Source: Sphingomonadales bacterium | Lineage (GTDB): Bacteria > Pseudomonadota > Alphaproteobacteria > Sphingomonadales > Sphingomonadaceae | Assembly (NCBI GenBank): GCA_027486895.1 | Contig: JAIXOE010000037.1 | Location: 62,001-126,000 of the forward strand | Direction: 5' to 3' | DNA: 64,000 nucleotides | Part shown: in pieces, positions 1 to 64,000 of the stretch | How positions within the stretch are numbered: the stretch's first letter is position 1 | How the letters are laid out: each line of letters opens with the position of its first letter | Program-made: the position numbers and the translations under genes | The notes under the pieces: generated by a model | Told to the model about the DNA's origin: nothing | What the model saw: the letters and a program-made list of their open reading frames with translations, nothing else | Database searches by the model: none

Positions 1-1050
1 GATATCGACACTTATGGTCTTGATGCGGATGATGTTACTGCGACTACCGCACTGCTGAACCAAATCAAGCCAAGCCTCGTCGTGAACCTCGCGCTCCCCT
101 ACCAAGACCTCAACATCATGGACGCCTGCCTTGCCGCGGGTGTGCATTATATGGACACAGCGAACTATGAGCCGCTTGATGTCGCCAAGTTCGAATATCA
201 TTGGCAGTGGGCCTATCAGGACCGCTTCAAAGATGCCGGCCTGACCGCCTTGTTGGGTTCCGGCTTTGACCCCGGCGTGACGAGCGTGTTCACGACATAT
301 CTAAAAAAGCATCATTTCGACCGCATCGATACGCTCGATATTCTGGACTGCAATGGCGGCGACCATGGCCAGGCTTTTGCCACCAACTTCAACCCGGAAA
401 TCAACATTCGCGAAGTCACCGCCGTCGCGCGTCACTGGGAAAATGGCGAATGGGTTGAAACGCCAGCGATGTCCGTAAAGCAGAGCTTTGACTTTGAGGC
501 TGTTGGCCCGAAGAACATGTATCTTATGTACCATGAGGAAATCGAAAGCCTCAAAACCCATCTGCCCGAAATCAAGCGCATCCGGTTCTGGATGACCTTC
601 GGCGACGCCTACATCACGCACCTTAACGTGCTTAAGGCGGTTGGCATGACCCGGATTGATCCTGTTATGTATGAAGGCAAGGAAATCGTTCCGCTTCAGT
701 TCTTGAAAGCCGTTCTTCCTGAGCCCGCATCGCTTGGTCCAACGACCAAGGGCAAGACCAACATTGGTTGCATCGCCACTGGCCTTGGCAAGGATGGCAA
801 AGAAAAAACCCTCTACATCTACAACATCTGTGACCATGAAGATGCCTATGCCGAAACGGGCAATCAGGCCGTCAGCTATACCACTGGCGTGCCAGCGATG
901 ATTGGCGCAGCCATGCTGCTCACTGGCAAATGGGCCGGTGCGGGCGTTTGGAACATTGAGCAGTTCGATCCGGATCCTTTCATGGACATGCTCAACGCGC
1001 ATGGCCTGCCGTGGCAGGTGAAGGAACTGGACGGGCCATTGACGTTCTAA
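1..1050 (+). CDS. Saccharopine dehydrogenase-family protein, probable carboxynorspermidine/carboxyspermidine synthase (5' end outside window)
   Basis: Frame open from base 1 to TAA at 1048-1050; Lys1-like sequence (LLGSGFDPGVTSVFTTY, YTTGVPAMIGAAMLLTGKW); immediately precedes an nspC-like gene. Confidence 0.85.
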   Translation, partial: DIDTYGLDADDVTATTALLNQIKPSLVVNLALPYQDLNIMDACLAAGVHYMDTANYEPLDVAKFEYHWQWAYQDRFKDAGLTALLGSGFDPGVTSVFTTYLKKHHFDRIDTLDILDCNGGDHGQAFATNFNPEINIREVTAVARHWENGEWVETPAMSVKQSFDFEAVGPKNMYLMYHEEIESLKTHLPEIKRIRFWMTFGDAYITHLNVLKAVGMTRIDPVMYEGKEIVPLQFLKAVLPEPASLGPTTKGKTNIGCIATGLGKDGKEKTLYIYNICDHEDAYAETGNQAVSYTTGVPAMIGAAMLLTGKWAGAGVWNIEQFDPDPFMDMLNAHGLPWQVKELDGPLTF

Positions 1051-2204
1051 TGGAAACCAAAGCCGGAGATCCTGGCGCGTTTGCGCATTTCGACCTTTAT
1101 CGTGTTCCCTCGCCCGCGTTCGTCGTGGACGAGGCCGCACTGCGGCGGAATCTCTCTATCCTCGCGGATGTCAAAGCACGGTCAGGTGCCAAAATTCTTT
1201 GTGCGATGAAGGCGTTTTCCATGTGGAAAGTTGCGCCCGTCATTGGTGAATATCTTGATGGTGTGTGCAGCTCTGGTCTGTGGGAATCACGCCTTGCTCG
1301 CGATTATTATAAAGGTGAGATCGCAACCTATTGCGCTGGCTATAAAGAAACCGACATGGCCGAAATCGTCGAGATTTCTGACCATGTCATCTTCAACAGC
1401 CCGCACCAACATCAACGTTTTGCGGCGTTCCTCAATGACAGTGTCGACGTCGGCCTTCGGCTGAACCCCGAACATGCCGAGGGCGAAGTCGCAAAATATG
1501 ACCCCTGCTCGCCGGGCTCACGACTTGGCTTTCCTGTTGGCCAGTTAAAGCCAGAACATCTGGAGGGCGTGTCCGGTCTGCATTTTCACACCTTGTGCGA
1601 GCAGGATTTTGAGCCGCTTAAGCGCACGTGGGACGCCCTTAAACCACAGATTGCGCCTTATTTTGGTCAGTTGAGCTGGTTGAACTTCGGCGGTGGCCAT
1701 CACATCACCCGGGCGGATTACCAGCGCGACGACCTTATCGCGTTCATCCAAGAGGTGCGCGCTGAAACAGGATTGGAAGTGTATCTTGAACCCGGCGAAG
1801 CAATTGCGCTTGATACCGGTATATTGATTGGCGAATTGCTCGATGTGTTCGAAAACGGTCTGCCGGTCGGCATAACCGATATCAGCGCGACCTGTCACAT
1901 GCCTGACGTCATTGAGGCACCCTATCGCCCTGCGATGCTTGGCGAGCTTCAGGATGGCCCTGCGGTGCGTCTGGGCGGCCCGAGTTGCTTGGCTGGCGAT
2001 ATCATTGGTGATTACCGCCTTCCGGTCGCAGCAGAAGCCGGCGCGCGCTTCGCGTTTTTGGACCAAGCGCATTATTCAATGGTGAAGACGAACACCTTCA
2101 ACGGCGTGCCGCTTCCCTCTATCTGGCTTTGGAACAGTGCCACCGACGCATTGGAATGTGTGCGCGCATTCGACTGGACCGAGTTTAGGGACCGGCTCAG
2201 CTAA
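1050..2204 (+). CDS. nspC: Carboxynorspermidine decarboxylase
   Basis: Fold III PLP decarboxylase motifs (KILCAMKAFSMW, GLHFHTLCEQ, LNFGGGHHITR, YLEPGEA); ATG at 1050 overlaps the upstream stop (TAATG). Confidence 0.88.
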   Translation: METKAGDPGAFAHFDLYRVPSPAFVVDEAALRRNLSILADVKARSGAKILCAMKAFSMWKVAPVIGEYLDGVCSSGLWESRLARDYYKGEIATYCAGYKETDMAEIVEISDHVIFNSPHQHQRFAAFLNDSVDVGLRLNPEHAEGEVAKYDPCSPGSRLGFPVGQLKPEHLEGVSGLHFHTLCEQDFEPLKRTWDALKPQIAPYFGQLSWLNFGGGHHITRADYQRDDLIAFIQEVRAETGLEVYLEPGEAIALDTGILIGELLDVFENGLPVGITDISATCHMPDVIEAPYRPAMLGELQDGPAVRLGGPSCLAGDIIGDYRLPVAAEAGARFAFLDQAHYSMVKTNTFNGVPLPSIWLWNSATDALECVRAFDWTEFRDRLS

Positions 2205-2331
2205 AAGCCTAACGAATCGCTTTACAACCCCCGCGATTTTGCTAATGCGCACCTCCGCTGCCCCAGGGGGACTTCCAATAACCGCAAGGCAGCCTTGTTG
2301 TTTCCGTTTATTTTTTTGGGGGTCCCTTGAG

Positions 2332-3537
2332 TTGCACGAGAACACTGACGCACTTGCTGTAGTCCGCGCCCTTCGCCCGGATGAACCAATCACGCTCCTT
2401 CGCCCGCACGCTGCTTCGCGCGCTGCCCGTTTCTTCGTAGAGAAGTTTCAGGGTAAATCGCTCTATGCCGTAAAAGCCAATCCTTCGCCCGCATTGCTTG
2501 AGACATTGTGGGTCGCCGGGATCACGCATTATGACGTAGCTTCGCTTGGCGAAGTGCGCTTGGTGAGCAAGTTCCTGCCCGATGCAAAGCTGTGCTTCAT
2601 GCATCCCGTAAAAAGCGAACGCGCGATTGCGCAAGCCTATCACAACCACGGTGTTCGGACATTCAGCCTCGATAGCCATGAGGAACTGCAAAAGATTGTG
2701 CGCGCCACTGACGGTGCAACCGATCTTGAACTTTGTGTGCGTATTCGCGTGTCATCAGAGCATGCGAAACTAAGCCTTGCATCGAAATTTGGTGCAGACC
2801 CTTCAGAAGTGGCTGATTTGCTGGTCGCGACCCGTCAGGTCGCCGATAGCTTGGGCATTTGCTTCCACGTTGGAAGCCAGGCCATGACACCTACTGCCTA
2901 TGCTGAGGCAATGGAGCATGTTCGTGCTGCTATTGTTGAAGCGTCTGTCACCGTTGACATTGTCGACGTCGGCGGTGGTTTTCCATCGGTCTATCCCGGC
3001 ATGGAGCCTCCAGCGCTCGAAGGCTATTTCGACGTCATCCACGCCTGCTTTGAAGATTTGCCAATCAGCTACTCCGCTGAACTATGGTGTGAACCAGGCC
3101 GCGCATTGTGCGCCGAATATGCATCGTTGCTCGTGAAGGTCGAAAAGCGTCGCGGGCAAGAACTGTTCATCAATGACGGGGCTTATGGTTCGTTGTTTGA
3201 CGCTGCGCACATCGGCTGGCGCTTCCCTGTGGCGCTTCAGCGCTCGGACACGTCAATCGGCACACAGATGGCTGAATTCAGCTTCTACGGGCCTACCTGC
3301 GACGATATGGACCATATGGCGGGGCCATTCTTGCTCCCCGATGATGTCCAAGCGGGCGACTACATCGAAATAGGGATGCTTGGAGCATATGGTTGCGCCA
3401 TGCGGACCGAATTCAATGGCTTTGGCGAGACGGACACTGTGCCGGTCGAAGACGAGCCAATGGCAAGCCTTTATGCTCAGTTGCCAGCCAATGATGCGAG
3501 CAATGTCGTCAAGATCGGCAAGCGTTCCGCGCAATAA
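2332..3537 (+). CDS. Ornithine/lysine decarboxylase, fold III PLP family
   Basis: Motifs SLYAVKANPSPALL, ICFHVGSQ, VDVGGGFPSVYPG, WCEPGRALCAEYASLLVKVEKRRG; TTG start at 2332 inferred, an in-frame ATG at 2245 is the alternative. Confidence 0.85.
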   Translation: MHENTDALAVVRALRPDEPITLLRPHAASRAARFFVEKFQGKSLYAVKANPSPALLETLWVAGITHYDVASLGEVRLVSKFLPDAKLCFMHPVKSERAIAQAYHNHGVRTFSLDSHEELQKIVRATDGATDLELCVRIRVSSEHAKLSLASKFGADPSEVADLLVATRQVADSLGICFHVGSQAMTPTAYAEAMEHVRAAIVEASVTVDIVDVGGGFPSVYPGMEPPALEGYFDVIHACFEDLPISYSAELWCEPGRALCAEYASLLVKVEKRRGQELFINDGAYGSLFDAAHIGWRFPVALQRSDTSIGTQMAEFSFYGPTCDDMDHMAGPFLLPDDVQAGDYIEIGMLGAYGCAMRTEFNGFGETDTVPVEDEPMASLYAQLPANDASNVVKIGKRSAQ

Positions 3538-3569
3538 GATGCAATTGACAATTTACATTAGGTGAAGCA

Positions 3570-3600
3570 CCCTTCCAATTGTAATAATTGGGAGGGTTTT
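3570..3600 (+). terminator. Rho-independent terminator after the decarboxylase gene
   Basis: 11-bp stem CCCTTCCAATT/AATTGGGAGGG with GTAAT loop followed by TTTT. Confidence 0.75.
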
Positions 3601-3604
3601 CATT

Positions 3605-4033
3605 ATGGATACGTCGATTTTAGCACCAGCAGCGGCGTTGGTCATCTGGTCGATCATCATGCTTTTCTGGATGGCTGGAACACGCCTTCCTGCCATGTCG
3701 AAGATCGGCATGGATCTTAGCAAAGCAGCACCCGGTGGACGCGGACAAGACATTGACCCGAATGTGCCGCCGTCGGTTGCCTGGAAATCCCACAATTATG
3801 CGCATTTGATGGAGCAACCGACCATCTTTTATGCGACGATCATGATCCTCGCGATTTCTGGCGGAGCAACATCGCTTTCTGTGTCACTGGCATGGGGTTA
3901 TACCGTGCTGCGCGTGATCCACAGCATTTGGCAGGCCACAATCAACACGGTTGCTATCCGATTTGTGTTTTTCCTGCTGTCGACTATCTGCCTGACAATA
4001 TTGGCAGTTCAGGCGCTGCTCGCGACGATCTGA
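3605..4033 (+). CDS. MAPEG-family membrane protein
   Basis: 142 aa with four hydrophobic segments; HNYAHLMEQPTIFYA and YTVLRVIHSIWQ typical of MAPEG proteins. Confidence 0.8.
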   Translation: MDTSILAPAAALVIWSIIMLFWMAGTRLPAMSKIGMDLSKAAPGGRGQDIDPNVPPSVAWKSHNYAHLMEQPTIFYATIMILAISGGATSLSVSLAWGYTVLRVIHSIWQATINTVAIRFVFFLLSTICLTILAVQALLATI

Positions 4034-4068
4034 AGCCAATTTGAATATTTTTTTGGGGGAGAGTAATT

Positions 4069-4512
4069 ATGAATAGTGCAATATTAGGACCAGTCGTCGC
4101 GATGGCGGCTTGGACAATGGTTATTTGGATTTGGATGTACGCGACACGGTTACCCGCAATGGGTCGCGCCGGTATCGATGGCAAGACGGTTGTCGGATCA
4201 ACCGGCGGCGAATTGCGCAATGTCCTTATCGCGAAGGGTGAACAGCGCGCTTCGTGGGTTGCCGACAATTACAATCACTTACACGAAGCACCTACGGTGT
4301 TTTATGCGGTATGCCTTGCGCTGGCGTTGGCTGGACAGGGAGATAATTTGAACGCGACGATCGCGTGGGTCTACGTGGCGCTGCGCGTTGCCCACAGCCT
4401 TGTCCAGATACTTTCAAACCGCGTCATCATTCGCTTTGGACTTTTTGCATTGTCCACATTCGCGCTGATTATGTTGGTAGTGCATGCCGCAATGGCGGTG
4501 TTGCTGAACTAA
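4069..4512 (+). CDS. MAPEG-family membrane protein (tandem paralogue)
   Basis: DNYNHLHEAPTVFYAVCLALAL, YVALRVAHSLVQ; similar to the preceding gene. Confidence 0.8.
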   Translation: MNSAILGPVVAMAAWTMVIWIWMYATRLPAMGRAGIDGKTVVGSTGGELRNVLIAKGEQRASWVADNYNHLHEAPTVFYAVCLALALAGQGDNLNATIAWVYVALRVAHSLVQILSNRVIIRFGLFALSTFALIMLVVHAAMAVLLN

Positions 4513-5708
4513 CGGCTGAAATGCCCAACAAGCTCGATATGGGTTGACCAGCGGAATTGTCCAACCGGCCAAATCCGCTGCAACCTGTATCCAGCACCCA
4601 CCAATGTTTTGGCGTCACGCGCAAAACTGGCTGGATTACAGCTGACATATGCAATCGACGGAACAGTTGATGCCGCAAGGTTCGCGACCTGTTCCTTTGC
4701 GCCAGCGCGCGGCGGATCAAGCACTACAGTCTGGAACTTGTTAAGCTCATCCGGCGCCAGCGGCCGTCGAAACAGATCACGATGCTCTGCAAATATTGTT
4801 CGGCCCGAACGGCCCGCTGCGGCTTTGAGTGCTAGACTGGCCTGCAGGTCTGCCTCCCCCGCATAAATCTTACGTCCTGCCCCCATCGACAGCGCAAATG
4901 TCCCTGAACCTGCGAACAAATCCGCTACGATCGTGTCTTCGCCGACAATTTCATTTACAGCATGCACAAGCGCTGCCTCGCCATCCACAGTCGCCTGTAG
5001 GAAGCCATAAGGCTGATAACCCACGGCAACACCGCCAAGCGTTACCGTGACAGGCTCTGGTTCATAAAAGGGTACGGGGCCGTAGCCTTCATCAAGCGAC
5101 AAGCGCGCCAGACCATAGGTTTTGGCAAATTCAGACAAAGTCTCATGGGTATCCAGATCGTTAGCGATCCAGTTTTCAATCAAGACATCAACGCCTTGGT
5201 CGACCATCGCCAGCTTGATCTGAACCTGCCGTGCGCGGTTGAGCCGTGGCTCAAGCAGGCTACGCAGTGGCTTAAGCAGCGCGAACAATTCTGGCGCCAT
5301 GACGTCACATTGCCGTAAGTCTATGATACGGTGGCTTTTTTCGGTGCTAAACCCAAGCTGAAATTGCTTTCCCGCCCATGCCGAACGTACTGCAATGCGC
5401 CGGCGCGTGGCTGGCGGAGACAAATGGACTGGCATGACTTCGCCAATGTCGACCTGCTGCGTTGCAAGCGCATGCGTCACGCGTTCCGCGGCAAACAAGC
5501 GCAAGCTGTCTTCGTCGAGATGCTGCAATTGGCATCCGCCGCATAATGGGAAGTGCTGGCAGGGCGGCGTTGCGTGATGCGGTCCGTGGATCAGCCCGCC
5601 CGCGGGGTCGACCATGTCACCGGGCGCGGCATGCGCTACATAACGTCCGTTTGCAGTTACGCCATCGCCGCGCGCTGCGACCCTGATAATCTCTTCTGTG
5701 ATACTCAT
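4509..5708 (-). CDS. Class I SAM-dependent 23S/tRNA m5U methyltransferase (TrmA/RlmD family)
   Basis: CPPCQHFPLCGGCQLQHL-type cluster, DLFAGSGTFAL, VVLDPPRAGA, YVSCNPASFARD. Confidence 0.88.
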   Translation of the reverse strand: MSITEEIIRVAARGDGVTANGRYVAHAAPGDMVDPAGGLIHGPHHATPPCQHFPLCGGCQLQHLDEDSLRLFAAERVTHALATQQVDIGEVMPVHLSPPATRRRIAVRSAWAGKQFQLGFSTEKSHRIIDLRQCDVMAPELFALLKPLRSLLEPRLNRARQVQIKLAMVDQGVDVLIENWIANDLDTHETLSEFAKTYGLARLSLDEGYGPVPFYEPEPVTVTLGGVAVGYQPYGFLQATVDGEAALVHAVNEIVGEDTIVADLFAGSGTFALSMGAGRKIYAGEADLQASLALKAAAGRSGRTIFAEHRDLFRRPLAPDELNKFQTVVLDPPRAGAKEQVANLAASTVPSIAYVSCNPASFARDAKTLVGAGYRLQRIWPVGQFRWSTHIELVGHFSR

Positions 5709-5738
5709 AGCGCCCCATGCCCTTGAAGAGGCGCGCAA

Positions 5739-6173
5739 TCAACCGGCGTCTTTGCTTGCGCCCTCATCCGGAGTGTTACCCTGCCCTTTAATTTGCGCAG
5801 GCAAGCGATATTTGTCGTCACCGGACGTCAGCTCAATCATGCTGCCATCGAGCAAGCGGATGCGTGTTTCATCAAATCCATCAGCAGGTGATAAGCCGCG
5901 ACCATCGGTTAAGATATTAAAACGCCGAAAACCGCCGTCGGCTTGGCGGATGACCAATATTTTGCCGTCCGGCGCCGCAATCTGCTCTGTGGTGCAGGTG
6001 CGTTCGAAAGTGTCAGAACCAGCCAACGCGCATTCAATCTTGCCGTTCCGGGCGGCTTGATCACTTGCGTCCTTCTCGGCCTGTTCAAGCGAAGCTGCGC
6101 TATCTCCGCTGCAGCCAGCCAGACTGGCAAGCAACAACGTTGCGGCAAAATATTTAGATATCGGCGTAAACAT
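5739..6173 (-). CDS. Hypothetical lipoprotein
   Basis: [24 protein letters not shown]: signal peptide with lipobox LAGC; start overlaps the end of ilvD. Confidence 0.65.
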
Positions 6174-7875
6174 GAGTTTCGGCGCTGCCCCCGGGATGCG
6201 TGACTGCGCCTTTATAAGCAGGGCCGACATTTTGTGCATAGCGCCATATTGCGCCTGACCCATAATCGGTCACTCGCGGAGTCCAATGTTTACGCCGTTC
6301 TTCAAGTACTTCGGCAGGCACATTGAGATCAATGACGCCGGTTTCTGCATCGATCATGATCTCGTCGCCATCTTCAATCAGTGCGATAGGTCCGCCTTCG
6401 GCTGCTTCGGGGCCGACATGACCAATGCAGAAGCCGCGCGTGGCACCAGAGAAGCGTCCATCGGTAATAAGCGCGACCTTCTCACCCATTCCCTGCCCAT
6501 ATAGCGCAGCGGTTGTCGAGAGCATTTCGCGCATTCCGGGACCGCCCTTTGGCCCTTCATAACGGATAACGATGACAGATCCCTCGCGGATTTGCCGGGC
6601 TTCGACGGCTGCAAAGCAATCTTCTTCGCAGTCAAATACTTGAGCAGGACCAGTGAATTTCAAGCGGTCCATACCTGCGACCTTCACGATTGCGCCATCA
6701 GGCGCCAACGTCCCGCGCAGTCCAACAACACCACCGGTTGGTGTTATCGGATCGGTTGCTGGATAAATAACCTTCTGATCCGGGTTCCAGGTGATTTCCT
6801 CAATATTCTCGCCAAGCGTCTTGCCGGTAACGGTCATGCATTCGCCGTACAGAAGCCCTTCGGCAAGCAATGACTTCATAAGCATGTAAACACCGCCTGC
6901 GTCGTACATATCGCGTGCCACATATTGGCCGCCGGGCTGCAAATCCGCCATATAAGGCGTGGTTTTGAAAGCTTCGGCCACGTCGAACAGGTCAAATGCG
7001 ATACCTGCCTCATGTGCCATCGCTGGCAAATGCAGTGCGCCATTGGTTGATCCGCCGGTAGCCGCAACAATTCTCGCCGCATTTACAAAGGCTTCACGCG
7101 TACATATGTCACGTGGCCTGATGTTTCGTGCGAGCAATTCCATCACCTGAACGCCTGCGGCATGCGCAATTTGGTCGCGGGTAGAATATGGCGCTGGTGC
7201 CATATTGCTGTTCGGAAGCGAAAGACCAATGGCTTCGCCAACACAGGCCATGGTGTTGGCTGTGTATTGGCCGCCACAGGCACCATGTCCGGGGCAAGCA
7301 ACCCGCTCAAGCTCTTCAAGTTCCGACAACGGACATGCGCCTGCTGCATATTTGCCGACGATTTCGAAAACGTCCTTAACGGTTACGTCCTTATCATGAT
7401 AACGACCGGGAAGAATGGAGCCGCCATAGACAAAGATGGACGGCACGTTCAGCCGAAGCATTGCCATCATGATCCCCGGCAACGACTTGTCACATCCCGC
7501 AAAGCCCACCAGCGCATCATAGCAGTGTCCGCGAACCGAAAGCTCAACCGAATCCGCAATAACCTCGCGGCTGACCAGCGAGGACTTCATGCCCTGATGG
7601 CCCATGGCGATGCCATCGGTCACCGTGATGGTGTTGAACCTGCGGGGCATCCCGCCACCCTGCTCGACGCCCTTGCGCGCGATGTCGGCTTGCGCATCCA
7701 ATGTTGTATTACATGGCGCGCTATCATTTCCTGCCGACACAACGCCCACAAAAGGGCGCGCAATTTCTCCAGCGGTCAAACCCATCGCGTAATAATAGCT
7801 GCGGTGTGGCGCGCGTTCCGGGCCAACAGACACGTGGCGGCTAGGCAATTTGGACTTGTCGAACTGGTTTGGCAT
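6154..7875 (-). CDS. ilvD: Dihydroxy-acid dehydratase
   Basis: [54 protein letters not shown]. Confidence 0.96.
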
Positions 7876-7911
7876 CATGGTCTCCATTATCGCCGCGGCC
7901 TTTACGCCATT

Positions 7912-8649
7912 TTATGCTGATAAGCCAAGCTGTTCCGAAACAAAATGGCACATTTCCGAGAGAATATGTGCAAATCTTGCTTGCCCGGTGGCATCACTGA
8001 CCAAATCTTGTCGCATCTCAATACCGATATACGGAATGTCATTTGCTTCTGCGTGGCGGTTCATCGTCGCGTTCAGCAATTTGCCTGAATAAGGTAGCTG
8101 GTCACCTACGTTGAGGCCCGCCCCCTCCAGGAACGGAATTGCGCATTTAGAGGCCGCTTCCTGCGCATTGTACAGGACGCCAACCTCCCACGGACGCGCT
8201 TCATCTGGCCGCGTTTTCAAGGCGGGCGTGAAGCTGTGAAGCGACAATATGAGCGCTGGCCGACACGCGCGCAAAAGCGTTTGCAGCTTGTCGTGATAGG
8301 GCCGGTGGTATCGTGCGATGCGTGCCTCTCGTTGCTCCGCATCCAGCTCATTGCCGGAAATCTGACGCCCATCGCTTTCGCGGGGAACCGCGCCGGCCTC
8401 ATCCTCCTCACGGTTTAGATCGACGACCAGACGTGAATAGCTTCCGAGGAACGCCGCAAATGGCACATTTTGCGTAAGTATGCGGGCAACCGGGTCAACG
8501 CCAATGTCCCACGCAATATGTGCATCAAGGCAGCCCGCCTCCAATCCTAACGCGACATCGTCGGGAACCGCATTTGAAGCATGATCGCCAATAATCAGGA
8601 AACCACCACGCTTTGGTTCCCCCAATATTCGGAATGGATCGATACTCAT
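7912..8649 (-). CDS. N-formylglutamate amidohydrolase family protein
   Basis: GDHASNAVPDD, HIAWDIGVDPVARIL, SRLVVDLNRE, LSLHSFTPAL. Confidence 0.88.
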   Translation of the reverse strand: MSIDPFRILGEPKRGGFLIIGDHASNAVPDDVALGLEAGCLDAHIAWDIGVDPVARILTQNVPFAAFLGSYSRLVVDLNREEDEAGAVPRESDGRQISGNELDAEQREARIARYHRPYHDKLQTLLRACRPALILSLHSFTPALKTRPDEARPWEVGVLYNAQEAASKCAIPFLEGAGLNVGDQLPYSGKLLNATMNRHAEANDIPYIGIEMRQDLVSDATGQARFAHILSEMCHFVSEQLGLSA

Positions 8650-9476
8650 CGCAATATGGTTCCCATCGACCACCAACTGGGATCTAGAAGCGCAGTGGCG
8701 GCTTCTTCATCTCTAGCCTCTGCAAACAGCGCAAAACAGGTGGCACCTGACCCCGACATGCGCGTCATGACAGGGTTGGCGCGTTCAAGCACGTCCAGAA
8801 TATCTGTAATAGAAGGGCAAATAGACGCTGCGATGGGTTCAAGGTCGTTGCGGCCCGACAGCGTTGCTTGCCAGATGTCGCCCCGCGCCACTGGGCCCTT
8901 ATCCTTGCCGTCCCATGCCTTAAAAATGGCCGCTGTCGATACCGACTGCAGCGGGTTTACCAGAAGCAAATGCCGCGCAGGAACCGTGCTGTCATTCAGG
9001 AATTCAAGCGCCGTTCCGGTTCCACTCCCAAAGCTCGTGCGACTGAAAACGCAGGCAGGAATGTCGGCGCCAAGGGTTGCCAACAGATCAGCGAGTTCCT
9101 GTTCGCTTGCATGTATCTCCCATAGCCCGTTCAGCAGCCGTGCGGCAGCTGCAGCGTCCGCCGAGCCTCCTCCGATGCCCGACGCTATCGGCAAGTTTTT
9201 TGTCAGGCGGATGGATGCGCCGTTGGTAATGGAGAAATGCGCGCGAATTCGGTTCGCGGCCTGCATCACCAGATTTTCTTCATCAGCTGAGAGGCCGCTC
9301 CCAAAAGGACCGTCGATGGTGAGGCTTAGGGTGTCAGACAATGATGCCTGTAACTGATCGCCATGCTGGGCAAAGGCAAACAGGGTTTCGATATCATGAT
9401 ATCCGTCATCACGGCGACGCCGCACATGCAAGGCCAGATTGATCTTGGCATAGGCTGTTTCGGTGAAAATTTGCAT
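8646..9476 (-). CDS. ispE: 4-diphosphocytidyl-2-C-methyl-D-erythritol kinase
   Basis: AYAKINLALHVRRRRDDGYHDIET; LPIASGIGGGSADAAAAARLL GHMP kinase motif. Confidence 0.95.
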   Translation of the reverse strand: MQIFTETAYAKINLALHVRRRRDDGYHDIETLFAFAQHGDQLQASLSDTLSLTIDGPFGSGLSADEENLVMQAANRIRAHFSITNGASIRLTKNLPIASGIGGGSADAAAAARLLNGLWEIHASEQELADLLATLGADIPACVFSRTSFGSGTGTALEFLNDSTVPARHLLLVNPLQSVSTAAIFKAWDGKDKGPVARGDIWQATLSGRNDLEPIAASICPSITDILDVLERANPVMTRMSGSGATCFALFAEARDEEAATALLDPSWWSMGTILR

Positions 9477-11131
9477 CAGTTCGCTGTCTTAATAGTGCCA
9501 GGAAGGCCCACATCCAATTTGGCTGAAATCCGCAATGCAACCGCGGCATCAGATGATATCTGAGCGCTATTCCAAGCATAGCGCGCGTCACGTCGTCGCC
9601 CTGCCCGCCAATATGCATCACCCAAATGTTCAAAGATCGTCGTGTCGCCTTTTTCGGCGGCAGCGGCTTTCTCCAGCATAATGACGGCGTCATTGAATTT
9701 GCCGCTTTTATACAGAGCCCACCCTAGCGAATCTGCATAAGCCGATGATGTAGGCTCTATCTCATACGCACGCCGCACAAATGCCTCCGCTTGGGCCATG
9801 TCAGCGCCGCGCTCCAGCATGCCGTAGCCTAGATAATTCAGGGCACTAGCGTTAGAAGGGTCTAACGTGATCGCATTTTGAAGCTCCCGTTGGGCGTCCT
9901 CCCAACTGCCATTTTTGTCCAGTGCACTGGCGAGCATGACATGAAACGAAGCGCGACTTTGGGGTGCCTGCCTTTTAAAATCATCAAGACCCATTGCTGT
10001 TCGATATTGGGCAATCGCCTCTTCCAACCGTCCATTTTGCTGAAGCATTTGGCCCAGCAACGTCGCACGCGCAGCAGATTTGGCATTCTTATCGAAGCTA
10101 AGGCGCGTCAGTTCGACCGCAGCATTCCCATCACCAAGATCTCTTAGCAGCGCAGCCTTCGTAAAAACTGTTCGTGTCCAATAAGGCGAACTCGATGGAA
10201 TTTTATCCAAAAGCGCAACAGCTTCACGGCCGCCTGATAATTTCCCAAGCGCTTTGGCGGTGGTGATGATGGCAGGTGCATAGTCCGGTGCTGTCCATAC
10301 TGCCAATCGCGCAAGCGCAAGGCCAGGTTCGGGCAAATCCTGATCAATCAGCGACGCTGCGATCCGCACGTACATTGCTGCAAGTCCTACATTTGGGCTG
10401 ATAGTCGATTCAGGTGCACCAGCTTCCTCAAATTGGCCACCAAACTCTGAACCCATTGCAGTACCAAGCATGGCGTTTGCAAAGCCTACTTGTCCCCTCT
10501 TAGCAAGAACGGGGGCGGCGCTGATGTAGAGGTCGCGCATGGCATCGCCGCCAACCGATACCATATTACGCAATCCCAATTTCGCCTTGGCATTCTGGCC
10601 AGTGGCGAGATCAAGATACACGATCTGGTCAACGGCGTAGAAATTGAAAAACGGGTCAGTATTGCCCTCTTGTAGGGTAAGGTCGTGTGTCCCAGTTTTT
10701 GCGACGGACACCCATGCGCGCAATATGGGCGCCATAAAGCCAAAATTACTGCGGGTCTCCAATTCATCGGCTGCCAACAAAGCCATCGACCAACGACGCT
10801 TTTGAAAGGCGTCGGTGAACAGAACCAACGGTCCTTCCGGCGGAACGTCGTTTTTCAGTTCCTGAACACGAATGGCCTTCACAGCGGCCGCGAAGTCGCC
10901 CTGCCTAACAGCATTTTCGTAAACACGTTTCGCCAATGTCTCGCTGTCAGCGGATTCTTCAAACAGTTTGAGATATCCCGCCAATGCTGCCCCGTGGCGC
11001 GCGCCAAACTCTGCAGCACGCGCGTTGGCATAGGCCGTTTGGCCGTCATCCACGGAGGCATAAGCTGGCGCCGCACATAAAAGCAGTGCGGCGGTCAGCT
11101 TACATATTGGGGTAATTCGGCCCACCGCCAC
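9476..11131 (-). CDS. Secreted tetratricopeptide repeat protein
   Basis: N-terminal signal peptide; C-terminal TPR units (ALNYLGYGMLERGADMAQAEAFVRRAYEIEP...); stop overlaps ispE start. Confidence 0.8.
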   Translation of the reverse strand: MAVGRITPICKLTAALLLCAAPAYASVDDGQTAYANARAAEFGARHGAALAGYLKLFEESADSETLAKRVYENAVRQGDFAAAVKAIRVQELKNDVPPEGPLVLFTDAFQKRRWSMALLAADELETRSNFGFMAPILRAWVSVAKTGTHDLTLQEGNTDPFFNFYAVDQIVYLDLATGQNAKAKLGLRNMVSVGGDAMRDLYISAAPVLAKRGQVGFANAMLGTAMGSEFGGQFEEAGAPESTISPNVGLAAMYVRIAASLIDQDLPEPGLALARLAVWTAPDYAPAIITTAKALGKLSGGREAVALLDKIPSSSPYWTRTVFTKAALLRDLGDGNAAVELTRLSFDKNAKSAARATLLGQMLQQNGRLEEAIAQYRTAMGLDDFKRQAPQSRASFHVMLASALDKNGSWEDAQRELQNAITLDPSNASALNYLGYGMLERGADMAQAEAFVRRAYEIEPTSSAYADSLGWALYKSGKFNDAVIMLEKAAAAEKGDTTIFEHLGDAYWRAGRRRDARYAWNSAQISSDAAVALRISAKLDVGLPGTIKTAN

Positions 11132-12740
11132 CCTCCGGCGTCACCCAATTGATGTTTTGATTGGGGTCTTTGATATCGCAGGTTTTGCAATGTACGCAGT
11201 TCTGGGCGTTGATTTGATAGCGTGGGTCTTTGCCCTCTTCCTCTATCCATTCATACACACCGGCGGGGCAGTAGCGCGTCGAAGGGCCGGCGAATTCCAT
11301 GAACTCGCTGGTCTTTTGCAGGTCCATATCCTTGACCTGCAAATGGATGGGCTGATCTTCGGCATGGTTGGTGTTCGACAAGAATACAGACGAAAGGCGG
11401 TCAAAGCTGAAGATGCCGTCGGGCTTTGGATAATCGATACGCTCGGCTGCGTTCTTCTTTTTGAGCGCCTTGTGATCGGGATGGTGCTTCATGGTGAACG
11501 GCATGCGAATACCGAAGCTTTCGAGCCACATGTTCACACCAGAAAGCATTGTTCCAAAGACATTGCCGTATTTTTCAACCAGCGGCAAAACGTTGCGTAC
11601 CATGTGAAGCTCTTTGTAGACCCAGCTGTTATCATAACTCGTCTGGTACGTTTGCAACTCATCATGCTCGCGACCTGCGGCCAGCGCTTCCACAACGGCG
11701 TCTGCTGCCAACATGCCCGTCTTCATGGCAGTGTGCGTGCCCTTAATACGTGGCACGTTAACGAACCCAGCAGAACAACCAATCAACGCCCCACCAGGGA
11801 ACGCCAACTTTGGCACCGACTGCCAGCCACCATCGCTGATCGCGCGCGCGCCATAAGAAACGCGCTTACCACCAGCCAAAATCTTCTTAACCTCAGGATG
11901 GGTTTTCCAGCGTTGGAGCTCTTCGAACGGCGATAGATACGGGTTGGAATAGTTCAGCCAAACAACAAACCCTAAAGCCACTTGGTTATTCGCCTGATGG
12001 TACAGGAATGCGCCGCCATTTGCGTCCGTCAAGGGCCAGCCCTGGCTGTGAATCACCCGGCCTGCCGAATGCTGTTCGGCTGGAATGTCCCACAATTCTT
12101 TCAAGCCGATGCCGTAAACCTGTGGCTCGCAATCCTTGTCCAAGGCAAACTGCGGCTTGATCAATTTGGTCAGATGGCCACGCACACCTTCGGCAAAGAA
12201 GGTATACTTCGCATGAAGTTCCATGCCGGGCATATAATCATCTTTGTGGCTGCCATCGCGTGCAACACCCATGTCACCTGTCGCAACGCCCTTAACCGAG
12301 CCATCGGCATTATAGAGAATTTCGGCAGCAGAGAATCCGGGGAAAATTTCAACGCCAAGATTTTCCGCTTGGCCCGCAAGCCAACGACACAGATTGCCAA
12401 GCGAACCTGTGTAGGTGCCCTTGTTATGCATGAAGCCCGGCGTCAGGAAATGCGGCATGTTAAACTTGCCAGTCTTGGTCAATATCCAGTGCTGGTTATC
12501 GTTCACTGGCGTATCAGCCAGCGGGCATCCCATATTGCGCCAGTCAGGCAGCAGCTCGTCAAGCGCCTTTGGATCGATCACAGCGCCAGATAAAATATGC
12601 GCGCCAACCTCAGATCCTTTTTCCAATATGCAAACGCTGGTGTCGGGTGACTGCTGTTTGATGCGTATCGCCGCCGATAGCCCTGCTGGCCCCGCACCAA
12701 CAATTACAACATCATATGGCATCGACTCGCGTTCACTCAT
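11100..12740 (-). CDS. Electron transfer flavoprotein-ubiquinone oxidoreductase
   Basis: VVIVGAGPAGLSAAI FAD motif; C-terminal 4Fe-4S ferredoxin-like CVHCKTCDIKDPNQNINWVTPEGGGGPNY. Confidence 0.96.
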   Translation of the reverse strand: MSERESMPYDVVIVGAGPAGLSAAIRIKQQSPDTSVCILEKGSEVGAHILSGAVIDPKALDELLPDWRNMGCPLADTPVNDNQHWILTKTGKFNMPHFLTPGFMHNKGTYTGSLGNLCRWLAGQAENLGVEIFPGFSAAEILYNADGSVKGVATGDMGVARDGSHKDDYMPGMELHAKYTFFAEGVRGHLTKLIKPQFALDKDCEPQVYGIGLKELWDIPAEQHSAGRVIHSQGWPLTDANGGAFLYHQANNQVALGFVVWLNYSNPYLSPFEELQRWKTHPEVKKILAGGKRVSYGARAISDGGWQSVPKLAFPGGALIGCSAGFVNVPRIKGTHTAMKTGMLAADAVVEALAAGREHDELQTYQTSYDNSWVYKELHMVRNVLPLVEKYGNVFGTMLSGVNMWLESFGIRMPFTMKHHPDHKALKKKNAAERIDYPKPDGIFSFDRLSSVFLSNTNHAEDQPIHLQVKDMDLQKTSEFMEFAGPSTRYCPAGVYEWIEEEGKDPRYQINAQNCVHCKTCDIKDPNQNINWVTPEGGGGPNYPNM

Positions 12741-12854
12741 TGCCTTTATCCTTTACCCGGCATGTAAATCAGGCCATCCGAATTTCCGGACAGCTCGTGG
12801 GAATTGCCATGCCAAGCAATTGACCCTGTCGTCAACAAGTGACTGAAGGGATTT

Positions 12855-13616
12855 ATGGAGGATCGCGCAGAAACTGCAGCTTTAGCGGCTGTCGAATCGC
12901 TAACTGGTTGGTGGACGCTGGCCGGTGTGGATTCTGTCGTCGGTGAGGCAGCCGTTAATTGGCTGGCGGAAGATGAAGTAGTCAACCCTCCAAAACTGGC
13001 TGGAGCAGCCGCTAACAGTAATGCCAACGCCCCTGTCGCACCTCAAGTGCCATCGATTCCTTGGCCCAATGATATTGCGACATTGCGGCAAATGGTGATT
13101 GATGGTGCGGCACTTCCCGGCAATGGCTTCGGTCCTGTTCATATCCCCCCAATTGGCCCGGATGACAGTACGATTGTCATCATATCCGACTTGCCCGATC
13201 TGGCAGATGCCAATGAAGCGACTGCCGGAACGTCCGTAACGCACATATTGCTAGAACGTATGCTGGCAGCCATTGGGGTCAATATCGCAGATTGCTACCG
13301 GACATGGCTTGCAACGACGGTGCCGGCGACGGGCGAATTGCCCGATCAGTTTCTGCCTGAATTGGGGCAATATATGCTTCATCAATTGGGTCTAATTAGA
13401 CCCACATCGGTGGTTATACTCGGTTCATCGGCATGCAAGGCTCTGTTAGACGCAGATCTTATGAATGCGCGCGCAGAGTTACGGAATGTTAACCATGATG
13501 GCCGCAACATGGCCGCATTGACGACATTCCATCCGCGAACGCTCATCGCAAGGCCTGCCATGAAAGCACAGGCGTGGAGAGATTTGCAGATGTTTGCAAA
13601 AAGGGATGCCCTGTGA
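12855..13616 (+). CDS. Uracil-DNA glycosylase-fold protein, degenerate
   Basis: C-terminal HPRTLIARPAMKAQAWRDLQ and LGSSACKALL resemble UDG family 4/5, but the GEAPG motif and Fe-S cysteines are not seen. Confidence 0.6.
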   Translation: MEDRAETAALAAVESLTGWWTLAGVDSVVGEAAVNWLAEDEVVNPPKLAGAAANSNANAPVAPQVPSIPWPNDIATLRQMVIDGAALPGNGFGPVHIPPIGPDDSTIVIISDLPDLADANEATAGTSVTHILLERMLAAIGVNIADCYRTWLATTVPATGELPDQFLPELGQYMLHQLGLIRPTSVVILGSSACKALLDADLMNARAELRNVNHDGRNMAALTTFHPRTLIARPAMKAQAWRDLQMFAKRDAL

Positions 13617-15400
13617 GCGCCAAGAATGTGGATATCGCAAAAGTGCGCAACTGCCGAGCGAACGCCTTTAAATGGCTTGTGCCGATGCTAGCCTTATTCC
13701 CAGTGGGGGCTGCGCATGCAAATACGAGCGAGGGCTTTCGCGCGATAGTTTCGACACAGATTGCCCCAACCGTATTGGATGCAAAAGAAAAGGCAGCCTT
13801 TGCGGCAATCTACGACGCCATTCGAAACCAAAAATGGGACGATGCTGCACGGTTAATTGATGCCGCACCACAAGGGCCAATGGCTGCCATGGCGCGCGCC
13901 GAATTATATGTTGCCCCTGACAGCCCAAAGGTTGAGGTCGCGCAACTGCAGTCGCTATTGCAGTCGGCACCCTATCTGCCGCAGGCGGAACAGCTTGCGA
14001 CAATGGCGCGCAAGCGTGGCGGTGGTGTTCTTCCTGAACGTCCCGGTATCCGTCGTTTCTCATGGTTAGGTGGCGCACCAAAGCGAGATTTGCCGACAAA
14101 CGCGGCCAGCGATGCCATTCGCGGCGAGCTTCAGGTGTTTATCAAAAACGACCAGTCTTTAGCCGCGGAACAGTATCTGGAAACCAAGGGCGCTGAACTT
14201 TCACCCGAAGCATTGACTGAGCTCAGATACCGCGTCGCATGGTCATATTATATCGAAAATGACGACCAATCAGCCAAACGGGTTGCAATGCTCGCACGAT
14301 CGGCGGGCGGGGAGTGGGGCACGCAGGCAGCTTGGGTTGAGGGTTTAGCGTCATGGCGACTGCGCGAATATGCTGAGGCTTTCGAAACATTTGATTTCGT
14401 TTCACGCCTCGCAGCCAATGACGACCTAAAAGCGGCAGGTCTGTTTTGGGGCGCGCGCGCTGCTATGGCTGCGAAACAACCGCAATATGTGCAGCTGAAA
14501 ATGCAAAAAGCAGCGCAGTTGCCCGAAACCTTTTATGGTCTGCTTGCGAGCGAGACACTTGGCATGGAACCCATCGCCCGCAAAGCAGCGAAGGTTTCTA
14601 AGCTGGATTGGGCGAGTCTTAAAGATCAACAGAATGCCGTACTTGCGGTCGGCCTCGCTGAAATCGGTCAAACCAAACTTGCAGACGAAGCATTACGCCA
14701 TCAGGCGCGTATTGGTGATGCGCGGCAGCATGCCAATTTGGCGCAATTGGCCGGTTCGCTTAATCTTGCTTCCACCCAGTTTTGGCTGGGGCATTATGGT
14801 CCATCACGCGACCAGAGCAATGCCATAGCACGTTATCCGATGCCCAATTGGGAACCAAGCGGGGGCTGGCGGGTCACGCCAGCTCTTGTCTATGCGCACG
14901 CTTTGCAAGAATCCAATTTTCGCACCGATGTCATTAGCCCAGCGGGCGCTCGTGGTTTGATGCAAGTTCGGCCCGGCACCGCGCAGGATATGGCGCGGAC
15001 GCGTGGCGCTTCGTTCACTGCGTCGGAACTTGACCGTCCGTCAGTCAATCTAGAATATGGTCAGTCGTATCTTGAAAAGTTGCGCGATCTGCCAGCCACC
15101 GGCGGCCTGCTGCCAAAGGTGATTGCTGCGTATAATGCAGGACCCACTCCTGTCACGCGCTGGAACACCGAAATTCGGGACAATGGCGATCCCCTGCTCT
15201 TCATCGAGTCGATCCCTTATTGGGAAACGCGCGGCTATGTTGCCATTATCCTGCGCAATTACTGGATATACGAAATGCGGGAAAATAAGGCTTCGGGAAG
15301 CTTGAAAGGGTTAGCCCAATATATGTGGCCAAAGTTCCCCGATGCCAATGGAACCGTAACTGCGCGCCGCGCAACAGGAGGCGTCATTGCCGCTCGATAA
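13612..15400 (+). CDS. Soluble lytic murein transglycosylase
   Basis: SLT domain ALVYAHALQESNFRTDVISPAGARGLMQVRPGTA, VIAAYNAGPTPVTRW; GTG start overlapping the upstream stop. Confidence 0.92.
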
Positions 15401-15914
15401 CGATATCGCGTTTAAGCCAGTCAATATTGCACTTCTAACAGTGTCAGATACGCGCGGTCCAGACAATGACACCAGCGGCAATTTATTGGCCGAACGTATT
15501 ATCGCGGCAGGACATAAGATCATCGAGCGCGCGATCTTGCGCGACGATACCGCGATGATCACCGCACGATTGCACAATTGGATCGATGATGATCACATCG
15601 ACGTTGTCATATCCACTGGCGGAACAGGCCTCACCGGACGCGATGTTACGCCTGAAGCACTGGACCGCGTCAAAACCAAAGATATCCCTGGGTTTGGCGA
15701 GCTGTTCCGCTGGTTGAGCTTCGCAAGCATTGGCACGTCCACCATTCAATCGCGGGCCTGCGCGGTGCTGGCACGTGGCACCTACATCTTTGCGCTGCCT
15801 GGCTCAAACGGCGCAGTAAAAGACGGGTGGGACCAGATTTTGGTCCATCAACTCGATAACCGGCACCGTCCATGCAATTTTGTCGAACTGATGCCTCGCC
15901 TGTCGGAGCGCTAA
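15387..15914 (+). CDS. moaB: Molybdenum cofactor biosynthesis protein B
   Basis: [59 protein letters not shown] start. Confidence 0.92.
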
Positions 15915-15939
15915 GCGTCGAGACGCCAATCCTCCAAAT

Positions 15940-16443
15940 CTATTTCGCGGAAAGGGCCTTTTGCTCTTTCACAAAAACAGCGAATTCTCCGAGCATCGTT
16001 GACCACCATTCCGCAACATCGGTGAAGTTTTCTTTATTCAGACCGCCGGTGGTGGTGATGTCATAAGCAAGCTGAAGCTTTTTATCCTCCACTGAAGCTT
16101 GGATGAAGCGCTTTTTGGTATTCCATGCGTTGGCATATTCCGGAGTATTGTCATCCTCGGCATCGAAATTGGCGGCGAACTGCAACGAACTGCAATTTTT
16201 TCCTTCATCACAGCCATAAAAATATATCTCAAATTTATAGCCGCTGGCTTCGCTGGATATCATCGGGTCGCCGGTTTTGTCTTTGTCCAGCTTTGCCCGA
16301 AAGCCCGCATCCTGAATGCCCGAAACGATGGTTTCAGGCTTAGAAGCACAGATCAGCCCAGCGGGACAGTCATCCTGAGCCCGTGCGCTACCGCTAAATG
16401 ATAGCAATCCCGCGGACATCAGAATCAGAGCTTTTAGTTTCAC
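15940..16443 (-). CDS. Secreted YbjN-domain-like protein
   Basis: Signal peptide VKLKALILMSAGLLSFSGSARAQ; body resembles YbjN-type putative sensory-transduction proteins. Confidence 0.6.
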   Translation of the reverse strand: MKLKALILMSAGLLSFSGSARAQDDCPAGLICASKPETIVSGIQDAGFRAKLDKDKTGDPMISSEASGYKFEIYFYGCDEGKNCSSLQFAANFDAEDDNTPEYANAWNTKKRFIQASVEDKKLQLAYDITTTGGLNKENFTDVAEWWSTMLGEFAVFVKEQKALSAK

Positions 16444-16540
16444 CGGTGATTCTCCTTTCGGACAATTTGGCAGCACGCACTGGCGGTGCAACATGTATTT
16501 TGTTCTTTATATGTTCTCGCAATTATGGCATTGTTCGCAG

Positions 16541-17629
16541 ATGGAAAATGCAACCAATCGTGATGTGACAAAGGGACGCGGGGCACCCGCCAATGCAGTG
16601 CCAACCCGATTTAATTTGAACAACCTTGTTGCAGACGGAGACTGGCTGGACGCGCGTGAGGCGCTCGATGGTGTGAAGCCTCCGCTTAAGACGACGGTGA
16701 CGGAAGAGTTTGCAAAATCGATACTTTCTTTCAATAATTCCCCCGACATCCCTTTTGACCGTTCGGTGAATGCCTATCGCGGTTGCGAGCATGGCTGCAT
16801 CTATTGTTTTGCACGGCCAACACATGCCTATCATGATCTGTCGCCGGGGTTGGATTTTGAAAGCCGCCTTTTTGCAAAACCAAACGCAGCCGATATATTG
16901 CGCAAAACGATTGCGAAGCCGGGATATCGTGCAGCGACTATCGCGATCGGAACGAACACTGATCCGTATCAGCCGATCGAACGGACGTATCGCATTACGC
17001 GATCGATATTGGCGCTGATGGTGGAAACATCGCACCCCATTGTCGTCACGACAAAATCAGCGCGCGTTATTGATGATATAGACCTGTTGAGCCAACTGGC
17101 ATCCAAGCAACTGACAGGCGTTGCGATATCTGTGACGTCGCTTGATGCGAAGCTTGCTCGGACGTTAGAACCCAGAGCATCATCGCCGATGACGAGGCTT
17201 GCGGCGGTGCGTAAACTTTCTGACGCAGGAATATATGTGCATGTGAACATCGCGCCGATTATTCCAGCCGTAACAGATCACGAAATTGAAGCCATCGCGG
17301 AAGCTGCCGCTGAATATGGCGCAACAAGCATCAGTTCGATACCCATTCGCCTTCCGCATGAAGTCGCGCCTTTGTTCCGCGATTGGCTTGATGTCCATTT
17401 TCCCGATCGCGCGTCGAAAGTCATGAACATCATTCGCGATATGCGCGGTGGTAAAGACAATGATGCCGAATTTTTCTCACGGATGAAGGGGCACGGTCCG
17501 TGGGCGGAGTTGATACGAACTCGAATGCAAATCGCGCGAAAGAAACACGGCTTGGACAGTTCCAAATGGAATGTTAGAAATGACCTGTTCGTACCGCCAA
17601 ATATGAATGGGCAACTGAGCCTATTTTAA
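16541..17629 (+). CDS. PA0069/SplB-related radical SAM protein
   Basis: NAYRGCEHGCIYCFARPTHAYHDLSPGLDFE radical SAM CxxxCxxC motif. Confidence 0.92.
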   Translation: MENATNRDVTKGRGAPANAVPTRFNLNNLVADGDWLDAREALDGVKPPLKTTVTEEFAKSILSFNNSPDIPFDRSVNAYRGCEHGCIYCFARPTHAYHDLSPGLDFESRLFAKPNAADILRKTIAKPGYRAATIAIGTNTDPYQPIERTYRITRSILALMVETSHPIVVTTKSARVIDDIDLLSQLASKQLTGVAISVTSLDAKLARTLEPRASSPMTRLAAVRKLSDAGIYVHVNIAPIIPAVTDHEIEAIAEAAAEYGATSISSIPIRLPHEVAPLFRDWLDVHFPDRASKVMNIIRDMRGGKDNDAEFFSRMKGHGPWAELIRTRMQIARKKHGLDSSKWNVRNDLFVPPNMNGQLSLF

Positions 17630-18063
17630 GCGAAAGCTGCGCCGTCGATCTCCAGTGGGTTGAAACGTATAAGGCGGCTGGTTTTTACAGCGGCTTGCCG
17701 GTTGACAACGGCAATACGATATTCAGGGTCAGTAACCATCTCTAGAAATGCGCCGCTATTGGGGTAGCATGCGATAAATGCGGTATCCCAATGCCGGTCT
17801 TCAGGTCCAATGACCATGGACTCCATTCGGCCACGCCAGATAATGCTACCACCTACCCTTTCAAAAATCGGCCCGCTGGTCTTACCATATTCCTCATATG
17901 CCCGCGCGCCTGTCCAACCTTGACTGGCATGGATATGTTCGGCGGGATAAGCCGCAACCGCGTTGAACTTCAGCAAGTTAAGCATATGAATGGGCACATC
18001 ACGCGGGAGCGATTTGAACAAGTCAAACGCTGCGCGACTTGGGTCGATATAACTGTCGGTCAT
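17626..18063 (-). CDS. DUF1330-family protein
   Basis: PIHMLNLLKFNAVAAYP, ACYPNSGAFLEMVTDPEY. Confidence 0.75.
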   Translation of the reverse strand: MTDSYIDPSRAAFDLFKSLPRDVPIHMLNLLKFNAVAAYPAEHIHASQGWTGARAYEEYGKTSGPIFERVGGSIIWRGRMESMVIGPEDRHWDTAFIACYPNSGAFLEMVTDPEYRIAVVNRQAAVKTSRLIRFNPLEIDGAAFA

Positions 18064-18066
18064 TGT

Positions 18067-19665
18067 TCAGTCTTCCAGCACGAAATCTTTAAACTGCGCG
18101 CGCAATGCGACCTTTTGAATTTTTCCTGTGCCAGTATGCGGGAGCTCATCAACGAACAGCACCCTGTCGGGCATCCACCATTTCACGATCCGTTCGGCCA
18201 AATATGCCTTTACCGTGTCTTCATCGACGTCGGCGCCCGGCTTTTTCACCGCGACCAACACGGGGCGTTCGTCCCATTTGGGATGCGGGATCCCAATAGC
18301 GCCTGCTTCCGCAATTCCGGGACAGCCAACGGCAATATTTTCCAATTCAACTGAGCTAATCCATTCCCCGCCCGATTTGATAACATCCTTTACGCGGTCA
18401 GTGATCTGCATCGTACCATCTGGATGCAAAACGGACACGTCTCCGGTGTCGAACCATTGGTCCGCATCGACCGTATCGGCTTCGGCCTTGAAATAGCGCT
18501 TGATGACCCAAGGCCCACGAATCTGCAGCGCACCGGATGTCGTACCATCGCGTGGGGCAACATTGCCGTCCTTATCGATGACACGCAGCTCGACACCAAA
18601 AGGCGTTCTGCCTTGCTTGCAAACAACGTCTATCTGCTCATCTAGCGTCAGTTCGTCCCAATTAGGCGTCGGCGCGCCCATTGTTCCGATAGGCGACGTT
18701 TCGGTCATGCCCCATGCGTGCGAAACGCGGACACCCGACTTCATCAGCCGCTCAATCATCGCACGCGGCGCGGCTGAACCACCGATAGTGACAAGCCGCA
18801 ATTTTCCAAGCGAGGCATCACGTCCCGCTGCCGCCTCAGCATCGAGATGCGCAAACATCGCGAGCCAAACCGTGGGCACGCCTGCGCTATGCGTAATGCC
18901 TTCCTGAAGCATCAGGCTATGTAATGTCGCGGCGTCATTGGTGGTCGAAAAGACGAATTTAACGCCTGCTGCAGCCCCGGCAAATGGAAGGCCCCAGCTT
19001 GCCGCGTGGAACATCGGCACGATAGGTAGCAACGCGGCCTGCGGGCTCAAATCGAATATGGCTGGAGCGATTTCTGCCATCGCATGCAACATGGTCGAAC
19101 GGTGCTGATAGAGGACGCCTTTGGGATTGCCGGTGGTGCCGCTGGTGTAGCACAGCATGCATGGGTCGCGCTCGTCGCCCGTGGCCCATTCATAATTGCC
19201 ATCCTGGCCGTTGATCAAAGCGCCGTAACTGTCGTCACGGTCAAATATGACATAATGTTCAACAGTCTTCAGGTGCGGCTTTATCCGGTCGATGATTGGC
19301 TGGAACATCGCATCATACATCAACACCTTATCCTCGGCGTGGTTCATGATGTAAATCAGGTCTTCGTCAAACAGTCGGACGTTAACGGTGTGAATAACAC
19401 CGCCAAAGCCAATAGCACCATACCAGGTTGCAAGATGCCGATGGTGGTTCATCGCAAAAGTGGCAATCCGGTCACCCTTTTGCAGGCCAAGGCCGGCAAA
19501 GACTTGCGAAAGCCTGCGTGCTTCGCCCGCGACACCGGCCCAATTTGTCCGTTCAATAGTGCCGTCGGTCCAACGGGTTACGATTTCGCGGGTACCATGC
19601 TCTCGCGCTGCGTAATCAATTAAGTGGGTTACCCGAAGGTCCCAATCTTGCATCGTGCCGTACAT
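18067..19665 (-). CDS. Long-chain fatty-acid-CoA ligase (AMP-binding)
   Basis: LCYTSGTTGNPKGVLYQHRS, DRVKDVIKSGGEWISSVELEN, TGTGKIQK. Confidence 0.95.
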   Translation of the reverse strand: MYGTMQDWDLRVTHLIDYAAREHGTREIVTRWTDGTIERTNWAGVAGEARRLSQVFAGLGLQKGDRIATFAMNHHRHLATWYGAIGFGGVIHTVNVRLFDEDLIYIMNHAEDKVLMYDAMFQPIIDRIKPHLKTVEHYVIFDRDDSYGALINGQDGNYEWATGDERDPCMLCYTSGTTGNPKGVLYQHRSTMLHAMAEIAPAIFDLSPQAALLPIVPMFHAASWGLPFAGAAAGVKFVFSTTNDAATLHSLMLQEGITHSAGVPTVWLAMFAHLDAEAAAGRDASLGKLRLVTIGGSAAPRAMIERLMKSGVRVSHAWGMTETSPIGTMGAPTPNWDELTLDEQIDVVCKQGRTPFGVELRVIDKDGNVAPRDGTTSGALQIRGPWVIKRYFKAEADTVDADQWFDTGDVSVLHPDGTMQITDRVKDVIKSGGEWISSVELENIAVGCPGIAEAGAIGIPHPKWDERPVLVAVKKPGADVDEDTVKAYLAERIVKWWMPDRVLFVDELPHTGTGKIQKVALRAQFKDFVLED

Positions 19666-19728
19666 CCAAGCTCTCCCTCATCTGACGTCGCCAATCTGCT
19701 TGGCGGATATTTTGCGTATGATTGTTGA

Positions 19729-22700
19729 TCAATGCACCAATGCTAGGCTGGGTCCGATCGGCGAAAGTTCAACATTATCGATGCCTTCGATGGCCTTTAC
19801 CTGTTCAAGCAAAGACGCGTCTATACGATATTTTCGGCCAAGGATGATCTGGACCCAGCGCCCATCGGAGGACCGCGTCTTGATGATAAGCTCGCTCCGT
19901 CCGCCTTGCAGCGGTTCAACCATTTCGGCCAAACGGGCGATGGCGGTTTCATGCGATACGTCCAGCTGCATTTTCAGCCGTGATACGCTGGTCAGCCCAC
20001 TTAGAGCCTTTGCGCTTTTTACCGTGAAGCTGGGAACTTCGTCCCCTGCCCGCATATCCATCTCACAGTGCAGCAAAAGGCACTCCGCGTCCTTTGCCCA
20101 TTCCGCCAGTTGACTGCCGACAGCATCATCGAAGCAGCGCACGGAAAACTGTCCGCTCATGTCGGAGAAATCGGCAATCATGAACCGCTTGCCCTTGCGC
20201 GATTCACGCCACCGGACACCTTCAATGAGAGCGGACATCGTGGCTGCCCGGCGAACGCCTTCGGGTATTGGGCCACTTTCCAGCCAAACAGCATAGGGCT
20301 TTGCACCATGGCTGGCCGCCAGCGCGTCATATTGCGAACAGGGATGGGCGGAAAAATAGAAGCCAAATGCGTCTTTCTCCTGATTCATCTGCTCACCGGG
20401 GGCCCATTGCAGTCGGCCATCGATGCGCAAGGCTGCCATGTCAGATCCGCCTTCGCCAAACAGGCCACCCTGCCCGCTTTCACGGGAATCGCGCGCAGAT
20501 TGTGCCGCTGCCAAAAGCGTTTCTGCAGCGCCATGCACCGCGGCGCGGTTAGGCTCCAACGGATCAAATGCACCAGCAGCAGCCAGATTTTCGAGGCTGC
20601 GCCGATTTATCTGGCTGGGGTCAACGCGGTTGGCAAAATCATCAAGGCTTTTGTAAGGGCCAGCCTCTGTGCGCTCCGCCACAAGCACTTCCATGGCGCG
20701 CTCGCCGACATTTTTGATGCCGCCCAGTGCATATCTGACGGCATGTTCGCCATGCGCGTTTGTCTCAACCGTAAACTCGGCATCACTTTGGTTTATGTCG
20801 GGCGGATAGCAGACAACCTCAAGGCGGCGCATATCATCCATGAATATTGCAAGCTTGTCGGTCTGATGCATGTCGAAGCACATTGAGGCCGCGTAGAATT
20901 CTTCGGGATGATGGGTCTTCATCCATGCTGTTTGATATGCAAGCACGGCATAGGCAGCTGCGTGGCTCTTGTTGAAGCCATATCCAGCAAATTTATCGAT
21001 CAAATCGAACAGCTCATTCGCGCGATTTGGCGGGATTGCATGGGCAGCGCAGCCGGTTACAAAACGTTCGCGCTGCGCATCCATCTCGGCCTGGATCTTC
21101 TTACCCATCGCACGGCGGAGCAAATCTGCTTCGCCAAGGCTGTATCCCGCCAATATCTGGGCGGCTTGCATAACCTGTTCCTGATACACGAAGATGCCGT
21201 ATGTTTCGTTCAGCACAGGCTCAAGCATCGGGTGCGGATATTCAATGCTTTCCTCACCATTCTTGCGTCGACCGAACATCGGGATGTTGTCCATTGGGCC
21301 TGGACGATACAGCGAGACGAGCGCGATAATATCGCCGAAATTGGTTGGTTTAACCGCAGCAAGCGTTCGCCGCATGCCCTCAGATTCAAGCTGGAAAACG
21401 CCAACGGTGTCGCCACGCTGCAGCAAATCATACACCGCTGGATCATCATGCGGCAAAAGGCCCAGGTCAATTTCGACGCCGCGCTTCGCTAACATCTGCG
21501 TTGCTTTTTGCAGGACGGAAAGCGTTTTCAGACCCAGAAAGTCGAACTTCACAAGGCCAGCACTTTCGACATATTTCATGTCGAACTGCGTGACCGGCAT
21601 GTCCGAACGCGGGTCGCGGTATAGTGGCGCAAGCTCCGACAACTCGCGATCGCCAATGACCACACCAGCGGCGTGCGTTGAGCTATGGCGTGGAAGGCCC
21701 TCAAGCTTCATGGCAAGGTCAAACAGGCGCTTCACTTGTGCGTCGCGGCGATATTCCTCACGCAACTCTGCCACGCCTGACAGTGCGCGCTTCAAATCCC
21801 ACGGGTCCGCCGGAAGGTTTGGCACTTGCTTACACAGCCGATCCACTTGGCCGTAACTCATTTGCAGAACGCGGCCAGTGTCGCGAAGCACAGCGCGCGC
21901 CTTTAGCTTACCAAAAGTAATGATCTGCGCGACTTGGCGCGTTCCGTATTTTTTCTGCACATAACGGATGACCTCGCCGCGCCGCGTTTCGCAGAAATCG
22001 ATATCGAAATCCGGCATTGAGACACGGTCAGGGTTCAAAAACCGTTCGAACAGCAAACCAAGCTTGATGGGATCAAGGTCGGTGATGGTGAGTACCCACG
22101 CCACCAACGAACCCGCACCGGAGCCACGGCCAGGGCCAACGGCGATATCCTGTTCTTTCGCCCACTTGATGAAGTCCGCAACGATAAGGAAATAGCCTGA
22201 GAAACCCATTGAGCAGATCACGTCAGCTTCGAAAGTCAGCCGGTCGAAATAGACTTCGCGCGTAGCCTCGTCGACAATCCCTGCAGTTTCAAGCCGCTCT
22301 AACAAGCCCAAGCGCGCATCTTCGCGCAGTTGCGCATCCTCTGCAGTGCGATCACCCGCCAAGCTTGGTAGAATTGGGTTGCGATATGGCGCCAATGCAG
22401 CGCAGCGCTGGGCAATAACAAGTGTGTTGGCCAGCGCCTCAGGCACGTCAGCGAAAAGCGTCCCCATTTGCTTGCCGGTCTTGATCCATGTGTCGCGGCT
22501 GCTTCTCCGCCGGTCCTGGCTTTCGACATATTCGCCATCGGAAATGCATAGCATTGCGTCATGCGCATCGAAGAAATCCGGCTCGGCAAAAAACGCGGGG
22601 TTTGTGGCAACCATTGGAATATCGCGGGCATAAGCGAGATCAATCAACGCTTCTTCAGCAGCTTCTTCGCGGCTATCGTTGCGGCGGCTTAATTCAATGT

Positions 22701-23205
22701 ATAGCCGGTCGGAAAATAGGGCCTGCAAGCGCGACAGATATTCAGCCGCAGCATTGTTTTGGCCGTCACTCAGTAACTGCGTCACCGCCCCTTCAGCGCC
22801 GCCTGTAAGTGCAATCAAGCCATCGGAAAATGAGGCAAGCTGCTCAAGCGTAACATGCGCATCCAAGTCTTCTGGGCGGTCCAAATGCGCCATCGAAACA
22901 AGGCGGCAGAGATTGTTATAGCCGCTCTCGTCCTGCGCAAACAACGGCAGCCAGTCACGAATGAACTTGCCATCGCTTGTCGGTCGCCTGACGGCAAGAA
23001 GCGCACCGATGATTGGCTGAATGCCCTTTGATTTCGCACCGTCCTGAAACGGCATAACACCATAGAGACCGTTGCGGTCGCAAATTGCGATAGCAGGAAA
23101 ACCAAGCTTTTTTGCTGCCTCGCCAATCGCCTTTGGCTCGATTGCACCTTCCAACATGGTGTAAGCGGAAAATACGCGCAAGGGGACAAACGGCACATAA
23201 GACAT
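19729..23205 (-). CDS. dnaE: DNA polymerase III subunit alpha
   Basis: VGPGRGSGAGSLVAWVLTITDLDPI, MPDFDIDFCETRRGEVI, GYGFNKSHAAAYA; PHP domain at N terminus. Confidence 0.98.
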   Translation of the reverse strand: MSYVPFVPLRVFSAYTMLEGAIEPKAIGEAAKKLGFPAIAICDRNGLYGVMPFQDGAKSKGIQPIIGALLAVRRPTSDGKFIRDWLPLFAQDESGYNNLCRLVSMAHLDRPEDLDAHVTLEQLASFSDGLIALTGGAEGAVTQLLSDGQNNAAAEYLSRLQALFSDRLYIELSRRNDSREEAAEEALIDLAYARDIPMVATNPAFFAEPDFFDAHDAMLCISDGEYVESQDRRRSSRDTWIKTGKQMGTLFADVPEALANTLVIAQRCAALAPYRNPILPSLAGDRTAEDAQLREDARLGLLERLETAGIVDEATREVYFDRLTFEADVICSMGFSGYFLIVADFIKWAKEQDIAVGPGRGSGAGSLVAWVLTITDLDPIKLGLLFERFLNPDRVSMPDFDIDFCETRRGEVIRYVQKKYGTRQVAQIITFGKLKARAVLRDTGRVLQMSYGQVDRLCKQVPNLPADPWDLKRALSGVAELREEYRRDAQVKRLFDLAMKLEGLPRHSSTHAAGVVIGDRELSELAPLYRDPRSDMPVTQFDMKYVESAGLVKFDFLGLKTLSVLQKATQMLAKRGVEIDLGLLPHDDPAVYDLLQRGDTVGVFQLESEGMRRTLAAVKPTNFGDIIALVSLYRPGPMDNIPMFGRRKNGEESIEYPHPMLEPVLNETYGIFVYQEQVMQAAQILAGYSLGEADLLRRAMGKKIQAEMDAQRERFVTGCAAHAIPPNRANELFDLIDKFAGYGFNKSHAAAYAVLAYQTAWMKTHHPEEFYAASMCFDMHQTDKLAIFMDDMRRLEVVCYPPDINQSDAEFTVETNAHGEHAVRYALGGIKNVGERAMEVLVAERTEAGPYKSLDDFANRVDPSQINRRSLENLAAAGAFDPLEPNRAAVHGAAETLLAAAQSARDSRESGQGGLFGEGGSDMAALRIDGRLQWAPGEQMNQEKDAFGFYFSAHPCSQYDALAASHGAKPYAVWLESGPIPEGVRRAATMSALIEGVRWRESRKGKRFMIADFSDMSGQFSVRCFDDAVGSQLAEWAKDAECLLLHCEMDMRAGDEVPSFTVKSAKALSGLTSVSRLKMQLDVSHETAIARLAEMVEPLQGGRSELIIKTRSSDGRWVQIILGRKYRIDASLLEQVKAIEGIDNVELSPIGPSLALVH

Positions 23206-23267
23206 GACGCTATGTTAGATGACTCGCCGGATTCGACAATCCACCATTTGGGCTAATCTGTGGACAA

Positions 23268-23759
23268 TCAGGCGGGCTGAGCGAGCAACTTTTCAATATC
23301 CTTGGCGAGTGCTTCAGGTTTCACCTGTGGGCCATGGCGGGCAACCACATTGCCCTTACGGTCAACGAGGAATTTGGTGAAGTTCCATTTGATGCCGCGC
23401 GACCCCAACAGTCCAGCTTGCTGCTGTTTGAGATAATGCCAAAGCGGATCTTCATTGTCGCCATTGACGTCAATTTTCGATGCCAGAGGAAATGACACAT
23501 CGTAGGTCAGTGAGCAGAAATTCTTTATTTCCTCCTCGTTGCCTGGTTCCTGCGCGCCAAACTGGTTGCACGGGAATGCCAATATCTCGAGCCCTTTGTC
23601 TTTATATTGCCGATACAGCGACTCCAGGCCTTTATACTGGGGGGTGAAGCCACATTTCGACGCAGTGTTCACCACCAACAAAACCTTGCCGGCATGCGCC
23701 GCCATGGCTTCGTTTGCGCCACCGGGCATTTTTACCGTAAAATCATAAACTGACATCAT
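23268..23759 (-). CDS. Glutathione peroxidase (Cys form)
   Basis: VVNTASKCGFTPQYKGLESLY, AFPCNQFGAQEPG, IKWNFTKFLVDRKG. Confidence 0.94.
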   Translation of the reverse strand: MMSVYDFTVKMPGGANEAMAAHAGKVLLVVNTASKCGFTPQYKGLESLYRQYKDKGLEILAFPCNQFGAQEPGNEEEIKNFCSLTYDVSFPLASKIDVNGDNEDPLWHYLKQQQAGLLGSRGIKWNFTKFLVDRKGNVVARHGPQVKPEALAKDIEKLLAQPA

Positions 23760-23772
23760 CTATCCCCTTAGC

Positions 23773-24444
23773 TTAAGCTAATCTTCCATCCTGCAGGCGC
23801 ACAACGCGGTCCATTTTTGCTGCAAGACGCTCATTATGTGTCGCAACAATTGCAGACGAACCTTGTTCGCGCACCAACGCCATGAATTCCCCCAACACGA
23901 CGTCAGCCGTATGCTCGTCCAAATTTCCTGTAGGCTCATCCGCCAACACAAGTTTCGGGCGGTTAGCGAGCGCGCGCGCCACTGCAACACGTTGCTGCTC
24001 GCCGCCAGACAATTTCGATGGTCGGTGGTGAAGCCGCTCAGCGAGGCCAAGTTGCGTCAACAGATGGGTCGCGCGCTCCAAAGCATCTTCTGGTGTTGCG
24101 TCGGCAATCAATTGCGGAAGGACAACATTCTCGAGTGCATCAAAGTCGGGCAGCAAATGGTGGAATTGGTACACGAACCCGAGCTTCTGCCTGCGTATTT
24201 CGGTCTGACGATCAACGCCTGCGGAACTGACTTCTTCACCATCCAGTTTAATGGAACCCGAAAAACCGCCCTCAAGCAAGCCAACCGCTTGAAGCATTGT
24301 GGATTTTCCGGACCCTGACGGACCAAGCAATGCCACTAACTCGCCATGGCCGATAACTAGGTCGACCCCGCGCAGCACTTCAATGGTGACGTCGCCCTGC
24401 ACGAACTTGCGACGGACATCGATAAGTTCGACGATATTATTCAT
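23773..24444 (-). CDS. lolD: Lipoprotein-releasing ABC transporter ATP-binding protein
   Basis: Walker [10 protein letters not shown], signature [15 protein letters not shown], Walker [13 protein letters not shown]; overlaps the permease gene. Confidence 0.93.
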
Positions 24445-25687
24445 AACGCAACACCTGAACTGGGTCGGTACTCGCTGCTTTCAGCGCAGGGTACAAAGTT
24501 GCAAGGAAGCTGAAAAGCAAGGCAAGCCCGCAAATCGCCATCACTTCGACAGGGTCCGTGCGCGACGGAAGCTCGGTAAGAAACCTGATCGATGGGTCCC
24601 ACAAATTCTGCCCCGTCACAAACTGGATGAAGTTTACTACTGACTGCCGGAAATAGAGAAATATCGCACCCAATATCAAGCCAAGGACTATTCCAGATGA
24701 ACCAATCAACAAGCCCACAGTCATGAATATCCGCAAGAGCGACTTTCGCGATGCCCCCATGGTGCGCAAAATCGCAATGTCGCGGGTTTTGGCCCGCACC
24801 AGCATGATAAGCGAAGACAAGATATTGAACACGGCAACCAGAACAATGATCGACAGCACCACAAACATGGCGACACGCTCGACCGCAAGCGCCTCAAACA
24901 GCGATGCGTTCATGCTCTTCCAGTCTACGATAAGCCCCTTATTCTCGAGTTTCGGTAGCAAAGGTGCGAGTATCTCATTCACCTTGTCCGGGTTTTCGGT
25001 CTTGATCTCGATCATGCCGATTTCGTCACCCAATAGCATGAGCACCTGCGCCCGTTCGATTGGCATGATAACAAACGCCTTGTCATAATCATAAACGCCA
25101 ACTTCAAAGATGGCCGCGACTTCGTAGGAAATCTCGCGCGGGACCGTCCCAAAGGGCGTGGTGCGTCCAGCAGGGTTGATGATCGTAATGCTTTGTCCAA
25201 CCTGAACCCCCAAATTTTGGGCAAGTCGCGAACCAATGGCGACCTTATCCTCATTGGGGCTCAAAGACCTCAAGCTACCCGCGACCGTTTTACCCTTCAG
25301 CGTTTCATTATTCAAAATATCGTTCACCGACATTCCGCGCGCCAAAATCGCTTCGACCCTGCCATTGAAAGTGGTGAGCAATGGCTGTTCGATCAACGCA
25401 GTGGCATCGGTGACGCCCGGTGTCTTTTCGACATCTTTTAAGATCTGACGCCAATCTTGAAGCCGCCCTCCATAACCCTGAACGACGGCATGGCCATTCA
25501 AGCCAACAATCTTGTCGAATAACTCAGCGCGAAAACCGTTCATGACGCTCATAACGATGATGAGAGCGGCTACACCCAGCGCAACAGCAACGAGGCTGAT
25601 GCTTGCCACGAGGAAGATGAAACCTTCGCCCTTGCCCGGAAGCAGATAGCGGCGCGCTACCATGCGTTCATATCGCGACAATATCAT
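24437..25687 (-). CDS. lolC: Lipoprotein-releasing ABC transporter permease (LolC/E family)
   Basis: [44 protein letters not shown]; upstream of and overlapping lolD. Confidence 0.92.
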
Positions 25688-25873
25688 GTGCGGTCACTCG
25701 TCAATGTTTTCGGCATATCGGGTTCTTAGGTTCCGCCATAAGGACTGGCAAGCATTGTTGCAGTGAAGCAACAGGCTTTGAAAAAGCGTCAGCCGGAGTC
25801 TGGTTCCAATTGCAAAGCCGACAGCAAAGGCAGATGACGTCATTGAATTCGTCGAGTGCCTATACAGGCCGAT

Positions 25874-25988
25874 GGTTCAGGGGGAAAAATCAGACCCGCC
25901 GGTGGGGACCGGCAGAGGACTGAAACTACGCGCTAGCAAAGCTGCAGAGCGAGGCCGTTCGGAAATATCCGGGCGGCCTTGTTTTTTG
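25874..25988 (+). ncRNA. Candidate small structured RNA of unknown family
   Basis: TTCAG...CTGAA pairing around GCCGGT-GGGG-ACCGGC hairpin; ends in a 10-bp terminator stem; no credible ORF, own intergenic position. Confidence 0.45.
25953..25987 (+). terminator. Strong rho-independent terminator
   Basis: GGCCGTTCGG-AAATAT-CCGGGCGGCC (10 continuous pairs with two G-U) followed by TTGTTTTTT. Confidence 0.85.
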
Positions 25989-26016
25989 CCGCATGTTTTT
26001 TGGCACATTTTTTTAC

Positions 26017-26044
26017 CTTGCATTTTTACCGGCAGTCCCCATCT
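26017..26044 (+). promoter_or_regulatory. Sigma32 (RpoH)-type promoter
   Basis: CTTGCAT-N13-CCCCATCT, close to CTTGAAA-N11-16-CCCCATNT, upstream of hsp20. Confidence 0.65.
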
Positions 26045-26052
26045 CCAATCCC

Positions 26053-26137
26053 GGAGGCCGAAAGGCTCCAAAACGACATAGCTGACCGCTGCTCTTGCGG
26101 GGTCAGCACAACCAAATTGCTTGATGGAGAATTTGAT
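26053..26137 (+). promoter_or_regulatory. ROSE-like RNA thermometer in hsp20 5' UTR
   Basis: Two upstream hairpins (26053-26069; 26081-26107) and an SD-sequestering hairpin CAAAUU[G]CUU-GAUG-GAGAAUUUG with bulged G in the UUGCU motif. Confidence 0.65.
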
Positions 26138-26623
26138 ATGCAACGTTTTGATTTTACACCTTATCGTCGGAACACTGTCGGTTTTGACCGGTTGTTCGAA
26201 TTGCTCGAAAATACGGGACGGGCAGCAACGAATGAAAACTATCCGCCCTTCAATATCGAGCGCACTGGCGAAAATGACTATCAAGTCACTGTCGCGGTGG
26301 CCGGATTCAAAACCGATGAAATCGATATTGTTGCGCAGCAGAATCTGCTGATCGTTACGGGCAGCAAGCAATCTGACAGCAACGATAATCGCGACTTCCT
26401 ACACATGGGCATCGCGAGCCGCAATTTCGAACGCCGATTCCAACTCGCCGATCATATTCATGTGACCGACGCGGATATGGCAGACGGCCTTTTGATTATC
26501 TCGTTAGTGCGCGAAGTGCCGGAGGAATTAAAACCACGCAAGATCGCGATTGGCGGTAAAACCGCACCGACTGTGATCGAGCACGAGACTGGCTCGAAGA
26601 AAAAAGGCACAAACGCAGCCTAA
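26138..26623 (+). CDS. Small heat shock protein, Hsp20/IbpA family
   Basis: FDRLFELLE, YPPFNIERTGENDYQVTVAVAGFKTDEIDI, FERRFQLADHIHV. Confidence 0.94.
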   Translation: MQRFDFTPYRRNTVGFDRLFELLENTGRAATNENYPPFNIERTGENDYQVTVAVAGFKTDEIDIVAQQNLLIVTGSKQSDSNDNRDFLHMGIASRNFERRFQLADHIHVTDADMADGLLIISLVREVPEELKPRKIAIGGKTAPTVIEHETGSKKKGTNAA

Positions 26624-26631
26624 GCATATGT

Positions 26632-26657
26632 GGGGCGGTCGATCACTCGTCCGCCCC
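26632..26657 (+). terminator. Terminator downstream of hsp20
   Basis: GGGGCGG...CCGCCCC stem-loop directly after the stop codon. Confidence 0.55.
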
Positions 26658-26774
26658 TTCACATCTTATTAGCCCGGGTCGCAATTGGGCCGCATAGATG
26701 TGAATAGCATTTGACGTAACTTTACATCAGCAAATTCATCTATGCAAACGCGTCGGTGAAAGCGTACCGAAACG

Positions 26775-28409
26775 CTACACTAAACGGCTTTGCTTAACGG
26801 CAGCTGCAACGAAACTTGCGAATAACGGGTGCGGTGCAAAAGGACGCGACTTCAGCTCAGGGTGGAACTGTACACCAATAAACCAAGGATGGTCGGGGCG
26901 CTCGACAATTTCTGGCAACTCACCGTCCGGGGACATCCCACTAAATACTAGGCCGCCCTGCTCCAGAGCCGCTTTGTAATGAACGTTAACTTCATACCGA
27001 TGGCGATGCCGCTCGGAAATGTCTTGAGTGCCGTAAATGGCAGCGACATGACTGTTGCCCGCCAACTTCGCTTCATATGCACCGAGGCGCATGGTGCCCC
27101 CCAGATCGCCCCCAGTTTCGCGTTTCTGTATACCTTCTTCGCTCATCCATTCCGTGATGATACCCACTACTGGCTCGTTCGTAGGGCCGAATTCGGTGCT
27201 TGACGCACCGGCGATGTTGGCGGTGTTCCGCGCGCCTTCGATGCACGCCATCTGCATGCCGAGACAAATGCCAAAGAATGGCACTTCACGCTCACGCGCG
27301 AATTTAACGGCCGCAATTTTACCTTCAGAACCGCGCTCGCCAAAGCCCCCGGGGACGAGGATTGCGTTCATGGGTTCAAGCGCAGCCGCAATATCCTTTT
27401 CGGATTGCTCGAACAGTTCAGCATCAATCCACTTGATATTCACCTTCACGCGGTTCGAAAGACCGCCATGCGTAAGCGCTTCATTCAAGGACTTATATGC
27501 ATCGGCAAGACCAACATATTTGCCAACAACACCAATGGTGACTTCACCTTCAGGATTTAACTGTCGATCAACGATATCATCCCAGCGGCCAAGGTCAGGC
27601 TCACCTTCAGATTCAAGCCCAAAGGCGCGCAGGACCTCGTTATCGAGCCCTTCTGCGTGATATTGCAGCGGAACCGCGTAGATGCTTTTGGCATCCAAGG
27701 CCGGAATAACGGCCTCTTTACGCACATTACAAAATGCCGCGATTTTCGCGCGCTCATTTTCCGGCAGCGGATGTTCGCAACGGCAAAGAAGCACATCTGG
27801 CTGAATACCCAGTGACGTGAGCTCGCGCACACTGTGCTGCGTCGGCTTGGTTTTTAGTTCGCCTGCCGCCGCAATGTAAGGAACCAGCGTGACATGCACG
27901 GACAGGGTCTGTTCGCGGCCAAGCTCATTGCGCAGCTGACGAATGGCTTCGATGAAAGGCAAGGATTCGATGTCGCCAACAGTTCCGCCGATTTCACACA
28001 AAACGAAATCAAGGTCTTGGGTATCTGCCTTGGCAAATTCCTTGATAGCATCTGTCACATGCGGAATGACTTGAACGGTCGCGCCGAGATAATCCCCGCG
28101 GCGTTCTTTTTGAATGATCGTTTGGTAAATGCGGCCGGACGTTATGTTATCCGACTGGCGCGCAGAAACGCCCGTAAAGCGTTCATAATGGCCAAGGTCG
28201 AGGTCGGTTTCCGCCCCGTCGTCAGTCACATAGACTTCACCATGCTGATAAGGCGACATCGTGCCTGGATCAACATTGAGATAAGGATCGAACTTCCGGA
28301 TTCGAACGCGGTATCCGCGCGCCTGCAAAAGGGCAGCAAGCGATGCTGCCATAAGACCTTTGCCAAGCGAGGAGACCACGCCACCGGTGATAAAAATGAA
28401 CCGTGTCAT
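26775..28409 (-). CDS. pyrG: CTP synthase
   Basis: [30 protein letters not shown]; glutamine amidotransferase [15 protein letters not shown]. Confidence 0.98.
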
Positions 28410-28511
28410 GGGAGAAAAGGCTTAAGACACGTTTACAGCAAAACACAAGCGGACGAATCCGTTCAACGAAAAATAAGCTGTGTAAAAAGCGTTTTTTCTG
28501 ATTGAAGCGAT

Positions 28512-28871
28512 TTACTTGTCGAGCGGAACTTCAGTCGCGGGTGCTGTCGAGGCCGGAGCCGCTGGCGCAGTCGTCGCAGGCGCAGTCTGAGTCGCAGGCA
28601 CTTCGGTACGCTGAAGGCTGTTATCGATTTCGCCCGTGCCACCTTTTTTCGCAGCGACGAAAGCCAATGAAATCGACAGCACGATGAACAAAGTTGCCAA
28701 TATGGTTGTCGTGCGCGTTAGAAAGTCAGCTGCGCCACGTGCGGACATCAACCCGGATGGGCTTCCGCCCATTCCCAAGCCACCGCCTTCAGACCGCTGC
28801 ATCAGGATAATGCCAACAAGTGAGGCTGCGATAATTGCCTGAACGACGATAAGAAAATGGAAGATACCCAT
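28512..28871 (-). CDS. secG: Preprotein translocase subunit SecG
   Basis: IILMQRSEGGGLGMGGSPSGLMSARGAADFLTRTT. Confidence 0.93.
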   Translation of the reverse strand: MGIFHFLIVVQAIIAASLVGIILMQRSEGGGLGMGGSPSGLMSARGAADFLTRTTTILATLFIVLSISLAFVAAKKGGTGEIDNSLQRTEVPATQTAPATTAPAAPASTAPATEVPLDK

Positions 28872-28949
28872 GATGAATTCCGAATAATTAAAGGCAATAT
28901 GCTGCCGGTTGCTGCGCCCACATAGCGAGCGCATGATGGTTCTTCAATG

Positions 28950-29696
28950 CTATTCGCCGAAAGCTTCCGCTGCGGCCAATATCGGTTCGAATTTTGCACG
29001 GCTTAGACTTGCGCCGCCAATCAGCCCGCCATCGACATTTTCAATGGCCAAAAGCTCAGCCGCGTTGTCGCCATTCATAGATCCGCCATACAGGATCCGG
29101 ACACCGTTCCCGATCGCTCCATAACGATCAACCAAGGCTGAACGAATGGCACTATGCATTTCTTTTACATCTGCCATCTCAGGAATGCGGCCAGTGCCAA
29201 TCGCCCAGACTGGTTCATAAGCCACACTCAACCAGTCACCAGATATGTCCTGGGGCAACGAGCCCGCAACTTGTCCGAGAACAACATGCAGCGCATTGCC
29301 TGCATCGCGTTCAGCCAGCGTTTCGCCGACGCAAATGATGACCTTAAGGCCTGCGTTGTGGGCGGCTTCTGCCTTCGCCAGTATGTCTCCATCCTGCTCG
29401 TGCTGTGCCGCGCGGCGTTCGCTGTGCCCCACGATCGTCAGGGATGCACCGGCATCGGCCAACATAGCTGCTGAAACGCATCCGGTATGGGCACCAGATT
29501 GCTGCAAGTGGCAGTCCTGCCCACCAATTGGGATACTTTTCGTAATGTCGCACGCGCGACTGATTAAGGTCGCTGGCAAGCATAACGCAGATTCAACGCG
29601 GGAGTAATTTATAGCCATATCGCCGATAGCGGCAATTTCGGCTAAGTCGCTTGTCACGCCGTTCATCTTCCAGTTTCCGACAACCAACTTACGCAT
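28950..29696 (-). CDS. tpiA: Triose-phosphate isomerase
   Basis: VGNWKMNG, IVGHSERR, AYEPVWAIGTG, YGGSMNGDNAAELL. Confidence 0.97.
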   Translation of the reverse strand: MRKLVVGNWKMNGVTSDLAEIAAIGDMAINYSRVESALCLPATLISRACDITKSIPIGGQDCHLQQSGAHTGCVSAAMLADAGASLTIVGHSERRAAQHEQDGDILAKAEAAHNAGLKVIICVGETLAERDAGNALHVVLGQVAGSLPQDISGDWLSVAYEPVWAIGTGRIPEMADVKEMHSAIRSALVDRYGAIGNGVRILYGGSMNGDNAAELLAIENVDGGLIGGASLSRAKFEPILAAAEAFGE

Positions 29697-29850
29697 GGGA
29701 AAATCCTATCTGTGGGGTTTGCGAATCTTGGTCAGGCTCTGGCACGGTTTCGACAATTGGGGCAAGTCTATCCCTTGATTGCCAAGGCCTTGCCGCCTAA
29801 AGCGGCTCGCAACAGTCGGCTCACGCCGTGATATCAGGAAATTGCACTTC

Positions 29851-31791
29851 ATGATTAGCTTCATTCGTTCGCTTATTAACTCCAAATTTGGCGCAATTTT
29901 CGCTTTGTTATTCATCGGAATGATTGCCATAGCCTTTGCGCTTGGTGATGTGTCCGGATCGGGCAACTTTGGCGGTTTGAGTGGCGGGAACGTTGCGCGT
30001 GTGGGTGACCGGAACATTACATTGGGCGAACTCAATGACGCTCTTGATAATCGCTTGAAGGCGGAACGTCAGAATAACCCGACACTGAACATGGCCAGCT
30101 TCGTTGAAGGCGGCGGATTGGACTCAACGCTCGAGCAGTTGATCAATCGGTACGCAATTACGGTATTTGGTGACGAATATGGGGTGGCCGTAAGCAAACG
30201 GCTTGTAGACTCTGAAATTCGCAAGATACCCGGTGCCATGGGCCTTGATGGAAAGTTTAGCGCCGATGCCTTTCGCGCATTTGCGCAGCAAATCGGTGTA
30301 AGTGAAAAAGCCATTCGTGACGATCTGACACAGAATTTATTCGCGCAACAAATCTTGCCGTCTGCTGCAAGCGGCCCCCCAGCACCCGATGGTATGGTTC
30401 TGCCTTATGCATCATTGATGCTTGAGCAGCGCGCCGGACAAATCGCGTCGCTTCCAGCAACTGCATTTCTGCCCAAAGCCCCTCCAAGCGCTGCGGTATT
30501 GGCCAAATTCTATTCTGATAACGCGGTTAAATTCACGATCCCTGAAAAGCGCGCAATTAGCTACGCGATTTTTGACAAGACCATCATCGCGGCCCGCGCA
30601 AAACCAACTGAGGCGGATATCGCGGCATATTACAAAGCCAACGCGGCAAAGTTCGCTGCATCGGAAAGCCGCAACATCAGTCAGGTTATTGTGCCCACCG
30701 AAGCTGCTGCGAAGTCGGTCATTAGCCAGGTCACCGCGGGCAAGACATTGTCTGAAGTCGCCAATGGTTTGGGACTGTCCGTAACGACAACAGCCAACGT
30801 CAGCAAAAGCAGCCTTGCCAGCACGGCCACCCCCGCGGTGGCAGACGCAGTATTTGCGGCAAATCAGGGTTCATTGGCAAAACCTGCGCGCGGTAAGCTC
30901 GGATGGACCGTTGCACGCGTGGATAGCGTGAACAATGTCACCGCAAAGTCTCTCGCGGCAGCGCGCGCAGACATTGAAAAAGAACTATTGCAAACACGCA
31001 GCGAGGAAATGCTGACGGAGATGACTTCGGAAATCGAAGATGCATTTGCCGACGGCGCGACGATATCTGACATTGCCAAGCAAAATGGCCTATCGGTCAG
31101 CACCTCGCCAAAATTGCTCGCAACGGGTCAGGATATCAGCAACCCTGCATATAAGCCCATTCCCGAAATGCAGGTCATTCTGCCCGCAGCATTTCAGATG
31201 GAAACCAGCGGCGAGGCACAATTGGTTGAGTTGGTCCCCGGCGAGAAATTCGCGATGATAGCCGTTGCTGATTATGACGAAGCTGCGCCGCCACCCCTTG
31301 GTGAGGTCCGCGCGCTGGTTCAACAGCAATGGGCATTTTCAGAAGGCGCAAAGGGCGCACGCGCTGCTGCAGACCGATTGCGCAAGTTGGTCGATGGCGG
31401 CCAACCGCTTCAAACCGCTCTAGCCGCAGCCAATGTCCAAGGCGCGCAAATCGAGAAACTGACCGGAACGCGTGCAGACTTGTCACGCGAGGGCAAACCC
31501 GTGCCTCCGCCATTGTCACTTATGTTCGCAATGAAGAAAGGCACCGCCAAGATTGTGCAGGCTGGCGGCGACCGCGGATGGTATGTTGTATACTTGACGG
31601 ACGTCATTAAAGGCAACGCGAGTGGCAATGCAGACCTCCTGCGTGCTCGCAAGCAAGAGCTTTCTGGCGTATTGCAGCAGGAATATGCTGCACAATTGGT
31701 CGTTGCTGCATCGAAAGATGCCGGTGTTGAAAAGAATGCAGACGGGATCGCCGAACTGCGCACGCGCCTCACCAACCGTGACGGCAACTAA
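29851..31791 (+). CDS. ppiD: Peptidylprolyl isomerase, PpiD/SurA-N type
   Basis: MISFIRSLINSKFGAIFALLFIGMIAIAFALGDVSG N-terminal TM anchor; SurA_N-type and parvulin-like regions. Confidence 0.88.
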   Translation: MISFIRSLINSKFGAIFALLFIGMIAIAFALGDVSGSGNFGGLSGGNVARVGDRNITLGELNDALDNRLKAERQNNPTLNMASFVEGGGLDSTLEQLINRYAITVFGDEYGVAVSKRLVDSEIRKIPGAMGLDGKFSADAFRAFAQQIGVSEKAIRDDLTQNLFAQQILPSAASGPPAPDGMVLPYASLMLEQRAGQIASLPATAFLPKAPPSAAVLAKFYSDNAVKFTIPEKRAISYAIFDKTIIAARAKPTEADIAAYYKANAAKFAASESRNISQVIVPTEAAAKSVISQVTAGKTLSEVANGLGLSVTTTANVSKSSLASTATPAVADAVFAANQGSLAKPARGKLGWTVARVDSVNNVTAKSLAAARADIEKELLQTRSEEMLTEMTSEIEDAFADGATISDIAKQNGLSVSTSPKLLATGQDISNPAYKPIPEMQVILPAAFQMETSGEAQLVELVPGEKFAMIAVADYDEAAPPPLGEVRALVQQQWAFSEGAKGARAAADRLRKLVDGGQPLQTALAAANVQGAQIEKLTGTRADLSREGKPVPPPLSLMFAMKKGTAKIVQAGGDRGWYVVYLTDVIKGNASGNADLLRARKQELSGVLQQEYAAQLVVAASKDAGVEKNADGIAELRTRLTNRDGN

Positions 31792-33253
31792 GCCCGAACT
31801 CATTTGGCGAAAGCGCATTGCTGATACCGAAACGCCGGTGTCAGCAGCGCTTAAGCTGTTTCAGCCTGAGCGCGGTGACTTCATTCTGGAATCCGTGGAA
31901 GGCGGCGAAACGCGCGGGCGTCATAGCCTTATTGGCATAGCTCCAGATCTGGTGTTTCGCGCTGCCGGCGACAAAGCGGAAATCAACAGCCAGTGGATGA
32001 GCAATCGGGACGCCTTCGTGCCTTCCCCGCTGCCATCATTGGACGCGTTGCGTGCACTCGCAGCAGATTGCCGCATGGACGTTCCTGAGGAACTGCCGCC
32101 AGCGCTTGCATGCTTGGTGGGCTATTTTGGTTACGAAACAATCGGTTTGGTAGAAAAGCTGCCACGCGCGCCGCAATCAGCTCTTGAGCTGCCTGACATG
32201 CTGTTTGTTCGGCCAACTGTCATATTGCTGTTTGACCGGCTCAAAGATGAAATGTTCCTCGTGTCCCCGGTATGGACTGGCCTCGGTGATACGCAGGCGG
32301 TGGCATTGGCCAATGAACGCCTCGATGAGACAGAGCGGCTTTTGGACGCAGGGCATATAGCTTTGGCAAACGCGCCATCACACTCAGATGAACGTGATCT
32401 AGAGCTCACGCCTGTGTTGCCCGAGGGCCGCTATGCAGACATGGTTGCTTCTGCCAAAAACTACATTGAGGCAGGCGATATATTCCAAGTCGTGCTTGCC
32501 CAGCGGTTCACCGCGCCATTCGATTTGCCGCCTGTGCATTTGTACCGAGCCTTACGGCGGATCAATCCGTCACCCTTTCTGTACTTCATCGATCTTCCCG
32601 GCTTTGCGCTGATCGGCTCAAGTCCCGAGATATTGGTGCGTGCGCGCGGTGGCGAAGTGACCATCAGGCCGATTGCTGGAACCCGTCCGCGTGGCAAGAG
32701 CAGCATCGAAGACGCTGAAAACCGCGCCTCTTTATTGGCTGACCCGAAAGAGCGCGCAGAACATCTCATGTTGCTCGACCTCGGTAGAAACGACGTCGGC
32801 CGCGTAACCAAAGGCGGGAGCGTAACCGTCACGGACAGTTACATGGTCGAATTTTACAGCCATGTGATGCATATCGTATCCAACGTTGTTGGGGAGCTTG
32901 CCGAGGATAAAGACGCCATCGACGCTTTGTTCGCAGGCTTTCCCGCTGGCACTGTTTCAGGTGCACCCAAAGTCCGTGCATGCGAGATAATCGCTGAACT
33001 CGAACCCGAGACCCGCGGCGCGTATGCTGGCGGCGTTGGATATTTCTCGCCCAATGGCGATATGGATAGCTGCATCGTCCTGCGCACTGCGGTTGTTAAA
33101 GACGGCGTGATGCATGTTCAGGCTGGTGCCGGTATTGTTGCCGACAGCAATCCCGAATATGAGCAGCGTGAGTGCGAAGCAAAAGCCGGGGCGCTCATTG
33201 CTGCTGCGCGTGAGGCTATTCGTATCGCGGGTGAAGCAAAATTTGGACAGTAG
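31778..33253 (+). CDS. trpE: Anthranilate synthase component I
   Basis: YFGYETIGLVEKLP, PSPFLYFIDLPGFALIGSSPEILVR, PIAGTRPRG, FPAGTVSGAPKVRACEII; GTG start. Confidence 0.96.
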   Translation: MTATKPELIWRKRIADTETPVSAALKLFQPERGDFILESVEGGETRGRHSLIGIAPDLVFRAAGDKAEINSQWMSNRDAFVPSPLPSLDALRALAADCRMDVPEELPPALACLVGYFGYETIGLVEKLPRAPQSALELPDMLFVRPTVILLFDRLKDEMFLVSPVWTGLGDTQAVALANERLDETERLLDAGHIALANAPSHSDERDLELTPVLPEGRYADMVASAKNYIEAGDIFQVVLAQRFTAPFDLPPVHLYRALRRINPSPFLYFIDLPGFALIGSSPEILVRARGGEVTIRPIAGTRPRGKSSIEDAENRASLLADPKERAEHLMLLDLGRNDVGRVTKGGSVTVTDSYMVEFYSHVMHIVSNVVGELAEDKDAIDALFAGFPAGTVSGAPKVRACEIIAELEPETRGAYAGGVGYFSPNGDMDSCIVLRTAVVKDGVMHVQAGAGIVADSNPEYEQRECEAKAGALIAAAREAIRIAGEAKFGQ

Positions 33254-33288
33254 CTTGACGGTCACGTAAAGGTCGTTAGCTAGTATCG

Positions 33289-34353
33289 ATGCGTAATTTT
33301 CTTATAGCTTCACTGGCATTATTGTCCGCAATTCCTGCTCTGGCTCAATCCGAAGTTGCGCCCCCCACCGAGGCTGACGCGGCCTTCGCTGACTTTACCT
33401 TTGCGAGTGGCGAACGCCTGCCAGAACTCAAAATTCATTACACAACCCTTGGAACGCCAACGCGCGATTCGAGAGGCAATGTCACCAACGCCGTGATGAT
33501 CCTCCATGGCACCGGCGGCACTGGGCATCAGTTTTTTCAACCGCAATTTGCAGGCGAGCTTTTCGGCCCTGGCCAAGTGCTCGACACATCCAAATATTTT
33601 ATCATCTTGCCGGACAATATCGGCCATGGAAAGTCGACCAAGCCAAGCGACGGGCTTCGTATGGCGTTTCCGAAATATGACTATGCCGACATGATTTCGG
33701 CGCAACATCGGTTGGTCACCGAAAAACTAGGCGTGAAAAAGCTGAAGCTGATCCTTGGGACCTCAATGGGTTGCATGCATGCATTTATGTGGGGTGCGAC
33801 CTACCCCAACGCCGTTGAGAAGCTGGCACCATTTGCGTGCCTTCCTGTCGAGATCGCTGGACAAAATCGCATGTGGCGCAAGCTTTCTATGGATGCGATC
33901 AAAGCTGATCCAACTTGGAACAACGGCAACTACACCGCACCGCCATTGGCGGGTCTGCGTACGGCGGCGACGCTTAGCATGGTGGCTGGTGCAAATCCGC
34001 TGGCGTTGCAGGCACAATATCCAACCCGCGCCGCCGCAGAGGCGTTTACAGATGAAGCCTTCGCGCGGACCGTTACGCGCAACGATGCAAATGACATCAT
34101 CTATCAGTTGGATTCTTCGCGGAACTACAACCCATGGCCAACGCTTGAATCGATCAAGGCTCCGACCTTATGGATTAACTCGGCCGATGATTTCATCAAC
34201 CCGCCAAACTATGGCATCACGGAACTTGCCATCAACCGGATGCCAACGACGAAGTTCATCCTCATCCCTGCGTCTATCGAAACAAAGGGCCATGGAACGC
34301 ATACTTGGGCCAAATTCTGGAAGGACGACCTCGCAAAATTGCTTGCGCAATAG
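33289..34353 (+). CDS. Secreted MetX-like alpha/beta-fold hydrolase
   Basis: Signal peptide [34 protein letters not shown] nucleophile elbow, Asp (NSADDFINP) and His (KGHGTHTW). Confidence 0.85.
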
Positions 34354-34394
34354 TCCTCTTCCACCCGCGGGTTAAAGCCGCTAGTGCGTCGCCC

Positions 34395-34979
34395 ATGATC
34401 CTCGTTATCGACAATTACGACAGCTTCACTTGGAACCTCGTCCATTATCTGATGGAACTTGGGGCAGAGGTTGAGGTTGTTCGCAACGATCACATCTCGG
34501 CTGGCCAAGCCCTGTCATCTGGCGCCAAGGCCTTCCTGATTTCACCAGGTCCAAAAACGCCGAATGAGGCGGGCGTCAGCCTTGAACTGGTGGCGGCTTG
34601 TGCCGAGGCTGGAAAGCCATTGCTTGGCGTCTGCTTGGGGCACCAGACCATTGGCCAGTATTTTGGTGGCACCGTTGCCCGCGGCGGACTGATGCACGGC
34701 AAAACGTCGCCGGTCACACATGATGGGACCGGATTGTTTAAAGGCCTGCCTTCATCGTTTCAGGCGACGCGTTATCATTCGCTCATTGTGGAAAATGTAC
34801 CCTCCAGTTTGATTGTCAATGCGACGAGCGATGACGGTCATGTCATGGGCTTTCGTCACGCAACGTTGCCGATCCACAGCGTTCAATTTCATCCCGAAAG
34901 TATTGCGACGGAACATGGTCACGCCATGCTTGCCAATTTTATGCGTATTGCCGGCATGGCAGTGAGGGAGAGGGCATGA
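34395..34979 (+). CDS. trpG: Anthranilate synthase component II
   Basis: [45 protein letters not shown]. Confidence 0.96.
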
Positions 34980-35971
34980 ACCCGTTTGGCCCGCTCCCCG
35001 ACCCGCAGCATCTGTTCAACCATGACGAGGCCGCACAGGCCTTTGCGGATATCCTCGACGCGCGTGCATCCGAAGATGAAATAGAGGCATTCCTGATCGC
35101 GCTTACCGCACGCGGCGAGACAATGGTGGAGATCGCCGCCGCTGCGCAGGCTATGCGCGAACGGCTAATCCCCATTGACGCCCCCGAAGGTGCGATCGAT
35201 GTCTGTGGTACGGGTGGTGACGGCCATCACACACTTAACGTTTCTACCGCTGTGTCGATTGTGGTCGCAGCATGCGAAGTTCCCGTAGCCAAGCATGGCA
35301 ATCGCGCGGCATCATCAAAGGCAGGTGCAGCTGATACGCTTGAAGCGCTGGGCCTTGATATGGAACGCGCCGGACGCATGGCGGAAGAAACGCTTAAAGA
35401 CCTTGGCATTTGCTTTTTGTTCGCGGCCAATCACCATCCGGCCATGAAGCGCATTCAGCCCATCCGTCAGCGGATCGGCCAGCGCACAATCTTCAACTTG
35501 ATGGGACCGCTCGCCAACCCCGCGCGCGTAAAACGCCAGTTGATCGGCATTGCCCGCCCCGCTTACGTCCCCGTTTATGCTGAGGCGCTTCATCATCTTG
35601 GCACCGAACATTCGCGGATCATTTCAGGCGACGAAGGCCTTGATGAACTGAGCCTAGCCGGCGGCAACGAAGTCGCTGTAGTCGAACCCGAAGGCGTCCG
35701 GTTCCAACGCACAAGCGCAGCCGATGCCGGCCTTCCTGTACATCCGGTAGAAGCCATACGTGGCGGCGATGCACAGCACAATGCGGCCGAATTGCGCAAA
35801 TTATTGCTTGGCGAGCATGGCGCCTATCGCGACGCTGTGCTTTTCAATGCAGCAGAGGCTTTGTTGGTTGCAGGTGTCGTTGAAACCATGCCCGACGGCG
35901 TTGAAGAAGCCGCCGAGGCGATCGACAAGGGGCTGGCCAATGCATTGCTAAACTGTTGGGTGAAATATTGA
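34976..35971 (+). CDS. trpD: Anthranilate phosphoribosyltransferase
   Basis: [42 protein letters not shown]. Confidence 0.96.
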
Positions 35972-36753
35972 TGGCCGACAAGCTTGCCGAAATCTGCGCG
36001 ACCAAGCGCACGGAAGTGGCGGAACGGAAACCGAAAGGCTTGTCGCATTGGCCTGCCCCTTCGCCGCCGCGTGGGTTTGAAACGGCGCTGCGGTCCAAAA
36101 GCGCATCGGGCATTGCGCTGATCGCGGAAATCAAAAAAGCGAGCCCGTCTAAAGGCCTCATCCGTGAGGATTTCGACCCTGCGGCACATGCGATGGCCTA
36201 TCAAGCGGGCGGTGCGGCGTGCCTATCCGTCTTGACCGACTCCCCTTATTTTCAGGGCCATGAGGATTATCTCATTGCTGCGCGTAACGCGTGCAACTTG
36301 CCGGTCATTCGCAAGGACTTCATGGTTGACCCGTGGCAGTGCGCTGAGGCCCGCCAAATGGGCGGCGATGCCATATTGATCATTGTCGCTGCTCTACACG
36401 ATGTAGCTATGGTTGAAATCGAAGAAGCTGCCTTCGCCGAAGGAATGGACGTTCTTATCGAGGTTCATGACGAAGCAGAATTGGAACGGGCACTCACCCG
36501 GCTCAAATCCAAATTGGTTGGCGTCAACAACCGCAACCTCAAGACGTTCGAAGTTGATCTGGCGACAACCGAACGCTTGGCGAAGATGGTGCCTGCCGAC
36601 ATATTGCTGGTGTGTGAAAGCGGCATTTCGACGCATTCCGATTGCCTGCGTATGGCGGCAAGCGGGATTAATACCTTCTTGGTGGGCGAAAGCCTGATGC
36701 GCGAAGCGGACGTTCAGCTTGCTACGCAACGGTTATTGACCGGACATGGCTGA
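35971..36753 (+). CDS. trpC: Indole-3-glycerol phosphate synthase
   Basis: [54 protein letters not shown] overlap with trpD. Confidence 0.96.
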
Positions 36754-37213
36754 TCTGACGCATCTGGGTGCTGATGGCGCGGCGCATATGGTGGATGTAT
36801 CCGCCAAAGCTGATACAGCGCGTGAAGCCGTTGCGGAAGGGCGTATTACGATGTCCGCCGAAGCACTTCAGGCTGTGCGTGCTGGCAACCTCAAAAAAGG
36901 CGATGTGCTTGGAACTGCTCGTGTCGCGGGCATCATGGCCGCAAAAAAGACCAGTGAGCTCATACCTCTCTGCCACCCGCTCATGCTCTCCAAAATTGCC
37001 ATCGAATTTGATTTTGAAGACCACGGCATTCGGGCAGAGGCGCGTGTGCGCTTGAATGGCCCGACGGGTGTCGAGATGGAAGCCTTAACCGCCGTATCAG
37101 TTGCCTTGCTCACACTTTACGACATGGCCAAGGCGCTGGATAAATTGATGGTCATTTCCGGCATCCGGTTGCTGTCCAAAACGGGCGGTAAATCTGGTGA
37201 CTGGCACGCATGA
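36746..37213 (+). CDS. moaC: Cyclic pyranopterin monophosphate synthase
   Basis: [32 protein letters not shown]. Confidence 0.96.
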
Positions 37214-38391
37214 TTTCGGTCACCGAAGCGCAAGCCAGATTATTACAGCTGGCTACGCCATTGCCGTCCATCGAATTAGAACTTGCCAAGGCCGCGCGGC
37301 ATTATCTGCATGGCCCGCTCGTCTCTCTACGTACGCAGCCAGCGGCGGATCTTTCTGCGATGGACGGATTTGCAGTTTCGTCCACTGAATTTCCGGGGCC
37401 GTGGCACGTAATCGGCGAAAGCGCGGCTGGCCGGCCATTTGCAGGAACACTCAATTCAGGCGAAGCCGTCCGCATATTTACCGGTGGACATGTTCCTGCT
37501 GGCGCGGATGCAATCCTGATTCAGGAAGATGCCGCACGCGACGATGACCAATTATCTGCCGTCAATGGCGATGCACTTGCATATGGGCGCCATGTCCGAA
37601 AAGCGGGAAGCGATTTTTCGGAAAGAGATCAAATTCTCGAATCAGGCACGCTTCTGGAGGCCGGACCTATCGCCCTCGCCGCGATGGCGGGTCATGGAAC
37701 CGTTCATGTCGGTCGCTGGCCGCGCGTTACCATCGTGGCCACTGGAGACGAACTCATGCCCCCCGGGGCAGATTGCAGTCCAGCGCATATACCCTCGTCG
37801 AACAGCCCCATGTTACATACGATGCTATCAAGCATGCCATGCGAAATCGCCGATGCCGGCATCATCCGGGATAACTTGTCCGAACTGGAGAGCAGGCTGC
37901 GGATGCTCGCGCAAACTTCGGACATTATCGTAACGACTGGCGGTGCCTCAGTTGGCGACCATGATCTGGTCCAAACGGCGCTTTTCAATATCGGCGCAGA
38001 TATGGATTTTTGGAAGGTGGCCATGCGCCCCGGGAAACCCATCATGGCGGGAAAAATCGGCGATACTATTGTGCTTGGCCTGCCTGGAAACCCGTCATCA
38101 GCTTTCGTAACGGCCTTTTTGTTCCTGCTTCCACTCGTACGGCATATGGCGGGCGCCCCCGCGCCATTTCCGGAGCTTTTTGAAGCCCCCGTTGCAATCG
38201 CATTGCCCGCTGGCGGCAGCAGGACAGAGTATTTGCGGGCAAAGGTGGACGATGCGCTCATTACGCCTTTCCGGGCGCAAGATAGCGGCATGGTGTTGCC
38301 GCTGTCCCAAAGCAACGCGTTGATCGTTCACGAAACAAATGCTCCGGCAAAGCCGGCGGGCGCTTCGGTTCATTACCATCGCGTCGCTTGA
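37210..38391 (+). CDS. moeA: Molybdopterin molybdenumtransferase
   Basis: [58 protein letters not shown]. Confidence 0.96.
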
Positions 38392-38437
38392 GCATACATG
38401 ACTGCAAAATGCGTTTGTTCTTGACCTAACCGCATTT

Positions 38438-38463
38438 GTTCTCTAATCGTTCTTCTCATGTTC
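38438..38463 (+). promoter_or_regulatory. Overlapping alphaproteobacterial SOS (LexA) boxes
   Basis: GTTC-TCTAATC-GTTC-TTCTCAT-GTTC: two GTTC-N7-GTTC sites sharing the middle half-site, 21 bp upstream of lexA ATG. Confidence 0.88.
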
Positions 38464-38483
38464 AACATGATGGAACCCTGAAT

Positions 38484-39170
38484 ATGCTCACAGCCAAACA
38501 GCATGAACTGCTTGTGTTCATTAACCAGCGACTTGATGAAAGCGGTATTTCGCCCTCATTCGAAGAAATGAAGGAAGCGCTGGATTTGAAAAGCAAATCA
38601 GGCGTGCATCGGTTGATTGGTGCTTTGGAAGAGCGGGGCTTTATCCGCCGCCTCGCCAACCGCGCCCGCGCGCTTGAGGTAATGAAGCTGCCTGAGGGCG
38701 GTAACATGCGCAGCGATAATGTTACGAAACTGGCGCCCGCTATTGCTGGCAACAAGGCGCAGGTTAATCTGCCCGTTGCCGCAAATGACGTCATGGAAAT
38801 ACCGCTACATGGCAAAATCGCCGCTGGTGTCCCAATTGAAGCGTTGGAAGGGCAAAGTTCCTTGTCTGTGCCAATGGCGCTTTTGGGCGCTGGCGAGCAT
38901 TATGCGCTTGAGGTGTCGGGTGACTCAATGATCGAGGCTGGGATATTGGATGGTGATTATGCACTCATCCGTAAAGCCACGACCGCGCGCGACGGCGAGA
39001 TTGTGGTAGCACTGGTGCGCGGCGAAGAAGCGACGCTTAAATATCTGCGCCGCGAGGGTCAGCAAATCCGGTTGGATCCCGCCAATAGCACCTATGAACC
39101 GCAATATTATGCACAGCATGAAGTTGAGGTACAGGGAAAGCTTGCGGGCCTATTACGCAGATATCATTGA
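38484..39170 (+). CDS. lexA: LexA repressor
   Basis: [44 protein letters not shown]; Ser-Lys peptidase residues in [12 protein letters not shown] and [14 protein letters not shown]. Confidence 0.98.
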
Positions 39171-41281
39171 TCTAAATTGTTGTTCTGCCGCGCGATTTTG
39201 GCGGCATGAACCCATGGCATATGCGCGCGATTTTCATTAGCGGTAATCACGCGCTGGTCTGCCAAATATATAGCAAGGCCGCCGGTCTGTTCTAGCAGCG
39301 CGCGATCAGCTTTCATCCACTTGGGCTGGCACGTTTTCGGTAACCAGCGGTCGCTAATGACGATGTCGACACGCTTGCAGGCTGCAGCCATCTCCATATT
39401 GGGGACTTGATAGGCCGTTCGCGTGGCTAATATCGTCCATGTTCGGTTGTGTGCAGCAACCGATATAATGCAATTGTCAGGAGAGCACCTTGCCCCCGGC
39501 CACTTTTCAATCGGCGTGGCAACAGCATTGCTTCCCGCCTTTTCCGATATCATGTCCCGAACAAAGTCACCGGCCTTACCGCGCAATAGAGCAACTTCTC
39601 CGTCGGCAGTTACGAAAGCGAGATGCTTTCCGTCACCTGTGACTAAGATATTTGGACGGGGAGCCAATATCATGCCGGCAATACCGATAAGGAAAATTGG
39701 AATGCCGACATAACGGATGTTGGTTTGAAGAAGGCCAAATATCAGTGCACCTGCCCAAAATGCGGAAAAAGACCAGATCGGCATTTCAGGCATCATAGAT
39801 ACCGCGCCCGGTAGCCCGCTGACAAAATGTGCTAACGCCAATATCGCTGAAATCCCCTGCCCAGCCAGCCACCAAAATGGCAGGCCAAGCCCAACCAAAT
39901 CGAGGGCAAGTGCCAATGCTTCCAATGGCATAATAACAAAAGTCGTCATGGGGATGGCAATGACATTGGCAAAAGCCCCATAAAGCCCCGTCTTATGGAA
40001 ATGGAACAACGCGATCGGCGCCAAGACGATTTCGAATGCGAGCCCAGTACGCACCAGCGAAGCAACGCCACGCCCCAGACGGCGAATTCTAGACTCGTCC
40101 CGCCGCTCGGTAAATCGCTTCACCACCGGCAATTCGTGGATGATGACAATGGTGGCGACTGCCGCGAAGCTAAGCTGAAAACTTGGCCCGGCCATTGCCT
40201 CAGGCCAAAACAGGAGCACACACAGAGCACCAAACGCAACCAACCGCAAGGTGAGCGCTTCCCTCCCCAAAGCCAACGCGACAAGCACAAGAAGCGCTGC
40301 AATGCAGGACCTTATCGTCGGGACTTCGGCGCCAGTTAAAAGGGTATAAGCCAGCGCACCCGTTGCAGCAGCGGCAGCAGCACAAATAGGCACCGAAACG
40401 CGCAAGGCGAGCCAAGATGACAATGACATCAACCGACTGACCGCGATGAAAATAAATCCAACGACGGCAGTGACGTGAAGCCCGCTGATCGACAGCAGAT
40501 GCGCCAACCCACTGTCGCGCATCGCTTGTGCATCCGCTTCGCTGATATGACCTTGGTCACCCGTCACAAGCGCAGCGCCGATTGCACCGGCATTTCCCGC
40601 CATGGACGTCAAAATATGCTGCGTGAGTTGTTCCCGTTTGGCCGAAAAAACAGTATTGGTATTTGCGGGCTTAATGAGGGTTACGGTTCCCAATGCAGAC
40701 CCGGTTGCGCCAATCTGCTGGAACCAGGCCCGACGCGCAAAATCATATCCTCCAGGCAAGGTTGGACCAGCAGGCGGCATCAACCGCGCACGCAATCTGA
40801 TCACCGCGCCTGACTGGAACACTGGCTGAAATTGTTCTGGGGTAAGGTTGACGCGAACGATTGCAGGTAATCCAGCCTCGGCGCTCGTAACAAGACGCAG
40901 CCGAACGACCTCCCGGGCCGAGATATTCTCCACGGCTTCAATCCGGCCATAAAACTCGCCAATCCATATTTTGCCAAGCACGGGCGCTGCCACGGTCGCG
41001 GATTTCAGGCTAATAAGCCCAAAACCAAACGAGACGGTGATTGCGGCAATACCTAAAACTTGCCGACAGCGGCTATGCGGCCTCGCCAAAAATGCGAACA
41101 GCACAAGCGCGAGCGCAAGTAACAACAATCCTGGAATCGCCGAAGCTCCACCAAATTGCCAAATGGCCACCCCAATTCCAATACCCACGGGCAACCACAG
41201 GGGCAGCTGATCACGTTCGCGATCAAGCCAGTTTTCGAGGACACCACCCCACATACCGCCCGCGCGTGCGCTAGCCATATT
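39164..41281 (-). CDS. ComEC/Rec2-family DNA-uptake membrane protein
   Basis: [35 protein letters not shown]-type competence motif; many TM segments; ends convergently over the lexA stop. Confidence 0.88.
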
Positions 41282-41564
41282 GTTGAGGGTCAAAATGTTC
41301 GATATCCCCGCCACAATGGCTGTGTACCATCAATGCGGAGCGTGGCAAATAACGCACTAATTTTCGGCTATTGTTTGCCTTGACGACCGCTAAATTTGCT
41401 ACCATTGGGCTAGCCAACGACAAAGCCATTTTCTCCCCATGAAATAGTGGCATTTGAAGGGCTGAAAGCAGTCGCAAACGACGTTTTGAGCGTCCTGTGT
41501 CTTAAACGGAAATATGCCCAATTGGGCAGCCCGCTTTTCGGGTAGCAATGTATGGAGTTTGAAA

Positions 41565-42851
41565 ATGGCCGAGAATAACGCAACTCTTACCGTTGGCGAA
41601 ACCAGCTTTGATTTGCCGATCATGAAGGGTTCGGAAGGACCCGACGTTATCGATATCCGTAAATTATATGCAGTGTCGGATCATTTCACCTTTGATCCTG
41701 GCTTCACGTCAACCGCGAGCTGCGAATCTGCCCTGACCTTCATCGATGGTGACGAGGGCATCCTTTTGCACCGGGGCTATTCCATCGAAGAACTTTCCGA
41801 ACAGTCGAGCTTCATGGAAGTGTCTTATCTGTTGTTGAATGGCGAATTGCCAACGAAGGCGCAGCTTGACCAGTTCAGCCATACCATTTCGCGTCACACC
41901 ATGCTGCACGAGCAGTTAGCGACATTCTACCGCGGCTTCCGCCGTGATGCACATCCAATGGCGATTATGTGCGGTGTAGTTGGCGCGCTTTCAGCATTTT
42001 ATCATGACTCCACTGACATCAGCGATCCGACGCACCGCATGATTTCGAGCCATCGTTTGATTGCCAAAATGCCAACAATCGCCGCAATGGCGTATAAATA
42101 TTCGGTCGGTCAGCCATTTGTCTATCCAGACAATAGCCTGTCATACACCGGCAACTTCCTGCGGATGACCTTTGGCGTTCCCGCTGAAGAATATGTTGTG
42201 AACCCAGTCATCGAACGCGCGATGGACCGGATATTCATCCTCCACGCCGACCATGAACAAAACGCCTCGACATCGACGGTGCGTCTTGCCGGATCATCGG
42301 GTGCAAATCCGTTTGCATGTATTGCGGCGGGCATTGCATGCCTCTGGGGCCCGGCACATGGCGGCGCTAACGAAGCTGCACTTAACATGCTGCGCGAAAT
42401 CGGCACCCCAGACCGTATTCCGCATTACATTGAGCGCGCAAAGGACAAGAATGATCCATTCCGCCTGATGGGCTTTGGACATCGTGTTTATAAAAACTAC
42501 GATCCGCGCGCTTCGGTCATGCAAAAGACGGTACGTGAGGTTCTGACCGAACTGAACATTACTGACCCAATCTTTGATGTTGCGATGCAGCTTGAAGAAA
42601 TGGCGCTAAATGATCCATATTTCATCGAAAAGAAGCTGTTCCCGAACGTAGATTTCTACTCAGGCATCATTTTGTCGGCGATTGGTTTCCCGACTGAAAT
42701 GTTCACAGTGTTGTTTGCACTTTCGCGCACCGTGGGTTGGGTTGCGCAGTGGAATGAAATGATTTCCGATCCGGCTCAAAAAATCGGTCGCCCGCGCCAG
42801 TTGTACACTGGGCCAAACCACCGCCCATATCCGGGCCTCGCCCAGCGTTAA
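41565..42851 (+). CDS. gltA: Citrate synthase
   Basis: [73 protein letters not shown]. Confidence 0.98.
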
Positions 42852-44198
42852 TTATTGTGGAAGGCGGAGCGTGAATTTAGCGCCTCCGCCTTTTGCATCC
42901 TCAACGGTTAAATCGCCGCCCATCGCACGTGCAAGACGTCGTGATATGTAAAGACCTAGGCCGCTTCCGCCATCGCCGGTGCGCCCCAGGCGCTCGAATT
43001 TCGCAAAGATGCGTTCGTGGTTATCCATGCCAACGCCCGAACCTTGGTCCGCCACAGATATACGCGCACATCCATCCCCGGCGCCGACTTCAACCCGTAT
43101 TTCGGTTCCGTCGGGCGAATATCGTATTGCATTGGTAATCAGGTTTAACATTACTTGCAGCACGCGCCTGAATTCGGCGTTGGCCGGGACGTGCGTTTGG
43201 TCATCAGGCACTACGAGGGTAATGCTGTGATCTGCGGCCTTTAACGCGAGCAAACCAGCAGCACGCCGCGCAACATCGCCTAACTCTATCTCGTCCTTTG
43301 CCGTCGCAAAGCCCGGTCGCTCGACAGCCTCTAAATCGCCAAGATCCTCCACCAGCGCCGTCAGGTGCCGCGCCGCATTGGCGATATCGCGTGCATATGA
43401 CGCATAGTTTTCACGGATCGGGCCTAACAATTCGCTCCCAATCGTTTCTGCATTGGCAATGATACGGTTCAACGGCTGCCGGAGGACCGGAGCAAGCTGA
43501 TTCCCAAAAAGCGCACCCGGCGTTGATTGGTCGCCGCCTAGGCCGGTCGGACCAACAATTTTCTCATTCTGCGCAAAAAACAGTGTGTAGCCAGAAACCT
43601 CGCCGTCGGTATTGCGTTCCGCCTGCCCCCACACCAACATGTTGCCATCGTTGAGCGTCGTAACGTTCCGCCGGCTGATCGGAAGGAATTTTTCGACATT
43701 TTGGAATTGCGCAAATTGCTCCGTCCCAAAAAACCTTTCGAGTATAATTTTGGCCGAAGAACCGAAATCTGCGGGCCTTACGATGTCTTCGACGGGTCCG
43801 CGGGCATCAACTAGCCGCAAGGCTCTGTCGAATCCAAGCCTGACTGGTTCTTGACCTTGATCAGGCCAGACAGCCTGCAATTTTGAACTGGCAGCAACAT
43901 TTTCAATTTTGCGCCAACTCAAGATGGAGAGTTTAACTTCATTGTCAGAAGGCTCGGCTTCCACCCACAATTCCAGATTATCCGCACCATCCGAAACTCG
44001 AACAGCGCGTGCTAGCCGCATGCGAAGACTTACCACCATCTGTGTGAGGCTCAGCAAAGCTGGACAAGCAACTATACCGCCAAGCTCGCCCCCTGCCCTC
44101 AAATGAAGCTGCTCCAAGGCGTCGTCCGCACGCAACAACATGCCCTCGTGCGAAACCTCGCCTGTGACGGCGCGTGTTAAAGGCGCTGTACCGTTCAT
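42852..44198 (-). CDS. Histidine-kinase-like protein lacking the H-box histidine
   Basis: HATPase motifs NLITNAIRYSPDG, VADQGSGVGMD, GSGLGLYISRRLA intact; H-box reads LAPVLRQPLNRIIANAE (Pro at the His position); ATGA overlap with upstream gene. Confidence 0.85.
   Translation of the reverse strand: MNGTAPLTRAVTGEVSHEGMLLRADDALEQLHLRAGGELGGIVACPALLSLTQMVVSLRMRLARAVRVSDGADNLELWVEAEPSDNEVKLSILSWRKIENVAASSKLQAVWPDQGQEPVRLGFDRALRLVDARGPVEDIVRPADFGSSAKIILERFFGTEQFAQFQNVEKFLPISRRNVTTLNDGNMLVWGQAERNTDGEVSGYTLFFAQNEKIVGPTGLGGDQSTPGALFGNQLAPVLRQPLNRIIANAETIGSELLGPIRENYASYARDIANAARHLTALVEDLGDLEAVERPGFATAKDEIELGDVARRAAGLLALKAADHSITLVVPDDQTHVPANAEFRRVLQVMLNLITNAIRYSPDGTEIRVEVGAGDGCARISVADQGSGVGMDNHERIFAKFERLGRTGDGGSGLGLYISRRLARAMGGDLTVEDAKGGGAKFTLRLPQ
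42861..42894 (+). terminator. gltA terminator lying inside the 3' end of the convergent kinase gene
   Basis: AAGGCGGAG(CG)...(CG)C-CTCCGCCTT perfect 9-bp stem followed by TTTT. Confidence 0.7.
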
Positions 44199-45145
44199 GT
44201 TTTGCAGAAGCTTAGAAACGCCAACCGCGCGGCAGACCATTTGTTGAGCTGTTCGCGTGCCATTTCACGAATGATATGTACGTATTCAGACTCAAACAGC
44301 ACAGCTTCGCGTGGCAAGAGGATTTGCCCCCTCAAAGCAATCATGGTCTGCAGAGCTTCATCCTTGGGAACACCGTCGGCTGCCAGCAAAACCATCATCG
44401 GAAATGCAGATTCAAAATCTATCATCCGCAGAATATGATCATGTCCGATATTCAGGTCAGCGCTGAGTTGAGCCACGAAAAGATGAATCCCGGCATAATG
44501 CGGGTTCGACAGCGAAACTTTGGCCTCGTTACCGATAAAATGCGCAATTTTTCGTGCCGATGCCGGAGCTGTGTGCGCTTCGTCATAGCTTGAAATCAGC
44601 AAACGCGCTTTATTGATCACCTCATCAGACCGGCTGCCCGACAAGACCTCAAGCGCGGCAACAATCCGCCAGCAAACCTTGTATAGAAGTTCAGGCGGCA
44701 GCGTCAGATAAGACCGACCCTGCGCCCGCAATTGCAAGCTATCGGCAGCAAGCAACGCTTGTGCTGCGTGGGCTACGCTTTCGTCTGCATGATCCAGCAA
44801 TTCAACGGCGAATTCAGAGAAGCCACCCCCAAGCCGGGCAATCAGATTGTCTTCAGCGACACGCGCGAGCGCGAAGTCCACTATGTCCGGTTCGCGCAAA
44901 AAACCTGACCGCGCAAGCAATGGTCCAGTAATTGATTCTGGGGTGGCACCCTGCAACCGTGCCTCGATATCGCGCACGATTTGCAGCAATTTTACCGAAA
45001 CTGCGCTGATCGTGGCTTCTGACGGTGTATGCACGGCGGACGGAAATATGATTGATGCGACGTCTTGGCACAACGCATCAACATCGCGCGCATGAAACGA
45101 CGCGATTGAAAGCAAATCATCTTGAGGGCCGAGCAAACCGTCCAA
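44195..45145 (-). CDS. DUF2336-like protein
   Basis: All-helical 316 aa (LLARSGFLREPDIVDFALARV..., LVAQLSADLNIGHDHILRMIDFES); position next to kinase; family recalled, not searched. Confidence 0.65.
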   Translation of the reverse strand: MDGLLGPQDDLLSIASFHARDVDALCQDVASIIFPSAVHTPSEATISAVSVKLLQIVRDIEARLQGATPESITGPLLARSGFLREPDIVDFALARVAEDNLIARLGGGFSEFAVELLDHADESVAHAAQALLAADSLQLRAQGRSYLTLPPELLYKVCWRIVAALEVLSGSRSDEVINKARLLISSYDEAHTAPASARKIAHFIGNEAKVSLSNPHYAGIHLFVAQLSADLNIGHDHILRMIDFESAFPMMVLLAADGVPKDEALQTMIALRGQILLPREAVLFESEYVHIIREMAREQLNKWSAARLAFLSFCKT

Positions 45146-45201
45146 AGCCTATCCAGTGCTGTTCATGGCGGCCGTTATAGGTTTTTTCGGTTAACGCCGC
45201 T

Positions 45202-46428
45202 TTAAGCCTGATCGGCCTTTTTATCTGGGCCGCTATCGTAGCATGCAAACATAAACACGCTTAATTGTGCAACCATAATCCATTGCAAAGCATAAGTGAA
45301 ACCGAGCACGGCAGTGCCAACAATGGCTAAAATGGACAGCATTGCAGCCGACCGGAGAAGCCCATAAGCCCAATGGGGCAAAGAAACGCGCATGCTGATA
45401 AACGCAATGGAGGCCACAGCAAAGGCCGCAAAGAGGCCGTCGCTGGTGTAAGAGGTGTCCATATAGGCGGCGCCAAACATCGCGATTACGAGCAGCACCA
45501 ACGTCACAGTAGTCAGGCTAGGGATTTTCCCTCGGCCATTCGGATCGTCTGTTGCTGCAAGGCGCAGGGAATTGGCGACGACAGCTGCAAATGCCGCGCC
45601 AGTTGCTGCCAGGGCATAGCCCGACACGCCGAGCGCGATTGCGCCAAATGCAAAAATCGGACCCGCAAATTTGACGAGCTTCAGTGCGATCGGACTTTGC
45701 CAGATGAAGGGAACCAACTTCGCGGATGCCGGCCCCAAAACCCGTGCTTCAACCATACCAGGCTGACTTGCGACCCGTCTGCGCAATATCTGTTTGTTAA
45801 GCTGGACAAAATCCTGCGGGCCTTGGACAATATTCAGGGTTCCGTTGTTGACATGCTGTTGCGACAAAAGTCTCAACGGCACATTTGCGAGGATTGCCTG
45901 CCGCAAAAGGGAGGAAATGATGCTCCAGTCTTCGGGCAGATCTTTAAGCATCGATATCGTGCTTGCACTGACGACCGAGATACCCGCCCAGCGGGTATTC
46001 AAATCGATCCGTTCGAAAAGGCTATTTTCATCACGCCCGTCAAGCGTAGCTACGAAGTTATCCGCCGATTTCGCAAGCGTCTCAACAAAGTCGGGTTGAA
46101 CATATAGCTGCCCAGACTGAACCCAAACGCGATCATCAAGCTTTAAATAGCGCTGGATGTCCGCACCCGTACGCACGAAATCTACGAGGATATCTTGCTG
46201 GCGGCATTGGTCAGCCAAGGCCAGCATTGCCCCATCGACATTTTCGACTTCAACGAGAAACCGTGAAATGCCAGCACGACACAGTGTTTTAATCTGATAC
46301 GCGACAAGCGATCCCCCCGCCAACTCGGTATTCCCCCTGTCGGTGGGCGCGGACGACGTTGATACATCGCCACCTGTGACGGAGAGCAGAGCAACAGACG
46401 GTTTTTCGGGAAAGCGGACGGACACCAT
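45202..46428 (-). CDS. NTase-like plus CDP-alcohol-phosphotransferase-like membrane protein, apparently degenerate
   Basis: N-terminal Rossmann/NTase-like pattern (LVAYQIKTLCRAGISRFLVEV), C-terminal TM region; catalytic motifs not recognisable. Confidence 0.5.
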   Translation of the reverse strand: MVSVRFPEKPSVALLSVTGGDVSTSSAPTDRGNTELAGGSLVAYQIKTLCRAGISRFLVEVENVDGAMLALADQCRQQDILVDFVRTGADIQRYLKLDDRVWVQSGQLYVQPDFVETLAKSADNFVATLDGRDENSLFERIDLNTRWAGISVVSASTISMLKDLPEDWSIISSLLRQAILANVPLRLLSQQHVNNGTLNIVQGPQDFVQLNKQILRRRVASQPGMVEARVLGPASAKLVPFIWQSPIALKLVKFAGPIFAFGAIALGVSGYALAATGAAFAAVVANSLRLAATDDPNGRGKIPSLTTVTLVLLVIAMFGAAYMDTSYTSDGLFAAFAVASIAFISMRVSLPHWAYGLLRSAAMLSILAIVGTAVLGFTYALQWIMVAQLSVFMFACYDSGPDKKADQA

Positions 46429-46488
46429 AGGCCCGATATGAAGGTTAGCTGTCTTTTGCCAATAAAAATCTACGAAACGACTCAATCA

Positions 46489-46797
46489 TTAAACAATGAA
46501 ATGTTCAATTTCGGATATCGCCTTGTTGAGTTTGCGAATGACAACTGGGTCACCGGGCGCACCTTCGCCTGCTTCGTCAGCCAAAGTCATGATGTGTATC
46601 GCGCCAAAGCTGGCGGCCAAACCTTTTAAACGCCAGCTGGAATATTGCCAATTTGCATCGCAACGCGACCGCGATAACAGGCTGATTTGCCGCTTCGCGC
46701 TTTCAACGAAGGACAAACGCAGTTCCGCCATGAGGGATGCATCATCCCCGACTGCAGCCTTTAACGCTGTGTCAAATTGGCCATAATCCATCGACAT
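46489..46797 (-). CDS. Hpt-domain-like protein lacking the phosphoacceptor His
   Basis: WRLKGLAASFGAIHIMTLADEAGEGA aligns with the Hpt HxLKGxAxxxGA core, with Trp in place of His. Confidence 0.7.
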   Translation of the reverse strand: MSMDYGQFDTALKAAVGDDASLMAELRLSFVESAKRQISLLSRSRCDANWQYSSWRLKGLAASFGAIHIMTLADEAGEGAPGDPVVIRKLNKAISEIEHFIV

Positions 46798-46867
46798 TCC
46801 ACGGGTTTACAACTGATAGTGTTAAGTTTGCGTTTCTCTCTCGCAATAATATGGTAAATACGAAATT

Positions 46868-49156
46868 ATGACCACACGTTCAAAAATCGTCGGCTTGACG
46901 CAGCATATTTCGGATCAATCCACGCACGACCATGTCGTAGAGGAAACGAACGCGACTACGGACATGCTTCCGGACGATGTATATTCAGCAACTTACGATG
47001 ATGCGTATGAACTTCAGGAGCCGCGGCGCAGTGTTTTGGCATTTGTGGTGCCGACGTTGCTTCTTGTCGCATTTGTCGGCTGGACTGCATTTTTTGCAAT
47101 GACCTATTGGCCCGAGGCGCAAACTGGCCTCACCAATAATCGCGTTGTTGAACTTGTCGCTAATTGGGCCATCCCTGCCCTATTGATCGCAGTAGCTTGG
47201 TTGCTGGTGATGCGTAGCAGCAGCCGTGAAGCTACCCGATTCGGCAATGTAGCTGCTTTGTTGCGTAACGAAAGCGATGCGCTGAGTCAGCGGATGCGCA
47301 CGGTAAACGAAGAGATCTCGTTGGCACGCGAGTTTTTGTCGCAAAACGCGCGTGATTTGGAGTCGCTTGGGCGGCAGTCCTCTCAGAAATTGATGGATTC
47401 GGCGCAGGTGCTCACGGCAGCGCTCGCCGATAGCGACGAAAAGGCAAAAACGCTTGAGGCGGTAAGCCAATCCGCAAACACCAATTTGGAGCAGCTTCGC
47501 AAGCATCTGCCTGTCGTCACGAGCGCAGCGAAGGACGTGACGAACCAGATTGGCAGTGCTGGAAATAACGCGCAAATCCAGATCAAGGCGCTGATAGCCA
47601 CTCTCGAGCGCGTCAGCGATGCGGGGAAATCCGTGCGCGACTATATCGATGATGTTGAAGTGCGCGCTGATGATTTAGCGGTTAAATTAGAACAGTCGCT
47701 AAGCAGCAGTGCAAAGCTGCTCGACGTACGAAGTGCTGAAGCGCTTGACCGAAGCGCCGAAATGGCGACTTTGATGGACAGCGCATCGCAAGCGATATCG
47801 AGCGGCATCGCGCAAGCATCGGGCGATATAGATTCGATCCTCACTGACAGTCAGGAACATATTCAGTCGAGCCTAGTAGAATTGCGGCAGGCACTTGGTG
47901 AGGTCGGCAGCCAGACCGAACAGGAAGAGGCGCGCATCCACGACATGATTGCGACAATAAGCACGCACATTCGCACCAGCGCAGACCAAATTTCTGAGGT
48001 TGATCGGGTAGCAACCGAACAAACATCCAAACTTGCCTTTGCGGTTTCCGCGCTGGGAGAGAGCACGCGGTCAGTCGGCTCCGCGCTGACAGATAATCAG
48101 GCGGTCACCGAACAACTTATTGGACAATCCGACAGGCTGTTGGAATCGCTTGGCACGGCAAACCACGAAATCAGCAAGACCATCCCTGCAGCTATGGACG
48201 TACTCAGCGTTCAGTTGTCCGATGGTGTCGCGCAGATCAAATCAGCTTTGTCGAGTGCGCAATCCCTCGAGGAACTGAGCGACAACATGCTTGAGAAGCT
48301 AAACGGGCTTGAGCAGCTTATTGCCACCCAGCGCGACTCTGTGAGCGTGCTCATGACGCAAAGCGATGCGCATTTTTCAGCACGTCATGAGCAAGTCGAC
48401 GCGCTTGGTTCATCGCTTCGACAGACACAATCGCTGCTTGAGGAAATGTCGGATGAGGCAAATGACCGGCTCGTAACCTCGTTGCTTCGGGTGCGCGAAT
48501 CCACACGTGCAGCCGCGGAGAGCAGCCGGAAGATATTGGATGATGAACTTGCACATATTGCGGACCAATTAACTGAACAAAACCGGACGGCGCTTGCAAA
48601 CGCATTGGATGCGCAAGTTGCTTCGATGAATTCGGCGGTCCAGGAAGCGATTGAACGCAATGTAGAGCTGTCCGAAGCTGCGTCAGGCCTAGTCGTCAAG
48701 CAATTGGCCGAACTGGATGAAATGACCAGCAGCCTCGAAAGCCGCATTGCCGATAGCAAAAACAGCTTTGAATCAGTTCATGATGACAGCTTCGCCCGCC
48801 GGATGGTGCTGTTAACGGAATCGCTGAATTCGACGGCAATCGATGTCGCTAAAATATTGTCGAACGACATTACCGACACGGCATGGGCATCTTATCTCAA
48901 GGGCGACAGGGGCGTGTTTACCCGCCGTGCGGTTCGGCTATTGGATGCTGGAGAGGCAAAGATCATCGCCAATCATTATGGCGAGGACAGCGAATTCCGC
49001 GAGCATGTGAACCGTTACGTACACGACTTTGAATCCATCATGCGCCTGTTGCTGAGCACACGCGATGGCAACGCCATTGGTGTAACTCTCCTGTCGTCCG
49101 ATATTGGTAAGCTATATGTTGCGCTTGCCCAAGCTATCGAACGACTGCGGAATTAA
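46868..49156 (+). CDS. Two-TM long coiled-coil protein (TipN-like architecture)
   Basis: TM segments near residues 55-80 and 95-115, then ~600 aa of Ser/Ala/Gln/Leu-rich coiled-coil-type sequence. Confidence 0.7.
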   Translation: MTTRSKIVGLTQHISDQSTHDHVVEETNATTDMLPDDVYSATYDDAYELQEPRRSVLAFVVPTLLLVAFVGWTAFFAMTYWPEAQTGLTNNRVVELVANWAIPALLIAVAWLLVMRSSSREATRFGNVAALLRNESDALSQRMRTVNEEISLAREFLSQNARDLESLGRQSSQKLMDSAQVLTAALADSDEKAKTLEAVSQSANTNLEQLRKHLPVVTSAAKDVTNQIGSAGNNAQIQIKALIATLERVSDAGKSVRDYIDDVEVRADDLAVKLEQSLSSSAKLLDVRSAEALDRSAEMATLMDSASQAISSGIAQASGDIDSILTDSQEHIQSSLVELRQALGEVGSQTEQEEARIHDMIATISTHIRTSADQISEVDRVATEQTSKLAFAVSALGESTRSVGSALTDNQAVTEQLIGQSDRLLESLGTANHEISKTIPAAMDVLSVQLSDGVAQIKSALSSAQSLEELSDNMLEKLNGLEQLIATQRDSVSVLMTQSDAHFSARHEQVDALGSSLRQTQSLLEEMSDEANDRLVTSLLRVRESTRAAAESSRKILDDELAHIADQLTEQNRTALANALDAQVASMNSAVQEAIERNVELSEAASGLVVKQLAELDEMTSSLESRIADSKNSFESVHDDSFARRMVLLTESLNSTAIDVAKILSNDITDTAWASYLKGDRGVFTRRAVRLLDAGEAKIIANHYGEDSEFREHVNRYVHDFESIMRLLLSTRDGNAIGVTLLSSDIGKLYVALAQAIERLRN

Positions 49157-49159
49157 ACC

Positions 49160-49432
49160 TTAGACAGGCCTGTTTAACAGCGAGTCAAAACTGTGGCGGT
49201 CAACCCAGCCATAGATGTAATTGGCATAATATAACCCGAACAGGGCAGCGGATAACAATGTTGTCCGCAACAATATGGTACGGGGTTGGAAGTTTCCGGG
49301 GGCACTGTCAGCTTGCCCGGGCACCTTAGGCAGCCCCAATTCATCATGGGTACGCACGCCGATTGGAAGAATGACAAACGCCGTCATCACCCAAAAAAGC
49401 ACGTAAATAGCGACAATTGATGTCCAGTTCAT
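49160..49432 (-). CDS. DUF1467-family membrane protein
   Basis: 90 aa, two TM; FVILPIGVRTHDELG typical of the family. Confidence 0.8.
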   Translation of the reverse strand: MNWTSIVAIYVLFWVMTAFVILPIGVRTHDELGLPKVPGQADSAPGNFQPRTILLRTTLLSAALFGLYYANYIYGWVDRHSFDSLLNRPV

Positions 49433-51072
49433 GCTGTCTCCAATATCATCACATCAACTATTGGCTTTTTGCCAGTCCAACTCACGGCAACGCGGCGAAC
49501 GGCCAAGCGTACGGACTCGCGGAGCTTTTCATAATCACCGCGATTGTCCTTAACTGCTTTCACTGCAGCCGCGGTTGCTTCCTCGACAAAATCATCAAGA
49601 TCTTCTTCGATAGGAACGCCATGCAAACGGATTTCCGGACTACCGAGCAACCTGTCATTCGCCCCAAGGGCGAAAGCGACCGAAATCAATCCGTACCAAG
49701 AAAGTCGCCGGCGTTCGTTCAACGTTGCGCCATCGGCAGCAATTATGGTGTCACCATCAAGAATCAGGCGACCAGTTCGTTCCTTACCGATGGTCTTGGG
49801 GTCACCGGGCGCCAAACGCACGACGTCTCCATTCGATTGCACCACAGACTTTGGAACGCCATGCGCGAGCGCGAAACGTGCCTGTTCTGCCATGTGCCGG
49901 CGTTCGCCATGAACTGGGACAAGGATTTCAGGCCTGATCCAGTCATACAAGGCAGCAAGTTCGGGCTGACCCGGGTGACCCGAGACATGGACATGCGCCT
50001 GCTTTTCCGTAACCGTCAGAATGTTGCGCTCGGCCAGCTTGTTCATAATGATGCCGATCGCGATTTCATTACCCGGGATTTGCTTGGACGAGAAAATAAC
50101 GGTGTCGCCTTCTTCCAGCTTCACAGGATGATTTCCTTCCGCAATGCGGGCGAGCGCTGCGCGGGCCTCACCCTGCCCGCCTGTCGCAACAACCATGACT
50201 TCATGACGTGCAAGGCTATCAACGCTTTCCATGTCGATAGTTTTGGGCAAGTCCTTCAAATAGCCATTGGCTTGCGCTGCCTCAAGGATCCGATGCAACG
50301 ATCGACCTGCAAAGCACAATGTACGTCCGCTTTCGCGCGCAACTTCGCCCAAAGTCTGCAATCGGGCCGCGTTGGAAGCGAATGTCGTAACAACCACTCG
50401 GCCCTTCGCTGCTCTGACGGACTTCAGCAGGTCATCCTTCACGCTGCCTTCGCTGCCACTGTTTCCAGTATTGAAGACGTTGGTGGAATCGCAGACCATC
50501 GCCAGTATTCCTGTGTCGCCAATGGCGGTCAGCGCGTCTGCGGTGGTCGGAGTGCCCAATACGGGGCGTTCATCCAGCTTCCAGTCGCCGGTATGGAAAA
50601 TCTTGCCATAAGGCGTGGTAATCAGACAGGCGCTCATCTCAAGAATGGAGTGCGCCAGCGTCACAAATTTAAAGTCGAACGGCCCCATGGAGAATGCACC
50701 TTCCATGGGAATGACATTCAACTCTACAATATCAGCAATGCCTTCTTCCTCAAGCTTGCCGCGAATGAGCGTTGCTGTGAACGGCGTCGCATATAACGGC
50801 ACACCAAGGTCAGCAGCAAAATAGGCCACCGCACCGATATGATCTTCGTGACCATGCGTCAGTACAATGCCCAAAAGATCTTTTTTGCGTTTCTCGATAA
50901 ATTCCAGATCTGGAAGTACGAGGTCAATGCCGGGATATTCTGAGTTGGCAAATGTCAGGCCAAGATCGACCATTACCCACTTGCCATCGCAACCATATAA
51001 ATTGACGTTCATGCCAATTTCATTTGATCCACCAAGAGCAAGGAAAAGCAGTTCATTTTTTGGGGTCGTCAT
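49429..51072 (-). CDS. rnj: Ribonuclease J
   Basis: Metallo-beta-lactamase LTHGHEDHIGAVAYF, HTGDWKLDERP, VHVSGHPGQPEL, VPVHGERRHM. Confidence 0.95.
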   Translation of the reverse strand: MTTPKNELLFLALGGSNEIGMNVNLYGCDGKWVMVDLGLTFANSEYPGIDLVLPDLEFIEKRKKDLLGIVLTHGHEDHIGAVAYFAADLGVPLYATPFTATLIRGKLEEEGIADIVELNVIPMEGAFSMGPFDFKFVTLAHSILEMSACLITTPYGKIFHTGDWKLDERPVLGTPTTADALTAIGDTGILAMVCDSTNVFNTGNSGSEGSVKDDLLKSVRAAKGRVVVTTFASNAARLQTLGEVARESGRTLCFAGRSLHRILEAAQANGYLKDLPKTIDMESVDSLARHEVMVVATGGQGEARAALARIAEGNHPVKLEEGDTVIFSSKQIPGNEIAIGIIMNKLAERNILTVTEKQAHVHVSGHPGQPELAALYDWIRPEILVPVHGERRHMAEQARFALAHGVPKSVVQSNGDVVRLAPGDPKTIGKERTGRLILDGDTIIAADGATLNERRRLSWYGLISVAFALGANDRLLGSPEIRLHGVPIEEDLDDFVEEATAAAVKAVKDNRGDYEKLRESVRLAVRRVAVSWTGKKPIVDVMILETA

Positions 51073-51854
51073 TATGTTATTTCTCTATTCCTGTACAAAA
51101 GCGCCAGCCCCCGCAGCGTAAGATCGGGTTCTACCCGGTCAAATAAATGGCCATGTTGCTGAAACAAGATCGCCAAACCGCCGGTTGCAATGACCGATAC
51201 CGGTTCGCCAATTTCAGCCTTCATTCGGGCAATCATCCCCTCGATCATTGCCACATAGCCCCAATAGATGCCAATCTGCATTTGTCCAACAGTGGTTGTA
51301 CCAATTACACTTTCATTTGGCGGCGGTTCGATTGCAATTCGTGGAAGCATCGCCGCTGCGCCATACAATGCATCAAGCGACAGATTAACGCCTGGCGCAA
51401 TGCTTCCGCCTCGATACGAACCATCAGGTCCAATATAGTCAAACGTCGTAGCTGTGCCGAAGCTGATCACGATCTTATGCCCGTTGGCTAGGGATTGGGC
51501 AGCGATTGCATTCACTGCGCGGTCTGCGCCAACCGACTGCGGCTCAGCAACACGCAGCTGAATGCCCCAAGCAGCAGCGCCCCGCCCAGCCACAAGCGCT
51601 TCACACCCAAAATAGCGCGTCGCCAAAAGTTGTAGATTGTGAAGCGCGCGCGGTACGACCGTCGCGATGATCACTGCGTCGATATCAGACCGCTTAAACC
51701 CTGCCATTTGGATCAACTGATCTAACCAAACCGCATATTCATCGGCCGTGCGGCGCGCATCTGTGGCAATGCGCCAGCGGTGTAATATCTCACCATTGTC
51801 ATCGACCAACGCAAACTTCGCGTTTGTATTACCCGTGTCTATTGCGAGCAACAT
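51072..51854 (-). CDS. coaX: Type III pantothenate kinase
   Basis: [57 protein letters not shown]. Confidence 0.95.
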
Positions 51855-51865
51855 CGCCCACCCCT

Positions 51866-52615
51866 TTAAACTAGAAAAACATCTGCCGCGTGAATGGCAC
51901 GAATTTCTCCATCCGCCAAGCGAAGCCGAAGTGCACCTTGATCGTCCAAACCTTGGAAAAGCCCCTGTAATTCCTCACCATCAGGTAATCGCGCCGAGAG
52001 TAGCGTACCCCGTGGATGCGCATATTCTTCCCATTGCCGGACAATGGTTTGTATGCCCGAAAACCGCCAGATCGCCATGTAACGCGCAAAAGCTTCAGCT
52101 AAGATTTCTACGCTTGACTGCGCGTCAGGAGGTGTTGCGCCAAGCGCACGCAAGTCTGACACTTTACGGTCGAGATTTTCAGGATGCCAAACCAGATTTA
52201 GCCCAATGCCGACCACGACCGCATCGGACGCTCTTTCCAACAATATTCCGCACAATTTCGCCCCATCGCGCGAAAGTATATCGTTTGGCCATTTCAGCGA
52301 AATATCGACATGCGGCGCCACTTGCCGGATGGCATCAAACACAGCCAAGGCTGTTACAAAAGCGAGGCTCGCAGGTGCGGGGTCGGTATCGCGCAGTCGA
52401 ACGATGGTGCTTGCGAACAAATTGCCCTTTGGGCTTTCCCAGCTGCGGCCAAGACGGCCTCTACCGCCATCCTGCGCATCGGCGCGAAGCCATAATCCCT
52501 CGGGAGCCCCCTGAGCCGCGCGCATCAGTAAATCAGCATTCGTTGAGCCCGTAAGCGCAACCTCTTCAAATATCGGCGTCAGAAAAGGGCCTTCGCTGCA
52601 ACAGCTGTCCAAACA
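51866..52615 (-). CDS. birA: Biotin-[acetyl-CoA-carboxylase] ligase
   Basis: [48 protein letters not shown]; start not ATG, TTG inside nuoN end assumed. Confidence 0.88.
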
Positions 52616-54021
52616 CCAAGCACCGGAATGGCAAAATAGCCAAGCGGTGAATTGGCCGCGGCAAGAATTCCACCCGTCCACACAAGCACCTTGTCATCGC
52701 TTTCCGCAATAACATCGGCTGCATCATCGAAATACATGACTTTGACGACCTTCAGATAATAGAACGCGCCAATAACCGAAGCGGCGATACCGATGACAGC
52801 CAGTGGCAGCAAGCCAGCAGCGACAGCGGCATTGAATACCACCAACTTACCCCAGAAGCCGAACAATGGCGGAATGCCAGCGAGGCTGAACATGAAGATA
52901 GCGAATGCTGCCGCAAGCGCGGGGCGGGTCTTTGACAAGCCAGCGATATCGGCAAATTCTTCCCGATAGCTTCCGTCTTTGTCCTTCAGTTGCATCAGGC
53001 AGACGAAGCTGCCCAGTGTCATGACAACATAGATGGTCAGGTACACAAGCATAGCGGCGATGCCCTGTTCCGTTCCAGTCGCCAAACCGATCAGGATGAA
53101 GCCAACATTGTTGATGGAGCTATACGCCATAAGGCGCTTCAGATTTTGCTGACCGATTGCGCCGACTGCGCCGATGATGATCGACATCAACGCAACGGCA
53201 ATAATGATTTGCTGCCAGACAAGAATTTGCGAGCCAAATGCCTCAAGCACAATGCGCATTAACAAAGCCATGGCTGCAACTTTTGGCGCGCTTGCAAAAA
53301 ATGCGGTGACGGGCGTTGGCGCACCTTCGTAGACGTCAGGCGTCCACATATGGAACGGGGCGGCACTAATTTTGAACGCCAAACCGGACAGAATGAATAC
53401 GATGCCAAATATAAGGCCAAGGCCGACTTCCTTGTCCATCGCAACGCCGATTGCTGCGAAGCTTGTCGACCCAGCAAAACCATAAACCAGCGATGCGCCA
53501 AAAAGCAGCATACCGCTCGCTAAGCCGCCCAAGACGAAATATTTCAGGCCGGCTTCAGCTGAACGGCCATCCGAGCGAACAAAGCTTGCAAGGACGTAAG
53601 CCGAAAGGCTCTGAAGTTCTAAACCGATATATAATGAAATCAGATCGGTCGCCGATACCATCACGCCCATGCCAATGCACGAAAGCAAGATAAGAACCGG
53701 GTACTCAGCGCGCATCGCGCCAGCCTTCTCCAAGAAACGCGGCGCAATCATCAACGAAACCGCTGCAGCAATGTAAATCAGTAATTTGGAGAAATTGCCG
53801 AAAGCATCATTCACCATCAAACCGTCGAATGCCGATGAATTGGACCCCGAACCAAGAGAATTGACAGTCAGAGCGGCGGCCGCGGCAAGTGCAGCGACAG
53901 CCAATATGCTGATCAAGCGTCCAGCCTGATCCATCCACGCAGCCAACAACAGCAAAAAAAGCGCCGAGAAGCTGAGAATGATCTCGGGACGTACCAAGGA
54001 GAGAGAAGCGTTAAGTTCCAT
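52579..54021 (-). CDS. nuoN: NADH-quinone oxidoreductase subunit N
   Basis: SLYIGLELQSLSAYVLASF, LKYFVLGGLASGMLLFGASLVYG, LMAYSSINNVGFILIG. Confidence 0.97.
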   Translation of the reverse strand: MELNASLSLVRPEIILSFSALFLLLLAAWMDQAGRLISILAVAALAAAAALTVNSLGSGSNSSAFDGLMVNDAFGNFSKLLIYIAAAVSLMIAPRFLEKAGAMRAEYPVLILLSCIGMGVMVSATDLISLYIGLELQSLSAYVLASFVRSDGRSAEAGLKYFVLGGLASGMLLFGASLVYGFAGSTSFAAIGVAMDKEVGLGLIFGIVFILSGLAFKISAAPFHMWTPDVYEGAPTPVTAFFASAPKVAAMALLMRIVLEAFGSQILVWQQIIIAVALMSIIIGAVGAIGQQNLKRLMAYSSINNVGFILIGLATGTEQGIAAMLVYLTIYVVMTLGSFVCLMQLKDKDGSYREEFADIAGLSKTRPALAAAFAIFMFSLAGIPPLFGFWGKLVVFNAAVAAGLLPLAVIGIAASVIGAFYYLKVVKVMYFDDAADVIAESDDKVLVWTGGILAAANSPLGYFAIPVLGVWTAVAAKALF

Positions 54022-54023
54022 TA

Positions 54024-55583
54024 TTAATGGCTCCCCTCAGCCACGTCGTTTTTAGGTTCATGAGCAACGCGAAAGCGCGTTGTTGTCGGGTCGACTGCCA
54101 TTAATTTGCTGTCGCCAGATGGAGCTGCCCGTTCAATACGATCGACAATCGTCGCAACATCGCGGCGAATAGGGGCGAGGAAAGTTTCCGGATATACCCC
54201 CATCCACAACACAACGACCGCAATCGGTACGAGCAACCACATTTCGCGACCGCCAATATCCTGCATCGCTGCGGCATCGGCATTGACCTGCGGCCCGAAG
54301 GCTATCCGGCGATACAGATACAACATGTATCCTGCGCCAAGGATGATGCCCGTTGTTGCGATCAGCGTGGCCCATGTGGACACCTTATAGGCACCCGCAA
54401 GGCTCAGAAATTCTCCGACAAACCCGCTGGTACCGGGCAACCCTACGCTGGCCATGGTAAACAGCATGAACAGCAATGCATATTTGGGCATATTCACGCT
54501 GATGCCGCCATAACGGCTGATTTCACGTGTATGCAGACGGTCGTATATGACACCCACACAAAGGAAGAGCGCGCCCGAAACCAAACCGTGGCTGAGCATC
54601 ACGATAATTGCGCCTTCAATACCCTGCTGGTTGAATGTGAAGAGCCCGACCGTCACAATCGCCATGTGGGCGACCGACGAATATGCAATCAGCTTCTTCA
54701 TGTCCTGCTGCACCAACGCAACGAGCGACGTGTACACGACCGCGACCATCGATAGGCCAAACACCAACGGAATGAAGTTTGCGCTGGCCTCCGGGAACAT
54801 CGGCAACGAGAAACGCAGGAAACCGTAACCACCCATTTTTAGCAAGACGCCAGCCAAAATCACTGAGCCCGCAGTTGGGGCCTGAACGTGCGCATCAGGA
54901 AGCCATGTATGCACCGGCCACATCGGCATCTTCACGGCAAAGGACGCAAAGAATGCCAGCCACAACAACGTCTGTGCCTGTGCAGGAAAATCGGTGTTGA
55001 GCAATGTTGGAATGTCTGCGGTGCCCGCAAACTGGATCATCCACAACATCGCGATCAGCATCACGACGGACCCAAGCAACGTGTACAAGAAGAATTTGTA
55101 CGATGCGTAAATGCGGTCCTGACCACCCCAGATACCGATGATGAGGTACATCGGGATCAAGCCAGCTTCGAAGAAGATGTAGAACAGCAGCAAGTCCTGC
55201 GCTGCGAACACGCCAATCATCAGCGTTTCCATCAGCAGGAAGGCCGCCATATATTCGCCAACACGCTTTTGGATCGTATTCCAGCTTGCGCCGATGCAAA
55301 TCGGCATCAGGAACACGGACAGCATGATGAGCGTCAACGAGATACCGTCAATGCCAAGCTTCCATCCAATGGGACCGAACAGCTGCGCACTCTCAGTAAA
55401 CTGCCACTGCGCTCCAGCGGGATCATAGCTCATCCAAAGCAGCACGCCGAGGATTAGGTTGCCAAGGGTAGCAGTGAGCGCAATCGTACGCGCCAATTCC
55501 GCACGAACGAACAAGCACAATGCAGCAGCCACCATCGGAATGGCCAACATGATGGAAAGGACAGGAATATCCGCGACGTTCAT
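54024..55583 (-). CDS. nuoM: NADH-quinone oxidoreductase subunit M
   Basis: FEAGLIPMYLIIGIWGG, WLPDAHVQAPTAGSVILAGVLLKMGGYG, LIAYSSVAHMAIVT. Confidence 0.97.
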   Translation of the reverse strand: MNVADIPVLSIMLAIPMVAAALCLFVRAELARTIALTATLGNLILGVLLWMSYDPAGAQWQFTESAQLFGPIGWKLGIDGISLTLIMLSVFLMPICIGASWNTIQKRVGEYMAAFLLMETLMIGVFAAQDLLLFYIFFEAGLIPMYLIIGIWGGQDRIYASYKFFLYTLLGSVVMLIAMLWMIQFAGTADIPTLLNTDFPAQAQTLLWLAFFASFAVKMPMWPVHTWLPDAHVQAPTAGSVILAGVLLKMGGYGFLRFSLPMFPEASANFIPLVFGLSMVAVVYTSLVALVQQDMKKLIAYSSVAHMAIVTVGLFTFNQQGIEGAIIVMLSHGLVSGALFLCVGVIYDRLHTREISRYGGISVNMPKYALLFMLFTMASVGLPGTSGFVGEFLSLAGAYKVSTWATLIATTGIILGAGYMLYLYRRIAFGPQVNADAAAMQDIGGREMWLLVPIAVVVLWMGVYPETFLAPIRRDVATIVDRIERAAPSGDSKLMAVDPTTTRFRVAHEPKNDVAEGSH

Positions 55584-57634
55584 TATGTTCTCACCATCAT
55601 CCAGCTAACCGCTGAGACAAGTCCCAGAAGCATCACCAGCGCATATGTATAAAGATAACCCGACTGCATTTTAACGGCCAGCTTACTGCCAAAGGAAACG
55701 ACTGCAGCCGAACCATTTGGTCCAAACCGGTCAATAATACCGATATCGCCCTGCTTCCAGAACAGGCGGCCGAACCAGAAGGCGGGCCGGATAAACACCG
55801 CATTATACAGCTCGTCAAAATACCATTTGTTGAGGAAGAAACGGTACAAAGGTGCAAATGCCGAAGCTAAACGCTGCGGCGCATCCTTTGACTGCTGATA
55901 CATCAAATAGGCAACCACTAGGCCAGTCAGCATGGCCACTGTCGACGACAGCTTCACCCACAACGGGACCTCATGCATCGCATGCATCAAATGTTCATTG
56001 AAGAACAACGTGCTGTTCGCCCAGAATGCCTTGCCCGTTTCGGCTTCAATGAATCCGCCATGGAATGCAAAGCCCGCGAACACCGCGCCCAATGTCAGCA
56101 CGCCCAATGGAATGAGCATCGACAGCGGACTTTCATGCGGATGGTAACCACCGGTGCCCTCACCGTGCGCATGTTTAGCATGACCATGGCCATCACTCTC
56201 ATGCGCCGGCTCGTCATGTACGGCATGGTCATGAATCGCATGCTGAATATGCTCGGACTGCGCCCAACGCGGCGTTCCAAAAAATGTCAGGAACATGAGG
56301 CGCCAGCTGTAGAAGCTGGTCAATAGTGCAGCAACGACGCCGATTGTGAACGCATACATGTGATAGGTCGAGTTGCTCGCGAACGCGGCTTCGATGATAG
56401 CGTCTTTGGAATAGAACCCAGCCAACCCGCCAACACCGACAATGCCAACGCCCGTAATCGCCAATGTGCCCGCCATCATCGCCCAGAAGGTCAACGGGAT
56501 ATGTTTCCGAAGACCGCCGTAATAACGCATGTCCTGCTCATGATGCATCGCGTGAATAACTGAGCCAGCACCTAAGAACAGCAACGCCTTAAAGAAAGCG
56601 TGTGTGAACAGATGGAACATCGCTGCTCCATATGCGCCCGAACCCGCTGCAAAGAACATGTAGCCAAGCTGCGAGCAGGTCGAATACGCAATGACGCGCT
56701 TGATGTCCGTTTGCACCAAACCAACGGTTGCTGCAAAAATCGCAGTTGTCGCGCCGACTATCGTCACCACGTTGAGCGCGAACTGGCTTGTCTCAAACAA
56801 TGGCGACAAGCGGCAGACCATGAACACGCCAGCGGTAACCATTGTCGCAGCGTGGATCAGCGCTGACACAGGCGTAGGGCCTTCCATCGCGTCGGGTAGC
56901 CAAGTGTGAAGACCCAACTGCGCAGATTTACCCATCGCACCGATGAACAACAATATGCACAGCAAGCTCATGGTGTCGACGCGCATGCCAAGGAAGCCAA
57001 TGCTTGAGCCAACCTTGTCCGGTGCAGCAGCCAAAATTTCCGGGATGGAAACTGTGCCGAACAGCCAGAACACACCGAATATACCAAGCATGAAGCCAAG
57101 GTCACCAACGCGGTTCACGACAAATGCCTTGATTGCGGCGGCGTTTGCGCTTGGCTTTTTATACCAGAAACCAATCAGCAGATAAGACGCGAGACCAACG
57201 CCTTCCCATCCAAAGAACATTTGAACGAGATTGTTGGCGGTCACGAGCATCAACATCGCGAAAGTGAACAGCGACAGGTACGCAAAAAAGCGCGGTTGAT
57301 CAGGGTCTTCCTCCATATAGCCCCAGCTATACAAATGGACGAGTGCGGAAACCGTGGTGATAACCACCAGCATGACCGCAGTCAGCGCATCAACACGCAG
57401 TTCCCAATCAAATGACAAATCACCCGATTGGACCCAGTTCATCACCGGCGCGACATACGCAGTTTCACTGCCGTTGAGAAATCCGATGAAGATGGGCCAA
57501 CTCAGCAAAGACGCAGTGAACAGGCCCGCTGTGGTGATTGTCTTGGACGCAACCGCGCCAATGAAGCGTTGGCCAAGACCAGCAACGAGCGCTGCCAAAA
57601 GCGGCAGGAAAACAATGATATGGATCGAAGTCAC
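55583..57634 (-). CDS. nuoL: NADH-quinone oxidoreductase subunit L
   Basis: [65 protein letters not shown]. Confidence 0.97.
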
Positions 57635-57640
57635 TGGATG

Positions 57641-57946
57641 TTATCCCTTCATCCGATTGACATCGTCAACCGCAATGGTGCCCCGGCCACGGAAGTAGAT
57701 GACCAAAATAGCAAGGCCAATGGCCGCTTCACCAGCAGCCACAGTCAACACGAACATCGCAAAAATCTGGCCTGTAAGGTCGCCAAGAAAGACGCTGAAC
57801 GCGACAAGGTTGATGTTTACTGCCAGCAATATCAACTCAATCGCCATCAAAATGATGATCACGTTTTTGCGGTTCAGGAAAATGCCCAGCACACCCATGA
57901 CAAACAGAATGCTGCTGACCACAAGATAATGTTCGATACCAATCAC
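57641..57946 (-). CDS. nuoK: NADH-quinone oxidoreductase subunit K
   Basis: [37 protein letters not shown]. Confidence 0.96.
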
Positions 57947-58563
57947 AACTCGATCCCCTGCCCTACCGGTTGATTGACGTTGCGCGTCGCGTCTTCGGGA
58001 CGGCGCTGTACCTGGCTGCTGATGCTTTGGCCTCGGGTGCCATGGCTCTTACGATGCGTAAGAACGATCGCGCCCACCATTGCCACCAACAAGATCAAGC
58101 CCGCAGTTTCAAACATGAAAACATATTTGCTGTAAAGAAGGGCACCGACAGCCTCGATATTGGGAACAGCAGCCGAAACGGTAGCTGAGCCAGCCTCTGG
58201 CGTGCCAAGTGTGACGGCACCAGCCTGATAAGCGCCAATGCCAAGCACGAGTTCAGCGGCGAGAACAACCGCAAGCAACAAACCCAATGGCACGTTTTTC
58301 ACGAAGCCCGCGCGCAGTTCGGCGAAATCAATGTCGAGCATCATCACAACAAACAGGAACAGTACGGCGACGGCGCCCACATAAACAATGACGAGCAGCA
58401 TCGCGATAAATTCTGCGCCGATTAGGACCATGAGGCCGGCGGCGTTAAAGAACGCGACGATCAGCCAAAGCACGCTGTGCACTGGGTTGCGCGCAAAGAT
58501 GACCATCGCGGCAGACGCGATAACAATGCTTGCGAAAATATAGAATGAGACGAGTTGGATCAC
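57943..58563 (-). CDS. nuoJ: NADH-quinone oxidoreductase subunit J
   Basis: [52 protein letters not shown]. Confidence 0.96.
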
Positions 58564-58575
58564 GATGGGCCGCCC

Positions 58576-59064
58576 TTAACGATAGGGTGCATCGGCGGCA
58601 AGGTTCGCGGCGATTGCCCGTTCCCATTTCGCGCCGTTGTCGAGGAGCTTGGCCTTGTCATAGAACAATTCCTCGCGAGTTTCGGTAGCAAATTCGAGGT
58701 TTGGCCCCTCGACGATCGCATCCACGGGGCAAGCTTCTTGGCAGAAACCGCAATAAATGCACTTCGTCATGTCGATGTCGTAGCGCGTGGTGCGGCGGCT
58801 GCCGTCTTCGCGTGGTTCTGACTCGATCGTGATCGCCAATGCCGGACATACTGCTTCACACAGCTTGCAAGCGATGCAGCGCTCTTCACCATTGGGATAA
58901 CGCCGCAAAGCATGCTCACCGCGAAAACGCGGGCTCAACGGGTTCTTCTCGAACGGATAGTTGATCGTCGCCTTTGGCTTGAAGAAATATTGCAAGGTCA
59001 GCCAGTGCGCCTTGACGAATTCCCACAGAGTAAAGGTTTTTATGAGATGCGCGATGGTGGTCAT
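58576..59064 (-). CDS. nuoI: NADH-quinone oxidoreductase subunit I
   Basis: Two 4Fe-4S motifs [13 protein letters not shown] and [16 protein letters not shown]. Confidence 0.97.
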
Positions 59065-60107
59065 GCGAAATGTCCTGTGAACATAAGATAGCCGCTCACC
59101 AGAAAGACCCAGAACAGCGAGATTGGCAGGAACACTTTCCAGCCCAGACGCATCAATTGGTCATAGCGGTAACGCGGAACAGTCGCCTTCACCCAAGCGA
59201 AGATGAAGAACATCAAAAGAATTTTGGCGAAGAACCAAATGATGCCGGGAACGGCATAAAGTGGCGCCCAATCCACTGGCGGCAAATACCCACCCCAAAA
59301 CAGGATGGCGTTCAGCGCGCACATCAGGAGCACGTTGGCGTATTCGCCCAACCAGAACAGCGCAAACGCCATCGACGAATATTCGGTCTGGTAACCGGCA
59401 ACCAATTCGCTCTCTGCCTCGGTCAAATCAAACGGTGCACGCGCTGTTTCTGCCATGGAACTGATGAGGAACATCACCGCAATCGGGAACAGCAACGGGT
59501 TGAATGCATAAGCATTGATAAAGCCGAAGATGTGGCCGCGCTGTGCTTCAACAATGCCACCAACATTGAAGGTGCCTGCCCACAAAACGATGCAGATAAG
59601 GATAAAGCCAATCGAGACCTCATAGGAAATCATCTGCGCAGCAGCGCGCATGGCCGAATAGAAAGGATATTTCGAGTTGGAAGCCCAGCCCGCAATAACA
59701 ACGCCATACACACCCAGACTGCTGATCGCGAGAATGTAGAGCAAGCCAACGTTGATGTTGGATAGCACAACGCCGTCCGCAAAAGGTATAACCGCCCATG
59801 CCATCAAAGCGACGGTGAAGGTAATGATTGGCGCAATCAGGAAAAGTCCGCGGTTCGACGCGCTTGGAATGATTGTTTCCTGTAGGAATACTTTGAGGCC
59901 GTCAGCGAACGACTGTAGAATACCAAAAGGACCAACGACGTTAGGGCCTTTGCGAAGGGCAAAAGCTGCCCACAATTTACGTTCGGAGTAAATGATGAGC
60001 GCAACAGCCAGCATCAGCGGAAACGCGATGAGCAATATGCCTGCAATGGTCGCCGTGAACCATGCCGCTTCGTAAGACATGCCGAGGTTTTGGAAGAAGG
60101 AGGTCAT
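59061..60107 (-). CDS. nuoH: NADH-quinone oxidoreductase subunit H
   Basis: [66 protein letters not shown]. Confidence 0.97.
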
Positions 60108-62104
60108 TCCGCTGCCTCCAGATATTGCGTGCCGTGAACGAGTTCTGCCGAGCATTTCTGCATCGTCTCCGACGCACGACATATGGCATTGGTCAGATAG
60201 AAATCCTTAATCGGATAATCGGCGATCTTGCCACTTACAGTTGAAGGCAATGTGGGTTCGGACCAGCCATAATCGGCAAGGCCTTCGACGCCTAATGCCG
60301 GAACAGCTTTGAACATTTCAACGCGGAGCGCTTCAAGGCTATCAAACGGTAGGCGCTTGCCAAGCACATCCGACAATGCGCGGAATATCGCCCAATCTTC
60401 GCGTGCATCGCCGGGTGGGAACACCGCACGCTCACCGCGTTGCACGCGGCCTTCGAGATTTACATATGTGCCGGATTTTTCGCTATATGCTGCGCCTGGC
60501 AAAATGACGTCTGCGTGATGCGCGCCATTGTCGCCATGGTGGCCGACGTAAACTTTGAAGCTACCCGCAAACAGGCTGTAGTCGGCCTCATCAGCGGCCA
60601 AGAAGAATGCCAGTTTTGGCTTCTTCGCAGCCAAGGTTTTGATGCCTCCATCATGCGCATAGCCGAGCATCAGTCCACCCATCCGCGCTGCGGCGAAGTG
60701 CAAGACGTTGAAGCCATTCCAGCCATCACGGACGAGCTTATACTTCTTGGCAAACGCCAATGCCGCGCCATGAACGCCTTCGTAACGAAGCGCGCCACCA
60801 CCAACAATAATCGCAGGGCGTTCTGCCGTCTTCAATGCATCAGCAAGTGCCTTTGGCGCCTTGGCCAGCACGCTCAAATCATCGCCGAGCCATTCGACCT
60901 TATAGGTTAGGTCGGTGACTGGCCCGATCGCAAAGACCTTCGCACCGCGCTTGCGGATTGCTTTTTGAATACGCGAGTTCACCAAAGGTGCTTCGCGCCG
61001 CAAATCGCTACCCACCAGCAGGATTACGTCAGCATTTTCGATGCCAGCAATCGTACTGTTGAAGTTTACCGCGCTCAGGCTCGACGTGTCATAGGCAAGA
61101 CCGGTTTGACGGCCCTCAAGCATCGACGAACCTGCAAGTGCACGCGCGGCATACATGGTTTCGCAATCAACCTGATCACCCGCGATTACCGCAGCATCGC
61201 CGGACCAACTGGCCTTGATTGCGTCAAACGCTTCTGTCCAGCTTGCTGCCACGAGCTTTCCGTCTCTGCGGATATATGGCTTGTCCAAACGACGATGCGT
61301 GAGACCATCAACCGCATGGCGTGTCTTATCCGACGCCCATTCTTCGTTCACGTCGTCGTTGATGCGCGGCAGTGCCCGCAATACAGCCCTGCCCCGACTA
61401 TCGAGGCGAATGTTGGTGCCGACCGCGTCCATCACATCAATGCTTGGCGTCTTCTTCAATTCCCATGGGCGCGCTTCGAAAGCATAAGGTTTCGACGTCA
61501 GCGCACCGACAGGGCAAAGATCAACAACATTGCCTGAGAGCTCGCTCTGCATCGCGTGCTCAAGGTAGGTCGTAATCTGCATGTTTTCGCCGCGACCGAT
61601 CGCACCGACTTCTTCGATGCCAGCGACTTCTTCGGCAAAACGAACGCAGCGGGTGCACTGGATGCAACGCGTCATCGCTGTCTTAACGATGGGACCCATA
61701 TATTTTTCGGTTACCGCACGCTTATTCTCTTCGAAACGCGATGCGCCACGCCCATAAGCAACGCTTTGGTCTTGCAGGTCACACTCACCGCCCTGATCGC
61801 AAATAGGGCAATCGAGCGGGTGGTTGATGAGCAGGAACTCCATCACGCCCTCACGCGCCTTTTTGACCATAGGCGTGTCAGTGCGAATAATTTGACCTTC
61901 TGTTGCGGGCAATGCGCACGATGCCTGCGGCTTTGGCGGACCCGGTGCAACCTCGACCAGGCACATGCGGCAGTTGCCAGCGATGGACAGCCGCTCGTGA
62001 TAGCAAAAGCGAGGAATTTCCTTGCCCGCCATCTCGCAAGCCTGAAGCACAGTGGCCCCTGCAGGAACTTCGAGTTCTAGACCGTCTACGGTAACTTTAG
62101 GCAT
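60104..62104 (-). CDS. nuoG: NADH-quinone oxidoreductase subunit G
   Basis: MPKVTVDGLELEVPAGATVLQACE, CPICDQGGECDLQDQSVAYG, CIQCTRCVRF. Confidence 0.97.
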   Translation of the reverse strand: MPKVTVDGLELEVPAGATVLQACEMAGKEIPRFCYHERLSIAGNCRMCLVEVAPGPPKPQASCALPATEGQIIRTDTPMVKKAREGVMEFLLINHPLDCPICDQGGECDLQDQSVAYGRGASRFEENKRAVTEKYMGPIVKTAMTRCIQCTRCVRFAEEVAGIEEVGAIGRGENMQITTYLEHAMQSELSGNVVDLCPVGALTSKPYAFEARPWELKKTPSIDVMDAVGTNIRLDSRGRAVLRALPRINDDVNEEWASDKTRHAVDGLTHRRLDKPYIRRDGKLVAASWTEAFDAIKASWSGDAAVIAGDQVDCETMYAARALAGSSMLEGRQTGLAYDTSSLSAVNFNSTIAGIENADVILLVGSDLRREAPLVNSRIQKAIRKRGAKVFAIGPVTDLTYKVEWLGDDLSVLAKAPKALADALKTAERPAIIVGGGALRYEGVHGAALAFAKKYKLVRDGWNGFNVLHFAAARMGGLMLGYAHDGGIKTLAAKKPKLAFFLAADEADYSLFAGSFKVYVGHHGDNGAHHADVILPGAAYSEKSGTYVNLEGRVQRGERAVFPPGDAREDWAIFRALSDVLGKRLPFDSLEALRVEMFKAVPALGVEGLADYGWSEPTLPSTVSGKIADYPIKDFYLTNAICRASETMQKCSAELVHGTQYLEAAE

Positions 62105-62776
62105 TTAATTCTGCCCCTCATTTCTAAGTAAACCGACAACTCCTTCAGCAACCGCGGAACGGACAAATTGGCGGGATAGCCGCAAAGTTTGCCCGGCGGG
62201 AATACATGCGCTGAATGAAGGCGTAAGACCTCTGACGAGGGTTTCCTCACTTGATGAACCCGGTAAGCTGTTTAAAAATTGCACGGAATTGGCCCCTTCT
62301 TTCCGCGCAACACACTCGCCAAATCGTGCGATAGCTATTACCGATACAGCCTCTGGCGCCAAGGGCTGCGTATAGCCTTTCAGATAATCCGGCGAAGCCA
62401 ATCCCGAAAAGTCGATGCGGCCTTGAGACGAGTACAAGCGTTCATAAAGCGCCACGAACAAAGCCCCTCGCAGTAAGCTGCTCGACATGCTTAACTCACC
62501 GGTCGACAAACAGTCCTCGTCCGCGAGGGCCTTAAGGCGGGAACTATATTCTGGGTCTGTTACTACCATCCGAGTGACGACCTGGGCGCGTTCTGGATAT
62601 TTACGCACCACGCATGTACCAAATTCGGCAAGTGTGCGGCTGACTGCTTCAGGTGACGTGCCACGTATCTGCGCAGCCGGACGTTTGATCAACGAACCGG
62701 TTTCCTGCGCAAAGATTGATGCCGACGGCGAGATGGTCAGCGCAACAACGAGCGAAATGGCAAGCGCATGTTTCAT
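62105..62776 (-). CDS. Secreted duplicated-domain protein of unknown function within the nuo operon
   Basis: Signal peptide [24 protein letters not shown]; two repeats around FGTCVVRK...C and FGECVARK...C; ATGA overlap with nuoF. Confidence 0.75.
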
Positions 62777-64000
62777 TCCGCTGCCTCCAGCATGTCATCG
62801 CCCTTGGCTTCGTGAATACGCCGCTCCATCTCTGGACGGAAATGCTTGATGAGGCCCTGAATTGGCCACGCAGCTGCGTCGCCAAGCGCACAAATTGTGT
62901 GGCCTTCAACCTGCTTGGTGACGTCGTACAGCGTATCGATGTCGCCAATCTCGGCATTGCCTGTGCGCATCTTTTCCATGACGCGCCACATCCAGCCAGT
63001 GCCTTCGCGGCATGGCGTGCACTGACCGCAGCTTTCGTGCTTGTAGAAATAGGAAAGCCGCGAAATGGCCCGGACGATGTCGGTAGACTTATCCATCACG
63101 ATGACGGCTGCAGTGCCAAGGCCTGAACCGACCTCTTTACAGCCGTCGAAATCTATCGGGACGTCCATCATCATGGCCGCAGGCACCAATGGCACCGATG
63201 AACCGCCTGGGATGACTGCAAGCAGATTGTCCCATCCACCGCGAATGCCACCACAATGCTTTTCGATGAGTTCACGGAATGGGATGCCCATCTCTTCTTC
63301 AACGACGCATGGCTTTTCCACATGGCCCGAAATCTGGAACAGCTTCGTCCCATGGTTATTCTCGCGACCGAAGCTTTTGAACCAAGCTGCGCCACGACGC
63401 AGGATTGTCGGCACAACTGCAATGCTCTCGACATTGTTAACCGTCGTCGGGCAGCCATAGAGGCCAGCGCCTGCCGGGAATGGCGGCTTCAGACGGGGTT
63501 GGCCCTTCTTACCCTCAAGGCTTTCGATCATCGCGGTTTCTTCACCGCAGATATAAGCCCCCGCGCCACGATGGACGAAGACGTCAAAATCATAACCCGA
63601 CTTTGCGGCGTTCTTGCCAAGCAAGCCCGCTGAATAGGCTTCGGCCACTGCCTTTTCGAGGACCTTGGCTTCAAAAATATATTCGCCGCGAATGTAGATA
63701 TACGCCGCACGTGCGCGCATCGCAAAACCGGCGATCAGAGCGCCTTCAATCAGCTTGTGCGGATCATGACGGATGATTTCGCGGTCCTTGCAAGAACCGG
63801 GTTCGGACTCATCGGCGTTGATAACAAGGAAATTAGGCCTCTCGGGCGTCGGCGCTTTGGGCATGAAGCTCCACTTCATACCCGTCGGGAAGCCAGCACC
63901 GCCACGGCCACGGAGACCAGAGGCCTTCACTTCTTCAATGATGGCGTCTTGTCCAGCTTTCATCAGATTGGCAGTTTTGTCCCAATCGCCACGCGCCTGC
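62773..64000 (-). CDS. nuoF: NADH-quinone oxidoreductase subunit F (5' end outside window)
   Basis: [61 protein letters not shown]; frame open to 64000 ([17 protein letters not shown]). Confidence 0.96.

Follow-up and report, generated by a model that had tools for sequence, protein, structure and literature searches.

Bacteria of the family Sphingomonadaceae carry two complementary sets of histidine kinase-like proteins, one that retains only the phosphoacceptor histidine (49 proteins) and one that retains only the ATP-binding site (100 proteins); in the genome studied here, the pair consists of an unlinked protein (locus L352) and a kinase encoded in a conserved operon within the window (i.e., the whole stretch of 64,000 nucleotides that was analyzed). 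Sequence comparisons suggest a Sphingomonadaceae-specific remodeling in which the operon kinase may be the ATP half of a two-part kinase that is tied to a scaffold and phosphorylates the His half in trans, a reading that we hold tentatively and judge slightly more apt to be wrong than right. The wider account, that a DUF2336-linked kinase was turned into two unlinked half-kinases that must meet to signal, with a pseudo-Hpt as scaffold adaptor, is offered with some further reserve. If true, the need for assembly would make signaling depend on place in the cell, and the family would represent a natural experiment in which a complete sensor kinase split into two complementary halves. Before a protein is labeled a 'pseudokinase', its genome should be searched for a reciprocal paralogue.

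The first-pass annotation had described four minus-strand genes and, divergent from them across about 70 bp, a gene for a coiled-coil protein; all five open reading frames were located where it had placed them, and the spacer between the Hpt and coiled-coil genes measures 70 bp. The operon kinase (42852..44240, minus strand) has a PAS-like N-terminus, a HisKA fold without the phospho-His and an intact HATPase_c domain. It is preceded by a gene for a helical protein of the DUF2336 family (44195..45145, minus strand), which is the orthologue of the DUF2336 gene that precedes an intact kinase in other families. Based on homologue starts, the kinase probably begins at 44198 rather than at the listed ORF start of 44240, giving an ATGA overlap between its start codon and the DUF2336 stop codon and therefore a sign of translational coupling. 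Further upstream are a degenerate membrane protein with NTase and CDP-alcohol phosphotransferase parts (IPCT/DIPPS-like; 45202..46485, minus strand), close homologues of which start at a Met equivalent to 46428, and the pseudo-Hpt (46489..46797, minus strand), followed by the divergent promoter region (46798..46867) and the TipN/GPR-like coiled-coil gene (46868..49156, plus strand). The window was placed in Sphingorhabdus, Sphingomonadaceae.

The arrangement was found again at about 110 loci, including named loci in Sphingobium, Novosphingobium, Sphingomonas and other genera, and a check of synteny that had been proposed at the outset showed strong conservation of gene order between the operon and the coiled-coil gene across Sphingomonadaceae. 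The order GltA - kinase - DUF2336 - NTase-like - Hpt - coiled coil - DUF1467 - RNase J was seen at 40 loci in 22 genera; the arrangement is split in some genera, with one split genome keeping the Hpt gene beside the coiled-coil gene and the NTase-like gene elsewhere. Among 112 usable loci, 78 were complete and 111 contained both the NTase-like and the coiled-coil gene (the sole exception being a 5-kb contig); ORFs were called mechanically, and some absences of DUF2336 or Hpt genes may be annotation artefacts. Comparison with two close relatives indicated that the window genes are under purifying selection (dN/dS of 0.06-0.20). A freshwater Sphingorhabdus group close to the window is in the process of losing its kinase, DUF2336 and Hpt genes. 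The kinase and DUF2336 genes were lost jointly in five of five independent losses. The Hpt gene was lost separately from the kinase in several lineages and is therefore not essential to the kinase-DUF2336 pair; a strict dependence between Hpt and kinase is thus unsupported.

Within the operon kinase, Pro251 (codon at 43488..43490, minus strand) occupies the alignment column of the SHELRTP His of solved kinases, as had been proposed. Across 100 homologues this position is occupied by Pro, Arg, Ser, Asn, Ala, Gly and other residues and never by His (0/100); no His was found within a few residues of the site in these homologues, and the H-box has likewise lost its usual Thr/Asn and the Glu at H+1. 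The ATP-binding motifs (42954..43133, minus strand; N-box Asn370, G1 box 398-402, G2 box 425-429), which had been called intact, are so indeed: HATPase_c was matched with an E-value of 2.4e-27 (Pfam), the key residues of the N, G1 and G2 boxes are conserved in 97-100 of the 100 homologues (with 99-100 for the Asn, Asn, Asp, Gly and Gly of the ATP site), and the N-box Asn is present in every one (100/100). Pfam reported HisKA below and HATPase_c above the cut-off. Several positions of the DHp domain (Pro256, Gly273, Tyr279, Tyr282, Ala283, Ile286 and His292) are invariant or nearly so.

A search with DUF2336-fused PAS proteins identified a further, unlinked protein in Sphingomonadaceae, the window's own genome included (locus L352 in G000:C38). 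It is mostly 550-650 aa long and consists of a DUF2336-like N-terminus, a PAS domain, a HisKA domain whose HELRTP-type box is intact and an ATPase domain that has degenerated. All 49 of these His-half proteins have the His and the next Glu, and none has the N-box Asn or the first Gly of the G1 box (0/49 each); consistent with this, L352 matched HisKA above the Pfam cut-off and gave no HATPase_c match, the reverse of the window kinase. The gene is unlinked to the operon and adjoins a gene with a polysaccharide-deacetylase-like look. Wherever the operon kinase was present among the genomes checked (40 genomes; 36 in the first set plus four later), the His-half was present too. Five genomes are without the operon kinase; two of these (G186 and G139) are missing the His-half, and a third (G198) has it reduced to a 388-aa remnant from which the PAS-DHp segment is deleted. 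The other two (G134 and G084; operon kinase recently lost, in decay) kept the His-half, which counts against a split kinase. For the first 41 genomes, co-occurrence of the two proteins was significant by Fisher's test (p 9e-4), a value that ignores phylogeny; the three co-losses fall in three different lineages, which are the only lineages that lost the His-half. This co-occurrence and three-lineage co-loss, together with the reciprocal residues (the His-half has His in 49/49 and Asn in 0/49, the operon kinase His in 0/100 and Asn in 100/100), support the reading of a split kinase.

Relatives with intact proteins suggest the state from which this system arose. In sister families of the order, a DUF2336 gene is directly followed by a gene for a PAS kinase with SHELRTP or a similar box and intact ATP motifs; His and ATP motifs are both present in 12 of 12 such ancestral-type kinases. 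The PAS-like domain of the operon kinase matches DUF2336-linked as well as DUF2336-fused proteins of sister families, and one genome of the window's own family (G054) has a DUF2336 gene and a kinase that still carries the His, located beside a short NTase-like ORF. In a catalytic-domain tree, the operon kinase and the DUF2336-linked kinases did not group as sisters, and a sister position was not rejected either (p 0.49); the operon kinase is probably orthologous to these kinases, as indicated by gene order, by its pairing with DUF2336 and by its PAS domain. At 18 of 59 loci outside Sphingomonadaceae, a true Hpt with its His is encoded divergently upstream of a TipN/GPR-like gene; these are nearly the sole Hpt matches in the respective stretches and come from several families inside the order and several outside, suggesting that phosphosignaling beside the scaffold gene is an old alphaproteobacterial trait. 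Because both the sister-family kinase and the Hpt adjacent to TipN/GPR-like genes carry an intact His, the His losses reflect a switch that a single family made long ago in a system that had been active. As had been recommended, conservation of the losses was checked, and neither His occurs in any Sphingomonadaceae homologue from loci with this operon; recent decay of these sites is ruled out by 188 homologues without His and by the low dN/dS. The joint loss of kinase and DUF2336 genes, the PAS links to sister-family kinases, the true Hpt divergent from the TipN/GPR-like gene in relatives and the purifying selection together support remodeling. DUF2336, the true Hpt of sister families and the TipN/GPR-like scaffold are tied into one conserved neighborhood.

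The Hpt-like, NTase-like and DUF2336-like proteins of the window had no Pfam match individually, and their assignments were made through homologues. For the pseudo-Hpt, the proposed replacement of His by Trp holds, with Trp55 (46633-46635), part of a conserved RxRCDxNW motif, in the exact phospho-His column of true Hpts. Among 88 family members this column contains Trp (50), Leu, Met, Tyr, Gln, Phe, Ala or Val and in no case His (0/88); the same alignment includes 17 Hpts of other families, which have the His. PF01627 was matched by 2 of 20 family members, and true Hpts encoded at the corresponding position in other families can be aligned to the family profile. The DUF2336-like identity is borne out by orthologues at the same place, which match PF10098 (E-values of 1.2e-16 in G125, 2.1e-9 and 4.1e-9), and the family profile matches kinase-linked DUF2336 proteins of sister families at 1e-39 to 1e-50; in some of these genomes DUF2336 genes also lie close to the coiled-coil gene, and those score far lower (about 20 bits). 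A fold search with a good model of the DUF2336 protein gave no PDB match. With regard to the NTase/CDP-alcohol-phosphotransferase-like membrane protein, described earlier as lacking recognizable catalytic motifs, 8 of 38 homologues matched NTP_transf_3 (Pfam), and the family profile matches the IPCT/DIPPS structure PDB 4mnd (E 4.6e-6); aligned to 4mnd, the family consensus is missing the DGxxAR...G...D...D motif, including its Asp residues, in agreement with that description. Since the profile matches 4mnd and 450-aa proteins of sister families (L282-L284) keep an intact DGVDGKLAR motif, the protein can be traced to an IPCT/DIPPS-type enzyme.

The coiled-coil protein has two N-terminal hydrophobic stretches, near residues 52 and 92, matching its earlier description as a long coiled-coil protein with two TM segments. 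Its last ~140 residues (48734..49153, plus strand) form a conserved, predicted all-helical domain that is common to long coiled-coil proteins of Alphaproteobacteria. The proteins concerned are long, mostly have TM segments at the N-terminus and carry the domain at their very C-terminal end; 102 of 289 Alphaproteobacteria genomes encode such a protein, as do 35 of 41 sister-family genomes. A good, predicted helical model of this domain had no PDB match in a fold search. TipN of Caulobacter has 882 aa. The Agrobacterium protein GPR, which has been described as similar or analogous to TipN (PMC8546619, PMC13170164), has 2115 aa, two N-terminal TM domains and a C-terminus that is required for function (PMC8262873); one protein with the shared C-terminal domain (L144) also has 2115 aa, the same length as published for GPR. 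The analogy with TipN gains support from the architecture and from the class-wide C-terminal domain, including its occurrence in a protein of GPR length, and the coiled-coil protein is probably a cell-pole scaffold; the operon may have a polarity or cell-cycle role. Our search of open-access literature found no paper on DUF2336 and none on TipN in Sphingomonas. The divergent promoter region contains a position-conserved GTTAA element that is weakly CtrA-box-like in relatives. Sequences within one mismatch of TTAA-N7-TTAA occur in 31 of 113 upstream regions vs 7.3 expected from shuffles, a count in which related sequences enter many times, and the best match in the window itself is at a different place; a possible CtrA box is only a lead.

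In the ancestral state, as seen in sister families, a complete PAS histidine kinase is encoded directly behind DUF2336, and a true Hpt is encoded at another site, divergently from a TipN/GPR-like scaffold. Sphingomonadaceae have these pieces in one locus with a dead IPCT/DIPPS-type membrane protein; kinase and Hpt have each lost the phospho-His there, and the kinase retains its ATP-site residues. In a mechanism consistent with these data, the operon kinase would bind ATP, form a heterodimer with the unlinked DUF2336-PAS-HisKA protein via the homologous PAS and DHp domains and phosphorylate the His of this partner in trans. The pseudo-Hpt and the dead membrane enzyme would be binding adaptors, linking the complex to the TipN/GPR-like scaffold, which in turn would place it at a cell pole or division site.

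The main rival follows the logic of DivL and supposes that the module acts by binding only, with the HK fold as a conformational switch that reads a phosphorylated response regulator or ATP, the pseudo-Hpt as a non-phosphorylatable adaptor, and no phosphate transfer. The first-pass annotation had favored such binding rather than phosphotransfer, and the His losses on which it relied, complete in both kinases and Hpts, are real; its standing as the sole or clearly best reading was not upheld, because a reciprocal His-only paralogue co-occurs with the ATP-only kinase and is co-lost with it. The conserved DHp positions and the precedent of a Tyr-substituted kinase that binds DivK~P likewise fit binding. 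The reciprocal His-half and its co-loss are not predicted by this view, and practically every one of the 100 proteins retains the ATP-site residues, in contrast to the weak ATP binding of DivL (PMC4211667). We regard binding without phosphotransfer as possible and rather doubtful, and a two-part kinase acting in trans would be at least as likely.

It is also conceivable, and in our view distinctly unlikely, that the His-only paralogue is a phosphotransferase like ChpT, Spo0B or PhyT in another relay, with the operon kinase as its separate regulator, such that the two would share a pathway and not an active site. Phosphotransferases that combine a DHp with a degenerate ATPase domain are known (PMC5898713), and the His-half gene is unlinked and has a polysaccharide-deacetylase-like neighbor; however, this leaves unexplained why the operon kinase keeps its ATP site yet loses its own His. 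The conserved ATP site would also fit if ATP binding served another activity of the operon kinase (e.g., phosphatase or non-His phosphorylation), which we consider very improbable given that the H+1 Glu and the H-box Thr/Asn are also lost and that no precedent was found in this family. Finally, the ongoing losses in the freshwater Sphingorhabdus group might suggest relic genes that decay without function, but the dN/dS values, the 78 complete loci and the near-universal presence of the NTase-like and coiled-coil genes largely refute this reading, to which we give hardly any credence.

The putative split kinase and its neighbors resemble several known systems in part. The window coiled-coil protein is TipN/GPR-like in its two N-terminal TM segments and long coiled coil, and it has its C-terminal domain in common with the 2115-aa protein L144. 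The membrane protein has the NTase plus CDP-alcohol-phosphotransferase layout of IPCT/DIPPS (4mnd) but its family consensus lacks the catalytic Asp residues. DivL is Tyr-substituted, has no kinase or phosphatase activity, binds DivK~P and binds ATP weakly (PMC4211667). The operon kinase is like DivL in its HisKA fold, substituted phospho-His and PAS domain, and PDB 4q20 was among its profile matches; it differs in having Pro, Arg, Ser, Asn and other residues instead of Tyr, a conserved ATP site and a DUF2336 operon. Identity with DivL itself is ruled out by the Pro in the window, by Tyr in 0 of 100 homologues and by a separate DivL-like kinase with SYEFRTPL (L331) in the same genome. Like ChpT, Spo0B and PhyT, the unlinked His-half combines a His-bearing DHp with a degenerate ATPase domain; unlike them, it has a HELRTP-type HisKA box, fused DUF2336-like and PAS parts and a co-occurring ATP-only paralogue. 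CheA3 and CheA4 of Rhodobacter sphaeroides form a split kinase of the CheA type, functioning in chemotaxis, with phosphorylatable and ATP-binding domains on two proteins. The Sphingomonadaceae pair would be similar in that two proteins supply these two domains, but it consists of unlinked HisKA paralogues, each of them degenerate by loss of key residues.

The divergent upstream region separating the coiled-coil gene from the minus-strand operon (46798-46867 of the window) carries a GTTAA element, which is found at a conserved position 5' of the coiled-coil start both in the window and in the upstream regions of relatives. In Novosphingobium/Erythrobacter-like loci, this element takes the form TTAA-N7-TTTA, followed approximately 17 bp further by TGATAT, an arrangement that looks like a CtrA box overlying a -35 region. 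At most one mismatch to TTAA-N7-TTAA was found in 31 of 113 upstream regions, compared to 7.3 in shuffles, a count that ignores kinship among the sequences.

In sister families (loci L179, L182, L183, L184, and L187), the TipN/GPR-like coiled-coil gene converges with an additional gene for a DUF2336 protein, the two being arranged tail to tail, and in one other family (L135 and L158) a kinase of 870-890 aa, which contains an Hpt-like stretch, is located directly 5' of the TipN/GPR-like gene on the same strand. Among Sphingorhabdus close to the window (L195-L209 and L039-L041), many genomes have disrupted copies of the genes for the kinase, the DUF2336 protein, and the Hpt, or lack them, and retain the NTase-like and coiled-coil genes.

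With regard to the DUF2336-PAS paralogue, the version in some sister families (L318, L319, L321, L325, and L326) has lost its entire HisKA domain, and the version at L317 and L320 retains the His. Directly downstream of the His-half, the unlinked paralogue of Sphingomonadaceae that bears the His, is a conserved gene of approximately 340 aa (L352:301-1329, with equivalents in L353-L359), which had no match in Pfam or NCBIfam; the motifs of its product (TVDTEEEFDW, QLHPWVNPP, and YRAGRYG) look like those of a polysaccharide deacetylase.

Finally, the usual neighbour of the operon kinase gene is a citrate synthase gene (41514-42851 of the window). In Caulobacter, cell-cycle control involves citrate synthase, according to a paper largely concerned with TipN (PMC7083601); the parallel between this role and the adjoining gene is possibly a coincidence.
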